Source: a virus. From it: DNA of 57,092 bases. The DNA lies in the IMG/VR virus record IMGVR_UViG_3300043446_004177, positions 1-57,092 of that record; one strand, 5' to 3'. The position numbers were made by a program, and so were the translations under genes. The notes below the pieces were generated by a model. That model made no database searches and was not told the origin of the DNA. It worked only from the letters and a program-made list of their open reading frames with translations. Positions 1 to 57,092 of this stretch are shown here, in pieces (within the stretch, counting starts at the first letter, position 1; each line of letters starts with the position of its first letter).

Positions 1-127
1 TTTGCAACGCCACCATGGGCATATTCTTCCCAGACATCTTGATAAGTACCGTCAGGCATAAGCTTCTTCACCAAGCGGCGGCGTGATCCTCCGCCTTGCG
101 GTTGCTGCGGTTGGAAGTCAGGCATAG
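1..127. repeat. Left copy of 127-bp terminal direct repeat (circular contig overlap)
   Basis: Bases 1-127 are identical to 56966-57092. A length of 127 is a common maximum k-mer of short-read assemblers, so this is most simply an assembly overlap of a circular or circularly permuted genome rather than a biological terminal repeat. The reading frame continues across the join, in agreement with this. Confidence 0.95.
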
Positions 128-3100
128 GTGAAGCTGGCTTAAATGTTGAGCTATCCAGCGATGCAAGCTGTATTGGCTTGTTGACAGGCGTTAGCGAAAT
201 CGGTCGCGCAGGCTGCGTGAATGCAACCTGTTGTGGCGCAGGCGCGATCTGGTTTTGCGCAAATGTTGACTCATAGTGTTGAGGCATCGGCGCAGGCGCA
301 ATTTGATTTTGTGCAAATGTTGGCTCGTAATGTTGCGGCATTGGCGCAGGAGCGATTTGGTTCTGCGCGATTGTCGGTTCAAAACGTTGCGGTATCGGCG
401 CGGCCGCTATTTGATTTCCTGCAACGGATGATTCATAATGTTGCGGAGAAGGCATGATTGATGAAATAATATCAGCCTGTGATTTCATTATTGGCGATTT
501 GTTTGATATGTCTGCCATTTGATATGCGCTTGGACGTTTTTCATTGGCAATTTGCATTGATGATGGACCGCCCGCAGGAAAGCCCGCGTTTGCCCATGCC
601 GTCATCTGTTCTGCTTTTCGTTGTTTATCTTCTGCGTTTTCTTCTTTCATTGCATCAATGATAGCAAAATTTTTAGCATTTAAATTAAGCTGAGATTGCA
701 ATAAATTAGGCGGCATATCGCGATAACTATGTTGTGTTTGTTGACTGTTATCATGACCATTTTGATCAGATGTAGTATTTGGATTTTCTTGTTGATTAGA
801 AGATCCGTTTGATGCCCCCGATGAACCAGCTGATCCTGTTGCACCGCGTTCTGGTTTGCTGCCAGAAAATTCTGTGTCACCGCCGAAGCCAAAATGATCG
901 CGCTCGACTTCTCCGCCGTCTGCTTTTGGCAGTCGCGGAAGATCCGCAACACCATGAGCGTCATTGATAGCTTTGACTTCATCATCGCCAAGGATGCGAT
1001 TGACTTTCATCTCGCCGCCAATGAGCCAGTTGCCCGTCATGTTTGGATTTGTTTTATAACGATAGTGGCCACCATGAGGAACCTGATCTGTAATATGTGC
1101 GGTTTTTAAATCAGGCTTACCTGCCTTTGTCATGCGAGCTCGGCTGTTTGCGATCGATTGCCAATCGACATCATCAGGCATTTCAATTTCAGCCCACACA
1201 TGATTGTCAGGACGGTAGTCGGGTGCCTTCAATGATTTTTTAGATTTGCCGCCGATATGCGTTGCAATAGGTAAATCACCAGCATGCCAGCCGGGGCGAT
1301 ACGCAAGGTCACCAAGCTTTGATTTTACTTTGGTCGGATTTTTTCCCGGAGGGCCAGCTTCTGCGCTAACCCATTGGCCCATTGGAACAGGTTTATTTGC
1401 ATCAACAAACAAAGGGAATATTTGGTTCGGCTTGCGCGGATCTGTGCGGAAAAGCTTGTAAGCCTTTACTGTATTTGTTGGTTCGACATCACCGCCTTCT
1501 TCAAAATGTTGCGGCTCATGCCATGTATTTTCATTTTCATTGCCTTCCCACACAGGCGCGTGACGACCTGTTGCAAAATGAAAATACTCGTAATCCTTAT
1601 CATCATCAGGATAACGAAATTTATCATTTGCTGTCTTGGTCATTGTTTTACCAGAAGCCAAACGCAATTTTGCGCCTTCTGGCAAAGCTAAAGCTTGGAT
1701 TGGAGTGTGGAGCTTTTCACCAAACTTTACATCTGGGTGCACTAAAGAAAATGAATGATATTCATTTTTAATTTTTTCTGGATCATGAAAAGATTTATCT
1801 TCATGTTCTTGATATAAGTTAATTCCACCAGAGCCTTGTGCAGGTTGTATTCTTTTCAAACCAGAATGCGTGTCCATAAAATAATGCGTTTGTTGATTAA
1901 ACGCATCACCTTTTGTCGCAGCTATGATATGACCACGGGCCTTTGCCGTACCGCCATCTCCATAAGCTTCAACCTCGCCGCCTTCTGCATAGCGGCGCTT
2001 GATGTTTACGCGGTCGTGATCGAAGACGACGTAGTTGTGTGTTAGTTTATCCGTGCTCCAGCTGGCGAGTGGCCCGCGGCTACCTGCATCAAGATACTTA
2101 ATGCCGTGGATGCCAAGAGACATCAATTCATTGCTAGCGATGTTTTTGCCGCCCAAACCTTGGGTATTTTTATAATATACGTCTTGTCCAGTATCCTCTG
2201 GCTTATACGGCCTGTTTTTTTGCAATGGCGTATGATTAGCCAAAGCATTTTTTACATACTTGCTCTGCTCACTCAACGGCTTATCCCAATCCAAGAAGTG
2301 ATCAGGATGAGCGTCGATGTGGACCTCGTACATGTGGCCTTTATTTTTAATTTCAGGTTTTACAGAACGAATAAGCTGTTCTGCTTTTTCAATATATTCA
2401 GGTTTGTAATGAGAATAATTAGACCGCATGTCATCGACAGCTTCATCTAAACCCATATCATAATTTTGCATTTTTGTTAGTGCATGATGAATAGGATAAA
2501 GAACTTCTGACCAATTTATGTTCTCTGGATAAGAAAGATCTTCGTATGGATAAATTTCGTTTGCAGCTTGAGACGCAAGAGGAAATTCTTTCCCTTTTAC
2601 TGATATTGTTGGATTTTGAAGAGCATCACGATATTCTTTTGCTACAGGCTCCGCTTCAGCAAAATACAACCCATGGCCAAACGCTTGTGCGCCTTCGCCC
2701 GTTCCAATCTTGCTTGTGTCAAACTGCTCAAACTCATGCGGTGAGCCGTGGTAGGCGGTGATGCCGTCTACCTCTCCGCCGTCGCCTTTTGTAATATCGG
2801 GGTCATAACCCCATTCGTTCAATGAATCTCCATTGGTAAAAACATCTTTTGCTTTTACCCTCTTGCTAGCAATTTTATATTTTCCATTAAGAACACTTTC
2901 ACCATGCTGTTTAGCATATGCTTTAGTTGGCGTTACCCAATCGCCCTTTCTAATCATTTGACTAATTGGATTTTCATGTTTCATAGCATTTTTATAAACT
3001 TCGAGCGGTATAGCTCTATGAATCCAAACAGGAGCTTCTGGATTTCCTTTTATGCGAACAGTATGTCGATATGACTCCTGATCAATCGGATTATCTTTAT

Positions 3101-3230
3101 TGCCATAATAATGAAGGCCATTAGGGCCATACAAATCGGATGGGTATACGCCTGTTGTATCATGCAACGGCGCACCGACATCATCGTCCCGCGATGGCGC
3201 TTGATGCTGGCCGCGATAATCTTCTTCCAT
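1..3230 (-). CDS. Large polyvalent virion protein with ADP-ribosyltransferase-like domains (main part; C-terminus continues at 56845-56965)
   Basis: Translating the minus strand from ATG at 3230 gives an uninterrupted frame to base 1. It continues in frame across the contig join to a TAA at 56845, giving 1116 residues in all. Residues about 57-143 form an ART-like module: R72 in IHRAIP, GDWVT at 96-100 and E139 in EWGYDP. Residues about 158-410 resemble the ART-PolyVal family of phage polyvalent proteins: YHGSP at 160, GEGAQAFGHGLYFAE at 178-192, and NYVVFD near 398. Residues about 425-575 are an unrecognised domain. Residues about 587-770 form a third conserved domain (YKLFR..., PGWHAGDLPIATHIGG, NMTGNWLIGGEMKVNR) that I have seen only as unknown. 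Short DGG/EGG-(E/D)V motifs lie between the domains. A Q/N-rich tail with 18-residue repeats follows. The start overlaps the stop of the 565-aa gene (TGATG). Its place between portal and capsid genes suggests a virion protein delivered into the host. ADP-ribosylation is an inference from motifs. Confidence 0.85.
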   Translation of the reverse strand, partial: MEEDYRGQHQAPSRDDDVGAPLHDTTGVYPSDLYGPNGLHYYGNKDNPIDQESYRHTVRIKGNPEAPVWIHRAIPLEVYKNAMKHENPISQMIRKGDWVTPTKAYAKQHGESVLNGKYKIASKRVKAKDVFTNGDSLNEWGYDPDITKGDGGEVDGITAYHGSPHEFEQFDTSKIGTGEGAQAFGHGLYFAEAEPVAKEYRDALQNPTISVKGKEFPLASQAANEIYPYEDLSYPENINWSEVLYPIHHALTKMQNYDMGLDEAVDDMRSNYSHYKPEYIEKAEQLIRSVKPEIKNKGHMYEVHIDAHPDHFLDWDKPLSEQSKYVKNALANHTPLQKNRPYKPEDTGQDVYYKNTQGLGGKNIASNELMSLGIHGIKYLDAGSRGPLASWSTDKLTHNYVVFDHDRVNIKRRYAEGGEVEAYGDGGTAKARGHIIAATKGDAFNQQTHYFMDTHSGLKRIQPAQGSGGINLYQEHEDKSFHDPEKIKNEYHSFSLVHPDVKFGEKLHTPIQALALPEGAKLRLASGKTMTKTANDKFRYPDDDKDYEYFHFATGRHAPVWEGNENENTWHEPQHFEEGGDVEPTNTVKAYKLFRTDPRKPNQIFPLFVDANKPVPMGQWVSAEAGPPGKNPTKVKSKLGDLAYRPGWHAGDLPIATHIGGKSKKSLKAPDYRPDNHVWAEIEMPDDVDWQSIANSRARMTKAGKPDLKTAHITDQVPHGGHYRYKTNPNMTGNWLIGGEMKVNRILGDDEVKAINDAHGVADLPRLPKADGGEVERDHFGFGGDTEFSGSKPERGATGSAGSSGASNGSSNQQENPNTTSDQNGHDNSQQTQHSYRDMPPNLLQSQLNLNAKNFAIIDAMKEENAEDKQRKAEQMTAWANAGFPAGGPSSMQIANEKRPSAYQMADISNKSPIMKSQADIISSIMPSPQHYESSVAGNQIAAAPIPQRFEPTIAQNQIAPAPMPQHYEPTFAQNQIAPAPMPQHYESTFAQNQIAPAPQQVAFTQPARPISLTPVNKPIQLASLDSSTFKPASPMPDFQPQQPQGGGSRRRLVKKLMPDGTYQDVWEEYAHGGVA
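234..443 (-). repeat. 54-bp in-frame tandem repeat, about 3.9 copies
   Basis: Within the 1116-aa gene, residues 930-999 consist of 18-residue units of the form QHYEPTFAQNQIAPAPMP, with three full copies and one of 16 residues. The two central copies are nearly identical and the outer ones have diverged, which suggests recent expansion by unequal recombination. The units are rich in Gln, Asn, Pro and Ala and probably form an extended linker before the C-terminal segment. Confidence 0.9.
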
Positions 3231-4927
3231 CACAGCCTCCCGCTGAACACAGGCTCGCCTGAATCCGCCGTCACGATGTGAACGCCGGGGATGCCGTGAG
3301 CGGGGTGAACAGATCCGCCGCGCTTTAAGCCTTCTTGCGGCGGAAGTGCTTGGGAAGATCCTCTTCTTCTTCTGGGTGCAACTCCGCTGGCGGTTTCCCC
3401 AAATGAGCTAGGTGAAGATAGGTTTCCCTGTTCTCCTTCAAGCCCGCTCGGCGCATTAGGCCCAACAAGCCCTTCGACAGGTCCATCTTCTCTGTGCCAA
3501 TCGGGGTGCGGGATTTGTCCTTGCGGTGTTGATGCTGCGTCATGGGTTAATGCCCTCGCCTGTTCCTGTGAGATTTTTCCTGCGCGGAAATCGCGCCAAA
3601 TATTATCAATAGCATCTACGTTTTTTTTGTTCGCTTTGAACGAAGGCGAAAACAACCCACGAATGGCTTCCCATGTAATGGATTGCATTTGCCTTGGCAG
3701 AATATCTCTTTCGTTTGCTGCTCGCCGATAGGCTTCAGCCACCAAAGGATACGTTCCACGAACGCCAGTTATATCAGACCCAGCCGCATTTGGAATACCC
3801 GCACCGGTGCTTGTGTCAAGATTATGCCCAACTTCAAGCGATTTGCCGCTCAAAGGACGATATAGTGCCGCCGCAACCGCATGAGTATCCGCCGTCACAT
3901 CGCCAAGCTTTGAATGAGGCACAAGAATGTTATTGTAAAAATTGCGAACCTTGTGTTTTGAACCCATCAATTGGGACATTGCTTCTGGGTTGTCTTTATT
4001 TTCAATCGCGGCAATTGCCTTGCCAATCTCATTGAACGAGCCCCAAGCGACCTTCTTATGACCGCCCGCATCCGTCATCGCATATTCTGTTTCGTCACCT
4101 TCTGGTGAGATGATGTGATATTTTTTGTCGCCATAAGTTTCGTCATGCAAGCGAAGCCACAATGCTTTTGCTGCAAGTCGTTCGTTGTTATCCAATCCCA
4201 TGTTGTCGATGTCGGTCAACGATTTGCCATGCATCATCTCAGCAACTTTAAGATATTTGGCTAGCGATGGATCCGCGCCTTTTTTAACTTGCGATTCTGT
4301 TGGCGTGATCATTTGCTTAAACTTTGTCATCATGGCATCGTCCATCGGTGTGTCGTGATGGTTTGCCATAATATGCAACACGCGGTTTCCTAGTGATACA
4401 TTTTGAAACCAATCTTTTTGAGGAGAGAGCGCCGCATAAACACCTGCAACAGAATGGTCAGGAAGATTGTATTTTGCCGATTGACGATCGGTAATTGCTC
4501 GAGCTCCATCATACCACTTGCTACTCCGCTCGCGAATGTCGGGCCTGATCTGGTCATGAAGAGCAAGCAAGTTGTCTTTCATGTGTTCAATAAAATGTTC
4601 TGCAAGCTCGTCATCGCTCATACGCAATGCGGCTGATTGCGGGACATTGATGTAATTACGAACAAGCGCCATGTTTTTGCCAAACACATTGTTTGGAGAA
4701 GCTTTCAATGCCGCCATATCAGAAATTTTTGGCTCACCTGCAGGCGTTGGGTCTGCCTTACTGCCGAGGCGCGTAGGAATCCACGCAGGATGATCTTCGC
4801 TTCCGATCGTCTTCATGGGCTCGGGCGGATTGTTGTGGCCCATCATGCTTTTTGAGCCGCCTTTTGCAAGTTTCACTCGCATGACAGGCTTAACAGAGCG
4901 AGCTATGCCCAAAACATCTTTGCTCAT
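3230..4927 (-). CDS. Conserved phage protein of 565 aa, 'ALSP...W..N / DTH' type
   Basis: The central part (about residues 95-420) has features shared with conserved phage proteins: WYDGARAITD, VAGVYAALSPQKDWFQN, a KVRNFYNNI segment and DVTADTHAVAAAL. These resemble a widespread phage domain of unknown function (DUF7178-like, by memory) that may be distantly related to helix-hairpin-helix DNA glycosylases; that relation is only a guess. The C-terminus is low in complexity and ends with KRGGSVHPAHG, a GG motif shared with neighbouring virion proteins. The start overlaps the 58-aa gene by four bases (ATGA), and the stop overlaps the next start. It belongs to the packaging/virion unit and may be an ejected or head-associated protein. 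Confidence 0.75.
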   Translation of the reverse strand: MSKDVLGIARSVKPVMRVKLAKGGSKSMMGHNNPPEPMKTIGSEDHPAWIPTRLGSKADPTPAGEPKISDMAALKASPNNVFGKNMALVRNYINVPQSAALRMSDDELAEHFIEHMKDNLLALHDQIRPDIRERSSKWYDGARAITDRQSAKYNLPDHSVAGVYAALSPQKDWFQNVSLGNRVLHIMANHHDTPMDDAMMTKFKQMITPTESQVKKGADPSLAKYLKVAEMMHGKSLTDIDNMGLDNNERLAAKALWLRLHDETYGDKKYHIISPEGDETEYAMTDAGGHKKVAWGSFNEIGKAIAAIENKDNPEAMSQLMGSKHKVRNFYNNILVPHSKLGDVTADTHAVAAALYRPLSGKSLEVGHNLDTSTGAGIPNAAGSDITGVRGTYPLVAEAYRRAANERDILPRQMQSITWEAIRGLFSPSFKANKKNVDAIDNIWRDFRAGKISQEQARALTHDAASTPQGQIPHPDWHREDGPVEGLVGPNAPSGLEGEQGNLSSPSSFGETASGVAPRRRRGSSQALPPQEGLKRGGSVHPAHGIPGVHIVTADSGEPVFSGRL

Positions 4928-5100
4928 TCTATCTCGCTCCTCAAAGATATCTTGGTCTCAAGCCGTTGGCGCTTCCAGAAGCCGCGCTTGATCTTACGCA
5001 ATGCTTTTGTGTTGTGCAGATAGCAATACAAGCTGCGCGCATAGCGGTTGAACGCATCAAACTCTGCGCCCCCCTTCAATACTGCGCGCGTGCCCATCAT
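4924..5100 (-). CDS. Small basic protein, 58 aa
   Basis: This frame fills the gap between portal and the 565-aa gene. It starts MMGTRAVLKGGAEFDAFNRY and ends in a Lys/Arg-rich helix (LRKIKRGFWKRQRLETK). Its ATG shares a base with the portal stop (TAATG), and its TGA overlaps the next ATG (ATGA), so translational coupling holds it in place on both sides. It has many positive charges and no membrane segment. Function is unknown; a small head or DNA-associated protein is likely from position. Confidence 0.75.
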   Translation of the reverse strand: MMGTRAVLKGGAEFDAFNRYARSLYCYLHNTKALRKIKRGFWKRQRLETKISLRSEIE

Positions 5101-7448
5101 TATGGATTTCTTCCTGTAATAGCTGGCAAAACATTACCTAAAAGCTCTTCCACAATACCTGTGCTTTCAGGATGCACGGCGATGTTCTGCGCAAGATCAA
5201 CCATCTGGATACGCTCTTTCGCAATCATCTCTGCTTGTTTCATTGCATTATCGGCCGCATCTTTTTGCATATCAGCAGCAAGACCTGCTGCTTTTATTTT
5301 TGCATCCATGGTCTTTGCATCTGCAAGTTGCTTCTTGATTTGAAGATCGGCAACTTTTGCAAGTTTCTCATGTTGATCAGGCCCTTGCGGCCCACCAATC
5401 CCCGCAATTTCTTTATCTTGCATGACTTTTGCCGCATCAATTTGAAGCTTCGCTTGATCAACAGCAAGTTTGCCTTGTGCCGACATTTGTTTCGTGTCAG
5501 CTTCCTGTTTGCGGATCTGTAACTCTGCGATCGCACGCTGCATTTCAGGTGGCATTTGACCTTGTGCTTGTGGCGGGATCATAAACTGATCAGGGTTCGA
5601 CCAGCCCATCGCCTTCAGTGCCGCGGTATCAATCGCAACTGGATCATACATTGAAGGATTTGAAGCTTGGATTTGTTTTAAACCAACCACTTTCATCAAG
5701 CGCTGTGTTTGTGACGCAGTATTAGGATCAGCTTGCGGAACAAGATCAACTTGGTTCAACGCGCGCAAAAATGTTTCTTGATCCCATGGGCGTGCAGGGC
5801 GGCGGTTCTGCTGCCAGAACGATTCAGGGTTTTCGCGGAAACAATTGACAAGCAGCTGGAACTCTTCTGCCTGCGCTGCATGCATGCGCTTGTGTACGCT
5901 GTTCAAGACCTTTGTCGCCTGATCAATCAACGCAATCGTTGTGCCGACAGGCGCGTCTTGCCTGCCTTCGCCGACAGCCATCTCGGCCGTGCCACCGATA
6001 CGCATGCCTGTCTGCGCCATGTTATCGGTCAAGCTCATCAAACCGCCGCCAACGTCTTTGTATGGCAACGGCATCACAGCTTGATTGATTGGCATGCCGC
6101 CTGTCTTCACAAGCGCGCCACCACCGGGCGGCACACGGAAGATGTTCGTGTTTTGACGAGCGCCCGTGTCTGCGTACAAAAAGCCGGGGAAGTTGGCATA
6201 CATCCCAGCATCGAGCATTTCACGCCACGCAGCTGTGAGCGCGTTGGTGGTGTTGCCGAGAATGTGAAGCAAACCAATATCGTAAAAACCCATGCCGGGG
6301 ACAAACGTATACTTGACAAAATTCTGTCGAGCTTCTGGCAGATCCTTTGTGTCTTCATCGTAATTCCTCACGATTGACAAGATCTCTCTAGACGACACAT
6401 CAATTGTCACGCGATAGGGGATCTCAAGCCCCGTCTCTTTGCCTTTGCGCTTATGTTCAAACCCTTGAATGTTCAACTCGCAATAGCATTCATAGATCTC
6501 GCGATCACGGTCTTCTGGATTTGATTGTTCGCTTGATATGCCTTGCTGTTCGTTCTTTGCGCGTTGTGCTGCGTCTAATGTCGTTTGCCTTGGCGTTGAC
6601 AAATCAATATCACGATACACACCAAGGATCTGCATACGCTTCACAGTTGACGGTCGCATCATAATGCGATGCGTGATGCGCTTTGCATTTGAAAGATCGG
6701 TTGCCGAGTTGTTGACAATAAGATCATCAGCATCGACGCTTTCGCTTACGGGCCTGCCACGCAATGGGCAGAAGTAAATCTTTTTAAACGCAGTGCCTCC
6801 GAAACCGAGCATGAGAAGCATGCGGTCTGTATCTGGGTAATACTCTTTTGCAGTGGAGGTAAGATAGTGGTTGAGATCGTCTTCGAGATCATTAGCCAAC
6901 TGATCAGACTCAAGGGTAGCATTGTTGTTATCCTCGCGGATCTTTAAAGGCCCATCAGTCGGGAGCAGTTCGCTTCTTGCGTTAGCTTGGAAGCGGAGCA
7001 CCGCTTCAAGCAAGAGCGGGTGTCGAATACGCGACATGCCTTCCACGGGCGCTCCATCTGCTGCCCCAGCAAGTCCCGGCACTTCAAGTTTAAGTCCGAG
7101 GAGCTTGATGCCTTGCGCTCGATCTTCAATCCATTCTTTTCGTGATTGCAAATCATCCTCAACCCCTTTTAGAAGATCATCCGCAATCCTGCCTAGCTCC
7201 ATCTGATCAATATCTTCAACGAGGTTATCAAACCATCCTGCGCGGCTAGACCCTTCGGCCTTCTCCAATGGCGAGCCGTCAAGCGTAAGAGTGATTGACC
7301 CGTCTGGGCCTTCAATCGTGAGCAAGTTGCCTTTATCGTCTCGGTCTTCTTGTGGCCCGTCTTCTGCCATTTCGATAATCAGGTCACCGAGATTGAGCTT
7401 CTCTTCCTCGGGTTGTTGTTGACGCAGATTGAGAGGGGCGAGTGCCAT
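5100..7448 (-). CDS. Portal protein (P22-type, podovirus)
   Basis: The 782-aa product has the composition and landmarks of podovirus/P22-like portals: a GMSRIRHPLLLEAVLRFQANARSELLP segment in the N-terminal third, LMLGFGGTAFKKIYFCP near residue 215, then RITHRIMM and a long C-terminal Ala/Gln/Lys-rich coiled coil (about 620-750) that would form the barrel. The family forms the dodecameric ring at one head vertex through which DNA is packaged and released. It follows terL by three bases, the usual terS-terL-portal order. Confidence 0.92.
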   Translation of the reverse strand: MALAPLNLRQQQPEEEKLNLGDLIIEMAEDGPQEDRDDKGNLLTIEGPDGSITLTLDGSPLEKAEGSSRAGWFDNLVEDIDQMELGRIADDLLKGVEDDLQSRKEWIEDRAQGIKLLGLKLEVPGLAGAADGAPVEGMSRIRHPLLLEAVLRFQANARSELLPTDGPLKIREDNNNATLESDQLANDLEDDLNHYLTSTAKEYYPDTDRMLLMLGFGGTAFKKIYFCPLRGRPVSESVDADDLIVNNSATDLSNAKRITHRIMMRPSTVKRMQILGVYRDIDLSTPRQTTLDAAQRAKNEQQGISSEQSNPEDRDREIYECYCELNIQGFEHKRKGKETGLEIPYRVTIDVSSREILSIVRNYDEDTKDLPEARQNFVKYTFVPGMGFYDIGLLHILGNTTNALTAAWREMLDAGMYANFPGFLYADTGARQNTNIFRVPPGGGALVKTGGMPINQAVMPLPYKDVGGGLMSLTDNMAQTGMRIGGTAEMAVGEGRQDAPVGTTIALIDQATKVLNSVHKRMHAAQAEEFQLLVNCFRENPESFWQQNRRPARPWDQETFLRALNQVDLVPQADPNTASQTQRLMKVVGLKQIQASNPSMYDPVAIDTAALKAMGWSNPDQFMIPPQAQGQMPPEMQRAIAELQIRKQEADTKQMSAQGKLAVDQAKLQIDAAKVMQDKEIAGIGGPQGPDQHEKLAKVADLQIKKQLADAKTMDAKIKAAGLAADMQKDAADNAMKQAEMIAKERIQMVDLAQNIAVHPESTGIVEELLGNVLPAITGRNP

Positions 7449-7451
7449 TGG

Positions 7452-9077
7452 TTAAATCCCATAAAGCGGCGCGGGCGGAGCACCCGTATGTTGGCGGCTA
7501 ATATCATATTCCTCTTGCGCCTCTTCCGCCCGTTGGATGAGGCTTGTTCGCCGTAAGTATCGCATAGCCATACTCACCGTGTCCACTAGGTCGTCGTGTT
7601 TGGCTTTCGGAAATTTCTGGCATTGGACAATCACATTGTCCGCCCAGCTCTTGTCGGGGGCATATACGAGCCCTTCTTCGAAAAGATGTTGGACGGCGTA
7701 AAGACGTGAAACCTTGTCAAGAGACCCCGGATTGTCGAGCTGAACAGAAAACTTTTTATTAGCGTATATCCTACGAAGCTCGGTCGCGACTGGAATGCCT
7801 GCCGCCTTGTCTTCAATCAGAACGCGGCTGATTGGAAAGCGGGCGCAGGTTTCAGCAATCTTCTGCATCAAATCCGCGAATTGAAGCCTTTCCTGCCATG
7901 CATAGACCAGCATCGCCTTCGGGTGCGGCTGCTTGTAGACGCGCTCAATTGCGTAGCCAACGCCTGTTTTGGCTGCGTCCGCAACAGGATCTTCCGAAAA
8001 AACGCCCCAGACGGTCATGGCGCTGTAATCGTTCTCGGTCTTCTCGGTGTAGGCGGTATCGACGGCCGCGATAATGTTGTCGAAGTCAGGAAAGCGCGGA
8101 GCGTCCCAAAGCTTCCACCAATTACGCTTGATGATGCCGCCATCCTCTGGGGTCGGTGTCTGCTGAAACTGACCAGAGACCGCATAGCTCCCCATGATCT
8201 TCTTGTCGCGATCGACGACATGCCGCGGGAAACGGTCGGGGAAGTAGAGCTCGCCACGCTCGGTGCGCGGATCCTCCCAGCCAAGCATGGTCGGGGTCGC
8301 GCGGTCGGGGTCGTATTCCATCGGGATCATGATGTGGTCGTATTCATCGGCCTGCTTTTCAAGAATGATTCCAGAAGGATCCTCTTCGTGCAGGCGCTGC
8401 ATGATCACCACGATGGCGGATCGGTCGGGATTATTGAGACGGGTCGGCACGGCCTGCTCGAACCACTCGGCCACGCTCGCGCGCACGGCCTCTGAGTTGG
8501 CATCGTCAACCGACAAGGGATCGTCGATGATCACCCGATCGCCGCGGGCACCCGTGATCGATCCAGCCGCCACAGCCTGCCTGAAGCCCGTCTTGGTGTT
8601 CTCAAACTTGGTCTTCGCGTTCTGATCGCCCGTAAGCTGGACGATGTCGCCCCACCGAGCCTGATACCATTCTGACTGAATGAGCCGCCGCATCTTGGTG
8701 GAATCGCGAACGGCCAGATCCATCGAGTGAGACGCGCAGACATAGCGCATCGATGGCATGCGCCGCGGTCCCCATTCCCATGCGGGCCAGAACACATTCG
8801 TGATCAGGGACTTCATTGCGCCCGGGGGCACGTTGATCAGCAGGCGGTTGTAGAAACGCTCATCATCAACCATGACGCCTTTTGTGATGGCTTCCAGATG
8901 GGCGCAGAGCAGGTCGATGTGCCAGTTGTGGACGTATTCTTGCCCCGGCTCAACCACATGCCATGCGAGCTGGATGAATTTTGCGAGAGACCGAGGCGCG
9001 TCATAAAGATCGAGGGCCACGACCTGCGCTTCTGCGTCAATCAGAGACCCGTCAGGCGCTCGAACGTAGGTTGTCAC
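7452..9077 (-). CDS. terL: Terminase large subunit
   Basis: ATPase-nuclease motor that cuts and packages DNA. The Walker A site is PPGAMKS at residues 84-90, a terminase-type variant. Walker B is VIIDDP at 182-187. The coupling region VIMQRLHEEDPSG lies near 225. The RNase H-fold nuclease begins with AAVDTAYTE and has further acidic sites in VLIEDKAAG and KHDDLVD, all present. At 541 aa the length is normal. Its ATG overlaps the terS stop (ATGA). Confidence 0.96.
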   Translation of the reverse strand: MTTYVRAPDGSLIDAEAQVVALDLYDAPRSLAKFIQLAWHVVEPGQEYVHNWHIDLLCAHLEAITKGVMVDDERFYNRLLINVPPGAMKSLITNVFWPAWEWGPRRMPSMRYVCASHSMDLAVRDSTKMRRLIQSEWYQARWGDIVQLTGDQNAKTKFENTKTGFRQAVAAGSITGARGDRVIIDDPLSVDDANSEAVRASVAEWFEQAVPTRLNNPDRSAIVVIMQRLHEEDPSGIILEKQADEYDHIMIPMEYDPDRATPTMLGWEDPRTERGELYFPDRFPRHVVDRDKKIMGSYAVSGQFQQTPTPEDGGIIKRNWWKLWDAPRFPDFDNIIAAVDTAYTEKTENDYSAMTVWGVFSEDPVADAAKTGVGYAIERVYKQPHPKAMLVYAWQERLQFADLMQKIAETCARFPISRVLIEDKAAGIPVATELRRIYANKKFSVQLDNPGSLDKVSRLYAVQHLFEEGLVYAPDKSWADNVIVQCQKFPKAKHDDLVDTVSMAMRYLRRTSLIQRAEEAQEEYDISRQHTGAPPAPLYGI

Positions 9078-9553
9078 TCGCTGTCCTCGTCGTCATCCTC
9101 AAACGGCTTGTCGTCGCTTTGTGAGGCTCTGGCAGCGGCCGTGAGCGCATAGCGCAGGGCATCACGCGCATCAGGATCCATGGCTGCAGGATCGAGCACG
9201 GTCGTCTGCGTCTGGATGGGGCCGCCATTGGGGCCTGTCAACTCGAGGGCGCGTTTCATCTCGCCGTACTCTTCTCGGTGCTGAGACCCCACCATCATCT
9301 TCCAGATCTGCGCGTTAAATTTTGGATCCTTGATCCCGATCTGCGCCTGATCTTCCCACCACTGGAGCGACAAAGCTCTCGCGCGCGTGAGGGCGTCAGA
9401 AAATTCTTCGTGGGCCGCAGCCCAATCCAAGATCGTTTGCTTTGAGACATTGCAAGCCAAGGCCATCGAAGTCATCGACTTGCCCTCTTTGCCAAGCTCA
9501 ATGATCGTCTCGCAATATTCAGGCTTGTAAAGCGACGGTCTGCCCGCAGGCAT
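9074..9553 (-). CDS. terS: Terminase small subunit
   Basis: The product begins MPAGRPSLYKPEYCE and carries a helix-turn-helix (TSMALACNVSKQTILDWAAAHEEF) that would bind the packaging site. Acidic C-terminus. The ATG at 9553 is chosen over the upstream in-frame start because GGAGGAA lies six bases before it. It is the first gene of the late unit. The AT-rich block just upstream could hold the promoter and the packaging site. Confidence 0.92.
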   Translation of the reverse strand: MPAGRPSLYKPEYCETIIELGKEGKSMTSMALACNVSKQTILDWAAAHEEFSDALTRARALSLQWWEDQAQIGIKDPKFNAQIWKMMVGSQHREEYGEMKRALELTGPNGGPIQTQTTVLDPAAMDPDARDALRYALTAAARASQSDDKPFEDDDEDSE

Positions 9554-9895
9554 GGCTATTCCTCCAAACACCAGCAGAAAATAGTGCTTTTCCGCGCAAA
9601 GCGCAAATAGCCGAATAGATATTTTAGATATCCAAAACACCCACTATCCAAAACGAGGGCTAAGAGCTTGATTTTATTGTATAATATTTTATAGATATAT
9701 AGATATATATATAGATATATATACCTTCTCTCTCTTTAGTTTGAAAACAGTCTCCATGTCTATCTCTCTATCTCTATCTATTATTGTCTCTGTTTCTATC
9801 TCTATATATCTCTCTCTTAAGACTATCCATTCTAGCCTAATATCTGTAATGATTTCAATGGCTTATAAAATATCAAAAAAAACTATCTATCTAAG
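9554..9895. other. AT-rich, GATA/TCTA-repeat intergenic region upstream of terS
   Basis: About 340 bases without a convincing gene. On the plus strand, 9740-9840 is full of TCTATCTC-like units, and 9690-9725 is an alternating AT run with repeated ATAGATATAT. Closer to terS the minus strand holds TATAAAATATTATACAAT, which could be a late promoter, and a repeated GTTTTGGATA. Such DNA melts and bends easily and lies next to terS, so promoter, packaging-site or origin roles are possible. None is proven. A 73-codon plus-strand frame here is low-complexity and was rejected. Confidence 0.6.
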
Positions 9896-9917
9896 TAAAA
9901 GGGCCCCGAAGGGCCCT
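9896..9917 (-). terminator. Rho-independent terminator of the early unit
   Basis: AGGGCCC, loop CGAA, GGGCCCT (9900-9917) gives a 7-bp stem with a UUCG-type loop on the minus transcript, followed by TTTT. It overlaps the stop codon of the 71-aa gene and separates early from late transcription. Confidence 0.85.
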
Positions 9918-10132
9918 CAACCGAACATCTCCCTTACAAAATCTTCAACAGAGCCGCCATAGGACGGCCTGAGCGCCCATCTCTGCGTACGCGCCACAAA
10001 CACTTTCCCCTCGCGATGGAGGTCTCCTGCGGTCATTATAAGCGAACTCCACCGTTCCCCTTGGTCGTCTTCTTTGAGGATCCAGATCCCATCCGCATCC
10101 TCATCGATTCTGACTGTGCGCCCGATCCTCAT
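9917..10132 (-). CDS. Hypothetical protein, 71 aa
   Basis: Small protein with a basic N-terminus (MRIGRTVRIDEDADG) and an acidic/aromatic C-terminus; no domain recognised. The start overlaps the upstream stop (ATGA), so it is co-translated with the 94-aa gene. It is the last gene before the terminator. Confidence 0.7.
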   Translation of the reverse strand: MRIGRTVRIDEDADGIWILKEDDQGERWSSLIMTAGDLHREGKVFVARTQRWALRPSYGGSVEDFVREMFG

Positions 10133-10413
10133 GCCGCCACCCGACCATGCTCGTCATAGTAAGCCTCGTAGGCTTCTCTGATGTAATCGACATAACGCTG
10201 TGCAGCGCGCTCAGGGGTCGGGCCCCAGATCATGACACCGAAGACATCGAGCGGGTCTTCGAAGTTTTCTTCTTGCATAACGGCATAGGGCGCGTTGGGG
10301 TCGCTCCGAAAGCCGGGGTAGCAGATCTCGAACGTGATGGTGTCGCGATAGTCCGCGAGGGGTCCGTAGATCTCTTTGCCGACGAAGGGGTTTTTTACGG
10401 TTACGGTCTGCAT
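10129..10413 (-). CDS. Hypothetical acidic protein, 94 aa
   Basis: Product rich in Asp/Glu and aromatic residues with a helical C-terminus (PERAAQRYVDYIREAYEAYYDEHG). No family recognised. It is preceded by the leader SD TTAGATTGGAGATAG and, further up, by a strong GGGGGC hairpin. It forms a two-gene unit with the 71-aa gene. Confidence 0.72.
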   Translation of the reverse strand: MQTVTVKNPFVGKEIYGPLADYRDTITFEICYPGFRSDPNAPYAVMQEENFEDPLDVFGVMIWGPTPERAAQRYVDYIREAYEAYYDEHGRVAA

Positions 10414-10440
10414 TTTCTATCTCCAATCTAAAAGGTGGGT

Positions 10441-10456
10441 GGGGGCCGAAGCCCCC
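10441..10456 (-). promoter_or_regulatory. GC hairpin between the frameshifted gene and the 94-aa gene
   Basis: GGGGGC, CGAA, GCCCCC gives a 6-bp stem with a UUCG-type loop on the minus transcript. It could end the upstream transcript, but its T-tract is poor. Since the same kind of hairpin lies just before the TAGATTGGAGAT SD of other small genes, it may instead be a 5' leader hairpin. Confidence 0.6.
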
Positions 10457-10463
10457 TAGTTAA

Positions 10464-10779
10464 TCAGGCAAGAGAACGAAGATAGTCTGGGAGATCTTCT
10501 TCTCGTCCTCCGCCGCCTAGAATAAAGGCAACTTCTGAGACTTCTTCTTCGTATGCCTCCGATCCGTAGACCGTGCGCGAAAAATACCAGTTGTCCTCGT
10601 TGATCTCGCCGACTGCTCGAACACGCTCTGCCAGACGCTCGCACTGAGCGAAGGTGAGATCAATGCGTTTGTGAAGGAACACCACACCCTTATGGGTGGT
10701 AGCAGAAACATAAAAGCCCGGGCAATTAGGGATAATCTCGGAAGCGGGGCCAGTTGGTGACGGATTTAATCTTTGTCAT
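10464..10779 (-). CDS. Hypothetical protein, about 104 aa, needing a +1 frameshift near 10730
   Basis: A well-placed ATG at 10779 (AGGAGA eight bases upstream) opens a frame reading MTKIKSVTNWPRFRDYP that stops at once with TAA (10728-10726). The next frame, without a good start, continues NCPGFYVSATTHKG... for 87 codons to 10464. The join is UAU CCC UAA: slipping by +1 from CCC to CCU skips the stop. This is either programmed frameshifting, as in some phage tail genes with CCC before a stop, or a one-base insertion. Without the join, a 73-aa product could start at GTG 10685, but no good SD supports it. Function unknown. Confidence 0.55.
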
Positions 10780-10872
10780 TTTAAAATCTCCTGTTTAACA
10801 TCTAGAGGGCACCAGCGCCCTGCCCGATCCTTGTCTCACGAATCGCAACCCAGTGCAAGCAGAAAATTGCAG
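10780..10872 (-). promoter_or_regulatory. Modular leader A: promoter-like element, hairpin, SD
   Basis: On the minus strand: TGCAATTTTCTGCTTGCACT (10852-10871), then a GCGATTCGTGA stretch, an AGGGC/GCCCT hairpin (10806-10821), TCTAGATG and AGGAGA before ATG 10779. The same order recurs before 12289, 12687 and 16715. The first element may be a phage promoter with TTGCAC as its -35 box, or a regulator site. Confidence 0.55.
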
Positions 10873-11115
10873 TCACTCCTCATTTTCTTTGTATTCAAGA
10901 AAACCTTTTAAAAGGGTAAAAAATTCGGCCAGTTGCTCGGCATCAAAGCTCGTAATGCCAGCCACAGGTTTCCATTTTGTTTTGTCTCCAATATCGACCA
11001 AGGCTTCCATGGAAAAGCTTTTTACCGAGGGGCTCTCATAGTCTATTTTTACACGAAACCCAGCGCCGTTCTGGGTCGAAATCGTCAGCTCTTTCATCCA
11101 ATGGTGATAGCTCAT
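10873..11115 (-). CDS. Hypothetical protein, 80 aa
   Basis: MSYHHWMKELTISTQNGAGF and a short beta-rich domain followed by an amphipathic helix (DAEQLAEFFTLLKGFLEY). AAAGGAGAT before ATG supports the start. Family not recognised. It lies between the DUF7417-like pair and leader A and is probably in the same transcript as the pair. Confidence 0.7.
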   Translation of the reverse strand: MSYHHWMKELTISTQNGAGFRVKIDYESPSVKSFSMEALVDIGDKTKWKPVAGITSFDAEQLAEFFTLLKGFLEYKENEE

Positions 11116-11128
11116 TTTTCAATCTCCT

Positions 11129-11329
11129 TTACTGCAAATTTATCTGTTCACCGCTCGGCGGCTGGCAAACGCCCTCGACGATCAAGTTGTGCGCCATGCG
11201 GCCGTAGCGGCCCTGCAAGCGCCATACGAGGCCCGTGTCGATCAAGGCCTGCCAAGCCTCAATGACGGTTTCGAAGTCAACTGGGCCTGCCTCGCCTTCG
11301 ATGATTTCAATTGCGTCTAGCGTGTTCAT
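11129..11329 (-). CDS. DUF7417-like small protein, 66 aa (copy 1)
   Basis: MNTLDAIEIIEG..., EAWQALIDTGLVWRLQGRYG and RMAHNLIVEGV match a small phage family with the pattern AWQ.LIDTG..W.LQG..GR.A..LI..G. It is homologous to the next upstream gene. Its ATG shares a base with that gene's stop (TAATG), so the two are translationally coupled. Function unknown. Confidence 0.8.
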   Translation of the reverse strand: MNTLDAIEIIEGEAGPVDFETVIEAWQALIDTGLVWRLQGRYGRMAHNLIVEGVCQPPSGEQINLQ

Positions 11330-11517
11330 TATGCGGCCTCCTTCTTGCTATAACAGATACCGAAGTCGATCAGATACTGAGCTTCCTGAGCGTATTCTGC
11401 GCCCAGATCCCAGATCAGGTCAAAATCTATCAAGGTCTGATAGGCATTGGCTACGACGTAGAAATCCGCATCTTCGTCGGCGTATTGTACAATATTGATT
11501 GCGTCTTGGATGGTCAT
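11329..11517 (-). CDS. DUF7417-like small protein, 62 aa (diverged copy 2)
   Basis: MTIQDAINIVQY..., ANAYQTLIDFDLIWDLGAEY and AQEAQYLIDFGI align throughout with the neighbouring 66-aa protein, but the LQG.GR core is replaced by acidic residues. This looks like a tandem duplication with divergence. A strong SD (GGGGGAGG) precedes the ATG. Confidence 0.75.
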   Translation of the reverse strand: MTIQDAINIVQYADEDADFYVVANAYQTLIDFDLIWDLGAEYAQEAQYLIDFGICYSKKEAA

Positions 11518-11530
11518 AATAACCTCCCCC

Positions 11531-12289
11531 TCAGTCCATAAACTCTGCGCGTGACGGGCGCGCGAGGATTGTCTGCTTCACGCCGTCGCGTGTGCCGTGT
11601 TCCTTTACGGTGGCCGAGAAGCGCACAAGCTCGCCCTTCGTGACCTGCTGCGGATAGCTGTCGATCACATTGACCAGAAGCTTGGCACCCTTGTGAATCA
11701 GCATGTTGCCAGCTGCGTCGCGCAAGCCGTGAACGTGCGTCGTGCCGAAAACGCCTTCGTAGGACGTCACGAAGACGACTGTGGCATCGACCGTGATACG
11801 CTCGCCGACAGTGCCGACCCAGCCAGATGCGGCGTCCTGCGCCTTCTTGGCAAGCTCGCGCTCGATCGTCTTCTGGACGGCTGCAACCTGCGCGTCAGAA
11901 AGCGTGCCGTACTTGCGGCCCTTGGAGATCACGTCATCTACGAACGCAGGCACATGGTCGAGCTTTGCTACAGCGAGAAGCAGGTCGGCGTAGAGCGCGT
12001 CGAAAGCGGTTTCGCGTGCATGTACTTCAGCAGCCTTTTTTGCTGCCTTGGCATTTGTTTTGGCATTGAGCTTGTCAAGCTGTTCAGCCGTGTAGACAGG
12101 CACGTCACGGGTGCGGCCTTTGAAGCCATGGCCGCGGCACTCGAAGCATGTTGTGCCGTCGATTTGGTTATAGCTGTAATGGCCTGAGCCGCCGCAACGG
12201 CCGCAGGGATAAGGCTGGGCTGCTGAATGACCGCGTGCGGTCGATTGGACTTCACCAGAAACTTCTTGGCCTGAGCGATAGTAGAACAT
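11531..12289 (-). CDS. DnaJ-type zinc-finger protein, 252 aa
   Basis: Residues about 28-57 contain two CxxCxGxG-like knuckles, CGRCGGSG and CFECRGHG, as in the cysteine-rich domain of DnaJ, but only one pair, enough for a single zinc. A coiled segment of Ala/Lys/Glu follows, and the C-terminal 100 residues are beta-rich and could be an OB-like fold. There is no J domain (no HPD). Similar proteins occur in phages near replication genes; a nucleic-acid or protein-binding role is likely. Expressed from its own leader B. Confidence 0.75.
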   Translation of the reverse strand: MFYYRSGQEVSGEVQSTARGHSAAQPYPCGRCGGSGHYSYNQIDGTTCFECRGHGFKGRTRDVPVYTAEQLDKLNAKTNAKAAKKAAEVHARETAFDALYADLLLAVAKLDHVPAFVDDVISKGRKYGTLSDAQVAAVQKTIERELAKKAQDAASGWVGTVGERITVDATVVFVTSYEGVFGTTHVHGLRDAAGNMLIHKGAKLLVNVIDSYPQQVTKGELVRFSATVKEHGTRDGVKQTILARPSRAEFMD

Positions 12290-12375
12290 TTTGCAATCTC
12301 CAATCTAGTCGGGGCCGTCCCCGAACAAGAATCATAAAATCATAAATCCAAAACCAGTGCAAGTAGAAAATTACA
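12290..12375 (-). promoter_or_regulatory. Modular leader B
   Basis: Minus strand: TGTAATTTTCTACTTGCACT (12355-12374), GGATTTATGATTTTATGA (a good -10 region), a CGGGG/CCCCG hairpin at 12310-12323, then CTAGATTGGAGATTG and ATG 12289. TTGCAC to the AT-rich -10 spacing is near 17. Confidence 0.6.
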
Positions 12376-12383
12376 CGAACCTA

Positions 12384-12414
12384 TAAAAAAAAGAGGGGCC
12401 CATCAAAGGGCCCC
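12384..12414 (-). terminator. Rho-independent terminator
   Basis: GGGGCCC, ATCAAA, GGGCCCC (12395-12414), then a run of eight T on the minus transcript after CTC. It ends the unit of the 74-aa gene and lies just before leader B, which therefore needs its own promoter. Confidence 0.9.
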
Positions 12415-12462
12415 TAAGTCGGGAGGACTACCCTACAATGGAAAGGGGAGTCCGCCTTTTTA

Positions 12463-12687
12463 TCACAGGCTTGCCTGCTCCTCAATCTGGTTGAGGTACC
12501 ACTGGACGTGCTCTTCGAACGTGCGGCTAGCATTGCCCTTGACCATTTGCGCGATGAACACCTCAAGCGCCATCTCATACATGGAGCGGGCATAGATGCC
12601 ATCCGCCGAGAAACCCTGACGGACTGCATCAGCAGCGTATGCCTTGCGAAGACGGTCACATGTGGCGAAAATTTCAATCGAACTCAT
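12463..12687 (-). CDS. Hypothetical helical protein, 74 aa
   Basis: Mostly alpha-helical product (MSSIEIFATCDRLRKAYAAD ... EEHVQWYLNQIEEQ), not recognised. It forms a single-gene transcript, with leader C upstream and a strong terminator downstream, which suggests regulated or high expression. Confidence 0.72.
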   Translation of the reverse strand: MSSIEIFATCDRLRKAYAADAVRQGFSADGIYARSMYEMALEVFIAQMVKGNASRTFEEHVQWYLNQIEEQASL

Positions 12688-12760
12688 ATCGCAATCTCCA
12701 ATCTAGGCGGCCCCTTGGCCGACACATAATCCGTACCAGTTGCTGCAGAATATTGCAAGC
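12688..12760 (-). promoter_or_regulatory. Modular leader C
   Basis: Minus strand: GCTTGCAATATTCTGCAGCA (12741-12760) overlapping CAACTGG, CGGATTATGTG, a CGGCC/GGCCG hairpin at 12708-12721, then CTAGATTGGAGATTG and ATG 12687. Leader SDs B and C are identical over about 15 bases although the genes are unrelated. Confidence 0.58.
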
Positions 12761-12770
12761 ACAAAAATAG

Positions 12771-12797
12771 AAAAAAGAGGGGGTCGAAACCCCCTCT
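12771..12797 (-). terminator. Strong rho-independent terminator of the main early transcript
   Basis: AGAGGGGGT, CGAA, ACCCCCTCT (12776-12797) gives a 9-bp stem, followed on the minus strand by TTTTTT. It stands at the downstream end of the pentamer satellite, so the satellite is probably the 3' untranslated end of the transcript from 23923. Confidence 0.92.
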
Positions 12798-12802
12798 TTA
12801 TG

Positions 12803-13420
12803 TTTGCGGTGCTTGGCCTATCCTGACCGTGCGCCGCCTTGTCACGCCTGCTTTGCATTACACAGCATTGCCCCGCCATACGACGCCTCGTCTTGCCTGC
12901 CGTGCCTCGCCATGCCGCACCGAGCCGCGCTCTGCCCAGCCCGTCCCAGTACTGCCGAGCCTGCCTTGCTGCGCCATGCCGCACCGAGCTGCGCCTTGCC
13001 TAGCCTGCCTTGCCGATCCGGTCGATGCCGCGCCTTGCAAGTCCCAGCCGTGCCGTGCCTGCCTTGCCTGACCTCGCCCAAACTAGCCTCACACTGCCGT
13101 GCCTTGCCTGCCTTGCCACGGCTCGCCGCGACTCGTCAGACCAGTACGCGCCTCGCCTTGCCTGCCCCGCCTTGCCTCGCATTGCCGAGCAGTGCCTAGT
13201 CTCGCCTGCGTTGCCCCGCCTTGCTATGACAATCCATGGCTCACCGTGTCGTGCCGTGCCTGCCTCGCCAGACGTTGCCAGACCTAGCCATACCGTGTCC
13301 CGCCTCGCCTGCCTTGCGTGGTCATGCCTAGCGTATCCTCGGCTCGCCGTACCGTGCCTGCCTTGCCCTGCTGTGCGTTACCGAACCACCAGCGCCCAGC
13401 ATTGCGAAGCCTGCCATTTG
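12803..13420. repeat. Degenerate GC-rich pentanucleotide satellite, about 620 bp
   Basis: The plus strand can be divided into 5-base units such as TTGCC, CTGCC, TCGCC, GTGCC and CATGC for nearly its full length; the minus strand reads GGCAA, GGCAG, GGCGA, GGCAC. Phase slips occur, but period 5 is restored. Several frames are open on both strands because few stops fit the unit; their products are low-complexity (ARQARQG or LPCLACLA) and no SD was found, so I take the region as non-coding. It sits between the 13423 stop codon and a strong terminator, inside the early transcript. The G-rich RNA could form R-loops or two-tier quadruplexes. Confidence 0.9.
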
Positions 13421-13422
13421 GC

Positions 13423-13857
13423 TTAGGCAGCATTCTCAAGAAGAAGTTTCTCCTTGAGACTCTCGATGTGTTCGATGATCTCATCGAGCTCTGGCGCAGC
13501 CAGATTCTTAAGCATCGTCGCACACGTCGTGAGTGTCATGAGTACGAGCGTGATACGATCAGCGTGACGAACCACAACCTGCTGTGTGGCTTCATAACCT
13601 GATCCCGTCGGCGATCGTACGAATACTGGAACCCGCACCACTTCATTATCGGAGCGGATCACCTCAACCTTTACACGTTTGATCAGTGCGCGAGCCTGTT
13701 GCAAACGATAAAGATGAGAAGCCTCATTATCATCCCACACAAATTGATTGTGCATGGATGAATTGGGGTTTCTTGCTGCCTCGACAACCTGTTCAGGTTC
13801 GAGAACACCCCCCACTGCAAGCTGTTGAAGCTCGTCTTTTATTGCGTTGATGTCCAT
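13423..13857 (-). CDS. Conserved phage protein, 144 aa
   Basis: MDINAIKDELQQLAVGG..., HNQFVWDDNEASHLYRLQQARALI and a C-terminal helix. The WDD...A..YRL.QAR.LI pattern occurs in phage proteins of unknown role near recombination genes. ATG at 13857 is chosen over upstream non-ATG options as it follows the previous stop (TGATATG). Last gene before the pentamer satellite. Confidence 0.8.
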   Translation of the reverse strand: MDINAIKDELQQLAVGGVLEPEQVVEAARNPNSSMHNQFVWDDNEASHLYRLQQARALIKRVKVEVIRSDNEVVRVPVFVRSPTGSGYEATQQVVVRHADRITLVLMTLTTCATMLKNLAAPELDEIIEHIESLKEKLLLENAA

Positions 13858-13858
13858 A

Positions 13859-14494
13859 TCAAGCTCTTTCAATTTCAAACGTCCCAAAACCTAAACCTGT
13901 TGATGATTTGGAATCATGTCGGCCTTCACCAATACCGACCTGAACACCAGCACGCATAAGCAAGTTGGTCACATCGGTAAGAGTAAATTGATCGGCATCG
14001 TATTTCACACGCAGATCAATATGCCACTTGCGCCACATCGGCCGCACGCGAATATCGACAACACCTGTCGCATTTCGTGTGTGCATATCGAGGCGCTCCC
14101 AATCGCCGTGTAAGTGAACAAGAGGAACACCATCGACAGCGTCGAACGTGTCTGCCTCGACAAAGATAGAAAGCTTTGCAAGCGTCATCTTAAAACCAAC
14201 GAGACGACACGCAGAGATCATAGCATTACGAAACGCGCCCGCGGGTACGCCGTTCTTGCCATCAACACCGATATGCATTGCATCTCTACAGTCTTGATCA
14301 AAGTCACGCGCGTCACGCACTTTCTTGCCTTTGGCTGTGCCGCCTGCTTCCATCTTCGCCATCATGGCAAGCTTTGCTTTTTGTGAAAATCGAGCTTGTA
14401 CAAAAGGCGCAGTACCAATCAGCTTAAAGCTTGCTGTCTGGATTTTTGGTGCAGTGATTGCAACAATTTCTGTCTTCTTTGTTTTATCTAACAT
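13859..14494 (-). CDS. Conserved phage protein, 211 aa, with RAMP-like glycine-rich end
   Basis: Similar proteins are common in phages without known function. Landmarks: FKLIGTAPFVQARFS at the N-terminus, GVPAGAFRNAMISACRLVG in the middle, RNATGVVDIRVRPMWRKW, and the C-terminal VGIGEGRH...STGLGFGTFEIE. The last is a glycine-rich loop before a beta strand, which resembles RRM-fold RAMP (Cas5/6/7) proteins; this is a pattern-based suggestion only. SD GAGGGAAT and a GCCCC/GGGGC hairpin lie upstream. Confidence 0.82.
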   Translation of the reverse strand: MLDKTKKTEIVAITAPKIQTASFKLIGTAPFVQARFSQKAKLAMMAKMEAGGTAKGKKVRDARDFDQDCRDAMHIGVDGKNGVPAGAFRNAMISACRLVGFKMTLAKLSIFVEADTFDAVDGVPLVHLHGDWERLDMHTRNATGVVDIRVRPMWRKWHIDLRVKYDADQFTLTDVTNLLMRAGVQVGIGEGRHDSKSSTGLGFGTFEIERA

Positions 14495-14531
14495 TTTATT
14501 ATTCCCTCTGAATGCCCCTGAACAGCGGGGC
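14495..14531 (-). promoter_or_regulatory. Leader hairpin and SD before the 211-aa gene
   Basis: GCCCC (14514-14518) pairs with GGGGC (14527-14531), just before GAGGGAATAATAAAATG on the minus strand. This resembles the hairpin-SD order of leaders A-D, but without the TTGCAC element and the CTAGATTGGAG box. Confidence 0.5.
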
Positions 14532-14567
14532 CCTGTCTTAAATTTATTTATTTATTCATCCTTTCAT

Positions 14568-14789
14568 TCATGGCCGCTCCAGCATCCCGCAATAGCCATG
14601 GGTTGTGCTGTAGATAGCAGGCCATGAATCCGTCTCAGGATCTTTCTCTTCAGCGTATCGCATCAGCCTCCACCGCCATGCCATGCACTTTGGGCCAGCG
14701 CACAAATCTTTTCCTTCAATCGCGCCCATACTTATTGGGCAGTATAAATCCTCAGCCTCTTCAGGCGTTATATAATGCGGATGGTCCAT
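14568..14789 (-). CDS. Small cysteine-containing phage protein, 73 aa
   Basis: Begins MDHPHYITPEEAEDLYCP and contains CAGPKCMAWRW and a terminal GYCGM. The C...C..CMAWRW...GYCG pattern belongs to a widespread small phage family that probably binds zinc. The ATG shares a base with the upstream stop (TGATG). Confidence 0.8.
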   Translation of the reverse strand: MDHPHYITPEEAEDLYCPISMGAIEGKDLCAGPKCMAWRWRLMRYAEEKDPETDSWPAIYSTTHGYCGMLERP

Positions 14790-15016
14790 CACTCTTTATC
14801 CTTTAGTGCGTCAAGAAGAGATGGAAAACCTTGAGGTATTTTAGGTTGATCATATAAAATATGATTAGCCCAACGATCCGCAAATTCTTTTACCATCTGT
14901 TTATCAATAATTCCCCGCAACCGCTCAATTTCAGTGATGCCTTTATCTAAAGCAAATAGCGCATCAGGGTCGTTGGTTTTGTCTAATGCTTTTTGCATTA
15001 ATTCAACGAGGTCCAT
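14789..15016 (-). CDS. Hypothetical helical protein, 75 aa
   Basis: MDLVELMQKALDKTNDPDAL... with an acidic, helical composition. ATG 15016 overlaps the upstream stop; a longer frame beginning at 15094 would overlap it by 26 codons and is less likely. No family recognised. Confidence 0.68.
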   Translation of the reverse strand: MDLVELMQKALDKTNDPDALFALDKGITEIERLRGIIDKQMVKEFADRWANHILYDQPKIPQGFPSLLDALKDKE

Positions 15017-15246
15017 TACTCTTTCTCCTTCAGCGCGGTGCGGGCTTGATATGCTCTCCCACATTGTGACGGATGCGTTAGCAATGAAACGCATACATTG
15101 CCTTCACCAATCTTCCGCAATGCTTCCCGCAACCGATTGCGTTCTTCACGCAATTTCTCAATCTCGTCGGCGGCTTCTTCGCACCAATCGCCTGTTTCAG
15201 AGAAATGAATTTCTGCAATTTTTCGCAACCGTTCAACGATGTCCAT
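15016..15246 (-). CDS. Hypothetical coiled-coil protein, 76 aa
   Basis: MDIVERLRKIAEIH..., then a charged heptad-like helix (EEAADEIEKLREERNRLREALRK). Similar small coiled-coil proteins (IERLR type) are common in phages. TGATG overlap with the preceding stop decides the start. Confidence 0.72.
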   Translation of the reverse strand: MDIVERLRKIAEIHFSETGDWCEEAADEIEKLREERNRLREALRKIGEGNVCVSLLTHPSQCGRAYQARTALKEKE

Positions 15247-15452
15247 CACTCACCTCCAAATCCCTTCAACGTGTAACTAATACTATCAAACGTATAGTCA
15301 CCGTATTTTTCCAACGTGCGTTGCAATGAATCAATCTTCTTTCGTAATGCCATACAAGCATTCAAAGCATTGTCACGCTGACGCTCTGCTTCAGCAAGCT
15401 GCTTACGCAATTCGATAATGTGCTTGATCGTCAGGTCGTCAGCGTGTCTCAT
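15246..15452 (-). CDS. Hypothetical coiled-coil protein, 68 aa
   Basis: MRHADDLTIKHIIELRKQLAE... to a short C-terminal tail (SYTLKGFGGE). The long helix with Leu at regular spacing suggests an oligomeric coiled coil. The start at 15452 is chosen because it lies just after the stop of the upstream gene; a 110-aa version would overlap that gene heavily. Confidence 0.68.
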   Translation of the reverse strand: MRHADDLTIKHIIELRKQLAEAERQRDNALNACMALRKKIDSLQRTLEKYGDYTFDSISYTLKGFGGE

Positions 15453-15453
15453 T

Positions 15454-15813
15454 TTATTGCCCCAATGCTTGTTCAATGTCACCGCGGACAGTCGGTAGAT
15501 TGACCGCGCCACCTTCGCCACCAAGGGTTGCATAGCCTGCAACATCATCCCAATGGTCTCGATGATTCTGATTGCCATTCAACAGGCGAGCAAGCTTCAT
15601 AGCAATTGCCTCAAGCGACTCTTTCTGTTGATCGTTCAGGTTCTGCCAGTTGCGGCCCGAACGCATGACGTCCTTCAAAGATTGAGACAGGCTCGCCGTC
15701 TCTTTGTAAATGCCATGGGTCTTTTCTTTTTTTGACAATGAAACATTGATATCCATTTTAGATTCCTCTGATGTTAAAGATGCTGATTTAAGCATTTCCG
15801 AAAGTTTTGTCAT
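15454..15813 (-). CDS. DUF6378-like protein, 119 aa
   Basis: KTHGIYKETASLSQSLKDVM, NWQNLNDQQKESLEAIAMKL and ARLLNGNQNHRDHWDDVAGY match a phage family (DUF6378, by memory) defined by HG.Y...A...Q.LK and the HW.D.AGYA motif, resembling helical nucleotide-pyrophosphohydrolase-like folds. Catalysis is not proven. ATGA overlap with the upstream gene. Confidence 0.82.
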   Translation of the reverse strand: MTKLSEMLKSASLTSEESKMDINVSLSKKEKTHGIYKETASLSQSLKDVMRSGRNWQNLNDQQKESLEAIAMKLARLLNGNQNHRDHWDDVAGYATLGGEGGAVNLPTVRGDIEQALGQ

Positions 15814-16097
15814 TTAACCTTTTTCCATTTAGTTGGCTCGACCAACGTGAACGTGCTCGCTGTTCGGCCGTTTTCATCATAATTGCGATTTACTTTTATT
15901 GCGCCGCGCTTGATCAACATTCGCATGTTGGAAGACACGGTCCATGAGTTTATATCAAGCTCCTTTGCTAGAGTGACGTACAGGGTAGAGAAGTTGATGT
16001 GGATTCCGTACTTGAGAAACAACCTGATCCACAAGACCTTGGCAGATGACGAGATCTTCTCGTCAACCAACACAAGAAGTAAAACATTATAATCCAT
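15810..16097 (-). CDS. Winged-helix-type DNA-binding protein, 95 aa
   Basis: The pattern of helices (ISSSAKVLWIRLFLKYG, TLYVTLAKELDINSWTVSSN, MRMLIKRGAIKVNRNYD) fits a winged HTH of the replication-initiator/regulator type, with the recognition helix near residues 48-65 and a beta wing after it. It may regulate early genes or aid replication. Overlaps both neighbours. Confidence 0.7.
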   Translation of the reverse strand: MDYNVLLLVLVDEKISSSAKVLWIRLFLKYGIHINFSTLYVTLAKELDINSWTVSSNMRMLIKRGAIKVNRNYDENGRTASTFTLVEPTKWKKVK

Positions 16098-16419
16098 TGA
16101 TGATTGCTTCCTTTAAAGCTTCTCCTGTGGCGAAATGGTTTTTCTCATTGTCATTGCCGATAGCATCAGCGAGTGCCCGAGCCTTGATCTGGTTATCGCC
16201 AGAGATTGTAAAGACGCGCACGGGGATAGCATCGACATCAGACACGGTCGTATCGGCAATGACGCGAAACTTGGTCACACGACCTTTACGATCAACCTTG
16301 ATTGCACGCGCCAATCGCCAATCCGAATAGCGTGTGGTTTTCAATTTGATTGTGGTGCTGCTGCGGTCAAACCTGACCGCAACAATATCGCCTTTTACTG
16401 CAATTGAAGAAGGTTCCAT
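16087..16419 (-). CDS. Hypothetical protein, 110 aa
   Basis: MEPSSIAVKGDIVAVRFDRS followed by beta strands and a helical end. The conserved-looking core (RLARAIKVDRKGRVTKFRVI) is basic. The ATG at 16419 shares a base with the upstream stop (TAATG). No family recognised. Confidence 0.68.
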   Translation of the reverse strand: MEPSSIAVKGDIVAVRFDRSSTTIKLKTTRYSDWRLARAIKVDRKGRVTKFRVIADTTVSDVDAIPVRVFTISGDNQIKARALADAIGNDNEKNHFATGEALKEAIINGL

Positions 16420-16715
16420 TATGCGGCCTCCTTCTTCTTTGCGACGACCTTGAGAACTTCGAAAGACTTGCCGTCTTTCACGCATGCCGAGAAGAGCTTG
16501 AACTGCTCTTCGGTGATGCCGTAATCTTTGAGCAGCTTGTCGAAGTCCATGACCGAACGCTGCGAGAGCGACACCTTAACGTCGCATTCTTCACCAGAAA
16601 CGAGATCAACGCCGAGCGCGACGATTTCTGACTTAACGGCTTTCTTCTGCTCTTCGAGAGCTTTGATCTGGCTATCAAGATCGTTGTACTTGTCTGCGAG
16701 AGTGCGATTGGTCAT
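16419..16715 (-). CDS. Coiled-coil phage protein, 98 aa
   Basis: MTNRTLADKYNDLDSQIKAL, then a coiled coil (QIKALEEQKKAVKSEIVAL) and a compact C-terminal part. Similar small proteins in phage early regions have no known role. Leader D gives it its own promoter-like element. Confidence 0.72.
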   Translation of the reverse strand: MTNRTLADKYNDLDSQIKALEEQKKAVKSEIVALGVDLVSGEECDVKVSLSQRSVMDFDKLLKDYGITEEQFKLFSACVKDGKSFEVLKVVAKKKEAA

Positions 16716-16802
16716 CTGAAGTCTCCTATCTAAAATCTAGCGCCACAGCGGCGACACCCCCTTCTCCCATATCCCGAAGATCAGTGCAAGCAAAAAAATG
16801 CA
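16716..16802 (-). promoter_or_regulatory. Modular leader D
   Basis: Minus strand: TGCATTTTTTTGCTTGCACT (16783-16802), GGGATATGGGAG, a CGCC/GGCG hairpin at 16741-16753, then GCTAGATTTTAGATAGGAGA and ATG 16715. It has the same three parts as leaders A-C. Confidence 0.58.
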
Positions 16803-16813
16803 TTTTCTTAAAA

Positions 16814-17014
16814 TTATTTTGCCTTTGGTGGTCTGCCCATCGAAGTATTTGATTGCAAACGGATTTCTGGGTTTTGGAAGGTCCAACACTCGCCTGTTTC
16901 GTCGATAAAAGTGACCCAAAGCAGATGGTGTTCAGGGCCATAGTCGATCAAAAAGTGAGCCATCGCCTTGCCTTTTGGCGTATCGAGCGGAAGAGGCGGG
17001 TCGATGCGGAGCAT
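16814..17014 (-). CDS. Widespread small phage protein, 66 aa (LIDYGPEH type)
   Basis: LPLDTPKGKAMAHFLIDYGP, then HLLWVTFIDETGECWTFQNP, a pattern I recognise from many phages: (L)IDYGPEH..LWV.F...GE.WT..N..IR.Q.N...GR. Role unknown. ATG directly follows the upstream TGA. Confidence 0.88.
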   Translation of the reverse strand: MLRIDPPLPLDTPKGKAMAHFLIDYGPEHHLLWVTFIDETGECWTFQNPEIRLQSNTSMGRPPKAK

Positions 17015-17185
17015 TCAGCGGGGTCTCCCAAACGGGCGCGGCACTGGCATAGGCTTCTGCCCCTGTAAATCATTGTTATCTTGAGGTTTTTCATTCAGAA
17101 CCCTAATCGTGATTTGGGCTATAAGGCCCGCTATAATAAGGCCGCCAACGGCCGCGATTAATAAAGCGATTTCATGTTTCGTCAT
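17015..17185 (-). CDS. Small single-span membrane protein, 56 aa
   Basis: MTKHEIALLIAAVGGLIIAG begins a hydrophobic segment (residues 5-28) followed by a polar, proline-rich tail (PMPVPRPFGRPR). The ATG lies 14 bases inside the upstream gene and the stop abuts the next ATG. One transmembrane helix with the tail in cytoplasm or periplasm. A lysis-related or early host-membrane role is possible but unsupported. Confidence 0.75.
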   Translation of the reverse strand: MTKHEIALLIAAVGGLIIAGLIAQITIRVLNEKPQDNNDLQGQKPMPVPRPFGRPR

Positions 17186-17384
17186 GCTGTCTCCTCATCT
17201 CCCATAAGCGGCGCACTTCTGATTCTATGTGCGGCCGAATCATTTCTGGAAGGGCATCAAGAACGCCCCTACGGTTTTGTTTGCCATCTACCTTCAAGAT
17301 CTCGTCGGCGAGCCAATAGATCTCAACGCGGATCGCCGATCGGACCCCCGCATTAAGATCTTCAATCGGTTTCTTCCCCTTCAT
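17172..17384 (-). CDS. Hypothetical helical protein, 70 aa
   Basis: MKGKKPIEDLNAGVRSAIRV with amphipathic helices and a basic end (ESEVRRLWEMRRQHDET). I use ATG 17384, which overlaps the nuclease gene by 23 bases; the longer frame to 17501 is basic, low-complexity and lies within that gene. Unknown function. Confidence 0.62.
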   Translation of the reverse strand: MKGKKPIEDLNAGVRSAIRVEIYWLADEILKVDGKQNRRGVLDALPEMIRPHIESEVRRLWEMRRQHDET

Positions 17385-17817
17385 CACCAAACGTATCTGT
17401 TCGCTCGGGCTCCCTGATGGCCAGCCAATCGTCGAACGCTTCCCACGCCGCGTCCGCCCCGAGCGCGACGCAGACGAAGGCCCCTGCTTTTTGCGCGGCA
17501 TTTAAATACTCCTGTTGTCCATCTTGCCATTGCGACTTTGTGTGATCCCTGCGCTTGATCTCGCAGACGAATGCGGGCGATGCTGGGATGATGACATCGG
17601 CCGCGCCCTTGACCATGCCCTCGGCCTTCTCTCTTGCGACCTGCCTAAAGTGGCGCTGCCCTTCATTGCGCGGATGTATGGCAATCATGCCATAGCTCTC
17701 GCCCCACCATAGGCGCAGGCGGTTGAAAAAGGTTACTTGCTCGACGGCTTCCGTCGCGCACTGGCCGCGGAACTCGGTGTCCCCATAAACTCTGATCTTC
17801 TTAAGCTGCAAGTGCAT
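17362..17817 (-). CDS. VRR-NUC-like PD-(D/E)XK nuclease, 151 aa
   Basis: GMVKGAADVIIPASPAFVCE followed by IKRRDHTKSQWQDGQQEYL gives the G..D-(x)n-E-x-K core (D of GAADVI, CEIK) and the Q...YL helix typical of VRR-NUC and Holliday-junction-resolvase-like nucleases. A tail helix (AWEAFDDWL) follows. ATG 17817 is preferred for its GAGG SD; another ATG lies four codons upstream. Overlaps the helicase gene by 17 bases. Likely acts with it in DNA processing. Confidence 0.82.
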   Translation of the reverse strand: MHLQLKKIRVYGDTEFRGQCATEAVEQVTFFNRLRLWWGESYGMIAIHPRNEGQRHFRQVAREKAEGMVKGAADVIIPASPAFVCEIKRRDHTKSQWQDGQQEYLNAAQKAGAFVCVALGADAAWEAFDDWLAIREPERTDTFGDEGEETD

Positions 17818-19579
17818 CGGCTGCCTCATTGAATGCGAAGACCTTGTACCAATCGCCGTCCTTGCGATAGGTGATGGTCTCTGGCTGTTTTCCCTTCAGG
17901 CTCGCATACATAAATGCCATGCGTTGACCGTCGGGCCATGTAGGTTCTTTTGGTACCCAAAACGAAAACGTTCTGAACTCAGTCGCAACATCAACCCGCA
18001 ACATCGGCCGTCCAGCTTTTGACATGGTATGCCGCGTTGACCATGCCATGACGCGGTCTGTCTGCCTGATGGTTGGGTCTTTCTTTCTGTTTGCGAACTC
18101 AATCCGCAGCTTCTCATTCGGATCGACAATCTCGTTTTTGCATTCTGTGCAATGACGTGCAGCGATATCGTTCTCGGCCTTGCAGGCAGGGCATTCTTTG
18201 AACGTCCAACGATAGCGGCACCGATCAAGATCCCCGCCACCGATCGCGACAAAGCCTTGGCACCGCCGCCCATGATGGGCAGGCATGTCACCGAACTCGG
18301 TCTCGATGCGACGGCCATCAAGATCAACGTAATAGCCGTTATCGTCGATCTCGTATTTGTCTTTATTAAAGCGCGCCACGAAATCGTTTTCTGTATCGCA
18401 TTCAGGACAGCGACAGCGCAGTGTCTTGGCCTCTTCCTTCATGCCCATGGGGCGAATGGTCGGCGAGAAGATATCGCCGTCTGGGCAGTGCCGCTCAATG
18501 TTCTGGGCGTAGTCCAAAACGAGGCAGTCAGTCTTACCTTCGGCGATACGCAGGCCGCGGCCGATAATCTGCTGCAACAGCCCAGCGGATTCCGTCGCAC
18601 GAAGCATCGCGATCACGTCTACATGAGGCGCGTCGAAGCCTGTGGTGAGAACGGCCACGTTCACGATGTATTTGATTTTCTCAGCCTTGAAGTCCGCAAT
18701 GATGGCGGCGCGCTCTTTGCGCGGTGTCTCTCCTGTAACCATGGCAGAAAGCTCTGCGGGAAGGCTCTCAAGGCATTCCTTGGCATGCTGCACAGTTGCA
18801 GCAAAAATCATGACACCTCGCCTGTCACGGCTCTTGGCAACGATGTCAGCGATGATCTTGGCCGTCTTACGTCCCTGCCCGATATAGGCGCGATCAACAT
18901 CGTCGGCATTAAACTGGCCGCGGCTGTTGAGCTCCATGCCGAGCGTGTCATAGCTCTCGGCATCAATCGAACCGACCACGGGCGGCGTGAGGAAACCCAT
19001 GTCGATCAGCTCGCGCGCGGTGATGCGATCAACAAGACCCGTGAAGTAAGGGTCTTTGGTCTGGTTCTCAGCCACGGGTTTGCCATCAGGCCATTGCGCA
19101 AAGATGTACCCGCCGAACATGCGATAAGGTGTTGCCGTCATCCCGACCACGCGCACGTTGGGGTTCTCGGTGCGAATTGATTCGACGATGCTCTTGATGG
19201 TCGGCGTAATGCCATGCGCCTCGTCGATCACGATCATGCCGAACTCTTTGCCAAACCGCTTGATCTTATTCTTGATCGTAAGCGGAGTGCCAAACACAAC
19301 AGGATGCTGCAGGCTCTTTTGACCGACACTTGCCGAAAAGATTGAGAACGGTTCGCCTGTGAGCTTGTACTTCTCGCTATTCTGGATGACGAGCTCGGCC
19401 GAAGGCGCGATGCATAGCACGCGCTTGCCCCCGCTGATCTCGCGTACAGTCTTTGCGAGGGCCGCAATGATATGCGACTTGCCTGCACCCGTAGCGGCTT
19501 CAATCAAGCACGGCGCGCGCAGCCTCTTGATCCAGTTTACAATCTTATCATGCGACTTTTGTTGGTATGGTCTCAGCAT
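17801..19579 (-). CDS. SF2 DEAD/DEAH-box helicase with C-terminal zinc ribbons, 592 aa
   Basis: ATP-driven duplex DNA translocase. Q-like N-terminus LRPYQQKSHDKI, Walker A EAATGAGKS (27-35), IDEAH (118-122), TATPYR (148-153), and the second RecA domain with VLTTGFDAPHVD and QIIGRGLR (motif VI). Two Cys4-type knuckles follow, CRCPECDTEN and CPACKAEN...CTEC. UvsW/SSL2-like helicases of this design assist phage recombination and replication restart. Flanked by two nucleases. Confidence 0.93.
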   Translation of the reverse strand: MLRPYQQKSHDKIVNWIKRLRAPCLIEAATGAGKSHIIAALAKTVREISGGKRVLCIAPSAELVIQNSEKYKLTGEPFSIFSASVGQKSLQHPVVFGTPLTIKNKIKRFGKEFGMIVIDEAHGITPTIKSIVESIRTENPNVRVVGMTATPYRMFGGYIFAQWPDGKPVAENQTKDPYFTGLVDRITARELIDMGFLTPPVVGSIDAESYDTLGMELNSRGQFNADDVDRAYIGQGRKTAKIIADIVAKSRDRRGVMIFAATVQHAKECLESLPAELSAMVTGETPRKERAAIIADFKAEKIKYIVNVAVLTTGFDAPHVDVIAMLRATESAGLLQQIIGRGLRIAEGKTDCLVLDYAQNIERHCPDGDIFSPTIRPMGMKEEAKTLRCRCPECDTENDFVARFNKDKYEIDDNGYYVDLDGRRIETEFGDMPAHHGRRCQGFVAIGGGDLDRCRYRWTFKECPACKAENDIAARHCTECKNEIVDPNEKLRIEFANRKKDPTIRQTDRVMAWSTRHTMSKAGRPMLRVDVATEFRTFSFWVPKEPTWPDGQRMAFMYASLKGKQPETITYRKDGDWYKVFAFNEAADALAA

Positions 19580-20024
19580 CTAAAATCTTCCTAAATTTTT
19601 GCATCGGTATTAAAACGCAAGGCTCGATGTCCTGAGCGTCTCCTCGATCTCGTCTTCCAGCCATCTTTATTTTTGGAAACCTTTCAAATGCGCTGGCATG
19701 CGAAACAGTAAAAACAAATATGCCATCCGTTAATTGGATTGCGATAGCAACACCGATCGGGAAATCTGCATGCCAACGGCGAAGAGCTGACATCTTGTGG
19801 CATGATAGCATGTAACCGCCGAGCTTATCTAACTGCTCGTAAGAATAGTTGCGGCACTTGATCTCCATGACCCCTTTGATGTCGTCAAACAAAGTCAAAA
19901 CATAATCAATCTCACATGCAGGCTTCAATTTAATGGCCGTGTAACCCCAAAGAGTTGCCAAAGATTTAGCAACGGCGAACTCTTTGCTGCGGTCTTCTTC
20001 TGTTTCGTAAAAAGGCCTGCTCAT
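19548..20024 (-). CDS. PD-(D/E)XK-type nuclease-like protein, 158 aa
   Basis: CEIDYVLTLFDDIKGVMEIK contains the D-(x)n-ExK core (ID, MEIKCR), followed by a helix (EQLDKLGGYMLSCHKM) like that of resolvase/endonuclease families. Overlaps the helicase gene by 32 bases and the glycosyltransferase gene by four (ATGA). Could resolve branched DNA or process modified DNA ends. Family assignment is by motif only. Confidence 0.72.
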   Translation of the reverse strand: MSRPFYETEEDRSKEFAVAKSLATLWGYTAIKLKPACEIDYVLTLFDDIKGVMEIKCRNYSYEQLDKLGGYMLSCHKMSALRRWHADFPIGVAIAIQLTDGIFVFTVSHASAFERFPKIKMAGRRDRGDAQDIEPCVLIPMQKFRKILDAETIPTKVA

Positions 20025-20896
20025 TTTTTGTACTCGATCAGTTTCATGCCGTAGTTGTTCACTTCGCCCGTCAATTTGACGTTGGGCTTTCTAATCAACT
20101 TGTTGCCTTTGAACTTTCTATAATCAACGTGATGATGCCAGCGGCCAAATTTCCAAACGACCTTTGCGATATCAGGGTGCATGTCCTCGAGCATCTTTGA
20201 TTTCGGAAGCGTGCCCTCTTTCTCATAGAACTCAGCCGTGTTGCCGCCCTTCAACGTCTGCGTTGTGGCCTTCTCTTGCAAGAATGCGTTGAACTGTATT
20301 GTACACCAGCCGTCCTTCAAGACGCGGAGAGACAGGTCAGTGTCCTCATTGTATCGGCCGCGCCATTGGTACGGGATAAAGTTGTTGATCAGCAGGCAAG
20401 AATAAATGCGCGTGTTCAACACGAAAGGCGGCAACGGCTCTTTTGCTTTGGCAAAGAAATCATAATTAAAACCTGCAACCGCCACGTTCTCGTAACGCTC
20501 GACAAAGTCTTCGGCCGCCGCAAAGATGCCGCCGAACATAACCTTGCACATCAGGTTACGGTTTAAGCGATTGAACGACGCGATGTTGTCGTCCATCACC
20601 CAGTGCCATGTATGCCCCATGGCGATCGCGTTACTCCATGCAAAATTGCGCGCTGCGCCGGGGCCCTTTCCTTTTGTGTCGCCAAGATCATCGAACGTAT
20701 CGTATTCATCAAGATAGCGCCGCGGCAAGATCAGGATCTTTTTTGGATCAATCACGCTCGCGTACTGATCATATTCTTGCTCTTCAACAATGATCTTGTA
20801 AGGCACGCCCATACTTTCGAGCGACTTGCTCGTTAAGCGGCTTTCCCACCGACCTTTTGAAACAATGTAAATCGGGTGTTTAGGATTCTCTGACAT
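20021..20896 (-). CDS. TET-associated glycosyltransferase-like protein (TAGT), 291 aa
   Basis: GT-A-type glycosyltransferase expected to move a sugar from a nucleotide donor. HPIYIVSKGRWESRLTSKSL opens the nucleotide-binding domain. GKGPGAARNFAW (77-88) and the DxD-type motif WVMDDN (99-104) are intact, and GRYNEDTDLS (near 180) gives the later acidic site. The pattern matches the TAGT family, usually linked to oxidised 5-methylpyrimidines in phage DNA. The neighbours are a small TAGT-linked protein and a DNA methyltransferase. No TET/JBP dioxygenase was found here, so the acceptor base is unknown. Confidence 0.85.
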   Translation of the reverse strand: MSENPKHPIYIVSKGRWESRLTSKSLESMGVPYKIIVEEQEYDQYASVIDPKKILILPRRYLDEYDTFDDLGDTKGKGPGAARNFAWSNAIAMGHTWHWVMDDNIASFNRLNRNLMCKVMFGGIFAAAEDFVERYENVAVAGFNYDFFAKAKEPLPPFVLNTRIYSCLLINNFIPYQWRGRYNEDTDLSLRVLKDGWCTIQFNAFLQEKATTQTLKGGNTAEFYEKEGTLPKSKMLEDMHPDIAKVVWKFGRWHHHVDYRKFKGNKLIRKPNVKLTGEVNNYGMKLIEYKK

Positions 20897-21125
20897 ATCT
20901 AAATTTAGCTGCTCTGCGGAACGGCGCGAATGGATACCAAATCGTTTTTGTTTTCTTGTCTACCTTTTGCTCAACAAGCTCTGCAAACTTCGCCATGTCT
21001 TCTGCGTTTCTAAATCTAACATTGACCGCATGGAACGGTGTGAGATCTTCTTGCAGAAACTCTGGCATATCTTTCCATTCATCAAACACATCTACTTGTT
21101 CCATTTCTTCAAACAGTTTGCTCAT
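20880..21125 (-). CDS. Small TAGT/methylase-associated protein, 81 aa
   Basis: WKDMPEFLQEDLTPFHAVNV, then an ED..KFAELV segment and the conserved KKTKTIWYPF. This pattern (DMPEF...F..I.V.F...ED...FA.L.....TKSIW.P) recurs in phages next to DNA-modification or ParB-like genes. Start at 21125, sharing a base with the methyltransferase stop. Role unknown; the tight overlap with the GT gene suggests a partner protein. Confidence 0.8.
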   Translation of the reverse strand: MSKLFEEMEQVDVFDEWKDMPEFLQEDLTPFHAVNVRFRNAEDMAKFAELVEQKVDKKTKTIWYPFAPFRRAAKFRYVRES

Positions 21126-21676
21126 TATGATCTCCCATAAAACCTCGGCGCGCTCTTCATACGATAGACCTTTGGGTCTTCTTTTGGTTGGTGGAAAAGA
21201 TACCAGCATGCATTGTCTTTGCCAGCGCCCGCGCTGTCTTCAATCCACTTGACGCGGCCGACAGAAATAATGCGAAGGCAGTAATCAAGATAAGGCGTAG
21301 CCTGTCTTGTGTGCATCCAGTCTGCATCGAAGAGCAGCCATGTAGGAGCAAGGCGTGAGCAGCGTTCGATGATCTGATGAAGAACGGTGCGTTCCCATGG
21401 CGGGTTGGTGATAATGAAATCGGCACCGCAAAGCTCCGCTTCTGTAATGAATGAAGCATCGTTGCGAAGGATCCAATCAGCGCGCGGCTCGACATCGTAT
21501 GCCATCGTGCATGCGTGACCATGATGTTCAAGATGCTTTACGAGAGCGCCGTCTCCAGCGCATGGCTCGCAAAATTTGATGTTGTCAGGAAGAAACGAAA
21601 CAAGCGGTCGCACTGCTGCATGCGGCGTTGGGTAAAACGCAAGCTTGTGGGATTCAAAATCACTTCTCTTGCCCAT
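21125..21676 (-). CDS. DNA N6-adenine/N4-cytosine-type methyltransferase, 183 aa
   Basis: SAM-dependent methyltransferase. FYPTP near the start, motif I EPCAGDGAL (37-45), the acidic YDVEPRADWI, and catalytic motif IV ITNPPW (89-94). NPPW marks exocyclic amino methylation, of adenine or cytosine. Short, with no clear target-recognition domain. ATG 21676 is used, because upstream residues would overlap the YqaJ gene. Host-like methylation or substrate preparation for the glycosyltransferase are both possible. Confidence 0.86.
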   Translation of the reverse strand: MGKRSDFESHKLAFYPTPHAAVRPLVSFLPDNIKFCEPCAGDGALVKHLEHHGHACTMAYDVEPRADWILRNDASFITEAELCGADFIITNPPWERTVLHQIIERCSRLAPTWLLFDADWMHTRQATPYLDYCLRIISVGRVKWIEDSAGAGKDNACWYLFHQPKEDPKVYRMKSAPRFYGRS

Positions 21677-22250
21677 CGGTCCATTTCTCGCGTTCTTCAA
21701 GATAACGATTATAAAAGTTTTTAAGCGGCACGATGATCGTATTGATGTATTTGTCATCGCGATCGACGCGCTCGAGATAGGTGTCCTTCGGTGTCCACTG
21801 CCAGAAGTCGCACCAATCGCGGTTGGTTACAAAAAGCTGCACCTGTACTTGAGCGTAGTAGTGCTGTTGTTGTTTGAGCGCCTTGAAACGCACAGGCGCG
21901 AACTCATGACGCAAACCGTAAGGGCATTTGACTTCGATCAGACCGACCTCGCCAATATAGCCGTCAGGTGATGCACCGAGCCAGTCTTCATGCGTAACGA
22001 ATGTTGCAGGCGTGACATTTCGACTTGTTATCATTTCATATTCGATGATCGCGCCAGCTTCATGGAGCGTGCCCCATTCTGTGGCGACATTTCCTTTGAA
22101 CTCGTTTGGTAAGCCGTGATAGTCGCGGATCATCTTCCGCATGACATCATCAGGCTTTTGAAACGGCGACAGCCCAAGAATCGCGCCGACAGCAGATCCT
22201 GTCACGCGGCCTTTACGAGCTTCAAACCATTCTTCGCTGCGCTGTTCCAT
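21660..22250 (-). CDS. YqaJ-like viral recombinase/exonuclease, 196 aa
   Basis: Lambda-exonuclease-family 5'-3' nuclease that makes single-stranded tails for recombination. QRSEEWFEARKGRVTGSAVG, E58 in ATEWG and E64 in TLHEAG, then D96 (SPDGYIG), IEVKCP (E106, K108), and the YYAQVQ helix. All catalytic residues are present. TGATG overlap sets the start. Works with the DUF669 ssDNA-binding-type protein and Sak4-like ATPase close upstream. Confidence 0.93.
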   Translation of the reverse strand: MEQRSEEWFEARKGRVTGSAVGAILGLSPFQKPDDVMRKMIRDYHGLPNEFKGNVATEWGTLHEAGAIIEYEMITSRNVTPATFVTHEDWLGASPDGYIGEVGLIEVKCPYGLRHEFAPVRFKALKQQQHYYAQVQVQLFVTNRDWCDFWQWTPKDTYLERVDRDDKYINTIIVPLKNFYNRYLEEREKWTDGQEK

Positions 22251-22507
22251 CAAACGCACTGCATCATCATGTCAGCCAACATAAAAGATTTTTCTACCAA
22301 ATCTTCATCGCTGTCATTTTCAGAACTTTTTGCATAAACAGCTGGAAAAATTGCCATTGCAAGTTTTTCTCTCAATTCTTGTTTTCTATCAAGAATCCTT
22401 ACGTTAGGAAAACTATTAATATCTAAAGTTTCCCTAATTTTTTTTAACTCATCTCTAATTTCCCCGAGAGTTAAAACTGTGTCGTATTCAACAGATGCCA
22501 TTCCCAT
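22250..22507 (-). CDS. Hypothetical helical protein, 85 aa
   Basis: MGMASVEYDTVLTLGEIRDE... a charged helical protein ending ADMMMQCV. SD AAAGGATATT precedes ATG 22507; the upstream in-frame part falls in a terminator hairpin and is not used. Unrecognised family, coupled to the exonuclease gene by TGATG. Confidence 0.7.
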   Translation of the reverse strand: MGMASVEYDTVLTLGEIRDELKKIRETLDINSFPNVRILDRKQELREKLAMAIFPAVYAKSSENDSDEDLVEKSFMLADMMMQCV

Positions 22508-22529
22508 TTTAATATCCTTTCGGTTGGAG

Positions 22530-22565
22530 AAAAGGAGGGGGCGAACAGGGTAGAAAGCCCCCTCC
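22530..22565 (-). terminator. Long-loop hairpin, partial terminator
   Basis: GGAGGGGGC (22534-22542) pairs with GCCCCCTCC (22557-22565) around a 14-base loop, then TTTT on the minus strand. It lies between the DUF669 and 85-aa genes. It may reduce read-through from Sak4/DUF669 into the exonuclease unit. Confidence 0.7.
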
Positions 22566-22587
22566 TCCACTACGACGCTCGTTTCCC

Positions 22588-23142
22588 TCAGAACGGAGCG
22601 TCTTCGTCTTCTGTCACTGCAGCTTTTGGTGAAGCAGCAGCTTTATGAACAGCAGCTCCGCCACCGCGCGGTGCAACAGCAGCAATCCAATTGCCACGGC
22701 CCATGGTGCCGTCGCTTTTTTCCTGCTCCCACATCATAACTTTGATCTGCATCGGCTTGTTAACAAGCGTTGAGCCCATCATTTCATCTGTAGGCTTTTT
22801 GCCTGATGCCAAAAGCTTACCGCCTGCATTGTTGTCGATCGCGGCAAGCATACGCTTCGCTTTATCGCGCTTCTTGGCCGCATCCCTCGCGCGCGGATCG
22901 TCATCCGACACCCAAAGCTTGTGGAAGATCTTGCGGTTTTTGTATTCCGCAGGAAGCACCACTGACCAACGCAAGCTGATAAAACCATTACCTTCGCGGT
23001 CCTGATCCCATTTCGCCTCGTCAATGATGGCAACGCATGTCGTATCGCTCGGGATTGGCTCGAGATCGCCGCCCCCAACTTCAAACGAGCCACCCTGTTT
23101 CAGGATGTCGTCGCCGTCTGATAAATCCCAAAAATTAGCCAT
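22588..23142 (-). CDS. DUF669-family ssDNA-binding-type protein, 184 aa
   Basis: MANFWDLSDGDDILKQGGSF... with a central beta-rich domain (FISLRWSVVLPAEYKNRKIF) typical of DUF669, and an acidic tail TEDEDAPF like the tip of bacterial SSB proteins, which recruits partners. Likely coats single strands made by the YqaJ nuclease. Overlaps the Sak4 gene by eight bases. Confidence 0.85.
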   Translation of the reverse strand: MANFWDLSDGDDILKQGGSFEVGGGDLEPIPSDTTCVAIIDEAKWDQDREGNGFISLRWSVVLPAEYKNRKIFHKLWVSDDDPRARDAAKKRDKAKRMLAAIDNNAGGKLLASGKKPTDEMMGSTLVNKPMQIKVMMWEQEKSDGTMGRGNWIAAVAPRGGGAAVHKAAASPKAAVTEDEDAPF

Positions 23143-23923
23143 TTACTGATTCCTTTTTCTTTGATGCAGGTGCGCGAAGCGCAGGGATGATGTCCGCAAG
23201 CGGGTTTGTGCCCACAGGGACAGGGATTGGTTCTGAGATACCGAAACGGTTCTTCGACACATTTGCGGCGGTCGCGTAGGTGATCAGGACGCGCGTGCCG
23301 TCCGAGATCGCTTTTTTGCGTTCGCCTTCACCTGTCGTAAATGTTTCGAGTTTCAGGAACCCAACAAGATCGACATCGTCCACATAGGCAGGCATCGACT
23401 TTTCGTGCAGACGCAGTGTGTAACGCATGTAAGCGTCATCATCTGGCGGCTCGATTTTTTGCGTGTCTGCGTGAGCGATGAAAATCGTGTTCATGCCCTT
23501 TTTATCGGCCAACAAACCTGCCGCCTTACGGAGGCGGGCGTGCATTGCCGATACTGCATCGCGGCCTGCGCCGTAGCCGCCGAGAGCTTGCTGGATCCCG
23601 CGCGGGCGCTTGGGGTCCGTCTCGACAACGTTTTGAATGAACATGCGTTCCAATGCCGTCACCGAATCAACGATGAGGGTCTTGTAGTTATGTTCTTCCT
23701 GAAGCAGACCTTTGAGTTGCTCCCAAAGCTCGTCAGGCCCGTTGAGCAACGGGAATGCATCAGGCCGTAGATCCGCAGGGATTGCCTGCAGGCCGTCTTC
23801 GGCGCGAATGACGATTGGCTTAGGGAAAGATGCGGCCAGAGTGGTTTTGCCCATCCCTGAGTCGCCGCAGATCGTAATCAGTACAGGACGATCAACTGGT
23901 TTACTTACACTACTTAAAATGCC
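23135..23923 (-). CDS. Sak4-like RecA-fold ATPase, 262 aa
   Basis: Single-strand annealing/recombination ATPase of the phage Sak4 (Rad51-like) family. Walker A GDSGMGKTT (21-29), Walker B TLIVDSVTALE, then MNTIFIAHAD and a C-terminal beta region. ATG 23923 follows GAGGAG and is preferred to the open frame extending to 24121. First gene of the early minus-strand unit, next to the divergent operator. Confidence 0.9.
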   Translation of the reverse strand, partial: GILSSVSKPVDRPVLITICGDSGMGKTTLAASFPKPIVIRAEDGLQAIPADLRPDAFPLLNGPDELWEQLKGLLQEEHNYKTLIVDSVTALERMFIQNVVETDPKRPRGIQQALGGYGAGRDAVSAMHARLRKAAGLLADKKGMNTIFIAHADTQKIEPPDDDAYMRYTLRLHEKSMPAYVDDVDLVGFLKLETFTTGEGERKKAISDGTRVLITYATAANVSKNRFGISEPIPVPVGTNPLADIIPALRAPASKKKESVNG

Positions 23924-23950
23924 CATTGGCACACTCCTCTTGCTTCGAGG

Positions 23951-24000
23951 CCTTGACACTAACTTGAGGTTTGTGGGAATGTCAACACCGCAATGTTGAC
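23951..24000. promoter_or_regulatory. Divergent control region with inverted-repeat operator
   Basis: GTCAACA-CCGCAA-TGTTGAC (23981-24000) is a perfect 7-bp inverted repeat with a 6-base spacer, and a third half-site TTGACA occurs at 23953. TTGACA boxes point both ways, so the repeat may overlap -35 boxes of promoters for the Sak4 unit (minus) and the HTH/prim-pol unit (plus); the -10 boxes are weak. The neighbouring 68-aa HTH protein is the likely binder. Confidence 0.6.
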
Positions 24001-24014
24001 TGGGGCACAATGAA

Positions 24015-24221
24015 ATGGAAATAGACGAACAGAGACGATCTGAGACGATCGTGGACGATCCTCTGGAAAAAATTAAGAAGGCTCTGGCAGACAGAAATCT
24101 GGCCCGCGTTGCGGCTGCCACGAAGCTTCACGAGAATACCGTACGGGCGATCGCGGCTGGCAAAAACACCAACCCGACACTCGAAACTTTAAATCGCTTA
24201 AACACTTATTTGTTTGGATAA
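24015..24221 (+). CDS. Small XRE-like HTH regulator, 68 aa
   Basis: DPLEKIKKALADRNLARVAA, then the HTH KLHENTVRAIAAGKNTNPTL and ETLNRLNTYLFG, as in Cro/CI-type proteins (scanning helix NTVRAIAAG, closing helix TLETLNRL). It is monodomain, with no cleavage or tetramer domain, so Cro-like. Likely represses the divergent promoters through the inverted repeat upstream. Confidence 0.82.
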   Translation: MEIDEQRRSETIVDDPLEKIKKALADRNLARVAAATKLHENTVRAIAAGKNTNPTLETLNRLNTYLFG

Positions 24222-24224
24222 AAA

Positions 24225-26492
24225 ATGAGCCATAGAGCCTTCTGGGAGGCGGGCTATCGCGTTTTCGGTCTTCATCCAATCAACCCTGACGGGTCGTGCG
24301 GGTGCAACCGTAAGGACTGCGAAGCCGCTGGAAAACATCCGTTAGTGAGCAACTGGACCTCGACCCCGCAATGGTCTGAGGAACAGCTCGAAGTCATGGA
24401 AGAGACGGGCCAGTTTGATTCTGGCTACGGCGTTCTTGTCCGCGGGCTGATTGTGGTCGATGTCGATGCGCGCAATGGTGGTGTCGAATCATATAAGCGG
24501 CTGATTGAAGACGTGCCCGAGATCGCAGGCGCGGGACTGATTGTCGAGACGGGCTCAGGTGGTGGCAGTCGGCATCTATATTTCAAGTGCGACGAGGGGC
24601 TCGCGCTTATTCAGCATCATCCAGACTACCCCGGCATTGATTTCAAATCGTCAGGCTTCGTGGTCGGCCCGAACTCAAAGCATGTGTCAGGCAACACTTA
24701 CAAGATCCTGACGGGCTCGCCTGCAGATATCGATCGCGCACCAGAAGTCATGATCACGGGTCTGTCGAAGCCGCAACGGTATCGAGCAGACATTGATGGC
24801 GCGACGGTGGACGTTTCCCACAGCGATATCGAAGACATGCTGTCTTATATGAACCCAGACGTCGAGCATGAGATCTGGATCCGCACAGGAATGGCGATAC
24901 ATCATGCAACGATGGGTACGGGTTTTGATGTATGGGACAAGTGGTCTGCCAAAGGCAACAAATACCCGTCGCGCGACACGCTTTCCAAACGGTGGCACAG
25001 TTTCGGCAAAAGCATTAATCCTGTCACACTAGGCACCTTGATCCACTACGCCGAGCAGGCGGGTTGGAAGCAGCCCGTCACGTTTGAGCCGAATGAGCTT
25101 ATTGAAGATGACGTGATTTCATCGGGCAGCAATGACATCAATGTTTCAGGGATCGACCTGACAAGGCCGCCGGGGCTAGTTGGCATTGTCTCAGAGTGGA
25201 TCCACGATCAGTGCCGCTATGTGCGCGAGCACCTTGCTGTCGCAACTGCGCTCAATGTGATGGGCAATATTGCAGGCCTGCGCTATGCCGACGAGCTTGG
25301 CGACGTAACCACAAACATGTTTGCCTTCTGCGTGGCCGATTCTGGCACTGGCAAAGAAAGCATTCAGCAGGGCTCTATACTTCTGCACAAAGCCGCGGGC
25401 ATCAACAAGGCTGTCTATTCGACCATCAAGTCGGAACAAGAAGTCATTAGGAACCTGACGCGCCATCAGGCGGCGTTTTATATGATCGACGAGGTTGGCA
25501 TCTTGCTGACCAAGATCAAGAACGCGCAGACCCGCGGCGGCGCATCATACCTTGAAGGCGTGATCGGCGTCCTTATGTCGGCTTACTCAAAGGCCAATGG
25601 GTACATGCCGCTTTCGGGCGACGTTCGTGAAGACGTTCGCAAAGGCCTGTTGCAGGAGCTTTCACAGGTCACGCGCCGCCTTGAAGACGCAGAAACGCCA
25701 CGGGACAAGGAGCGGAAGGCGCAGATCGAAGCCGCCCTGATCTCTCTTGATGATGGTCTTGAGAACCCGTTCTTGTCTTTGATCGGGTACACAACGCCAG
25801 TTACATTCAATGACCTTGTGACATACGAGACCGCGGCAAACGGGTTTGTCGGAAGATCTTTGATTTTTAATGAGAAGAACCCTGTCCCCTTGGAAAAGAA
25901 GGGGTTTAAGAGACGCAAGATGCCCAAGGAGCTTAAGGCGACCATACAGCAGCTTTATTCAGCGGGGCACTTTGACACGACATCTGATCGGGTCGAGAAC
26001 CGCGGCGAGCGAATCACCATCCCAACAAGCGACGATGCAGCCATTATGCTCGATGCGGCCATGGATATCTTGCACGGCCTCGCAGAAGATCATGCGGAAA
26101 AGTCGGGCCTGTCTTCGCTTTTTCTTCGCGCCAAGGAGCAGGTCGCCAAGATTTCGTTTATATTGGCGGTACCGTCAGGGCTTAGGACAGTTGAGCATGT
26201 GCGGTGGGCCTACGCATTGGTGAAGCATGATGTTGAGGAAAAGGTCCGACTTGTGATCGGCAACGACCGCCAGAAGGACAACCCGAAAGAGGCTTTGGTT
26301 AACAAAGTTAAAAGCGCGATTGATAGCAAAGAAGGCGAGACGCTTGGTGTGATCATCAACAAGCTTCGCAAGTTTAAGAAGGAAGACATTGAGAGATGTC
26401 TTGAAGAATTGATTAAAGCAGATCAAGCAATCCTTGAGGAAAGTATACACCCCCGCAAACGCATCACAGTGAAAAGGTATAAACTCAAATGA
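24225..26492 (+). CDS. Bifunctional primase-polymerase and helicase, 755 aa
   Basis: Main replication enzyme. N-terminal prim-pol domain: CGCNRKDCEAAGKHP (N-terminal cysteines), catalytic VVDVD (D79, D81), SGGGSRHLYF (H117) and GIDFKS (D139). A PriCT-2-like segment follows (DIEDMLSYMNPDVEHEIWIR, about 198-290). The C-terminal helicase part has Walker A DSGTGKES near residue 372 and Walker B FYMIDEVG near 418, as in DUF3987-type helicases. It may prime, extend and unwind DNA alone, as no other DNA polymerase is present. SD GGATAA. Confidence 0.92.
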   Translation: MSHRAFWEAGYRVFGLHPINPDGSCGCNRKDCEAAGKHPLVSNWTSTPQWSEEQLEVMEETGQFDSGYGVLVRGLIVVDVDARNGGVESYKRLIEDVPEIAGAGLIVETGSGGGSRHLYFKCDEGLALIQHHPDYPGIDFKSSGFVVGPNSKHVSGNTYKILTGSPADIDRAPEVMITGLSKPQRYRADIDGATVDVSHSDIEDMLSYMNPDVEHEIWIRTGMAIHHATMGTGFDVWDKWSAKGNKYPSRDTLSKRWHSFGKSINPVTLGTLIHYAEQAGWKQPVTFEPNELIEDDVISSGSNDINVSGIDLTRPPGLVGIVSEWIHDQCRYVREHLAVATALNVMGNIAGLRYADELGDVTTNMFAFCVADSGTGKESIQQGSILLHKAAGINKAVYSTIKSEQEVIRNLTRHQAAFYMIDEVGILLTKIKNAQTRGGASYLEGVIGVLMSAYSKANGYMPLSGDVREDVRKGLLQELSQVTRRLEDAETPRDKERKAQIEAALISLDDGLENPFLSLIGYTTPVTFNDLVTYETAANGFVGRSLIFNEKNPVPLEKKGFKRRKMPKELKATIQQLYSAGHFDTTSDRVENRGERITIPTSDDAAIMLDAAMDILHGLAEDHAEKSGLSSLFLRAKEQVAKISFILAVPSGLRTVEHVRWAYALVKHDVEEKVRLVIGNDRQKDNPKEALVNKVKSAIDSKEGETLGVIINKLRKFKKEDIERCLEELIKADQAILEESIHPRKRITVKRYKLK

Positions 26493-26758
26493 AAAAGATG
26501 ACCATCAAAACAAAAGAAAAAATTTTTGGTGAAACATTTGAAAATCTTTCAAAAGCAATGTTGAACGTTCTTGAAGAATTTTCAGATTATTCTCAAAGAG
26601 AAGTCTTTGATGAAGCTTTGTTAGCTCTTGTTATGTTTGCAACTCATTCATCTGTGAAGATGGGTATTTCAGAGTTGGAAATGCATGAGATGATCAATGA
26701 AATGACAACTGCCGTTCATGCTAAAATGAAGGCAGAAGGAATATTCTATGACGCTTGA
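26489..26758 (+). CDS. Hypothetical acidic helical protein, 89 aa
   Basis: MKKMTIKTKEKIFGETFENL, then helices rich in Met and Glu. ATGA overlap with the prim-pol gene. The codons are more AT-rich than those of prim-pol, as in all the genes to 27861, suggesting an accessory stretch. Not recognised. Confidence 0.7.
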   Translation: MKKMTIKTKEKIFGETFENLSKAMLNVLEEFSDYSQREVFDEALLALVMFATHSSVKMGISELEMHEMINEMTTAVHAKMKAEGIFYDA

Positions 26759-26939
26759 AGAAGAAGTAGAATACTACCGTTTTGTTTTCTCTTGGATGCT
26801 TTGTAGGCTTCAAAAAAATAAAACCGTTTATGCAATATCAAGAGATGTATTGAGAAAAGATTTCAATAGTGGTTGGTCGCAAAAGCAACGGCAAGAAATA
26901 ATCAAACAAGCAATGCAAATTATTAAAGAAGAGGATTAA
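26748..26939 (+). CDS. Hypothetical protein, 63 aa
   Basis: MTLEEEVEYYRFVFSWMLCR and a basic C-terminal half. Overlaps the preceding gene by 11 bases. AT-rich; helical. No family recognised. Confidence 0.65.
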   Translation: MTLEEEVEYYRFVFSWMLCRLQKNKTVYAISRDVLRKDFNSGWSQKQRQEIIKQAMQIIKEED

Positions 26940-26943
26940 TGAA

Positions 26944-27321
26944 ATGCTTACACAATACGAAAGATCAGAAGCGCGATTTGAGCATCGCGAAACAAAAGTA
27001 TCTCGTTTATTAAAAGAGCTTGAGGGAGAAATTGTAAACATGGTGCCATGGCGGCATTACGGTGCGCTTCTTAATTGCCTTCGCGAAACGCATCGTACAT
27101 TGCTACACACAAAAGACATAGTGGCAAAAAACGATGCTGAATTATACAAACAAGTCATTATGGTATTGGAAATTGTGGACGCCCATCTTTACGAGCCGCG
27201 AATCACTAATGTTAAAGATATTAATGAGCACAACAAAACATTTGAAATGCCGCCTCTATCGCCATTGCCCGTCAAGCCTAAAAAAAGTAGGGCAAAAATA
27301 GTAAAACGAAGGAAAAAATGA
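26944..27321 (+). CDS. Hypothetical protein, 125 aa
   Basis: MLTQYERSEARFEHRETKVS, central helices, then a proline-rich basic tail (MPPLSPLPVKPKKSRAKIVK). The tail suggests nucleic-acid contact. GAGGAT upstream is the probable SD. Unrecognised. Confidence 0.68.
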   Translation: MLTQYERSEARFEHRETKVSRLLKELEGEIVNMVPWRHYGALLNCLRETHRTLLHTKDIVAKNDAELYKQVIMVLEIVDAHLYEPRITNVKDINEHNKTFEMPPLSPLPVKPKKSRAKIVKRRKK

Positions 27322-27524
27322 TATATTTGATCCTTGGCCGACCTAGAAATTACAAGAAGGGCAAGGAAATAGTTGTCGATGAATGCGACAGCTTAGAAGC
27401 CGCACGGCTTGAAGTTTATAAATTGAGTGGCGAAATGCCATCATGGATGTTTTGGATAGATGAAAGAGATGAAGATGAAAAAGTACAACCGTATATTTGT
27501 GCCGAACCCAAACCACAGATTTGA
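27318..27524 (+). CDS. Hypothetical protein, 68 aa
   Basis: MIYLILGRPRNYKKGKEIVV, alternating beta and helix, with a C-terminal WIDERDEDEK. ATGA overlap with the previous gene. Its 3' end overlaps the next gene in another frame by about 50 bases. Confidence 0.65.
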   Translation: MIYLILGRPRNYKKGKEIVVDECDSLEAARLEVYKLSGEMPSWMFWIDERDEDEKVQPYICAEPKPQI

Positions 27525-27861
27525 TACAGACAGTCTAAGAGAAATTGGTAAAGAAATAGTTTATGTATGCGATCGCCCTATGTTTGATAATCTTATGGGC
27601 GATGAATACATTGCGGATTTTGAACATCGCATTGCAAAAAGGATGGAAGATTTTGATCCAAATGAAGATGCTATCGCTTATTACGGCGATAGCATGATTT
27701 TTGCGATTATGATTATGTGGGTCACCGAAAATTACGGAGACTTTGACCTTGCTCGGTTTTCAACCAAAGAAGGCAAATACATGATCAGACGTATGTCTTT
27801 TGAAAATTTTACTGAACCAACTGTTCAGCCTCTACCTGAGAAATTTGCTGCTGGGCGGTAG
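27475..27861 (+). CDS. Conserved phage protein, 128 aa (NHRFD...GD type)
   Basis: KKYNRIFVPNPNHRFDTDSL, VYVCDRPMFDNL and DFDPNEDAIAYYGDSMIFAI. The order N.HR.D..., a YD.. D..L/I.GD..LI segment and a terminal R/W-rich strand is that of a small phage family common near replication genes. ATG 27475 or one of two ATGs just upstream may be used. Its 3' end overlaps the convergent 62-aa gene by 53 bases. Confidence 0.7.
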   Translation: MKKYNRIFVPNPNHRFDTDSLREIGKEIVYVCDRPMFDNLMGDEYIADFEHRIAKRMEDFDPNEDAIAYYGDSMIFAIMIMWVTENYGDFDLARFSTKEGKYMIRRMSFENFTEPTVQPLPEKFAAGR

Positions 27862-27997
27862 CCACTTGGGGCGCTGCCTGCTGACGAATTTCTTCAATCA
27901 AAGACGCAACATCTGAAAAAGCGCCGCGGCTCAAGTGGGCAAGAATATTGTTTACTTGGGCTACGGTTAATTTAAGATCAATAGAAATGTTGTCCAT
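27809..27997 (-). CDS. Hypothetical Gln-rich helical protein, 62 aa
   Basis: MDNISIDLKLTVAQVNNILA and LSRGAFSDVASLIEEIRQQA, then a Gln-rich tail. The first half (VAQVN.IL..L..G.F..VA.LI..I..QA) recalls small phage proteins following ejection genes. Last gene of the late unit, convergent with and overlapping the plus-strand unit. Confidence 0.72.
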   Translation of the reverse strand: MDNISIDLKLTVAQVNNILAHLSRGAFSDVASLIEEIRQQAAPQVATAQQQISQVEAEQLVQ

Positions 27998-27998
27998 T

Positions 27999-29843
27999 TC
28001 AAATCCCTCTATTTGCTATGGCAAGTGCCTTGGCGACGGTAGTGTCATCAAGGTTGAGCAAAGAAGATGTTTCTTTGCCTTGTTCTTTTTTAATCTTATC
28101 GACAAGATTTATCAACTTATCTGCCTTTGATTTTGAGTTTTCCTCAACCTTACCGCCAGTAGCATATGCGGGTTTATAGCCACCATAAAGCTCTTCATAA
28201 GCGCGGTTGAGATTTTGTTCAAAGGGAGACAGTGCACGCGTGGCATATCCTGCGCCTGTAGCTCCTACTGATGCTGCCTTTCCAACAGGAGAACCCGCCA
28301 AACGGCCTGCGCCATATGCTGTAGCGCCCATCAAGCGGGGCGATTGGAAAGCCGCCTGCGCGCTAAGAAGACCAATGTGTTTGAGAGCAGACGCTGGGTC
28401 ACCCATCGCTAGGCTTGTGCCTGCGTTGTAAAGATGAAAAGCGCCGCCTCCACCTTCAAGTATTTTCCCAACAGTTCCAGATGAGATAGCATCGTGCAAA
28501 GCGGCCCCTGCAGCCATATAAGGAACGCGCGGATCAACTTTACCAATGGCATTAATTACATTATTTCCCATAGGCGTTTTTAAATTGCGAATTGTTCTTT
28601 GAAGTTGAGCATTCGCTGTAGCTTTGTTAATTCCAAGCGTGCCAGAAATATTTTTCATGCTATCTTGGATGGCGCGATAATCGTCCATCATCTGAGAATA
28701 TTCAGGAGATACATCGCTTATTGCTTGTTTTGTTCCATGATAAAGCTCCCACAAAGCTGCAGATGTGCGTGGGTTATTTGTTGCTTGGGCAGCGGCACCA
28801 ATATCCTGTTTGAGCTTATCAAGGCTCTCAATCCCACGTTCTGGGTTGCCAGAGGGCAAAACGCTTCTGCGATAAAGATCGTTTTCCCATTTTATCAATG
28901 CTTTATGAGCATCATCACTGATTTCATTTGATCCTAGCTCACTTAATTTTGCTTTTGCAGAACTAAGTGAATCATAAATCGGTTGTAACGAAGCATCCTG
29001 TTGAAGAGCTGCAAAGTTTTCTTTTTTCTTAGCAGCCCAAGCTGTAATTTCATCATCTTTAATTTTTCTAAATGCATTGCTCATAGCATTGGCAAATTCA
29101 TTTGTGTCGCCCTCGCCTCTAGCAAAGACGTTAAATGCATTGCGGATCATCGGATCTTGAGAAGCGCCAGCTTGAAAAGCGCGTTCATAAGCAGATGGAG
29201 CAACTCCTGTTCCAAGAGAAACGGCTCCTTTTGTCCCTATTTTCCCGACATTGCCAATGGTTTTAGCGACACCGAGTGCCGCCTGCGTAGGATCCATAAG
29301 TGTGCCAGCCGTGCTGCCGATTTTTGAAGCCATTGATGCAAGGCGTCCAGCTTTGCTTGCTGTGCCTAAAGCTTTGGCACCCATACCAACTGCTCCAGCG
29401 CCTGCTGTGACAGGTATTGATCCAATAGAAAGAATAGATGCGGGATCATCATAAAGCGTGCGATAAAATTCTTCCTTTGAAGTAAAAGGTTTTACCAAAG
29501 CATTCAAAGCCGCTTCATCAGTTTCTTTTTGCTCAGGTGCCTGTTCGTATCCTAAAGCGCCTTTTGCTTTTGAATAAATGCCAGTTCCAATTGTGCCAAT
29601 GCCTTCAGCCGTCTCGCCCCAATTCCAAGGCGCAATGGCATGAAGAGTGCCCGCTACGTTTTCATAAGCACTCTTTGGCAAATTGGATGCAACGCCTTTC
29701 CAATACTCCCCACGTTCCATTTGTGCAGGATCTTTTGGCGCAGAAGGCTGCGTCGTTTGGTAGGCCGCATAGGGATCATATTGAGAAGGCGTCTCAAGGT
29801 TTACACCTTCTGTGGGCGCTGCGGGTGCAGGTACGTCAGCCAT
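27999..29843 (-). CDS. Putative internal/ejection protein, 614 aa
   Basis: Proline-rich start (MADVPAPAAPTEGVN), glycine/alanine-rich hydrophobic stretches (IPVTAGAGAVGMGAKALGTA), a coiled-coil middle and several hydrophobic segments (AGAALHDAISSGTVGK). It ends with YATGGKV and a helical tail. Composition and position next to the 1182-aa transglycosylase protein fit P22-like ejection proteins that pass into the cell envelope with DNA. No catalytic motif seen. Confidence 0.68.
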   Translation of the reverse strand: MADVPAPAAPTEGVNLETPSQYDPYAAYQTTQPSAPKDPAQMERGEYWKGVASNLPKSAYENVAGTLHAIAPWNWGETAEGIGTIGTGIYSKAKGALGYEQAPEQKETDEAALNALVKPFTSKEEFYRTLYDDPASILSIGSIPVTAGAGAVGMGAKALGTASKAGRLASMASKIGSTAGTLMDPTQAALGVAKTIGNVGKIGTKGAVSLGTGVAPSAYERAFQAGASQDPMIRNAFNVFARGEGDTNEFANAMSNAFRKIKDDEITAWAAKKKENFAALQQDASLQPIYDSLSSAKAKLSELGSNEISDDAHKALIKWENDLYRRSVLPSGNPERGIESLDKLKQDIGAAAQATNNPRTSAALWELYHGTKQAISDVSPEYSQMMDDYRAIQDSMKNISGTLGINKATANAQLQRTIRNLKTPMGNNVINAIGKVDPRVPYMAAGAALHDAISSGTVGKILEGGGGAFHLYNAGTSLAMGDPASALKHIGLLSAQAAFQSPRLMGATAYGAGRLAGSPVGKAASVGATGAGYATRALSPFEQNLNRAYEELYGGYKPAYATGGKVEENSKSKADKLINLVDKIKKEQGKETSSLLNLDDTTVAKALAIANRGI

Positions 29844-29852
29844 GTGTAAACC

Positions 29853-32800
29853 TCATTGAGCAGGGACTTCGCCAATTTGACCCTTTTTGGGGCCATCAGG
29901 AATGATGAATTTAGTACGCGGTGGCAATCTTTTAACAGCTTGCAACCGCTCGGCAGGCGTTGAGCCTTCAATTGTAATAGCCTCTTGAGCTCTTTTGCCC
30001 TCTTGAGAGCCAGTTGTAACAGCGCGACCTGCTTCGGTAGAGCCAGCGAAAGGTTCTGTCTCTTCGTAAGCTTTCTTGCGATAGTCTTCATATTTGTTGT
30101 TGCGCGTAAACTGATTGATGTAACCAGTGATGTTTTTAGGCTGACCCGCATCATCCCATGTACGATACATGTCATTTGAGAAATCTGCAGCAGCCATACG
30201 ATTTGTGATGTTCTTATAAAGAGCATCTGGATTATCAGATGGTTTTGGAGCAACAATCATTGCATCACGCAAAGATGCAGCTGGGGCACCTTCAGCCATG
30301 CTATTTGCAGTTTTGATAGCAATATCCGTGGCAAGTTTATATGCCGCATCAAAACCAGCAGACTCTGCAGAGAAATTATCAATCCCCATTTTTTGAAGGA
30401 AGCTAGAAAGATTAGCCAACGACTCAGAAGCGCCTGCACCACCGCCTTGGTATTTTTGATAAATGTGAGCAAGCTCTGCAAGTTGCGGACGGCTAACTGC
30501 ATAGTCAGCCATAAATTTGGATGCCTTAGTATTAAAATCCTTATAGTTATCAATTATTGGCTGAAGGTAAGCCGATTGAGAAAGGATCACAGGAACGCCA
30601 TTAACGTCTCCACCGCCCTTACGAACAATTTCAAGATATTTATCCCCGGGCACTTCTATAGGAGTGCCGTCAAGAGAATAGACCGTTTTTGTTTGACCTG
30701 CGATTTTTGCTGTTTCTGCTTCCTTCTCAAGAGGAAGTTTTGCATAGCTTTCGCGCAACTTCATTCCTTGATCGCGATACGTCACAGCCTGCGCGCGCAT
30801 CATGTTTGCCTGCTGAATTTTTGTTTCAGCAGCGCGAATGTATTCAGGAATACCGCTTGCAGTCCATTTGTGCGCTTCTTCTTCTAAAGCCAAAGCCTGT
30901 TTGTTAGACTCTTCGGCTAAACCAAAATATTTTTGAACATCAGGATGCGCTTCAGCGGCCGCATAAATTTGGTCAGCCTTATCCATACCCATTGGCTGGC
31001 CTTCTTTAGGCGTTGCGGGAGGCACGGGAGCCCCAACATCAGTTGCTGTTTTTGGGGCAGCGCCGCCTTCTTGCGGAGCCGCTTGTGCCATAGCTGCAGG
31101 AGGAGCAATTCCGCCTTGTGGTGCGGGAGCGCCTGCAGGAGCACCAGCGATGCCTCCTGCTGCGGGAGCGCCGCCTGCAATGCCGCCTGCCGCAGGAGGA
31201 GCAAAGCCTTCTCCGCCTGAACCTGCCATCCCAACAAAGCTTGGCGGCAGACCCATCTCAACAGCGGCTTGAGCTCGCTCTTGCGGGCTGACAACGCGGT
31301 TATTCCACGCATCAAAGAAATTACCACCGGGGACAGGTGAGAACCGTTGCGCCATGAGGCCCATGGTATTCTTCATAGCTTCAGACTGACGCAGAGCGAT
31401 TTCAGACTGTTGAGCGCGCAGGCCAGCATATGTCTTTGCGCCGCCGCCAATACCAGCAAGCAAAGCGCCGCCAAGGAACGGGCTCTTTGACTCTGCCATG
31501 CTGCCAAGGCCTGCAAGAACCGAAAGAAGGATATCGGTGCTATCAGGTTTGCCAACATTAAATGTTGGGCTCATGGGCGATGATTGTGCTTCGCTAGAAC
31601 CGAAAGCGGGAATGTCTGCTTGCTTTTGCAAATTACGCGCAGCAGTCCACGGCCCCCAACCATGCTCGGCCGCATATTTGGTTGACCAATCAATAGCAGC
31701 CTTTTGGTTTGCAGGATCGCGAGCGTCTAAACCTGTCTGTTTTGTAAACTCATCACCAAGGCCGGGGCGCGGATATTTTTGCGATTGGTCACCATAATGA
31801 AGTTGCGCGATGCCAAATGAAGATCCTTCGTCGCCAACGGCGCGCGGATTAAACCCGCTCTCACCATGAAACACTTTAGCTGCAAAGTTGGGGTCAATAC
31901 CCGCGCGTTTTGCAGATTCCATCGTGTAATTGCGCCAGAAATCTGGACTTGATTCATCAAGAGGACCACCGTCTTCCTTGTGAATACGCCCGCCATTTTT
32001 CATAAACATCATGGCAAACTTAGCGATGTTGGCAAGGTCACTCATACCGCTTCCGCCTTGGCTTGGCGGAGCACCCGCTACAGCAAGCTGATGCGTATCT
32101 TTTTCTGTCGGAATATCTAGCTTTGTTTTGCTTTCAGCCTCATCATCACCATAAGGCATACCGCCATCGGCAAAGCCTTTTGATTTTAGCCAATCATAAT
32201 CTTTATAAAGGCTCATTCCTGTTTTTGCGAGACTGCCAAGTTGGCTCAATTCGCTTTCTGGAAGATCAGGTGCAGCGCCGGGCGTCATTAATTTGCCAAC
32301 TTGAATGTTGGACTCAGGGACATATCCAATGCCGCCATATGGCATACCGCCTGCCGCAAAACCCATTCCTGTATGCTCAGGATGCACAGCGCCGCCTTCA
32401 GAAGTTGCCTTGTTATAGTCAACAGTCTTATAGCCCGCGGCAATGCCAACGGCTTCTGGATGCTTCTTTTCAACTTCGTCAGCCATAAAGCCGATATGGG
32501 TCTGCTCGTTTGGGTCGCCTTTGTATTTAAATTTATAGATTGGCAGACCTTCATCGCTTTCGCCGATACGCTTAATGTCTTCCTTAAGACGGCGATCAGA
32601 GAAGAACGGCATAGGTTGCGTTGTAGTCGTAGTTGAACCAGAAAGAGCGCCTGTGCCCATCGCAATATTTGCGAGAAATTGGGCAATCTGGAATGGATAT
32701 GCCTGTTGTTGCAAAAATTGATTGTAAAGAGCTGTTTTGCCAGCCTGTTCGGTTTGCTGACCAAGCGTCCCCGCGCCAAGCTGTGCCTGCGCGCCTTGAA

Positions 32801-33401
32801 GACCTGCGGTTTGCGCGCCCGCTCCAAGCGCTCCTAACTGATTATAAAGAGCGCCGCTTTGGGCGAGCCCTTGCATATAATTTTGAGCTGCGTTTTGATA
32901 GCCTTGATTTGCCATTTGCGCGAGCGTTTGGCCAGAAGCAAGATTTTGTTGGCCCATCAAAGCAGCTTGAGCAATGTCTGAACGATTGCCGCCAAATGCG
33001 CCTTGACCAATTGCGCTTCCGCGTAAGGCGGCTTGCTGCTGTTGATTGATATTTTGCATTTGCGCGGCAGTAGCGCCCATCGCATTTTGCAAATAAGGGT
33101 TCATATATCCCTGAACGCCTTGCTGGTATCCTTCTGGAGAAAAACCCTGAGCGGTCCTTGAGGTGCCCGCCATAGCTGCTTGATATGCAGGTTGGGCGGC
33201 TCCCGCCATCTGATTGATATTGCCAATACCAGCCTGTTGCTGCTGATTTAATTGAGCTACAAACGCTGAAGGATCGGTGCTATATTGCTGAAATGGGCGA
33301 CCAGCGACATCTTCTGCGCGTTTATTAACTGCATTATATCGAGCCAATACTTCGGGCGGTATTTGGACGCTTTGCGTAGTCGTGCCTGTTTTGCCACCCA
33401 T
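29853..33401 (-). CDS. Ejection protein with S74 chaperone-like and lytic transglycosylase domains, 1182 aa
   Basis: N-terminal Gln/Ala-rich region (1-260). Residues about 265-330 match the intramolecular chaperone/peptidase S74 type: SDRRLKEDIKRIGES, YKFKYKG and HIGFMADEVEKKHPEAVG. GG motifs follow (SEGGAVH, AAGGMPYGG, ADGGMPYGD, KNGGRIHKEDGG), then an SLT-type transglycosylase (AGIDPNFAAKVFHGESGFNP, SSFGIAQLHYG; about 490-590; the E of HGESG is the likely catalytic acid). A Gly/Ala/Pro-rich linker (about 720-800) and coiled coils follow. It probably opens peptidoglycan during entry. An S74-like module inside an internal protein is unusual. Confidence 0.85.
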   Translation of the reverse strand: MGGKTGTTTQSVQIPPEVLARYNAVNKRAEDVAGRPFQQYSTDPSAFVAQLNQQQQAGIGNINQMAGAAQPAYQAAMAGTSRTAQGFSPEGYQQGVQGYMNPYLQNAMGATAAQMQNINQQQQAALRGSAIGQGAFGGNRSDIAQAALMGQQNLASGQTLAQMANQGYQNAAQNYMQGLAQSGALYNQLGALGAGAQTAGLQGAQAQLGAGTLGQQTEQAGKTALYNQFLQQQAYPFQIAQFLANIAMGTGALSGSTTTTTQPMPFFSDRRLKEDIKRIGESDEGLPIYKFKYKGDPNEQTHIGFMADEVEKKHPEAVGIAAGYKTVDYNKATSEGGAVHPEHTGMGFAAGGMPYGGIGYVPESNIQVGKLMTPGAAPDLPESELSQLGSLAKTGMSLYKDYDWLKSKGFADGGMPYGDDEAESKTKLDIPTEKDTHQLAVAGAPPSQGGSGMSDLANIAKFAMMFMKNGGRIHKEDGGPLDESSPDFWRNYTMESAKRAGIDPNFAAKVFHGESGFNPRAVGDEGSSFGIAQLHYGDQSQKYPRPGLGDEFTKQTGLDARDPANQKAAIDWSTKYAAEHGWGPWTAARNLQKQADIPAFGSSEAQSSPMSPTFNVGKPDSTDILLSVLAGLGSMAESKSPFLGGALLAGIGGGAKTYAGLRAQQSEIALRQSEAMKNTMGLMAQRFSPVPGGNFFDAWNNRVVSPQERAQAAVEMGLPPSFVGMAGSGGEGFAPPAAGGIAGGAPAAGGIAGAPAGAPAPQGGIAPPAAMAQAAPQEGGAAPKTATDVGAPVPPATPKEGQPMGMDKADQIYAAAEAHPDVQKYFGLAEESNKQALALEEEAHKWTASGIPEYIRAAETKIQQANMMRAQAVTYRDQGMKLRESYAKLPLEKEAETAKIAGQTKTVYSLDGTPIEVPGDKYLEIVRKGGGDVNGVPVILSQSAYLQPIIDNYKDFNTKASKFMADYAVSRPQLAELAHIYQKYQGGGAGASESLANLSSFLQKMGIDNFSAESAGFDAAYKLATDIAIKTANSMAEGAPAASLRDAMIVAPKPSDNPDALYKNITNRMAAADFSNDMYRTWDDAGQPKNITGYINQFTRNNKYEDYRKKAYEETEPFAGSTEAGRAVTTGSQEGKRAQEAITIEGSTPAERLQAVKRLPPRTKFIIPDGPKKGQIGEVPAQ

Positions 33402-33402
33402 C

Positions 33403-33906
33403 TTAATGCTCCGTCACATTCTCATGTCCAGTCTGGACATTATATAAGAAAAAAGCCCCAGCTGGCGGCCCGAAGCTATTCTCATAAAATTTAATTTTGG
33501 CCTCAGTTCGGTGATTCGAAAGAACGCCAATGATCAAGGGAAGGTTAAGATCATCCGCCACTTGCTTGGAAAAATCACACAAGGTCCGAGCGTGGCCTTT
33601 TGCATATTTTCCGCGCGTACGACGAAATTCAGGGGCGACAAAAATAGCCTTTTCCTCAAGCATCCAATCGTCAGAATACCACATTTGGGATAGCCGCAAA
33701 AGAACAGCTGCTTCTATTTTCTCTCCCGGCGCACCGATTATACCTACGAGCCCCTGCCAAAGATAAAGAGCGGGTTTGATCATGGCGAGCATTTTTTCAG
33801 GGTTAACGCCGCGAATGCCATTTTCTTCCCAAGCGCGAAGGGCAAGCTCAAGCATGGCTTCTTCGTCGGCTGGGGTTCCAAGGCGGATTTTTAATTCTTC
33901 CGACAT
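33403..33906 (-). CDS. GNAT-family acetyltransferase, 167 aa
   Basis: EELKIRLGTPADEEAMLELA, a central strand with EKAIFVAPEFRRTRGKYAKG (acetyl-CoA loop R..G.A..L) and LNLPLIIGVLSNHRTEAKIK near the end. The pattern is that of GNAT enzymes. Such genes recur in the structural cassettes of related uncultured podophages, so a role in modifying a virion or host protein is possible. Substrate unknown. Confidence 0.85.
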   Translation of the reverse strand: MSEELKIRLGTPADEEAMLELALRAWEENGIRGVNPEKMLAMIKPALYLWQGLVGIIGAPGEKIEAAVLLRLSQMWYSDDWMLEEKAIFVAPEFRRTRGKYAKGHARTLCDFSKQVADDLNLPLIIGVLSNHRTEAKIKFYENSFGPPAGAFFLYNVQTGHENVTEH

Positions 33907-33908
33907 TT

Positions 33909-34577
33909 TTAATCCTTTTTAGGGCCGGGGAGCTTTTTGAGCGTTTTGATTGTTTTGGCGCGGTATCCTTTGACGAAATGATCAAGGATTTCGTGCCCGT
34001 GGTCCATATCGCCATTACCTATTTTTTCGACATCTTCAGGAGAAATAACATATTCTCCGCCTGCGGCTACGATCTCAACAGGTGCCGTGCCACCAGAGGC
34101 TCTGGCCCCATATGGTTTTCCTTCCGCATATGGTTGACCAGATTCTTCATAAGGTTGTTCTGCCTCCTCAAAATAAGGTTTTGATGAGAACATTTTACGA
34201 GCGATTTTAAACCCCGCCATTGTATTGCCTTCGCCCATGGACGAAATAATATCGGCGGGGATTACATAAGATCCAGATGGCACATTCATAGGAAGATGGT
34301 CGGTGCGACCAGCGACGGGACTATGAATTGGGCCTGTGTGCAAACGCGGAGAAGATGCTACTTTTCTAGTTTCATTAACGTCTCCAACGCCAAAAAATGG
34401 CATCGGTTTAGTTGTAGTGACGGTTGTTGTTCCCATATTCATGCCGCCTTCCGCACGCGTTTTGCGTGCCGTTTGAAGGGCGGCTGCAATTGCTTGTTTT
34501 TGAGGGTGCCCAGCGTGGATCATTTCGGAGATATTTGAACTGATCGTTTTTTGGGAAGATCCTGATTTTAATGGCAT
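33909..34577 (-). CDS. Conserved structural-module protein, 222 aa
   Basis: [20 protein letters not shown], then [14 protein letters not shown], a signature seen in many phage proteins. The later parts are [20 protein letters not shown] and [20 protein letters not shown], two copies of a (P.)G.YVI.P.D motif, and a basic [10 protein letters not shown] end. Found beside the GNAT gene in related phages; function unknown. ATG 34577 follows GAGGAAGCT, inside the last codons of the preceding gene. Confidence 0.8.
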
Positions 34578-34584
34578 AGCTTCC

Positions 34585-34944
34585 TCACGAATAAGCAACA
34601 GAAATAATTGCAGCTGTCCCTGTCACAACAACAAGACCAGATGAAAACGGAACTTGAATAGAATATGCTCCAAGCGTCGCCGTCGATGGCAAAGCGTAAA
34701 TACGATTTCCTGTCAAATCCGAAGGGTTATTTGTGTCGTAAAAAAACGTTGTTGTTGAACCAGCATTGATCAAACAAACAGTAGCCAACCAGCCTGAGCC
34801 AATTTTTATTGTTTGCGTTGTTGCGGCAGCAATTTCTGTTGAATTATTTGTTCCAGCAAGAAATTTTATCGCATTTGAATTTTCGTTGATTGCGACAACG
34901 CCGTTTTTTTGCGTAGTAAGAATATCGTCAAGACTTGCAGGCAT
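34585..34944 (-). CDS. Small structural protein, 119 aa
   Basis: [20 protein letters not shown], then Thr/Ser-rich beta structure ([20 protein letters not shown]). Similar small proteins in podoviruses are virion components, perhaps part of the tail or head surface. ATG overlaps the stop of the 872-aa gene. Confidence 0.72.
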
Positions 34945-37562
34945 CAGAACCGTCCATCAAGTTGGTATCTATAACGAATAGCGCCAATCCTGAAAAAGTT
35001 ATTCAGATTTGCCGTTGTTCCGTTTGATGTTGAAATGCCAATTGACAACAACCTATTTCTAATTCTTGTTGATATATATGTTGTCGACGGTGAAATTGAG
35101 TATGGACCATAAGTTGTAATTGGACCATCTGGGTAGTCTTGACCATAAAATGACAAATAAATTGTTTGGTTGGAGCTAGATTGCCCATCCGTTGTTTGCC
35201 ATTTGAAATCAGGCCAAATTTGATCAATGAAGATAAGATTATCAGCTTCATTCAATTGCATATAACCAGTTTGGAATGATGAGACCATTGGAGATCCGTT
35301 GTTATCATACCCAATTTCATGCTGAACAAAATTGCCGCCCTGATCAACGCCAATTGGAAGCCCTAAAACAGATTGATCTGTCCAAGACAATCGAGAAAGA
35401 GAACCGTAGTCCCATTGGCCGATATTTGTATTGTATTTTACATAACGATCATTAATTGTACTTCCATAAGAAGGATAATACCACGTCACTTCGTTAAAAA
35501 TACTATTTGTTGCACAGCGGATAAGATCAGTTTTGTCTGTATTTAAGTCTTGAAAAATATTATCCCAAACAGGACAAGGAATTGTTTTTGGTCCATCAGA
35601 TGCAAGCATATTGAATGCTTTTGGTGACATCCAAAATACATTACCATTTAAAACGCCAGCGGCTTTTTTGCCTATCAACCCAACGCCATCAGCAATTTTA
35701 TTAAAACCATACACATTTTGTCCGCCCACAAATTGCATGAGCCAAATAGCAAGATCTGTCCAAATAACTGCTTGGTGCGGCCCTTGAATAGCTCCTACAA
35801 TTGAAGAGCCTTCTGGAATGCGATAAGAGCCAGCAAGGTTGGTTGTTGTCGGTGTCCAAGATGTCGCGTCTCCAGCATCGCTCCAACGAACAAGAAGCGG
35901 GTCAATCAAACCCGTTTCAGTTGAGCCATAAGCAACAACTTGCCGAGCTGGCATCGTTACAAATATTCCGTTGTTTGCAAGAGGAGCGGACGAAAGCAAA
36001 AAAGCGTTTTGCGTATCTTGGGATGGGGCCCAGTAATAAATTGGTCCGCCTTCTGGATTGCTAAGAAGCACTTCGCCAAAATTAGCAATCGTCCAATCAT
36101 TTGATTTTATTGTTGGTGCAGAAGGATAAGGAATAAGAACACCTTGTCCATATCCGTTTTCTCCATAACCGCCATATCCATATCCATATGAAGTAAACGG
36201 AGAAGGTATGTTATAATAATAAATTGCATGAACATTATCATTGTTCATGGTAATTGTTGTTGTCGCAGGAGCAGCTGTTGATGCATTTATTTCGTATTTT
36301 GTTGTTGGTGATGATGCATTTAATGTAACAGTATAAGGACCATAAATTGTTATGGTGTTTGAACCAGAAGTGTAACTTGTCGGATAAACAAAAGTTACAA
36401 TGTCGCCTGTTTGATAAGGATGATTTGGCTGAGTTACTGTTACGGTTGATGTACCAGAAGTTAAATCAAATGTAGGAAGATAAGAAACACCATAAGGACT
36501 TGGAGTAACTGTTACAATTTTTCCAATATCAATTGTAAAACAGCTATAATATAAATTTGATGTATATCCAGTAGCCGAGTACCCACCAGAAATTATTCTG
36601 TTTCCAATGCTAACAGGCGTTTGATAATTAACGCCAAAACCTGTTAAAATCTGATCAGGCAAATATGCAACAACCGCAGTTCCATTTGTTGTAAAATTTA
36701 CAGCACTTCCGCCAACGGTAGTTGAAACTTGGAATGTTGTGTCTGTTAATTTTAAAACATAATATTTTGTGCCTTTGGATAGACCAGTAGGCATAGTTGT
36801 TGCATTAAATGTGACAACTGTATTTGTATCAGGAGCATAGCCCGCTGTTATTACGTCTGTTGTTGCATTACATGTAACGCTTTGTTTAAGAAACTCAGTA
36901 TCTGTGACAATAATTTGCGATGAGTTATTTGTCGCAACGAATGTTGGAATATATGCTGTAATCGTTCCTGTTGATGCAGCTACGGTAGAAATTGGAGATC
37001 CAGATGAATCAACAAGAGTGAACGTGCGAGAAGTATAATTTGCGCTTGCTGCAAAATAAACTTCATACTCTGTGATAGGTGAAGGAAGTGTCGCCCCAGA
37101 ACCTTTTTTAAAATAAACAGGAATATCGTCTGGAACGGGAAGGTTTGATGCTCCAGAAACTGTCACTGTTCCGCCAATAGCAATTGTAACGGTATAAGAA
37201 GTTCCGTTTAATGCTTCGTCGCCTTTGGCATTATCTGATCCATCTGATGGAGGCCATTGTTGTGGCGTTATGTCATCATATGTATATGCTGGGGGATCAT
37301 TGGTAATATATGAAAGCTCAGAATAAGCTCCAATCGCAAGGCGTGAAACGCCATAAAGATCTTGCCAAGGATGAATTTCAGAAACATTTTGAACAGATCT
37401 GTTACCCCAACCGACCCATCCGCCTAGCTTTTGAGCGATGCCCATTCCATTTCTGTCAGCCATAAACCGTATATTTTCAGAATATGAAAAAGCAGCTTCA
37501 TTCAAAACAGGCGTTTTGATCGTATCAATGCCGGGTATTAATTTCATCGTCGCATGAGGCAT
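34944..37562 (-). CDS. Packaged-DNA stabilisation/tail hub protein (P22 gp10-like), 872 aa
   Basis: MKLIPGIDTIKTPVLNEAAF, IRFMADRNGMGIAQKLGGWV and IHPWQDLYGVSRLAIG are the typical N-terminus of this family. A Ser/Thr-rich beta insertion (about 130-480) is followed by the conserved PARQVVAYGST, LVRWSDAGDATSWTPT, AVIWTDLAIWLMQFVGG and VFWMSPKAFNML. The P22 relative closes the portal after packaging and holds the tail needle. Longer than usual because of the insertion. Confidence 0.85.
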   Translation of the reverse strand: MPHATMKLIPGIDTIKTPVLNEAAFSYSENIRFMADRNGMGIAQKLGGWVGWGNRSVQNVSEIHPWQDLYGVSRLAIGAYSELSYITNDPPAYTYDDITPQQWPPSDGSDNAKGDEALNGTSYTVTIAIGGTVTVSGASNLPVPDDIPVYFKKGSGATLPSPITEYEVYFAASANYTSRTFTLVDSSGSPISTVAASTGTITAYIPTFVATNNSSQIIVTDTEFLKQSVTCNATTDVITAGYAPDTNTVVTFNATTMPTGLSKGTKYYVLKLTDTTFQVSTTVGGSAVNFTTNGTAVVAYLPDQILTGFGVNYQTPVSIGNRIISGGYSATGYTSNLYYSCFTIDIGKIVTVTPSPYGVSYLPTFDLTSGTSTVTVTQPNHPYQTGDIVTFVYPTSYTSGSNTITIYGPYTVTLNASSPTTKYEINASTAAPATTTITMNNDNVHAIYYYNIPSPFTSYGYGYGGYGENGYGQGVLIPYPSAPTIKSNDWTIANFGEVLLSNPEGGPIYYWAPSQDTQNAFLLSSAPLANNGIFVTMPARQVVAYGSTETGLIDPLLVRWSDAGDATSWTPTTTNLAGSYRIPEGSSIVGAIQGPHQAVIWTDLAIWLMQFVGGQNVYGFNKIADGVGLIGKKAAGVLNGNVFWMSPKAFNMLASDGPKTIPCPVWDNIFQDLNTDKTDLIRCATNSIFNEVTWYYPSYGSTINDRYVKYNTNIGQWDYGSLSRLSWTDQSVLGLPIGVDQGGNFVQHEIGYDNNGSPMVSSFQTGYMQLNEADNLIFIDQIWPDFKWQTTDGQSSSNQTIYLSFYGQDYPDGPITTYGPYSISPSTTYISTRIRNRLLSIGISTSNGTTANLNNFFRIGAIRYRYQLDGRF

Positions 37563-37568
37563 TTTGGA

Positions 37569-38279
37569 TTACCTCGTTGGAGTTGCGACAATAGCAGGTG
37601 AATAAGGTGCCCAAGCAGAAGATTGAAATTTCTTTCTTGATTCTTCTGTGCGAGCGCCGTTCAAAAGGGCCTGATATTGACCTTCATATGTTTGAGCCAT
37701 AGCGGGGTCGTCATTCACGCGACCAAAATTTCTTTGATAAGCAGAAATATAAATCATTGATGCCATGATGAAGAGATCAGGAAGATAAGTGCTAATAAAT
37801 GTTGTTGTGTTGGTTGCCGAAAGGGGCGTTGATCGAATTGTTCCTGTCAAACGTACTTGATAAGCAACGCTTGGTGGCGGACCAATAATAATATTTTGAC
37901 TGGTGCGACCCGCAGTTGTTGAATCTCCGCCATAAACAGCAAAAACTACAGGCACACCAGAAGGCATTCCAGTCGGAAAAACATTTTGGATATATTCTTT
38001 TGCCACGGGGAGCAAAGTTGTTGAAACACCAGAATTGATGATTTCAACGGTCTGAAGTGTGACAAAAGACGAAGTCGGGATCGTCAATGTATTATTATTG
38101 ATCGTTAATGAATATGAAGTATTGCTTACTTGCGTTGATAAAAAGTCCAAATCACGCTGAATACGCAATTCGGCGTAATCAATCATAGAGGGAAGGATAA
38201 TTTGGAAATTAGCGTCCGTTGACGGGACAACCGCCATTGTGGCGATTTGCTGGACGTAGGACGAATAAGTAAGAGACAT
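37569..38279 (-). CDS. Neck adaptor protein (SU10-adaptor-like), 236 aa
   Basis: YVQQIATMAVVPSTDANFQI, PSMIDYAELRIQRDLDFLST, and a later PDLFIMASMIYISAYQRNFG. These match podovirus adaptor proteins joining portal and tail. It stands beside the gp10-like gene, in the neck/tail part. Confidence 0.8.
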   Translation of the reverse strand: MSLTYSSYVQQIATMAVVPSTDANFQIILPSMIDYAELRIQRDLDFLSTQVSNTSYSLTINNNTLTIPTSSFVTLQTVEIINSGVSTTLLPVAKEYIQNVFPTGMPSGVPVVFAVYGGDSTTAGRTSQNIIIGPPPSVAYQVRLTGTIRSTPLSATNTTTFISTYLPDLFIMASMIYISAYQRNFGRVNDDPAMAQTYEGQYQALLNGARTEESRKKFQSSAWAPYSPAIVATPTR

Positions 38280-38282
38280 AGT

Positions 38283-38795
38283 TTATCCTACCATCTTGAA
38301 AGCGGCTTCCTCAACTTCGGAGACGCGCCGCGACCAGCCTTTGCCAAAGGTAGCAAAAGTTGGTAAACTTTGCAAAAAATTAAGCCTCAGATCGCATATT
38401 TCCGTCGCAAGATCGCGAGGGTTTGCCTTTTCAATAGCATCCAAAGTGGCTGGACCGATGACTCCGTCCGCACTAACACCCACTGCTTGTTGTAAGAACT
38501 TCGCGGCACGGCCCACACCAGAATTTACGGCAAGGTCAAAACAAGCGTAATCTACCCCAGACGGAAGATCATCCCCACGGATTTTGTCCCAATAATTCTT
38601 TTTGTAAAGAGGGGCTACGTCCTGTGGGCCTAATGCCCGCATAGCCGCTTCGTCAACGGAATGGCCTACATACTCTTCCCATACCCGCTTTGTGACACCC
38701 AAATTGGTCATGCCGCCGGGGTCTTTGGGGTGGTTTACATAGCCACCCTCATGTTTCAAAACCAAGGCAAGGCATTGCTCAAAGTTGTCCTTCAC
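38283..38795 (-). CDS. Endolysin, GH108-type muramidase, 170 aa
   Basis: CLALVLKHEGGYVNHPKDPG, then GMTNLGVTKRVWEEY gives the GH108 catalytic region with E16. The C-terminal part (VDYACFDLAVNSGVGRAAKF, ADGVIGPATLDAI) is the PG_binding_3 domain. Degrades peptidoglycan at lysis. No signal peptide, so it needs the holin encoded just upstream. Confidence 0.93.
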   Translation of the reverse strand: MKDNFEQCLALVLKHEGGYVNHPKDPGGMTNLGVTKRVWEEYVGHSVDEAAMRALGPQDVAPLYKKNYWDKIRGDDLPSGVDYACFDLAVNSGVGRAAKFLQQAVGVSADGVIGPATLDAIEKANPRDLATEICDLRLNFLQSLPTFATFGKGWSRRVSEVEEAAFKMVG

Positions 38796-38798
38796 AGC

Positions 38799-39326
38799 TT
38801 ACTCCAAAGGTTTTGAGTTGTAGATCATCTGATCTTTCTTTTGAGAGCCAGAGGATGAGCCAAAATAAAATGCGATGATGCCGCCCCATGCAGTTTGGAG
38901 CGCACCAAGCAACAAGAGAAGCGCCTCATTCCCTGTCGTCGGTAAACCATAGACCAGCATGTAAAGAAGGATTGCAAAGAAACCGACTGTAACGGATACC
39001 GCCAAAGCGCGGGGTATCCAGTCCCGTGTTTCCTTTTGCATATCACGGGCAGAGGCTCGATCGCCTGCTGCGATGCGCTCAAGATCAATGTCCAAGGTCT
39101 TCATCTGGACGGCAAAGTCGGCATCAATCTTTTTGAGCGCCGCAAGCTGGTCGCCCGTAGGATTAGCGAGGACCGTGCGGATATCGTCTTCGGTTGCCGA
39201 ATCATGACCGAACAAAGCGCCTGAGATCGCCTTCACAGCCATCCCCGCAACTGGCCCACCAAGAGCGGTCGCGATCGTGGGCGCTACGGAACCAATGAGA
39301 GGCCCAAACGTTTTAAGAAGATCCAT
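38799..39326 (-). CDS. Holin, three-TM GTA type, 175 aa
   Basis: N-terminal Ala/Gly-rich hydrophobic helix (TFGPLIGSVAPTIATALGGP), a charged middle, WIPRALAVSVTVGFFAILLY (TM2) and LLLLLGALQTAWGGIIAFYF (TM3), then SSGSQKKDQ. This is the 'holin of 3TMs, gene-transfer release' family, common in alphaproteobacteria. TGATG overlap gives the start. Confidence 0.9.
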   Translation of the reverse strand: MDLLKTFGPLIGSVAPTIATALGGPVAGMAVKAISGALFGHDSATEDDIRTVLANPTGDQLAALKKIDADFAVQMKTLDIDLERIAAGDRASARDMQKETRDWIPRALAVSVTVGFFAILLYMLVYGLPTTGNEALLLLLGALQTAWGGIIAFYFGSSSGSQKKDQMIYNSKPLE

Positions 39327-39688
39327 CACTTCCTCCGTTTTGCCGCTAGCTTACGAGTGGGTTTCTTTGGCGCTTCTGGCTTATGCCCGTATGTCTTCCA
39401 TAGTAATTGAGCCGCAACAAGAGCAAGACAAACATTCATTCCCGTATCTGGTATGATGCCTATTTTAGAGTAAGACATCCCAGCAATCGGGCCTTCAAGC
39501 CATGTGGCTATAATTGTAAAGGCTGATAGGAGCGCAAAAAAACCCACAAAATAAAGAGGTTTTTCATGGTATTTTGGTAGTTTATGAGACAGCATTGCAA
39601 TCACAATCCCTACAAACAAAATTAAATCTGCAATAAATTGCAGAATGTAGAAAGTGTCATGATGATCATAAATAAAATTAGCCATCAT
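39326..39688 (-). CDS. Three-span membrane protein, 120 aa
   Basis: Hydrophobic spans FYILQFIADLILFVGIVIAM, PLYFVGFFALLSAFTIIATW and NVCLALVAAQLLWKTYG, and a very basic tail (PKKPTRKLAAKRRK). Lies between the holin and another membrane protein, so a second holin or antiholin is likely. Confidence 0.75.
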   Translation of the reverse strand: MMANFIYDHHDTFYILQFIADLILFVGIVIAMLSHKLPKYHEKPLYFVGFFALLSAFTIIATWLEGPIAGMSYSKIGIIPDTGMNVCLALVAAQLLWKTYGHKPEAPKKPTRKLAAKRRK

Positions 39689-40071
39689 TTTTTAACTCTT
39701 TTTTTAGTTTTTGTTTTAGGCTTTGTTTTTGAAACGCTCAATCTAGATTTTGTCTGTTGGGCAACTGTAAAGATATCTTTGCCCTCATTCATTTGAAAAA
39801 AGTTTGCAACAGCCGACATGGCAAACCATGCACAAAACCCGATGACAAATCCAGCCATCATTTGAAATTCCCAATCATTTGGTGAAATTTCAAAATATTT
39901 AAGAATAGGTCCAGAAAACACAACTCCCGCAAATGTGGATACAGATCCATGCATTGCTGCATCCCAAATACCTTTTGGCTTAATAAAAGCCATTAATGAA
40001 AATCCGCCTGACATACCTCCAACTCCGCTGAAGATTTTGGCTGACGCATAAACGATTGGTTCAGATGCCAT
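39685..40071 (-). CDS. Holin-like membrane protein, 128 aa
   Basis: MASEPIVYASAKIFSGVGGM, three hydrophobic stretches (FAGVVFSGPILKYF, FQMMAGFVIGFCAWFAMSAV) and a Lys-rich tail. The GGFSLMAFIKPKG segment resembles phage proteins of the ..A..MPP.. holin-like group. ATG 40071 is chosen over GTG at 40080. With the holin and endolysin it forms a four-gene lysis cassette. Confidence 0.7.
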   Translation of the reverse strand: MASEPIVYASAKIFSGVGGMSGGFSLMAFIKPKGIWDAAMHGSVSTFAGVVFSGPILKYFEISPNDWEFQMMAGFVIGFCAWFAMSAVANFFQMNEGKDIFTVAQQTKSRLSVSKTKPKTKTKKRVKK

Positions 40072-40076
40072 TGTGA

Positions 40077-41648
40077 TCACTCGTATAAAATATTCCAGTA
40101 GCCGTTTAGAAAGGTCGTTGAGTAAGATGGGTCAATTTGCAATTGAACCGCTGTCAAAGTTCCGCCCAAAGATAACCCGCCTGCAAAAAAACCAGCTTGC
40201 GGAGAGCTACCCATTTCCGTACCTTGAATTACCCAATAATCGCTTCCAACATTTGTAATTGTGCAAGAAAAACTCCCATTTCCTGATCCTGTACTTACTA
40301 AACAGCACCACAGCCCACCAGCTGAAAGAGAACTTTTATCTCCTGCTGTTGTGTTAAGATAACTATAATAGCTTGTTGCATAGGTTGGTGTTGCGCCATA
40401 TCCCAAACGTATCCATAAATAAAATGAACTTCCATTTGGTGTTATACTCCAACCTGTGACAGTAATCCTTCTAACCCAAGAAGGAATACCTGTAAAAGAA
40501 GAAGATGTTCCACTTGTTAAACTTTTATATGTTTCTTGAACAAGAGTTACCCCACCTGCATCAGAAGTGATCAATCCATCATTGGCAATTTGAACGGTTG
40601 ATTGAAGTGTGTTTGCTGTTGACCCAGATGTCGTCGACGCTGGCGCTGTCCAAAAATCAATAATGCCAGAACCGCCTGTGCCCGTGCCATTGCCAGCTTT
40701 CACCGTAAAATTTTGTCCTGTTATATTGGTTCCAGTCGTCGCAGGGACACGGATTGAATTGGCTGTCGTTGTTGCCGTTCCGTCTCCTGAACCAAAAATT
40801 GAATCACCAGAATTATTAATAACAAGACGAGTTACTGGAGTTGCTGTTCCATTTGGCGATGTAGCAAAATTAAGTGCGCCGGGCATATCTGCTGAAGTTC
40901 CCGGTGTGCCATCGACGGTCGCAATAATTGTTGCCGCTGTTTGAAATGATGAATCCCATCCATCAAAATAAATTGACCCAAGTTGATCACCAGATAAAAC
41001 TGTTGTTGGTGTTGTTTCTGTCCCTCTTGATGAACGTAAACGAAAATCTGGACCATCCGTAGTGGATACATATTGTGTCAAATATGCTGATACTGCTGTA
41101 TCGTTTGTCAAACTTAATAATACGCTGTTTGTTGTTGATGACCCGATAGTTAAATTATCAGAGACACTAAAAGTTTGCGCGCTTTGTGGTGCGTTGCGAA
41201 TATTTGTTCCGTCTGAATAAATGAGCGCTGCTTTGCCATTTTGAATTGTAACGCCCGTACCAGATGCTGTTTTTATTGTGACGGTATATGTGCTTTGGTT
41301 CGCCGAAGAAATTGCATTTCGAACAACCCACATTCCGCCCAAAGGAAGGGGAGTTGTTCCAAACCCTGTATTCGGAATTGTTATTGTAATATTCCCAGTC
41401 AAGGGAACCGCACCGCCAGATGTCCCGCTTTGAATAACAAGCTGTTGTGCCGTATACCAAAAAACACCATTTGTGTCTGCGGCAGTCGCGCTCGTTAGCG
41501 CGGTTGTTCCTGAAGCTCCAACATAAACAATATAAGCAGAACCAAATGACTGATCAATGGACGTAAAATCGCTATTGAGCGTCAGGCCCCAACCTGTATC
41601 GCCAACATTTGGTTCTGTTATCTTTTTGTTATTTGTAATCGTAGCCAT
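40077..41648 (-). CDS. Tail fibre/receptor-binding-like protein, 523 aa
   Basis: MATITNNKKITEPNVGDTGW is a conserved N-terminus of tail-fibre-type proteins. The middle is Thr/Ser/Gly-rich beta repeat. The C-terminal 120 residues (FTGIPSWVRRITVTGWSITP and later) form a distinct beta-sandwich-like receptor domain found at the ends of phage fibres. Likely a second host-recognition protein. Confidence 0.82.
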   Translation of the reverse strand: MATITNNKKITEPNVGDTGWGLTLNSDFTSIDQSFGSAYIVYVGASGTTALTSATAADTNGVFWYTAQQLVIQSGTSGGAVPLTGNITITIPNTGFGTTPLPLGGMWVVRNAISSANQSTYTVTIKTASGTGVTIQNGKAALIYSDGTNIRNAPQSAQTFSVSDNLTIGSSTTNSVLLSLTNDTAVSAYLTQYVSTTDGPDFRLRSSRGTETTPTTVLSGDQLGSIYFDGWDSSFQTAATIIATVDGTPGTSADMPGALNFATSPNGTATPVTRLVINNSGDSIFGSGDGTATTTANSIRVPATTGTNITGQNFTVKAGNGTGTGGSGIIDFWTAPASTTSGSTANTLQSTVQIANDGLITSDAGGVTLVQETYKSLTSGTSSSFTGIPSWVRRITVTGWSITPNGSSFYLWIRLGYGATPTYATSYYSYLNTTAGDKSSLSAGGLWCCLVSTGSGNGSFSCTITNVGSDYWVIQGTEMGSSPQAGFFAGGLSLGGTLTAVQLQIDPSYSTTFLNGYWNILYE

Positions 41649-41677
41649 TATTTATCCGCCTTTGCTTCTATTAAACT

Positions 41678-42010
41678 TTAGCTTTGCCACGGGAGCGGTG
41701 GCGAAACCACTGGAGGATTTGTTTGATTAACAATTTGATTTTCAATATTTGTTTCATATTCAGAAACCTGTTTTTCACCCATTGCCGCTTGAACCCACCC
41801 AACAACTTGAGATTGCGTTAGATCGGCGTAAGGGGTAAATGGTTCGCCTGATGTATAGGGCTGAATATCAATGGTACCATAAATTGTTGCGCTATATGTG
41901 CCATCCGTACCATTCAAACGCCAAGATACGTTGAACACAACATCTGTTTGGCCATCTAATTGAGGATAGCAATTCATCTGTTCAATGACCCAATCGTATG
42001 TAATAGCCAT
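41678..42010 (-). CDS. DUF7936-like phage protein, 110 aa
   Basis: YDWVIEQMNCYPQLDGQTDV, then VVFNVSWRLNGTDGTYSATI, and PYADLTQSQVVGWVQAAMGE. This order (W.I..M...P...G..DVV..V.W...) is found in small phage proteins near tail-fibre genes. Probably fibre-associated. Confidence 0.82.
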   Translation of the reverse strand: MAITYDWVIEQMNCYPQLDGQTDVVFNVSWRLNGTDGTYSATIYGTIDIQPYTSGEPFTPYADLTQSQVVGWVQAAMGEKQVSEYETNIENQIVNQTNPPVVSPPLPWQS

Positions 42011-42025
42011 GTTATGTTCCTTAAA

Positions 42026-45000
42026 TTAACCCCAACCAGTTCCAGCTGGACCAAATGCTGCCGCACTTTGAGTGTCAAGTTGTTGCAAATTAAAATACAA
42101 CACTCTTGGAGTTGTGGCTGTACCAGCCGATGTTAAGTTTGCACTCAAATTATATTGCGGAATAATTGTTCCTTGCGTTGTAATTTTCAAAATACCGCGC
42201 AACGTAATTGTATAAACACCAGAGGCAGTTGTGCTTGCTGCTGTCACAATATTGCTTGTACTGATATTAACCGCATTGAATGAGAAGTTTGCAGTTGCGC
42301 CACCTTCAGTTGGAGAGCTTAATGACATTCCGCTAAATGTTCCAACAGCATTTCCGGTGCCAAGAAGGTTAATTCTGGCTTGAGAGCTTGTTGTTGATAC
42401 TGTACCTCTCGTAAATGTGCATGAAAGGTCTATAAAATATGTACCGACAGATAACGTGATTGTATCATTTGCTGATGGCAACAATACTTGCAACGTTGTT
42501 TCTGATGTTGCTGTCAAACTTGTGCCAACGCCAGACGTATAATTTGTAATTGGAATTGTGCCGCGCTTGAAGTTTGTATTTGTCGTGGCAGTCATAATTG
42601 TGCCGTCATATTCAACGACACCAGCTTCAGGAGTTGTCAGGTTTGTGCCTGAAGTAAATTTTAAAGGCGCACTATTTGCAGCTGCTGCGCCTGCCGCAAT
42701 ATGAAGTTCTGCAGTTGGCGAAGTCGTTCCAACCCCAACACTTCCATTAAAAAAATTTATTCCACCGTTTGAATATATAGCATAATTATTTGTTGCACCT
42801 GATGGCGTGGATATATAAATACCGTAGTTGTTTGAACTAGCTGCGGTTACGTTATCAACATAAATACCGTAAGCATTAGTAACTGTTTGGTTTGTGCCTT
42901 TTGCGTAAGTTAAAGCGGTGATACCAGTAACAGATGATGTTGTGTAAGCAGACGCACTGTCACCACCATTAAAGGCAACCATAAGACCACGTTGCGTTCC
43001 TGTTGCCGTAGTGGGGGCATCATACCTTAAACCGATACCATTGATTGTCGTAGAGGTTATAATACCAATATTGGTATTTGAATCCCCAATCTGGAAAATA
43101 TCATTTACGTTTGAAGCATTTTGAGTGCCGATGTTTACTTGGCCTGTGCTAGCAATACGCATACATTCAATTAATGCACCAGTAGAATCTGCTGTATAAA
43201 ACTGAAGTCTGCCTTGAACAATTCCTGTGCTTGGAGTTGCATCTGCCGAACTACGAATCAAAGAAGATTTAACAAATGATGTTCCATCTGTGCCGTTGAA
43301 TTGAATTTGACCCAAAGCGTCACCAGAAGCTACTGCCGTATATGTTCCGATAGCGCCGCCTGATTTATTGAATGTATAATATGGGTTTGCGTTCCATCCA
43401 TATTGACCTAAAGATGATGTATTAAGTGATATTCCATGAACTTGAATGCGTGGTGTAATTGCGGTTGATGATGCAACCGTGTCATAAGAAGTTGATGACC
43501 CAATTAAAAGGTTGCCAGACGTATTAATACGCATACGTTCAGACTGGCTGGCGGTCTTAAATATAATAGCATCAGTTGTGCCTGCACCAGTCGTGGACTG
43601 CAGCGTTAATGTGCTTGATGCAGCAATTCCGCCGCTAAGATTAGGCATAACGTTATTGGCTGTGCCATTAGCATAAAAACCATAGGTTGTGCCGCCACCT
43701 GTTGCGGTGTTTATTGCGGAATAGAAACCATATGATGTTTTACCTGCGCCAACTGCCGCAGTATCTTGCGCCCTAAATCCATAATTGGTTGTTGCGCTGA
43801 TTAAATCATTTACAACATCAAATCCAAACTGGTTCGTCATTGAACCAGAAATTGTTCCTTCAGTTGCTCTGAAGTGCGTGTAATTTGTTGGAGTAGCACC
43901 AGATGCAATATTTGCTATTGATTGAATATTAAACGCCGATGATGTTACATCACTTTGAACTGTTCCAGTTGAATAAATACCATAAGCAGTTGTTGAGCCC
44001 GTTATATTTTTTGTAAGTTGCAAAGTTACTGCTGGATTGCCTGTTCCACCAATAGAAACGCCACCATCAGTGCGAATACGCATAGCTTCTGTGCTATTTG
44101 TGGCAAAAGCAATAATTCCGCTAGCACTTGATGCATTTATTGTGTGAGTATCGCCAGCGTTAGTCGTGGTAGACGAAGTAAACAAAAGTTGTCTACCAGT
44201 GCTAGATGTTCCTGCTCGGAGATATGTGCCAATTGAAGATTGATAAACATCCAAAATAGCAGCAGGCGCAGCAGTCCCAATCCCCACGTTACCGGAGGAG
44301 TCAATACGCATACGTTCAACAAGACCGCTTCCCGTTCCCGGATTAATTGGCGCTGTCCAAAATTCCAAATTCATACCGCCAGTCGTATCTGAAGACTGTG
44401 TTTGCGCGGCAGAAGCAATAATTGATGCGCCAAATTTTGGATTAGTTGTTGTAAAATCTGGATCAGTTGAACCGAATTTGATTGCTGGCGTATATTTTGA
44501 TGTTGTGTTCATTCCACCCGCAAGCAATTCCAAACCTGCGCCTGAACCGTCAAAAGAAGTAGCACCCGCTCCTGTGTTTGCAATTCTTCCAATCGCTGTT
44601 GTTGATGAGCCACTTACATGAAGTAATGTCGCTGGAGAAGCAGTCCCAATCCCCACATTGCCTGACGTATTAATCGTCATCGCGGTCGTAGCGCCGTTAT
44701 TTCCGACCTTGAACGAGATTGCATCAGATGTGCCGACACCGCTTGTTGATTGCAATGTAAGCGCAGATGACGCTGCAGTGCCGCCAATGATTGTTGCGGC
44801 AGTCAAAGACGTAAGAGTTGGTGTAGCTGAATAGGATGGGGCAACACCTACGCCGCCCGAAACAAGCACAGAACCTGTCGCGACATCCGCCAGTTTTGCA
44901 ATCGTCGCTGCGCCTGAAGCGTAAAGAAGATCACCTGTCGTGTATGACGTTAAGCCCGTGCCGCCATTCCCGACTCCGAGCGTACCCGCAAGTGTCACCG

Positions 45001-46681
45001 CACCCGTTGTGGCGGATGAAGGTGTAAGACCCGTTGTGCCTGCGGAGAATGATGTAACACCCGCGCCAGACGGAATAGACGACGACCAAGTTGGCGCGCC
45101 GCCAGTAGTAGCAACGAGGATTTGTCCTGTCGTGCCTGCCGCAGTTGTTGCCATCGCTGATGTAGTTGATCCGTAGACCACACCGTATTGCGTCAAGGCA
45201 GTTGATTGACCTGTTCCACCATTTGTGACGGGAAGGGTTCCTGTCACGCCCGCCGTAAGGCTTATTTGTTGATAAGAAGGAGCCGCACCTGCTCCATTTG
45301 AAATAAGAGCGTAATTTGCTGTTCCTGCATTTAGTTTTGAAAGAGCGCTTGCGGTTGAAGCATAAAGTAAATCGCCAATAGTGTAGGTTGACTGACCCGT
45401 GCCGCCATAAGATGCGGCAATTGTTGATGCATTCCATGTACCCGCAGTAAGCGTTCCTACGCCTGTTATGCCAGTATATGAGCCGCTAATTCTTGCTGAC
45501 GCAATTGTTCCAGAAGAAATTTGAGAAGCGGCGATGCTAATTGATACATCAGTTGCAGAAGTAATCTGCCCTTGAGCATTAACAATAATTTGAGGAACAG
45601 TTGCTGCGCCACCATATGTGGCTGCCGTAACGCCTGTATTTGCGATGCTAACAGTTCCAGAAACAGTAATCGGCCCACCAGTAAGACCAGTCCCTGTATT
45701 GACAGCTGTCACTGTTCCAGCGCCAGTGATTGTTGTCCAAGAAGGAGCTACGCCAGCGCCGTTTGTTGTTAGCAATTGTCCAGCTGTGCCGGGGGTTAAT
45801 TGCGTCCAACCTGAAACGCCGCGATAAAAAAATGAACCGACTGTGTTGCCGAAAGCAACATCCATAACTGATGATAAAGAAACGCCTGATGGGGCGGCTG
45901 GTCCTGTTGATGAGTTACCGACAACATAGCCGCCAGAGATTGAAGCCAAGGAAATTGTACGATTGGCCGTAAGATCTCCGCCGCCTGACAAGCCTGTGCC
46001 CGCAGAAATTGTTATCGTGTTGCTTGCTGCGCCAATATTTGATGGGGTGATTGTAATATTGGATGCGCTTGTTATGCGGCCATATGAATCAACTGTAATT
46101 TGCGGCAAAACGGTTGTCGAGCCGTATGTTGATGCGGTGACACCTGTTGTTGTGAGTGCAATTGTGCCCGTTGTTGTGATTGGCCCACCCGTAAGACCCG
46201 CGCCTGTCGCGACAGATGTGACAGATCCTGTGCCGTATGACTGAGCCTTGACGAAGGCAGTCGTGGCAATTTTGGTTGAATTATCCAAAGATGTCGGCGT
46301 TGGAGCCGTTGGCGTGCCTGTAAAAGCAGGGGATGCCAAAGGCGCGGCCCCCATGGCTGATCGAGCTTGTGATGCCGTCAAATCTTGAGGGTTTGTTGAA
46401 CCAGAAGTATTGTTGCCCTTGATGGTAAATGCCGCCATAGGGGCAAGATAAGTATTTGTCACGCCATCATTGTTAAGACCGATTGTACCAGTTGTCGTGA
46501 TTGTGCCGCCAGATAAAGGCGCATCAGCCGTTATTGATGTTACGGTGCCGCCATTAGCATTAAGGTCGGCAATAGCTTGCGTGGTTGTGCGTGCTGAAAT
46601 CCCGCCTTGAACAACGGCGACTTCTTCTGATCCGTTTAATGAAGTTACTGATGGGAGGTTTGTTGTAGTCGTATTTGCCAT
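42026..46681 (-). CDS. Major tail fibre, 1551 aa
   Basis: MANTTTTNLPSVTSLNGSEE, then repeats of the types GTGLTGGPIT..GT, TGVTASTYGS and GVAPSWT in the first third, and repeated (D)SSGNVGIGTAAPAAI-like units between residues about 680 and 1100. The last 150 residues are a beta jelly-roll-like tip (TIPITNYTSGVGTSLTATSE and on). It has no C-terminal S74 chaperone, although NVGIGT repeats often precede one. Trimeric fibre that binds the host. Highly repetitive, with strong Thr/Ser/Gly bias. Confidence 0.88.
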   Translation of the reverse strand: MANTTTTNLPSVTSLNGSEEVAVVQGGISARTTTQAIADLNANGGTVTSITADAPLSGGTITTTGTIGLNNDGVTNTYLAPMAAFTIKGNNTSGSTNPQDLTASQARSAMGAAPLASPAFTGTPTAPTPTSLDNSTKIATTAFVKAQSYGTGSVTSVATGAGLTGGPITTTGTIALTTTGVTASTYGSTTVLPQITVDSYGRITSASNITITPSNIGAASNTITISAGTGLSGGGDLTANRTISLASISGGYVVGNSSTGPAAPSGVSLSSVMDVAFGNTVGSFFYRGVSGWTQLTPGTAGQLLTTNGAGVAPSWTTITGAGTVTAVNTGTGLTGGPITVSGTVSIANTGVTAATYGGAATVPQIIVNAQGQITSATDVSISIAASQISSGTIASARISGSYTGITGVGTLTAGTWNASTIAASYGGTGQSTYTIGDLLYASTASALSKLNAGTANYALISNGAGAAPSYQQISLTAGVTGTLPVTNGGTGQSTALTQYGVVYGSTTSAMATTAAGTTGQILVATTGGAPTWSSSIPSGAGVTSFSAGTTGLTPSSATTGAVTLAGTLGVGNGGTGLTSYTTGDLLYASGAATIAKLADVATGSVLVSGGVGVAPSYSATPTLTSLTAATIIGGTAASSALTLQSTSGVGTSDAISFKVGNNGATTAMTINTSGNVGIGTASPATLLHVSGSSTTAIGRIANTGAGATSFDGSGAGLELLAGGMNTTSKYTPAIKFGSTDPDFTTTNPKFGASIIASAAQTQSSDTTGGMNLEFWTAPINPGTGSGLVERMRIDSSGNVGIGTAAPAAILDVYQSSIGTYLRAGTSSTGRQLLFTSSTTTNAGDTHTINASSASGIIAFATNSTEAMRIRTDGGVSIGGTGNPAVTLQLTKNITGSTTAYGIYSTGTVQSDVTSSAFNIQSIANIASGATPTNYTHFRATEGTISGSMTNQFGFDVVNDLISATTNYGFRAQDTAAVGAGKTSYGFYSAINTATGGGTTYGFYANGTANNVMPNLSGGIAASSTLTLQSTTGAGTTDAIIFKTASQSERMRINTSGNLLIGSSTSYDTVASSTAITPRIQVHGISLNTSSLGQYGWNANPYYTFNKSGGAIGTYTAVASGDALGQIQFNGTDGTSFVKSSLIRSSADATPSTGIVQGRLQFYTADSTGALIECMRIASTGQVNIGTQNASNVNDIFQIGDSNTNIGIITSTTINGIGLRYDAPTTATGTQRGLMVAFNGGDSASAYTTSSVTGITALTYAKGTNQTVTNAYGIYVDNVTAASSNNYGIYISTPSGATNNYAIYSNGGINFFNGSVGVGTTSPTAELHIAAGAAAANSAPLKFTSGTNLTTPEAGVVEYDGTIMTATTNTNFKRGTIPITNYTSGVGTSLTATSETTLQVLLPSANDTITLSVGTYFIDLSCTFTRGTVSTTSSQARINLLGTGNAVGTFSGMSLSSPTEGGATANFSFNAVNISTSNIVTAASTTASGVYTITLRGILKITTQGTIIPQYNLSANLTSAGTATTPRVLYFNLQQLDTQSAAAFGPAGTGWG

Positions 46682-46684
46682 AAA

Positions 46685-47410
46685 TCAAACCCCTGTTTGC
46701 GGTATTTGGGTATATCCATAAGGCAACCCAACCAAGGCCGTAACCATCAATGTCGTGCTTTGCAGCAATCCCCCAGCAGGTATAGCATTTGTTACCTCAT
46801 AGGTGAAGGCTGTCGCTGTGGTTACTGTAATACTGTAAAAACCGTCTGCGGCATTATTTGTAAGCCCCTCAACGGCAATTTGGTCATTTGTTGAAAGCCC
46901 ATGTGCCGCAGGGCATGTCACGGTAATAACCGTTGTACCATTTGCGGTGACTGAAAGCGGGTTTAAATTAACGCGATAAGCTGTTGTGCCATAAAGAGGC
47001 ATAACAGCGTTTTGATCCAGCCCGACAGGAGGCCCGATTGGCTGGGTTGTCATGGGTTCGCCTGATTCGGTCGTTATGACGGTTGTGGAAGGGATTGGGA
47101 TCCCCGTCACTGGGTCATAAACCGTTGCTGCGGATGTTGTCATATAATCTGTTTCGGCGGCTGCGTAATCCTGAACGCGCGGGTTCTGGATAGGCACGGG
47201 ATCAGCAGGGAGCACAATCGCGCGCAACTGAGCTTGCGGCGTATCAAGGCAAGGATTGCAAACAAGAATGCGCTTGTTGATCAGGCCTGCGCCAGCATAG
47301 TCAAATTGCCATTGCAGGCGCTCATGGTTGTAAAGAAACCCGCACCGATCGCATATGCCAAATGCGCGGGGATTTCTTGATGATACTGACGCGCGGCCAT
47401 GAGGTCTCAA
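46685..47410 (-). CDS. Zinc-ribbon structural protein, 241 aa
   Basis: CDRCGFLYNHERLQWQFDYA and LVCNPCLDTPQAQLR form a Cys4 ribbon (residues about 20-55). The rest is beta-rich, with a fibronectin/Ig-like segment (LSVTANGTTVITVTCPAAHG). Common in podophages just after the gp4-like gene. The only in-frame start next to a good SD (AAGGA) is TTG at 47410, overlapping the previous stop as TTGA. Confidence 0.8.
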   Translation of the reverse strand: MRPHGRASVSSRNPRAFGICDRCGFLYNHERLQWQFDYAGAGLINKRILVCNPCLDTPQAQLRAIVLPADPVPIQNPRVQDYAAAETDYMTTSAATVYDPVTGIPIPSTTVITTESGEPMTTQPIGPPVGLDQNAVMPLYGTTAYRVNLNPLSVTANGTTVITVTCPAAHGLSTNDQIAVEGLTNNAADGFYSITVTTATAFTYEVTNAIPAGGLLQSTTLMVTALVGLPYGYTQIPQTGV

Positions 47411-48123
47411 CGGAAGTATCCTTGGATCTGCGGCGAGATATATTGCTGCGCCGTTTCAACGTTTTGTTCTGCAGCTATAGCATAAGCCTCGTCAGCGAGT
47501 GGCTTCAATAGCATAGCTTTCTGCGGGTTCCAGATCAAAGCCAAACGTTGCGCCAAACCAAATGCTGCGGCTTCGAGCCAGAGATAGGGGATCTCGACGG
47601 TCTGCCCATTTGTGAACGCGCTGTCTTGGATTTGGCGCACACGGTAATATTTTAGCGTCTGCGCCGAAGTGCCGTCTGGAACGGGCCATAACGTAACAGA
47701 CGGACCTGTAGAGCCAGTTGATCGAGCCGAGCTGATCAAACGATCAAACCAAAACACAGTTGGGAAGCCCTGCTGATCCTTGTTTGGATATGACGCATAT
47801 TCTGTGCGCGACACAGGCATGATGATGCGATCAATCGGCTGCGATCCTGTGGTTGTTTCGCAATAGGCATCAAGCATGACAACAGTGTCTGCAGGCACCG
47901 AGTAAGTTGCCGTGCCTTGAACCAATGTAACCGTTTGCAAATCAACGGCCCAAAGATTAACGCCGCGGTTTGACCAGTTTGAGAGCATCATGTTCATCGC
48001 CATACGGGCGGATTCAAAATGCTCTTGAGCTAGTGCGGTGTTGCGAATTTCTGCAAGATTGAATGCATAAAGCGTCAATTCGCCGAGCGATGGATTGAAA
48101 TTATATGTTGCGCTCGTTGCCAT
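47407..48123 (-). CDS. Tail accessory factor/head-completion protein (P22 gp4-like), 238 aa
   Basis: LGELTLYAFNLAEIRNTALA, then EHFESARMAMNMMLSNWSNR, GVNLWAVDLQTVTLVQGTAT and PVSRTEYASYPNKDQQGFPT are the signature of gp4-like neck proteins that bind the portal. C-terminal helix with LKPLADEAY. ATG 48123 with AGGTGA SD is used instead of TTG 48126. Confidence 0.88.
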   Translation of the reverse strand: MATSATYNFNPSLGELTLYAFNLAEIRNTALAQEHFESARMAMNMMLSNWSNRGVNLWAVDLQTVTLVQGTATYSVPADTVVMLDAYCETTTGSQPIDRIIMPVSRTEYASYPNKDQQGFPTVFWFDRLISSARSTGSTGPSVTLWPVPDGTSAQTLKYYRVRQIQDSAFTNGQTVEIPYLWLEAAAFGLAQRLALIWNPQKAMLLKPLADEAYAIAAEQNVETAQQYISPQIQGYFR

Positions 48124-48127
48124 CAAA

Positions 48128-48670
48128 TCACCTGATCTGTTGTGCGGTCATGATAATTGAAGGGATTGCTGGATTATTTACGCCTGCAACTGCCGCATCA
48201 ACTCCAATATTAGCATTATCCGTCATAAAAATAAGCTCAACATATTGCAGAGCATTGACTTGAACGATGAAGTTCCAAGCTGCAACAACGTAAGGCGCGT
48301 TTGTCGGCACAGTTACTTTTGTGTCTGAATCGGCAATGTTTGTCCCGTCTAATCTGAACCAGATATTGACAGTATTACCAGCGCCGCCACCGCCATTATT
48401 ATGTAGCTGACAAGAAAATTGGATGTTGTATACGCCAGCATTGGCAAACGTCATCCTGCTTTTTGTGCCGCTTGTTCCTGTCTCCATTGTAACGCCAGCC
48501 GAATAGGCTGTGTTTTCACAATAGAGCCTTAGCGGTGTATTTGCCCCATCTGATTGGCTTGTGCTTGAGTAAAAGGAGCCGTAATAGCCCTGATAAGAGC
48601 TAATTGCCCCACCGCCAGAGGATGGGTCAACAAGAGTAAGTCCTGATCCTGCGATCGTAAGGCCACTCAT
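48128..48670 (-). CDS. Structural beta-rich protein, 180 aa
   Basis: SGGGAISSYQGYYGSFYSST, then a C1q/TNF-like jelly-roll pattern (AGVYNIQFSCQLHNNGGGGA, NTVNIWFRLDGTNIADSDTK, YVELIFMTDNANIG). Such proteins cap virion fibres or decorate heads. ATGA overlap. Confidence 0.78.
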   Translation of the reverse strand: MSGLTIAGSGLTLVDPSSGGGAISSYQGYYGSFYSSTSQSDGANTPLRLYCENTAYSAGVTMETGTSGTKSRMTFANAGVYNIQFSCQLHNNGGGGAGNTVNIWFRLDGTNIADSDTKVTVPTNAPYVVAAWNFIVQVNALQYVELIFMTDNANIGVDAAVAGVNNPAIPSIIMTAQQIR

Positions 48671-49014
48671 TTTGGCACCGAACTAGCTTGAACAAATGTT
48701 GCAGTGACAGAGCCAGAGCCGCTATTCAAAACAACTCTGCAAAATAGAGGAGCAAATTGATAGTTTGTTTGCTTTGAACCTGTAGCACCAACAACGTTTG
48801 TGTCAGCACAATTGATCCAAGTCATGCTACCCTCTGCGACAGGATTTGTCGGAGAGTTTGGGTCGTCCATGCTTTGCTGAAGCGTATAGTTTACCGTTCC
48901 AGAGACATTTAACTGAACGCCAACCTGCCCCGGTGCCCATTCATCAAAACGAACAAGGTTGCTGTATTTTACAACACTGGATGCATCAGAAACTGTGACA
49001 GTTATGGGTCGCAT
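48667..49014 (-). CDS. Structural protein, 115 aa
   Basis: MRPITVTVSDASSVVKYSNL, a short beta protein with VQLNVSGTVNYTLQQSMDDP. It is homologous in style to the next protein (both have a VNYT/IEYTFDD strand and a terminal VTATFVQAS or MTVYFQQAG). ATG 49014 with GAGG at eight bases is used. Head or tail surface protein. Confidence 0.78.
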   Translation of the reverse strand: MRPITVTVSDASSVVKYSNLVRFDEWAPGQVGVQLNVSGTVNYTLQQSMDDPNSPTNPVAEGSMTWINCADTNVVGATGSKQTNYQFAPLFCRVVLNSGSGSVTATFVQASSVPK

Positions 49015-49026
49015 TACCAAACCTCA

Positions 49027-49350
49027 TTAACGTTCGCCAGCTTGCTGAAAGTAAACTGTCATTGATCCTGTGCTAGCCGATACATTCAAACGCATACCGC
49101 GGCATGGGATTGTAAACGAGTTAGAAACGGCAGTTGAACCTGATGTTCCGCTAACCGTAAACCACGTTGCACTTCCTGCGCTAAACCCTTCAGCCGTGAT
49201 GTCATCAAATGTGTATTCAATTTTGAAAGTCGCAGTGGCAGAAATTGTCGTGCCATAGCCAACATTGAATGGCGCTTGGAAGTTGTCACAAGCAAAGATC
49301 GGGCTCGTACCTGCGCCCGTAACTGTATATGAAATGTTCGGCATCGACAT
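49027..49350 (-). CDS. Structural protein, 107 aa, related to its neighbour
   Basis: ATFKIEYTFDDITAEGFSAG, then ATWFTVSGTSGSTAVSNSFT and MRLNVSASTGSMTVYFQQAG. Same plan as the 115-aa protein downstream, likely an old tandem duplication. Virion decoration or neck component. Confidence 0.75.
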   Translation of the reverse strand: MSMPNISYTVTGAGTSPIFACDNFQAPFNVGYGTTISATATFKIEYTFDDITAEGFSAGSATWFTVSGTSGSTAVSNSFTIPCRGMRLNVSASTGSMTVYFQQAGER

Positions 49351-49352
49351 GA

Positions 49353-49517
49353 TTATTTGCCTTTCTTGGCGCGTGCTGCGGCGGCGTTGTCGACCAAATT
49401 TGGATACGGTCGACCAGCTGCGCGTGCGCGTGCTTTAGCGGATTGCATCTGCTTGTGCGACAGATGCTTTGTGTGATGATCTTTGGGAAGATCTTTGTCC
49501 CAGAATGCCTTTTCCAT
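49353..49517 (-). CDS. Small basic head-module protein, 54 aa
   Basis: MEKAFWDKDLPKDHHTKHLS, then SAKARARAAGRPYPNLVDNA and a Lys end. The pattern W.K..PK.....LS..Q...AKA.A.A.GRPYPNLVDN is a known small phage family without function. ATG shares a base with the upstream stop (TGATG). Confidence 0.85.
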   Translation of the reverse strand: MEKAFWDKDLPKDHHTKHLSHKQMQSAKARARAAGRPYPNLVDNAAAARAKKGK

Positions 49518-49759
49518 CAGCAACCCCACTTGCGAAGAGCTTTATTGATTCGGCTATCAGGATCAGCAGCCTTTGCAGAACCTGTCATTTTGCGCTTCAT
49601 GCCTGTCATTCTAGCACAGAAATTGTCGTGGCGCGGATTATCTTTATCTTTTGTCGGCGCTTTTAGATTGTGGCCTTCCGCGCGAGCAGATGCTCTGCCC
49701 TTTTCATTAAGCCCACCAGAAGGGGATTTGCCTTCTTTGCGTGTCCAAGCTGCAGTCAT
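49517..49759 (-). CDS. DUF6321-like small basic protein, 80 aa
   Basis: MTAAWTRKEGKSPSGGLNEK, then GRASARAEGHNLKAP, RHDNFCARMTGMKRKM and RINKALRKWGC. The W.RKEGK.P.GGLN.KGR motif and the FCARM.GM core identify this widespread phage family. It may contact DNA in the head; role unproven. Confidence 0.88.
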   Translation of the reverse strand: MTAAWTRKEGKSPSGGLNEKGRASARAEGHNLKAPTKDKDNPRHDNFCARMTGMKRKMTGSAKAADPDSRINKALRKWGC

Positions 49760-49783
49760 GGTTCACCCCCTATAATTGAGGAA

Positions 49784-49801
49784 GGGGGGCCGAAGCCCCC
49801 C
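49784..49801 (-). terminator. GC hairpin with UUCG-type loop
   Basis: GGGGGGC, CGAA, GCCCCCC gives a 7-bp stem directly after the 90-aa gene. The downstream T-tract is poor, so it may act as an mRNA-stability or attenuation hairpin rather than a full terminator. Confidence 0.65.
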
Positions 49802-49808
49802 GACCAGA

Positions 49809-50081
49809 TCAGTTCATCTGCATGTTGCGGCCCTTTGGGGCCGTTCCAGCGTGAGCTGAAGAAAGCGGGTTCATATTTGAACCCGTGCGGCCACCCGACT
49901 TGCGTGGGGCACGGTCTGCACGATGTGCAGACTTATGGCCGTGCATTGCGGCGTGCTTTTTAGCTTTGCCACCATGCTTGCGCTCTTTAGCTTCCTTGAC
50001 AACATTTGAACCTGCACCAGCATAAACTTCGCTAGGTGCCTTATCATCGGCGACTACGCCGCCCGTTTTACGACCCTTCAT
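49809..50081 (-). CDS. Small basic GG-motif protein, 90 aa
   Basis: MKGRKTGGVVADDKAPSEVY, ERKHGGKAKKHAAMHGHKSA and RKSGGRTGSNMNPLSSAHAG. Three xxGG(K/R/V) motifs, very basic. Related small proteins are common in the head modules of uncultured phages. It shares the RKSGGR motif with the 769-aa protein. Confidence 0.82.
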   Translation of the reverse strand: MKGRKTGGVVADDKAPSEVYAGAGSNVVKEAKERKHGGKAKKHAAMHGHKSAHRADRAPRKSGGRTGSNMNPLSSAHAGTAPKGRNMQMN

Positions 50082-50093
50082 ATCAGGCTCCTA

Positions 50094-50576
50094 TTAAGTG
50101 TACTGGCCGTTGGTAAAGCCGTTGATTCCTTGCAAATATCTTACAATCAATTTGCCGACACCAGCGGTGCCTGCGCTTGATTTGACATAGATATTTACAT
50201 CTTGTGTGTTGCTAGAATTATTCCAGTTTGCAATCAAAGATGTAACAGGGACTGTGTACATGCCTTGAACCAAACTCGCAGCAGCAATGGCGGAAGCAAG
50301 TTCATTGGACGTTGTTGACGTGCCAATTGAGAGCGTGCCACCTGACCACCCTGTAGTTACAGCAACACGAATATCAATGATCTGGCTTTGAGCTGGGATC
50401 ACGATAGACGTTGCGGCTGCAGTTGAGGACTGCGTAATGCTAGCAACTTGCGCCATAACACAGAAGCCTACATTCTGGATTCCGCTATACCCGCCGACCC
50501 CGGCAAGATTGCCAGAGCCGTCAGAGTTGAGGACATTCCCTGCCAGAAGTGGGCCAGTGAATACTGAACTACCCAT
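50094..50576 (-). CDS. Head-associated structural protein, 160 aa
   Basis: MGSSVFTGPLLAGNVLNSDG, then beta-rich with IPAQSQIIDIRVAVTTGWSG and SLVQGMYTVPVTSLIANWNN. It follows the major capsid gene and is probably a decoration or neck protein. Confidence 0.78.
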   Translation of the reverse strand: MGSSVFTGPLLAGNVLNSDGSGNLAGVGGYSGIQNVGFCVMAQVASITQSSTAAATSIVIPAQSQIIDIRVAVTTGWSGGTLSIGTSTTSNELASAIAAASLVQGMYTVPVTSLIANWNNSSNTQDVNIYVKSSAGTAGVGKLIVRYLQGINGFTNGQYT

Positions 50577-50620
50577 TTGAATATCCTTTCTGGAAATCGA
50601 CGAAACGTTTCACAACATTC

Positions 50621-51535
50621 TTACGAAGTTGGGAACGAACCGTAGATACTTCTCCAATTATAATATCCAAACGAATAACGCTCGTAACCTTTTACAAGAA
50701 GATTGTCTGTCACGAAATCAACTTGCATATCTGTTTCGAAGCGAATGCGTTCCATATAGGACAAGCCATCAATGTTGGTCAGCAAGAACCATGCATACGA
50801 AGAGGTCAAGAAATCGTTGACCATGTAACCTTCGGGCAAGCCCCCGGCCGTGGTCAATATCGCGTTGACATCGTTGTCTGCAGTGCCCGGACGCAGTTCT
50901 GTCTTTGTAAGACGAATTGCAACAGGCTCAAGCTGCGGCGGAACAACAAGCTTGCGAGCGCGTGCAAACACTTTCAAGCCTGCTTGATCTTTGAAGTTCG
51001 TACGGACTGCGATCATCGCATTCAGCAAGGTTGCTTCGTTAAGATCAACATCAGTTGAAGGTTTGTTTGCAACAGTACCGCCGTCGATCGGATGGTTCGT
51101 AGCGCAGAGCGCAACGCCGTCACCGCCGATAGCAGCATTGTACGTCGTAGCTGTGTTGAGAATATTCGCGCCGTAGATTTCCTTGGTCTGTTGAAACGAT
51201 TCAATAAGACCGAGGTTCGACGGAGCAAACTGGCTCTTGTAGAGGTTATCATCGATCGCCTTGCGGGTGATCGCGTAGCCGAGAGCAATTTCAGTATGCT
51301 CTTGGTTGTAAACAAAACGTTCGCCAGCATTGTTATCAAATGCAGTCTGACCACCTTCGGTCTTGAGCTGCGCGAGGCCGAGGTAGCGCATTTCTGCGGT
51401 ACGTTCGAGAGCCATCTTTGAGTCATGCTTGGTGAAGATCTTGTCGTATTGCGACGGGATCATCTCATATTTGCCTTCGACACCGCGAAGACCGGGGAGG
51501 AGAAGATCCTTGATCTGTGAAAGATTAACAGCCAT
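50621..51535 (-). CDS. Major capsid protein, 304 aa
   Basis: LLLPGLRGVEGKYEMIPSQY, a central A/P-domain-like region (ITRKAIDDNLYKSQFAPSNL, VALCATNHPIDGGTVANKPS) and a C-terminal RFETDMQVDFVTDNLLVKGY followed by YSFGYYNWRSIYG. The layout fits HK97-fold capsids related to Mu gpT-type coat proteins. The strong SD (AGGAGTAAAG) and place after scaffold and decoration genes agree. Confidence 0.88.
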   Translation of the reverse strand: MAVNLSQIKDLLLPGLRGVEGKYEMIPSQYDKIFTKHDSKMALERTAEMRYLGLAQLKTEGGQTAFDNNAGERFVYNQEHTEIALGYAITRKAIDDNLYKSQFAPSNLGLIESFQQTKEIYGANILNTATTYNAAIGGDGVALCATNHPIDGGTVANKPSTDVDLNEATLLNAMIAVRTNFKDQAGLKVFARARKLVVPPQLEPVAIRLTKTELRPGTADNDVNAILTTAGGLPEGYMVNDFLTSSYAWFLLTNIDGLSYMERIRFETDMQVDFVTDNLLVKGYERYSFGYYNWRSIYGSFPTS

Positions 51536-51550
51536 TGGTCTTTACTCCTC

Positions 51551-52177
51551 TTACGAAATACCAGTCGGGCCAGCGCCGTTACTGCGGAAGATTTCGTTGT
51601 TAAAGCCAACGATCACGTTGCAGTACTGAGAGGTGGGGTCGCCACCGTTTGCGCCAGATTGATACTGATAATCGACGATGATGAATGGGAAAGTAACCGT
51701 CGTGCCGACTGAAGAAAGATAAGCAGCCGACGTGCCCGTGCTTGTATTACCAGAGCCAATAGTGAACTGAGCGTATTGGCCTTGAACACCAGATGTCTGG
51801 GTTGCCAACGTGCCCGTAATCGGGAAGGAAGCACCAGAAGTCTGTACAAGGAAGCGAGCGTTCGGGTTGTCAATGACATAAGCCGTCACGTCACCCGTAG
51901 CATCCGATCCCGGCCAGTAGCGCGACCAGACGGTACGCTTCTGAGAGGTCGAAAGATAAGAGCAACCAACGAAGATGCCAGCAAGTGCCGTAGATCCTGC
52001 AGCCGCCTGCGTAATATATCCATTGGCAGTCGAGACAACAGGCATCACGGGATCACCCGTAAAAATTGGAGTCGTATTGGAAGATGCAATGCGACGGGTC
52101 GACTGTGCAAAAGTCGGAGCGCCGCCTGCGCCACCATAATACTCCAAGAAGCCGAAAGGCGCAGAAGTATTCGCCAT
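51551..52177 (-). CDS. Head decoration-like protein, 208 aa
   Basis: MANTSAPFGFLEYYGGAGGA, FTGDPVMPVVSTANGYITQA, then VFNGCSY-like VGCSYLSTSQKRTVWSRYWP. Found directly before capsid genes in related podophages. The beta-rich fold and very strong SD (AAAGGAGAAT) suggest an abundant virion protein. Confidence 0.82.
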   Translation of the reverse strand: MANTSAPFGFLEYYGGAGGAPTFAQSTRRIASSNTTPIFTGDPVMPVVSTANGYITQAAAGSTALAGIFVGCSYLSTSQKRTVWSRYWPGSDATGDVTAYVIDNPNARFLVQTSGASFPITGTLATQTSGVQGQYAQFTIGSGNTSTGTSAAYLSSVGTTVTFPFIIVDYQYQSGANGGDPTSQYCNVIVGFNNEIFRSNGAGPTGIS

Positions 52178-52247
52178 GACGGTATTCTCCTTTCAGAGAG
52201 TTCCATCATCGCACAGCGGGGCGACTAAGAAACAGGGGATGGTTAAA

Positions 52248-52269
52248 ATCTCCCACAGCGGGGGGAGAT
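52248..52269 (-). terminator. Terminator-like hairpin upstream of the capsid unit
   Basis: ATCTCCC (52248-52254) pairs with GGGAGAT (52263-52269), and TTTT follows on the minus strand. With the hairpin at 52302-52326 it forms two successive stops between the 186-aa gene and the decoration/capsid genes. A local promoter for the capsid unit would therefore be expected at 52180-52245; I see no clear one. Confidence 0.6.
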
Positions 52270-52301
52270 GAGCAATTGCGGATAGTATACTTAGTTTAAA
52301 A

Positions 52302-52326
52302 AAAAGAAAAGGGGGCCGAAGCCCCC
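52302..52326 (-). terminator. Rho-independent terminator after the 186-aa gene
   Basis: GGGGGC (52311), CGAA, GCCCCC (to 52326), then TTTTCTTTTTTTT on the minus strand. A strong terminator in the middle of the late unit, so capsid transcription may be read-through controlled or separately promoted. Confidence 0.88.
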
Positions 52327-52335
52327 ATTTCAAGA

Positions 52336-52896
52336 TCATTGTTCAGGGATTGAAGTATCATACGCCTTGGAGATTTTAGGGGCAATTTGAGCGTCTTCGC
52401 GAGATATAATGCCGCCTTTGCCTTTGGGATCCATTTGGCCTGCCTTGATATTTACTTGTTGGCGGGCCTTCATAAGTTCAATTCGGCGCATTTCGTCAGA
52501 GATTTCCTTTGGACGCTCCATAAGCACCTGACCGTCACGTTCAATCGCGCCCGTATAGCCCTTCTGCATCATTTCTGGATGCCGAGAGGCTGGTACTGGC
52601 TCCCAACCTGTGCGGATCAAGTTGTTCATATAAGCTGGGTCTTCCCACCCCATGACGGTTTTGCGTTTCCACTCATACTGCCACCCTTCTGGGGCGGTTG
52701 GGGCATAAAATTTATCAACGCCGTCATCAATATTGCCAAGATGGCCGCGAAGCTCTGCGGCGCGCTTGGCTGCGCGTGCGCGGGGGTCTTCAGAAGCCGC
52801 AGGCTCTGGCCGAACGGTTTCTTCGCGCATGGAAGGACGCTCAATAACCTCTTTTTGCGGTGTTTTTGCTTGTTGAATTTCACTTGCGGAACGCAT
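52336..52896 (-). CDS. Hypothetical head-module protein, 186 aa
   Basis: MRSASEIQQAKTPQKEVIER, then a conserved-looking KFYAPTAPEGWQYEWKRKTV, MGWEDPAYMNNLIRTGWEPV and ASRHPEMMQKGYTG. The WQYEWK...GWEPVPA.RHP pattern is common in podophage head modules; function unknown. Mostly charged with a helical C-terminus. Confidence 0.82.
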   Translation of the reverse strand: MRSASEIQQAKTPQKEVIERPSMREETVRPEPAASEDPRARAAKRAAELRGHLGNIDDGVDKFYAPTAPEGWQYEWKRKTVMGWEDPAYMNNLIRTGWEPVPASRHPEMMQKGYTGAIERDGQVLMERPKEISDEMRRIELMKARQQVNIKAGQMDPKGKGGIISREDAQIAPKISKAYDTSIPEQ

Positions 52897-52898
52897 GA

Positions 52899-53810
52899 TT
52901 AACCTGCCATCTTTCCAGCCTTTATCAAGGCTTGTTTTTGAAGAGCGTATTCGCGATCGGTCATACCGAAAGCGGCTGCGTGTTCACGTTCTGCTGCCGT
53001 CAGGCGCACAACATTTTGCCTTGTGCCGCTATTATTAGGGACAGATCGTGATACGGGTGCCGCAGGAGGGGCTGATCTGCGTTGTGTTGGTGCTGACGCT
53101 TCTGACAAAACCGACTCCTCTTGTTGCGACTGTTGTTGTTGTTTATTGATGCCCAATCGGCCCTCAATATAATCAAAATACTCATGAGTATCGACTTCGA
53201 TACCGTCATCTAAAGCATCTTGATGTGCGCGAAGAGCCCTATCAAGCTTTCTACTATCAGAAAGCAAATTTTTATGCTCTCTGAGCCATTTGGCTGACTC
53301 TGGAGTTGCCTGAGATGCCAATTTTTCAATTGGATCAGTGATTGCTTGTTGTTTAAGGGCAACTTCATATTGGTTTTTGCCAATAATAAGCTTATCCAGA
53401 TCGCTATTAGCTCTTTGAATCTCAAGCATAATGTTAGCTTGGGAATCTGCATCACCCATAGCAATAGCATCTTTGAGATTTTGTTTTAAAATCTCCGAAT
53501 TGCGCTTCACAGTCTCAATTGCATTGTCAATTAAACGCAAATTGCTATCGTTTTCGTTGTTTTTTGCAACTGCAGCCTGTTCTTGAGCTTCACGATATCG
53601 TTTTTCAGCAACTTCGCGAGCTTTTTTTTCTTCTTCAAGGCGAGCTTTTAATTCGCTTATTCCGTCTTCTATTGAAAGTTCAGGCTCTTTAACTTTAACC
53701 GAAGGTTCTGGAGCTTCTTCAATAATAAGATCGTCTTCTTTTTTCTCGGCCTCCAAAGGTTCAAGATCAAGCTCAAGTTCAATTTGCTCTGTTTTTTGAG
53801 TATTTTCCAT
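52899..53810 (-). CDS. Putative scaffolding protein, 303 aa
   Basis: Very acidic N-terminus (ELDLEPLEAEKKEDDLIIEE), long coiled coil (ELKARLEEEKKAREVAEKRY, AQEQAAVAKNNE), Gln/Ser/Pro-rich part and a conserved-type end LTAAEREHAAAFGMTDREYA. This fits capsid scaffolds located before coat genes. The last motif (A...G.T..EYA..K) recurs in phage scaffolds. Confidence 0.82.
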   Translation of the reverse strand: MENTQKTEQIELELDLEPLEAEKKEDDLIIEEAPEPSVKVKEPELSIEDGISELKARLEEEKKAREVAEKRYREAQEQAAVAKNNENDSNLRLIDNAIETVKRNSEILKQNLKDAIAMGDADSQANIMLEIQRANSDLDKLIIGKNQYEVALKQQAITDPIEKLASQATPESAKWLREHKNLLSDSRKLDRALRAHQDALDDGIEVDTHEYFDYIEGRLGINKQQQQSQQEESVLSEASAPTQRRSAPPAAPVSRSVPNNSGTRQNVVRLTAAEREHAAAFGMTDREYALQKQALIKAGKMAG

Positions 53811-53819
53811 GAGATTTCC

Positions 53820-54212
53820 TTACCAAATCATGTCTGGTTCTTTGATCCGCGCTTTAATCGACAGATCATCAAGAATGCGGCAAGATTTTCCATTTACAGA
53901 AAGGGCCCAGCCATCAGACGGACGAAAGACGACCCAATCGCCAACTTTGATTTGTTGCCCATTGAACCATTTTCCTGTCTCGTCAACAAAAGCCGATGGC
54001 CCTGTTTTAAGAACAAGGCCAACTTTGCCTTGATAATTGTCTTCATCAATTGTTTTATCGGTTAAGAGAATGCCGCTCGCTGTTTTTTGCGGACGGACAT
54101 AAATACCGACAAGAACTTGCATATTGAAAAGTTCAATATCTTTAAGATTGCCAACTTTTGATTGGATTTCTTTAACTGGATCAATGGCATGAGCCATTTT
54201 CATTGGCGGCAT
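53820..54212 (-). CDS. GroES-like co-chaperonin, 130 aa
   Basis: NMQVLVGIYVRPQKTASGIL, then LTDKTIDEDNYQGKVGLVLK and KVGDWVVFRPSDGWALSVNG match the Cpn10 fold: VLV..V.P...T.GGI (mobile loop), QGKV..VG.G and V..GD.V.F. The GIL tripeptide in the loop would contact GroEL. It lies with the scaffold and capsid genes, so it probably helps fold the coat protein with host GroEL, as T4 gp31 does. Extra N-terminal 30 residues are unusual. Confidence 0.85.
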   Translation of the reverse strand: MPPMKMAHAIDPVKEIQSKVGNLKDIELFNMQVLVGIYVRPQKTASGILLTDKTIDEDNYQGKVGLVLKTGPSAFVDETGKWFNGQQIKVGDWVVFRPSDGWALSVNGKSCRILDDLSIKARIKEPDMIW

Positions 54213-54421
54213 TACAGGCTCCTTTCATCGCGATTAGCGATATCGGTGGCCTCATCCATCAACTCCAGCGCGAGAGCCAAGCCTTGAATGATGCCCACCT
54301 GCTTGAGATAATGGGCATGGTTTTCTGCAACACCAGATGCCAGAGCGTCTTTAAGCCGTTCATATTGCTCTTTTACCTTCTGTAAAAATATAGCGTGCGT
54401 TCGTTGTGTAGTCGTTAACAT
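54212..54421 (-). CDS. Hypothetical helical protein, 69 aa
   Basis: MLTTTQRTHAIFLQKVKEQY, then KDALASGVAENHAHYLKQVG and QGLALALELMDEATDIA. All-helical, similar to small podophage proteins located before head genes. ATG 54421 follows GAGGG inside a leader hairpin; the longer frame to 54448 runs through the structured leader and is not used. Coupled to the GroES-like gene by TAATG. Confidence 0.78.
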   Translation of the reverse strand: MLTTTQRTHAIFLQKVKEQYERLKDALASGVAENHAHYLKQVGIIQGLALALELMDEATDIANRDERSL

Positions 54422-54490
54422 AGCATCCCTCAATGCTCCCTCTACCATGATGGGTGGGTCGGATGCTGGTAGAGGGATAGCACCCGACCC
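54422..54490 (-). ncRNA. Candidate structured 5' leader: H-type pseudoknot plus SD hairpin
   Basis: In the minus transcript a 12-bp stem (54479-54490 with 54456-54467, one G-U) encloses an 11-base loop. Nine loop bases (54468-54476, CCCTCTACC) are complementary to GGTAGAGGG at 54438-54446, giving the order S1a-S2a-S1b-S2b of an H-type pseudoknot. Next, AGCAT-TGAGGG-ATGCT (54437-54422) puts the SD in a hairpin loop directly before ATG 54421. Loop 1 is only two bases, so both stems may form in part or as alternatives. Likely controls translation of the 69-aa and GroES-like genes. Confidence 0.6.
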
Positions 54491-54513
54491 GTTCTGCGCC
54501 TATGACCGCAGAA

Positions 54514-56823
54514 TTACTTTTTGCCGACGACTTTGCCAGCCTTGTGCCCGTAGGCCTTGATTTTTTCCAAGCGGCCAAGACCGCCGCCCGCTGCATGATC
54601 AATTACATGCGTTGTGCGACCACCCGTATTGCGGGGCTTGTGAGCTTGGATTTCCGTCTTCTCAAGGCGACCTTTGCCGCTGCCTGCGCCCGCATCCATG
54701 TCCTTATAAGAACGATAGGCGCGACCGCCTGACTTGCGCGGCATTGGTGCGCCCTGCGGAGGCATAGGAGGCATTGGAGGCATGCCGCCTTGCGGAGGCA
54801 TTGGCATGCCCTGCGGGGGCATAGGAGGCGGAACAGGCATTGCTTTCGGCATAGGAACAGGCGCGTTTGGCATTCCCATTGGCTGCTGTTGGCCTTTGCC
54901 AGTTGCAATGACAATATTGATGTTTGTCTTGCCCTTGGTGCGACCGCCTTTTTTAAAGCCTGCTACACCTTGACCTTGTTGTTGCATTAATCTGCGACGA
55001 GAAGCATCAATTTGCTCTTGCTGCATCAAGTCTTGCAATGTGCGATCTAAAGCGCCAAAAGTTTGCGGTTCAGGTGCAACAGGCGTTGGTGCCTGCCTCA
55101 TCATAGCATTACGACTTGCTTGCATATTTGTAGAAAGCCTGTCTTCTGGTGCCGTCATTTCCTGATAAGGATTGTAGGAAACAAAAGTTGGTTCCTGCCT
55201 CATCATAGCATTACGATATGCCATTTCGTTCGTAGCAGTTGTGTCTCGCGCTCCTACATCCGCATACGGATTATAACGAAGTTGCGCTTCACGATAAGCA
55301 CGGTCTCCCATGACATCCTGCGTCTGACGATCACGCACACGCGATGCCTGATCTTCAGCAATGCGTTGAGCGCGCATTTGGGCTTCCATTTCCATCTGCT
55401 GTTGCGGATCACGCATACCAAACTGCGTTGACCCCGGCATTGGACCGCTTGCAGGCTTGTATGCAGGGGCTGTTGCAGACTTGCCAGAAGCTAATGCTGT
55501 AGCCGCTTTCTTAGCAGGCATATCGGCTTCTTTTGACGGCCCGCCAAAAAAGCTTTTATCGGTGCGATAATAATCGACGCGAGGGCCTTCGCCAAAATTG
55601 ACGATGCGTGAGCCAATATTCTTTGGGTCTACGCCAAATTTTTTGGCAAAATCTTCCTTTGTAATGCCTGCAACAGCACCTTTTTCCTCAAGGCTTTTAA
55701 TCATCTTGCTGTTGTCAAACATATCGGAAAACCAATTTCCGCCTTTTTCGTCTTCTGTTTTGCCGCCCTTTGCATGAGCATGACGACCGCCGACTGCACC
55801 GGGGATCTTGGTCAATGAATCGCCCGAGAACACGCCGCCGCCCGCATATTTCATCGTGCGACCGCCACCGCACATTTTGCATGTGCAGTCTTTGTGGTGC
55901 ATGGCTTTGCCGCCCTCTTTTAATCCCTTCATGGATTTTTGCTTATCGTGCTTTTCATCAAGCTTCGACTTCTCCCACTTTTCCATGGAGATGCCATACT
56001 TCTTGGCAAGCAAACGATCTTGGGCCTCGTCCTTCTTAGAACCTTCCCAATTCTTTACCTTGCCGCCCTTCTTACGCGCATCAGGATAATCAGGTGATTT
56101 TGTTGGGTTGCCTTTCATCGAGCCATACTTGGCAAGATTAGTAACCTTTTCCTGATCGGCATCGCTATATTGAACGCCTTTGTAATCAGGCGATGGCGTT
56201 GTTGGACGATAACCTTCTTCGACGCCTGTGGACTTGCCGCCCCACTTTTTGTGGACCTTGCCGCCCTTCTTCATCATGCCTGCGGCTTTGCCCATGGCAC
56301 GCGACTGATCCGAGATCGGATTGTCGCCAATCGGGCCGCCGCCAAACTTCTTGGCAACGCCACCTGTCTTGATAACGCCGCGGCCTTTAAGAACGTCAGC
56401 TTTTGTGACCTTTCCGTCGCCCGTCAAATCGGGGAACGCCTTGCCGCCCTTCTTGAACGCGCCGACGTGCTTTTTGCCTTCGCGCGCTTCATTCGCCATG
56501 CGAACGTCGCGATTGATCAGATTGTCAGGTGTCAGATACCGCTTTGAGCGATCCTCGGCCTCTGTGCCAATGCGTCCGCCAGATTTGCGCGGCTTACGAT
56601 CAGCACGGGCTTTTGCAGCTACGCCATCAATTTTGCCAACTACTTTACCGCCCTTCTTGTACAAACGCTTTACAAGCGGACGAGCGCCTGTCTTCACGTC
56701 GGCATTAAGCGCCTCGGGCGGTGACCATGTGGACGAATCAACTTTTTGGCTTGGGTCGGATTTGGTAAGGCGCTCTGCCTTACTCTTCATTGCCGACCTT
56801 GCGGCTTTCGCGGCTTCTGACAT
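54514..56823 (-). CDS. Large basic GG-motif virion-module protein, 769 aa
   Basis: More than a dozen short GG motifs ([33 protein letters not shown]) spread over a Lys/Gly-rich chain. An EF-hand/dockerin-like loop [13 protein letters not shown] lies near residue 130, a [10 protein letters not shown] cysteine knot near 316, a segment with helix repeats [12 protein letters not shown] and [12 protein letters not shown] near 545-585, [15 protein letters not shown], and a Met/Pro/Gly repeat (PMPPQG). Ends [20 protein letters not shown] and RNTGGRT. Widely found in uncultured podophages, never characterised. Probably internal to the head and DNA-binding or ejected. Confidence 0.8.
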
Positions 56824-56844
56824 TTGGTTTGCTCCATGGAGGGT

Positions 56845-57092
56845 TTAGAACGGGCGTCCCCGTTTTGCCACCATAATTGCTGAAGGGTCCAATGCGGGTG
56901 GCGGCGCACTGATTTTGGCGAGCGCATGCTCGACAATCGCGGGATTATGATAGGGAGCACGATATTTTGCAACGCCACCATGGGCATATTCTTCCCAGAC
57001 ATCTTGATAAGTACCGTCAGGCATAAGCTTCTTCACCAAGCGGCGGCGTGATCCTCCGCCTTGCGGTTGCTGCGGTTGGAAGTCAGGCATAG
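56845..57092 (-). CDS. C-terminal end of the 1116-aa polyvalent protein (continues at position 1)
   Basis: The last 81 residues from MPDFQPQQPQGGGSRRRLVK to KRGRPF lie here; the Met is codon 1036 of the gene that starts at 3230, not a true start. HGGV is the final GG motif. The stop TAA is at 56845-56847. Bases 56966-57092 duplicate 1-127, so only 56845-56965 is unique. Confidence 0.88.
   Translation of the reverse strand, partial: MPDFQPQQPQGGGSRRRLVKKLMPDGTYQDVWEEYAHGGVAKYRAPYHNPAIVEHALAKISAPPPALDPSAIMVAKRGRPF
56966..57092. repeat. Right copy of 127-bp terminal direct repeat
   Basis: Identical to bases 1-127. Represents closure of the circular contig; remove one copy to get the true length of about 56,965 bp. 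Confidence 0.95.

Follow-up and report, generated by a model that had tools for sequence, protein, structure and literature searches.

A TAGT-type glycosyltransferase linked to an 81-residue domain in a phage genome without detectable TET/JBP or hydroxymethylase genes

Introduction

The glycosyltransferase of phages T2 and T6, named PF20691/TAGT in PMC13216743 and PMC13390438, glucosylates hydroxymethylcytosine (HMC) that is already glucosylated (PMC13216743), and the di-glucosylation of T6-like phages has been assigned to TAGT (PMC13390438). A count made in 2026 places a solitary TAGT, without an alpha- or beta-glucosyltransferase (alpha-GT, beta-GT), in 288 of 753 phage genomes (PMC13216743). 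TAGTs that operate without TET (T2/T6) and solitary TAGTs are therefore already in print, the latter with no lead to their acceptor. The substrate of the T2/T6 enzyme and the number of solitary genes also make too narrow the statement, found in an earlier note on the DNA analysed here, that TAGTs usually glycosylate TET-made hydroxymethylcytosine (PMC13216743).

We analysed a viral DNA of 57,092 nucleotides (IMG/VR record IMGVR_UViG_3300043446_004177, positions 1 to 57,092), the whole of which is referred to as the window. It encodes a TAGT preceded by an 81-residue domain, P81. Like the window TAGT, the T2/T6 beta-glucosyl-HMC glucosyltransferase, which forms gentiobiose on hydroxymethylcytosine, is matched by the PHROG 842 profile; the two are very distant in sequence and T2/T6 have no P81. 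The T6 enzyme acts after the alpha-GT, and its gene lies beside a gene that we take to encode a dCMP hydroxymethylase; the window has neither. In the TET/JBP–TAGT cassette of Nonlabens phage P12024L (gp26-gp28), the TAGT adjoins a methyltransferase in a phage operon, as it does in the window. However, P12024L has a TET and no P81, and its TAGT is 24% identical to that of the window.

Closer relatives, 52-61% identical, are the TAGTs of phage Aeh1 (Aeh1p093), phage 65, PTm1, POP12 and Vibrio phages, which belong to the same clade as the window enzyme. In most of those examined P81 forms part of the TAGT polypeptide, whereas the window keeps separate overlapping genes. According to a Frontiers table from 2021, a glucosyltransferase of Aeh1 'presumably modifies DNA, unknown base' (PMC8056088). 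Phages also encode fusions of ParB_N with an N6/N4 DNA methylase, in which a related ParB domain lies just before the terminase, as in the ParB-P81 proteins described below; they differ in that the methylase domain stands where ParB-P81 loci have P81 plus the TAGT gene. Outside phages, the TAGT domain is shared by GREB1. Its described activity is that of a protein O-GlcNAc transferase (PMC10446492, citing Shin 2021).

Relative to the open-access literature, we add here P81 itself, its near-obligate linkage with TAGT, an exchange on ParB proteins and the absence of a shared helper gene.

Results

The gene cluster of the window

The window is an apparently complete 57-kb phage genome with an identical 127-bp direct repeat at both ends, so that the absence of a gene can fairly be described as absence from the genome. 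On the minus strand, the order of transcription is methyltransferase, P81, TAGT and PDDEXK_14 nuclease, and every gene overlaps the next one (Table 1). The P81 gene shares 17 nt with the TAGT start and an ATGA with the methyltransferase stop, and an ATGA overlap also joins the TAGT stop to the nuclease gene. The open reading frames and their Pfam and PHROG matches bear out the earlier description of an overlapping cluster of an intact TAGT, an 81-residue partner and an amino-methyltransferase.

Table 1. Features of the P81-TAGT cluster and the ends of the window
Feature	Position	Strand	Evidence or remark
Direct terminal repeat, 127 bp, first copy	1..127	.	ends identical
Direct terminal repeat, 127 bp, second copy	56966-57092	.	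ends identical
PDDEXK_14 putative nuclease, neighbour	19548..20024	-	PF24579 E 5.2e-26
TAGT-type GT-A glycosyltransferase, 291 aa	20021..20896	-	PF20691 E 2e-41
P81, 81-aa partner domain, WxxMPEF motif	20880..21125	-	precedes TAGT or is fused to it in 86 of 88 loci
NPPW amino-methyltransferase	21125..21676 (ORF open to 21757)	-	PHROG 799 E 3.7e-30

Elsewhere in the window, a Cpn10/GroES-like protein (53820-54212; PF00166, E 1.1e-7) is encoded amid phage structural genes. There are two distinct SU10-type adaptor proteins (37569-38279 and 47407-48126; PF24175), and a protein of 565 aa contains three DUF7178 stretches (3230-4927).

A start at 21676 shortens the product of the full methyltransferase frame (21125-21757) from 210 to 183 aa; this shorter form, chosen in the earlier note, fits the relatives, since most matches begin at residue 20-28. 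The protein is matched by PHROG 799, annotated 'DNA methyltransferase', and has relatives in phages of Rhizobium, Roseobacter and Caulobacter and in similar ones. None of the genes of the P81-TAGT relatives clusters with it, and its profile, run over the set of loci searched, gave three matches (WIN, L001, L106), all of which are the window itself. With its profile absent from the relatives, no shared cluster and relatives of its own elsewhere, the methyltransferase was rejected as a partner, and the idea that it is a component of the system did not hold up among the loci searched. It appears to be a chance operon neighbour of P81-TAGT. Because it does not belong to the conserved module, a methylase-derived base, as suggested earlier for the acceptor, is unlikely.

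The TAGT protein has a predicted GT-A fold

The window TAGT scores 142.7 bits against PF20691 (curated cut-off 27.5) and matches PHROG 842 with an E-value of 3.7e-47. Among the matches listed, its closest relatives in other viral contigs are 71-78% identical, which argues that the gene is not a chance reading frame. Residues 102-104 read DDN and residues 183-187 read NEDTD; in an alignment of 39 sequences, Asp102, Asp103, Asn104, Asn183, Glu184 and Asp185 are invariant.

A fused relative (L019, 67% identical) was modelled with a confident GT-A domain, pLDDT exceeding 90 for most of residues 91-350. Its fold neighbours, BcsA (VIA-align Z 14.5) and GalNAc-T2 (Z 14.3) among them, are processive and protein-acting GT-A enzymes, including cellulose and heparosan synthases on the one hand and GalNAc-Ts, POMGNT1 and COLGALT1 on the other. 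As judged from this model, the neighbours leave the choice of acceptor group undecided. A search of the PDB with the window sequence returned chance matches only. The window TAGT is thus a member of PF20691 in which the catalytic-type residues are kept, and it is predicted to have a GT-A fold and to be an active enzyme. In our quick tree of TAGTs, which has long branches, T6/T2 are missing because the profiles of the P81-TAGT clade failed to retrieve their TAGT; the T6 sequence is too distant.

P81 accompanies TAGT

The 81-residue partner, listed simply as such in the earlier note, proves to be the central element. P81 bears a nearly invariant WxxMPEF motif and has no Pfam match above cut-off and no NCBIfam family. 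The window protein matched no PHROG, a single one of 26 members gave a weak PHROG match (E 0.0076), and the PDB returned no relative, the single match being at chance level (E 0.29). The domain is poorly modelled in L019 (pLDDT 35-75 over most of its length) and partly better in a second model; the model of L066, with a mean pLDDT of 59 overall, was excluded from the fold search. The two proteins differ in charge, with a median pI of 5.2 for P81 (acidic) versus 9.2 for TAGT (basic).

The linkage was followed through partly redundant sets of loci. One comprises 88 loci, made up of the window, seven named phages and the best 80 of at least 581 viral-contig relatives, near-duplicates included. 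P81 lies upstream of TAGT or is fused to it in 86 of them, and the other two (L040, L045) start at the TAGT gene. The window, with P81 directly upstream of TAGT, belongs to what we name the P81-TAGT clade. Searches with ParB-P81 proteins yielded 58 loci with a first query and five more with a second; P81 is present in 39 of these 63, and TAGT in 38 of the 39, the one miss being cut off just after P81. Finally, 84,980 species genomes contained 51 TAGT loci, in Proteobacteria, Bacteroidetes, Verrucomicrobia, Acidobacteria and others. P81 is found in 47; the other four are partial or contig-end TAGT matches.

P81 and TAGT form a single protein in Aeh1, PTm1, POP12, Kuja and two Vibrio phages, and are separate overlapping genes in the window and most viral-contig relatives. 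In most loci the overlap measures 4 to 17 nt, with an MNP start conserved in the TAGT frame. The start codon of the split TAGT genes, be it ATG, GTG or TTG, is preserved at a fixed place, from which we conclude that the two proteins are translated separately. A programmed +1 frameshift was considered, as the junction AATCCTAR resembles a shifty stop. This constancy of place despite a varying codon speaks against it, as do other loci with an ATGA overlap, hence a different frame, and the same MNP start; separate initiation is simpler. Co-occurrence and fusion together suggest that P81 is the true, near-obligate partner of TAGT.

In the T4-like phages Aeh1 (L101 1279-1492, 41.0 bits) and POP12 (L102 1246-1444, 38.9 bits), a second small P81-like protein is encoded directly after the fused P81-TAGT gene.

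No shared acceptor-making enzyme is found

A Pfam scan of 49 window proteins, covering all but the shortest reading frames, detected no 2OG dioxygenase, no hydroxymethylpyrimidine enzyme and no family of the T-even alpha-GT or beta-GT. Searches of the whole window record with PF12851 (TET/JBP) and PF00303 (thymidylate-synthase family) were negative. The examination of the window genes for a dioxygenase, proposed in the earlier note, therefore returned none among the 49 proteins, and the claim that the genome encodes neither such an enzyme nor a hydroxymethyl-pyrimidine enzyme stands. By the same searches, the window has neither the thymidylate-synthase-family hydroxymethylase and the alpha-GT or beta-GT of the T-even HMC/gentiobiose pathway nor the PF12851 protein of the TET/JBP–TAGT system.

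The picture extends to the relatives. PF12851 matched none of 57 P81-TAGT virus records, window included (0/31 and 0/26), and recovered the TET phage P12024L as a positive control (E 2.8e-29). A script covering 131 loci with P81 and 24 with TET, in which the same records are repeated, found no locus with both. One exception, the Winogradskyella contig L206, carries both P81-TAGT and TET. There (533-4161) the P81-TAGT fusion faces a set of ParB-like, TET and TAGT genes on the other strand, in which TET adjoins a different TAGT of its own. PF00303 matched six of 31 P81-TAGT records, five of them large phages and one a partial match, all at family level only; five of the seven named phages carry such a gene. 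Aeh1 and 65 are absent from the gene-42 phages listed in Table 4 of Petrov 2010 (PMC2993671).

We compared 12 near-full phage genomes gene by gene (phmmer). TAGT, with or without P81, is the sole family present in 12/12, followed by a helicase in 5/12; the records, taken from IMG/VR or GenBank, may be incomplete, three of them (G007, G009, G012) are related, and phmmer may miss remote families. It is therefore unlikely, as far as phmmer can detect, that the clade shares an enzyme for making the acceptor. As no such enzyme travels with the module, the acceptor group should already exist in every host or phage, and would then not be TET- or hydroxymethylase-made hydroxymethylcytosine. The proposal of a different acceptor is thus supported by a TAGT that occurs without TET/JBP or a hydroxymethyl-pyrimidine enzyme, and is probably correct. 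A large clade that nearly always has its dedicated partner P81, together with the lack of any other family common to the near-full genomes, reduces the question of the acceptor to two genes.

ParB coupling and the terminase neighbourhood

Many loci encode P81 as the C-terminal portion of a ParB_N protein. PF02195 matched 15 of the 24 members of a second alignment, and a ParB profile built here matched 37 of 84 upstream proteins. The P81 of the window, an 81-aa WxxMPEF domain with no ParB match in Pfam, lies outside this ParB-P81 subtype. The two arrangements occupy different surroundings: of 27 ParB-P81-TAGT loci, 24 have the large terminase gene (TerL) at most 5 kb downstream, as against 4 of 25 P81-only loci (Fisher p 1.5e-7, rows thinned for near-copies and 8 short and 2 cut rows excluded). 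Terminase clusters were named by reading the sequences, except for the cluster containing the window's own TerL. In the window and in the Vibrio phages henriette and 1.124.O, P81-only modules are surrounded by genes for replication or recombination.

Among the ParB loci without P81, ParB and a DPPY methylase motif share one frame in 8/24, and a more distant TAGT follows in 9/24. Pfam assigned N6_N4_Mtase to all three ParB-DPPY proteins tested and reported ParB_N in two. This exchange of a methylase for P81-TAGT on related ParB proteins is our main argument for DNA as the target. We found no open-access publication on TAGT together with ParB in phages.

ParB_N is joined to another C-terminal domain, of about 120 aa (KIDSPVYEP...HTVFNF), in L126, L129 and L137 (e.g. 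L129 5899-7573). A distant TAGT follows at the same position before the terminase, so that the arrangement seems to parallel ParB-P81-TAGT.

Discussion

We propose, at about an even chance, that P81 and TAGT constitute a two-subunit, self-contained GT-A glycosyltransferase, with P81 in targeting or assembly and phage DNA as the most likely acceptor. Alongside the observed families, linkage, fusion, TET absence and genomic slot, we infer the following mechanism. The two subunits, which many phages encode as a single polypeptide, would divide the work: TAGT would provide catalysis with a host nucleotide-sugar as donor, and the acidic P81, sometimes carried on a ParB_N protein, would be a near-obligate targeting or assembly subunit, as its co-occurrence and fusion suggest. 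The sugar would be placed most likely on phage DNA during replication or packaging. DNA is the likeliest acceptor because the TAGT family includes a proven DNA-base glucosyltransferase, because ParB-P81-TAGT lies directly before the terminase, a position at which related ParB domains of other loci are joined to a DNA methylase, and because TAGT is basic and P81 acidic.

Several points weigh against the proposal. No source of a hydroxylated base is visible in the window, and we know of no TAGT-family reaction in which an unhydroxylated base is glycosylated. The P81 of the window is without ParB, models of the P81 domain are weak, the TAGT of T6 is too distant for the clade profile to retrieve, and L206 holds both P81-TAGT and TET. 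A more specific form of the proposal, in which P81-TAGT is a self-sufficient DNA hypermodifier that acts on bases without a pre-made hydroxyl, for instance at an exocyclic amine, and is targeted by P81 or ParB-P81, is tentative and unlikely. If true, it would mean a DNA modification chemistry beyond the TET and hydroxymethylase routes in phages of many bacterial phyla. DNA as the target would in itself imply a phage glycosylation route independent of prior base hydroxylation by known enzymes.

By analogy with the O-GlcNAc role of GREB1, a protein acceptor must be taken seriously, although we consider it unlikely. P81-TAGT would then glycosylate a protein of the host or the phage (e.g. RNA polymerase, a nucleoid or a defence protein), which ParB/P81 would select or tether near DNA, and phages would have their own branch of protein glycosyltransferases resembling GREB1. 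The travelling module is without a base-hydroxylating enzyme, GREB1, which has the TAGT domain, is credited with O-GlcNAc transfer (PMC10446492), and GalNAc-Ts, POMGNT1 and COLGALT1 are among the fold neighbours, where polysaccharide synthases rank equally. The slot beside the terminase and the swap with ParB-methylases point away from a protein, and the phage TAGT of known chemistry works on DNA (PMC13216743). That enzyme acts downstream of a hydroxylation step (PMC13216743), and a conventional pathway would have the P81-TAGT cap a 5-hydroxymethyl or 5-hydroxy pyrimidine made by an unrecognised phage or host enzyme. The thymidylate-synthase-family genes of the named phages and the TET of L206 agree with such a pathway, which is nevertheless improbable in view of the TET/JBP count of zero, the rarity of the thymidylate-synthase family and its absence from the window, the missing Aeh1 and 65 entries among gene-42 phages (PMC2993671) and the lack of another family common to the 12 near-full genomes.

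Least probable is that TAGT modifies a small molecule or a host surface glycan, as in seroconversion or superinfection exclusion. GT-A folds often build polysaccharides, and cellulose and heparosan synthases are among the best structural neighbours of the L019 model; the setting amid DNA replication and packaging genes and the coupling to ParB argue against such a role. Whether DNA, as we favour, or protein is the target, the substrate named in 'beta-glucosyl-HMC-alpha-glucosyltransferase' annotations of P81-TAGT genes is probably wrong.

Two nearby TAGT genes occur in L011, L012, L028, L049, L053, L066, L087 and L195; in L066, a ParB-P81-TAGT fusion is followed by a second TAGT. This pairing suggests successive sugar additions or two acceptors.

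Follow-up and report, generated by a model that had tools for sequence, protein, structure and literature searches.

An S74 domain with a conserved Ser-Lys dyad inside an apparently fused podophage ejection protein

S74 domains are known as self-removing fibre chaperones and as the switch that releases the animal transcription factor MyRF. In the window analysed here, the whole 57,092-nucleotide stretch of virus record IMGVR_UViG_3300043446_004177, one such domain lies in the interior of an ejection-type protein encoded by a single open reading frame (33401..29853, minus strand, 1182 aa). This raises the questions of how the domain came to lie there and whether it could still cut the chain that carries it. 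The parts of the protein are as follows.

29853..33401, minus strand: apparently fused ejection protein, 1182 aa, comprising N-domain, S74, linker, SLT and helical C-terminal part
32601..33401, minus strand: N-terminal ejection domain, residues 1-267, matched by PHROG 6121 and PHROG 4287
32637..32678, minus strand: conserved segment FLANIAMGTGALSG, lying just ahead of S74 (site 1), from the alignment of relatives
32403..32600, minus strand: S74 domain, residues 268-333, from PF13884, model confidence and S74 profile matches
32583..32600, minus strand: SDRRLK motif with the predicted dyad S268/K273 and predicted cut F267-S268, from alignment with MyRF and conservation
32001..32042, minus strand: hydrophobic segment SDLANIAKFAMMFM, residues 454-467, corresponding to the one found ahead of a second S74 in relatives
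31632..31922, minus strand: SLT-type lytic transglycosylase domain, about residues 494-590 (PF01464)

The N-domain is matched by PHROG 6121 ('virion structural protein', E 4.8e-24) and PHROG 4287 ('DNA ejection protein', E 1.1e-14), and it is by this homology that we class the protein as ejection-type. Both matches span residues 1-333, so that they take in the S74 domain and end with it. An AlphaFold2 model of residues 1-345 renders the N-domain as mostly helical, and since its confidence there is low we claim no fold. For the S74 domain itself, PF13884 matches residues 268-318 with E 1.3e-10 and a score of 41.8 bits, where 22 is the cut-off; comparison with relatives extends its end to about residue 333, and its strands and helix are modelled at a pLDDT of about 91-95 over residues 271-330. 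An S74 profile matched four solved S74 domains at E <0.001 (6f45, 3gud, 7dc3 and 8jov), whereas a PDB search with the single sequence gave no match. Foldseek found no significant PDB match for either the 1-345 or the full-length model, and structure comparison recovered the MyRF ICA only at Z 3.8, over 64 residues. The PF13884 match, the only one to S74 in the 57 kb record (32448-32600, minus strand), and the ejection families over residues 1-333 bear out the initial annotation in placing an S74 domain inside an ejection-type protein.

That annotation also put an SLT transglycosylase after the S74 domain. Its match is weaker than was implied: against the PF01464 cut-off of 21.3 bits, the protein scan scored 19.2 and the genome scan 22. 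SLT is matched by 6 of 21 fused relatives, at best with 9e-15, and with this backing we regard the weak domain as probably genuine. An ES-type motif, GESGFNP, occupies residues 513-519, and from it the catalytic glutamate is likely Glu514 (31860-31862). In the alignment of the same fused relatives the hydrolase slot behind S74 varies, being SLT in 6 and Phage_lysozyme2 in 2 of 21.

The origin of the arrangement is suggested by phages in which the protein is not fused. There, S74 is the usual C-terminus of a podophage ejection protein of roughly 300-440 aa belonging to PHROG 4287/6121, whose members are of about 390 aa with S74 at the end. Named examples are EBPR podovirus 2 gp27 and the proteins of Sulfitobacter phages pCB2047-A/C and Rhizobium phages RHph_I3_18 and RHEph18; Bradyrhizobium phage ppBeUSDA76-2 and Pseudomonas phage PAE2 add further C-terminal S74 ejection proteins, and in several phages S74 at the end of an ejection protein is already annotated. 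These proteins resemble that of the window in N-domain family, in a short S74 with the dyad and in lying beside ejection genes, except that the N-domain of PAE2 matches PHROG 598 rather than 4287/6121. They differ in that S74 is terminal and a gene of its own encodes the next ejection protein, while in the window the two are fused. In the named phages the S74 protein (303-367 aa) lies just upstream of a protein of 491-659 aa, which in EBPR podovirus 2 is annotated as a peptidoglycan hydrolase. The next gene begins -3 to +6 bases from the S74 stop in 58 of 60 unfused phages with a readable next gene, and in 13 of these it follows directly in frame past that stop; fusion is therefore a short step. 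Because the unfused phages have an N-domain-S74 gene adjoining a second ejection gene, the window protein resembles the first podophage ejection protein joined to the second, with S74 left internal.

Better-known ejection proteins resemble it in part. PAE2 carries its S74 on a P22 gp7-family protein, and likeness to gp7 runs through this phage, by common membership of PHROG 598 (DNA ejection) and by place in the gene order, the window N-domain itself matching PHROG 6121/4287. P22 gp7 differs in having no S74, and its database record states that the host protease OpdA cuts off the first 20 residues. Podophage ejection proteins of the T7 gp16 type are likewise internal virion proteins that carry a murein-degrading domain (PMC8954989), but without S74 and without fusion to the first ejection protein. 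The surrounding genes in the window are these.

33403..33906, minus strand: small GNAT-acetyltransferase-like gene directly upstream of the ejection gene (Acetyltransf_7, E 0.086, below cut-off)
27999..29843, minus strand: downstream gene, 614 aa, whose position makes it a candidate for another ejection protein (compare MW202675 and P22 7-20-16)
5100-7448: SU10-type portal, by family match
37569-38279: SU10 adaptor, by family match
42026..46681, minus strand: tail fibre without S74 (PHROG 18345, tail fiber, E 5e-16)

The same upstream neighbour is annotated as an acetyltransferase in several related podophages, and the downstream product had no family match in Pfam and PHROG scans. The portal and adaptor matches suggest that the virus is a podovirus whose neck is of SU10-like type.

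An unusual domain order could also arise if assembly had wrongly joined two genes near 32600, and that order is all that speaks for such an error. A query restricted to residues 1-262 of the N-domain, which contain no S74, was used to search for relatives. At least 383 matched, so that relatives number in the hundreds, and 80 loci were kept. Of all complete ORFs with an N-domain match, 58 carry a single internal S74, 20 carry two, 6 none and 1 a terminal S74. The 78 complete ORFs with S74 inside, which repeat the architecture of the window protein, include a few contigs counted twice and do not equal 78 independent genomes. Most sampled relatives nevertheless share the arrangement, and the fusion also occurs in the GenBank phage MW202675 and in a bacterial MAG (L043). 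This recurrence refutes a mis-assembly near 32600, the chance of which we consider negligible. The best BFVD matches to the full-length model, A0A6J5N916 (1329 aa) and A0A6J5LD05 (1487 aa), and also A0A6J5SB99, are uncultured Caudovirales proteins automatically named 'Intramolecular chaperone auto-processing domain containing protein', and as modelled they probably share the window architecture.

A different origin, transfer of the domain from the phage's own fibre, was implied by the initial annotation, which noted that the fibre has fibre-like repeats and no S74 tip. The second observation stands: the fibre at 42026-46681 has neither an S74 match nor an SDxxxK motif, and it contains two exact copies of VGIGT. 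A second fibre-like protein (40077-41648, PHROG 9942) is also without S74. The idea that the domain was moved does not survive comparison with relatives, where S74 is the normal end of a widespread podophage ejection family. At least five fused relatives (G004, G014, G016, G017 and G019) carry S74 both in the ejection protein and in a separate fibre-type ORF. Against the ejection-S74 profile the fibre copies score no more than 17-40 bits, and behind the core they possess an additional C-terminal helix. A tree, built from few columns and weakly resolved, separates them from all 151 ejection copies with support of 73/84. A transfer from fibre to ejection protein in this phage thus appears very improbable.

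Whether the internal domain could cut depends on its Ser-Lys dyad. In MyRF the cut falls between P586 and S587, and S587A or K592A abolishes it; these residues correspond to S911/K916 of the endosialidase NF (endoNF) (PMC8326128). In the S74 profile the SDRRLK motif aligns column for column with MyRF, with Lys at Ser+5; the MyRF structure in that alignment has Ala at the Ser position, as the S587A mutant would. None of the 155 distinct S74 domains found departs from S-D-x3-K, and 93 of these are internal copies, while many columns outside the motif vary among relatives; in a 45-row alignment of relatives nine columns are invariant, including S, D and K. The first S74 of six two-domain proteins (L111, L204, L209, L217, L218 and L222) has strongly diverged (SDEREKTN..., 35-42 bits), with Ser and Lys kept.

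The S74 domains of fibres and the MyRF ICA are thus alike the window domain in fold, by profile, and in a dyad in register. They differ in having a C-terminal coiled-coil helix and in trimerising a beta-helical stalk; the window S74 is short, internal and placed behind a helical domain. MyRF cuts only once trimeric, with the chain from an adjacent subunit threading the domain ring, and it is the coiled-coil helix that drives its trimerisation (PMC8326128). Unfused ejection-type copies stop 2-15 residues past the core, without such a helix, and the window-protein model has no long helix between 334 and 345, so that the ejection-type domain lacks the feature which classically follows the core in fibres. 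This absence counts against cutting and weakens the claim that the domain trimerises.

Across the relatives S74 behaves, as judged from sequence, as a cassette that is gained and lost. It is precisely missing from six fused proteins (L200, L203, L207, L212, L213 and L215), the gap opening directly behind TTTTQxP and closing immediately ahead of the conserved GG..GYVP region. The N-domain tree groups the S74-less fused proteins into a single clade (100/100) that lies within the S74 carriers (99/87, 98/91), and this nested position indicates loss. Two S74 domains are present in L016, L020, L021, L026, L038, L100, L111 and L204 and in the further fused proteins L209-L211, L217, L218, L221, L222 and L227. 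These forms are scattered on separate branches of the tree, so a second S74 has been gained or lost repeatedly. The second copies follow a hydrophobic segment, and the corresponding site of the window protein is empty (31965-32042), the segment being followed directly by GGRIHKEDGG (31965-31994).

We suggest the following model. Two adjacent podophage ejection genes, of which the first (N-domain, gp7-like) natively ends in a short S74, would have fused into one, leaving S74 between the N-domain and a second, peptidoglycan-degrading ejection protein. As the N-domains gather at virion assembly, neighbouring S74 domains would meet, and the Ser268-Lys273 pair would cut the chain just before Ser268. 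The predicted N-terminal product, residues 1-267, would be a 267-aa ejection protein, and the remainder a 915-aa S74-SLT-C-terminal protein, akin to those that other phages encode as separate genes. We put the probability of the cut, and with it of this reading, at about 0.5. The comparisons above show the layout of the protein, its family, the invariance of the dyad and the coming and going of S74 as a cassette, and from them we infer oligomer-triggered self-cutting with its two products.

Cleavage of the internal protein by an assembling S74 domain, which the initial annotation had proposed as its other option, is plausible given the invariance of both catalytic residues, and is the leading mechanism. 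Since most sampled relatives share the arrangement, the junction between the two parts is probably a cutting site built into the chain. The size of truncated orthologues also favours cutting: about two dozen unfused orthologues in a Bradyrhizobium-type family, with 56-79% N-domain identity, lack S74 and end near its expected start, at 284-305 aa against the 294-300 expected for a cut product. Against it, the literature searched reports no cutting in any member of the family, and the structure searches gave no significant solved match, with MyRF at only Z 3.8. Among open-licence papers we found none on S74 in ejection proteins, its internal position, its duplication or its precise loss, a silence that is weak evidence; the main text of the PhiGT1 paper, which gives virion mass spectra, does not mention S74 (PMC10386132).

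The domain might instead stay uncut and serve only as a folding or oligomerisation module of a single-chain ejection protein. A continuous chain evidently works in the S74-less fused relatives; the proteins of that clade (L200, L203, L207 and L212 among them) either remain a single chain or are cut by other means, and since one fused clade does without S74, cutting is not always needed. The lack of the helix linked to trimerisation, on which cutting in MyRF depends, points the same way, and a structural role could account for the conservation of the Ser and Asp with which the domain opens. Against this, no internal copy has lost either catalytic residue, not even the diverged first copies of L111 and L204, and we think an uncut module unlikely, though it deserves serious weight. 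Another possibility, that S74 merely persists from the fusion and does nothing today, would fit its precise loss in one clade and its loss in many unfused orthologues, which make it dispensable somewhere. The nine invariant columns with S, D and K among them, and the recurrence of second copies on separate branches of the tree, speak for selection, and a leftover seems to us improbable.

If the cutting model holds, it may extend beyond this protein. S74 could be the built-in protease of ejection polyproteins, yielding two products where there is one S74 and three where there are two by self-cutting triggered on assembly, with the cassettes gained and lost at two fixed sites; this broader proposal is tentative. 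A cassette-like S74 conserved in ejection proteins, with its dyad intact when fused, suggests a polyprotein strategy of tailed phages and offers a way to time or count ejection proteins. The S74 content of many ejection proteins also explains why databases label them 'tail fiber' or 'chaperone of endosialidase'.
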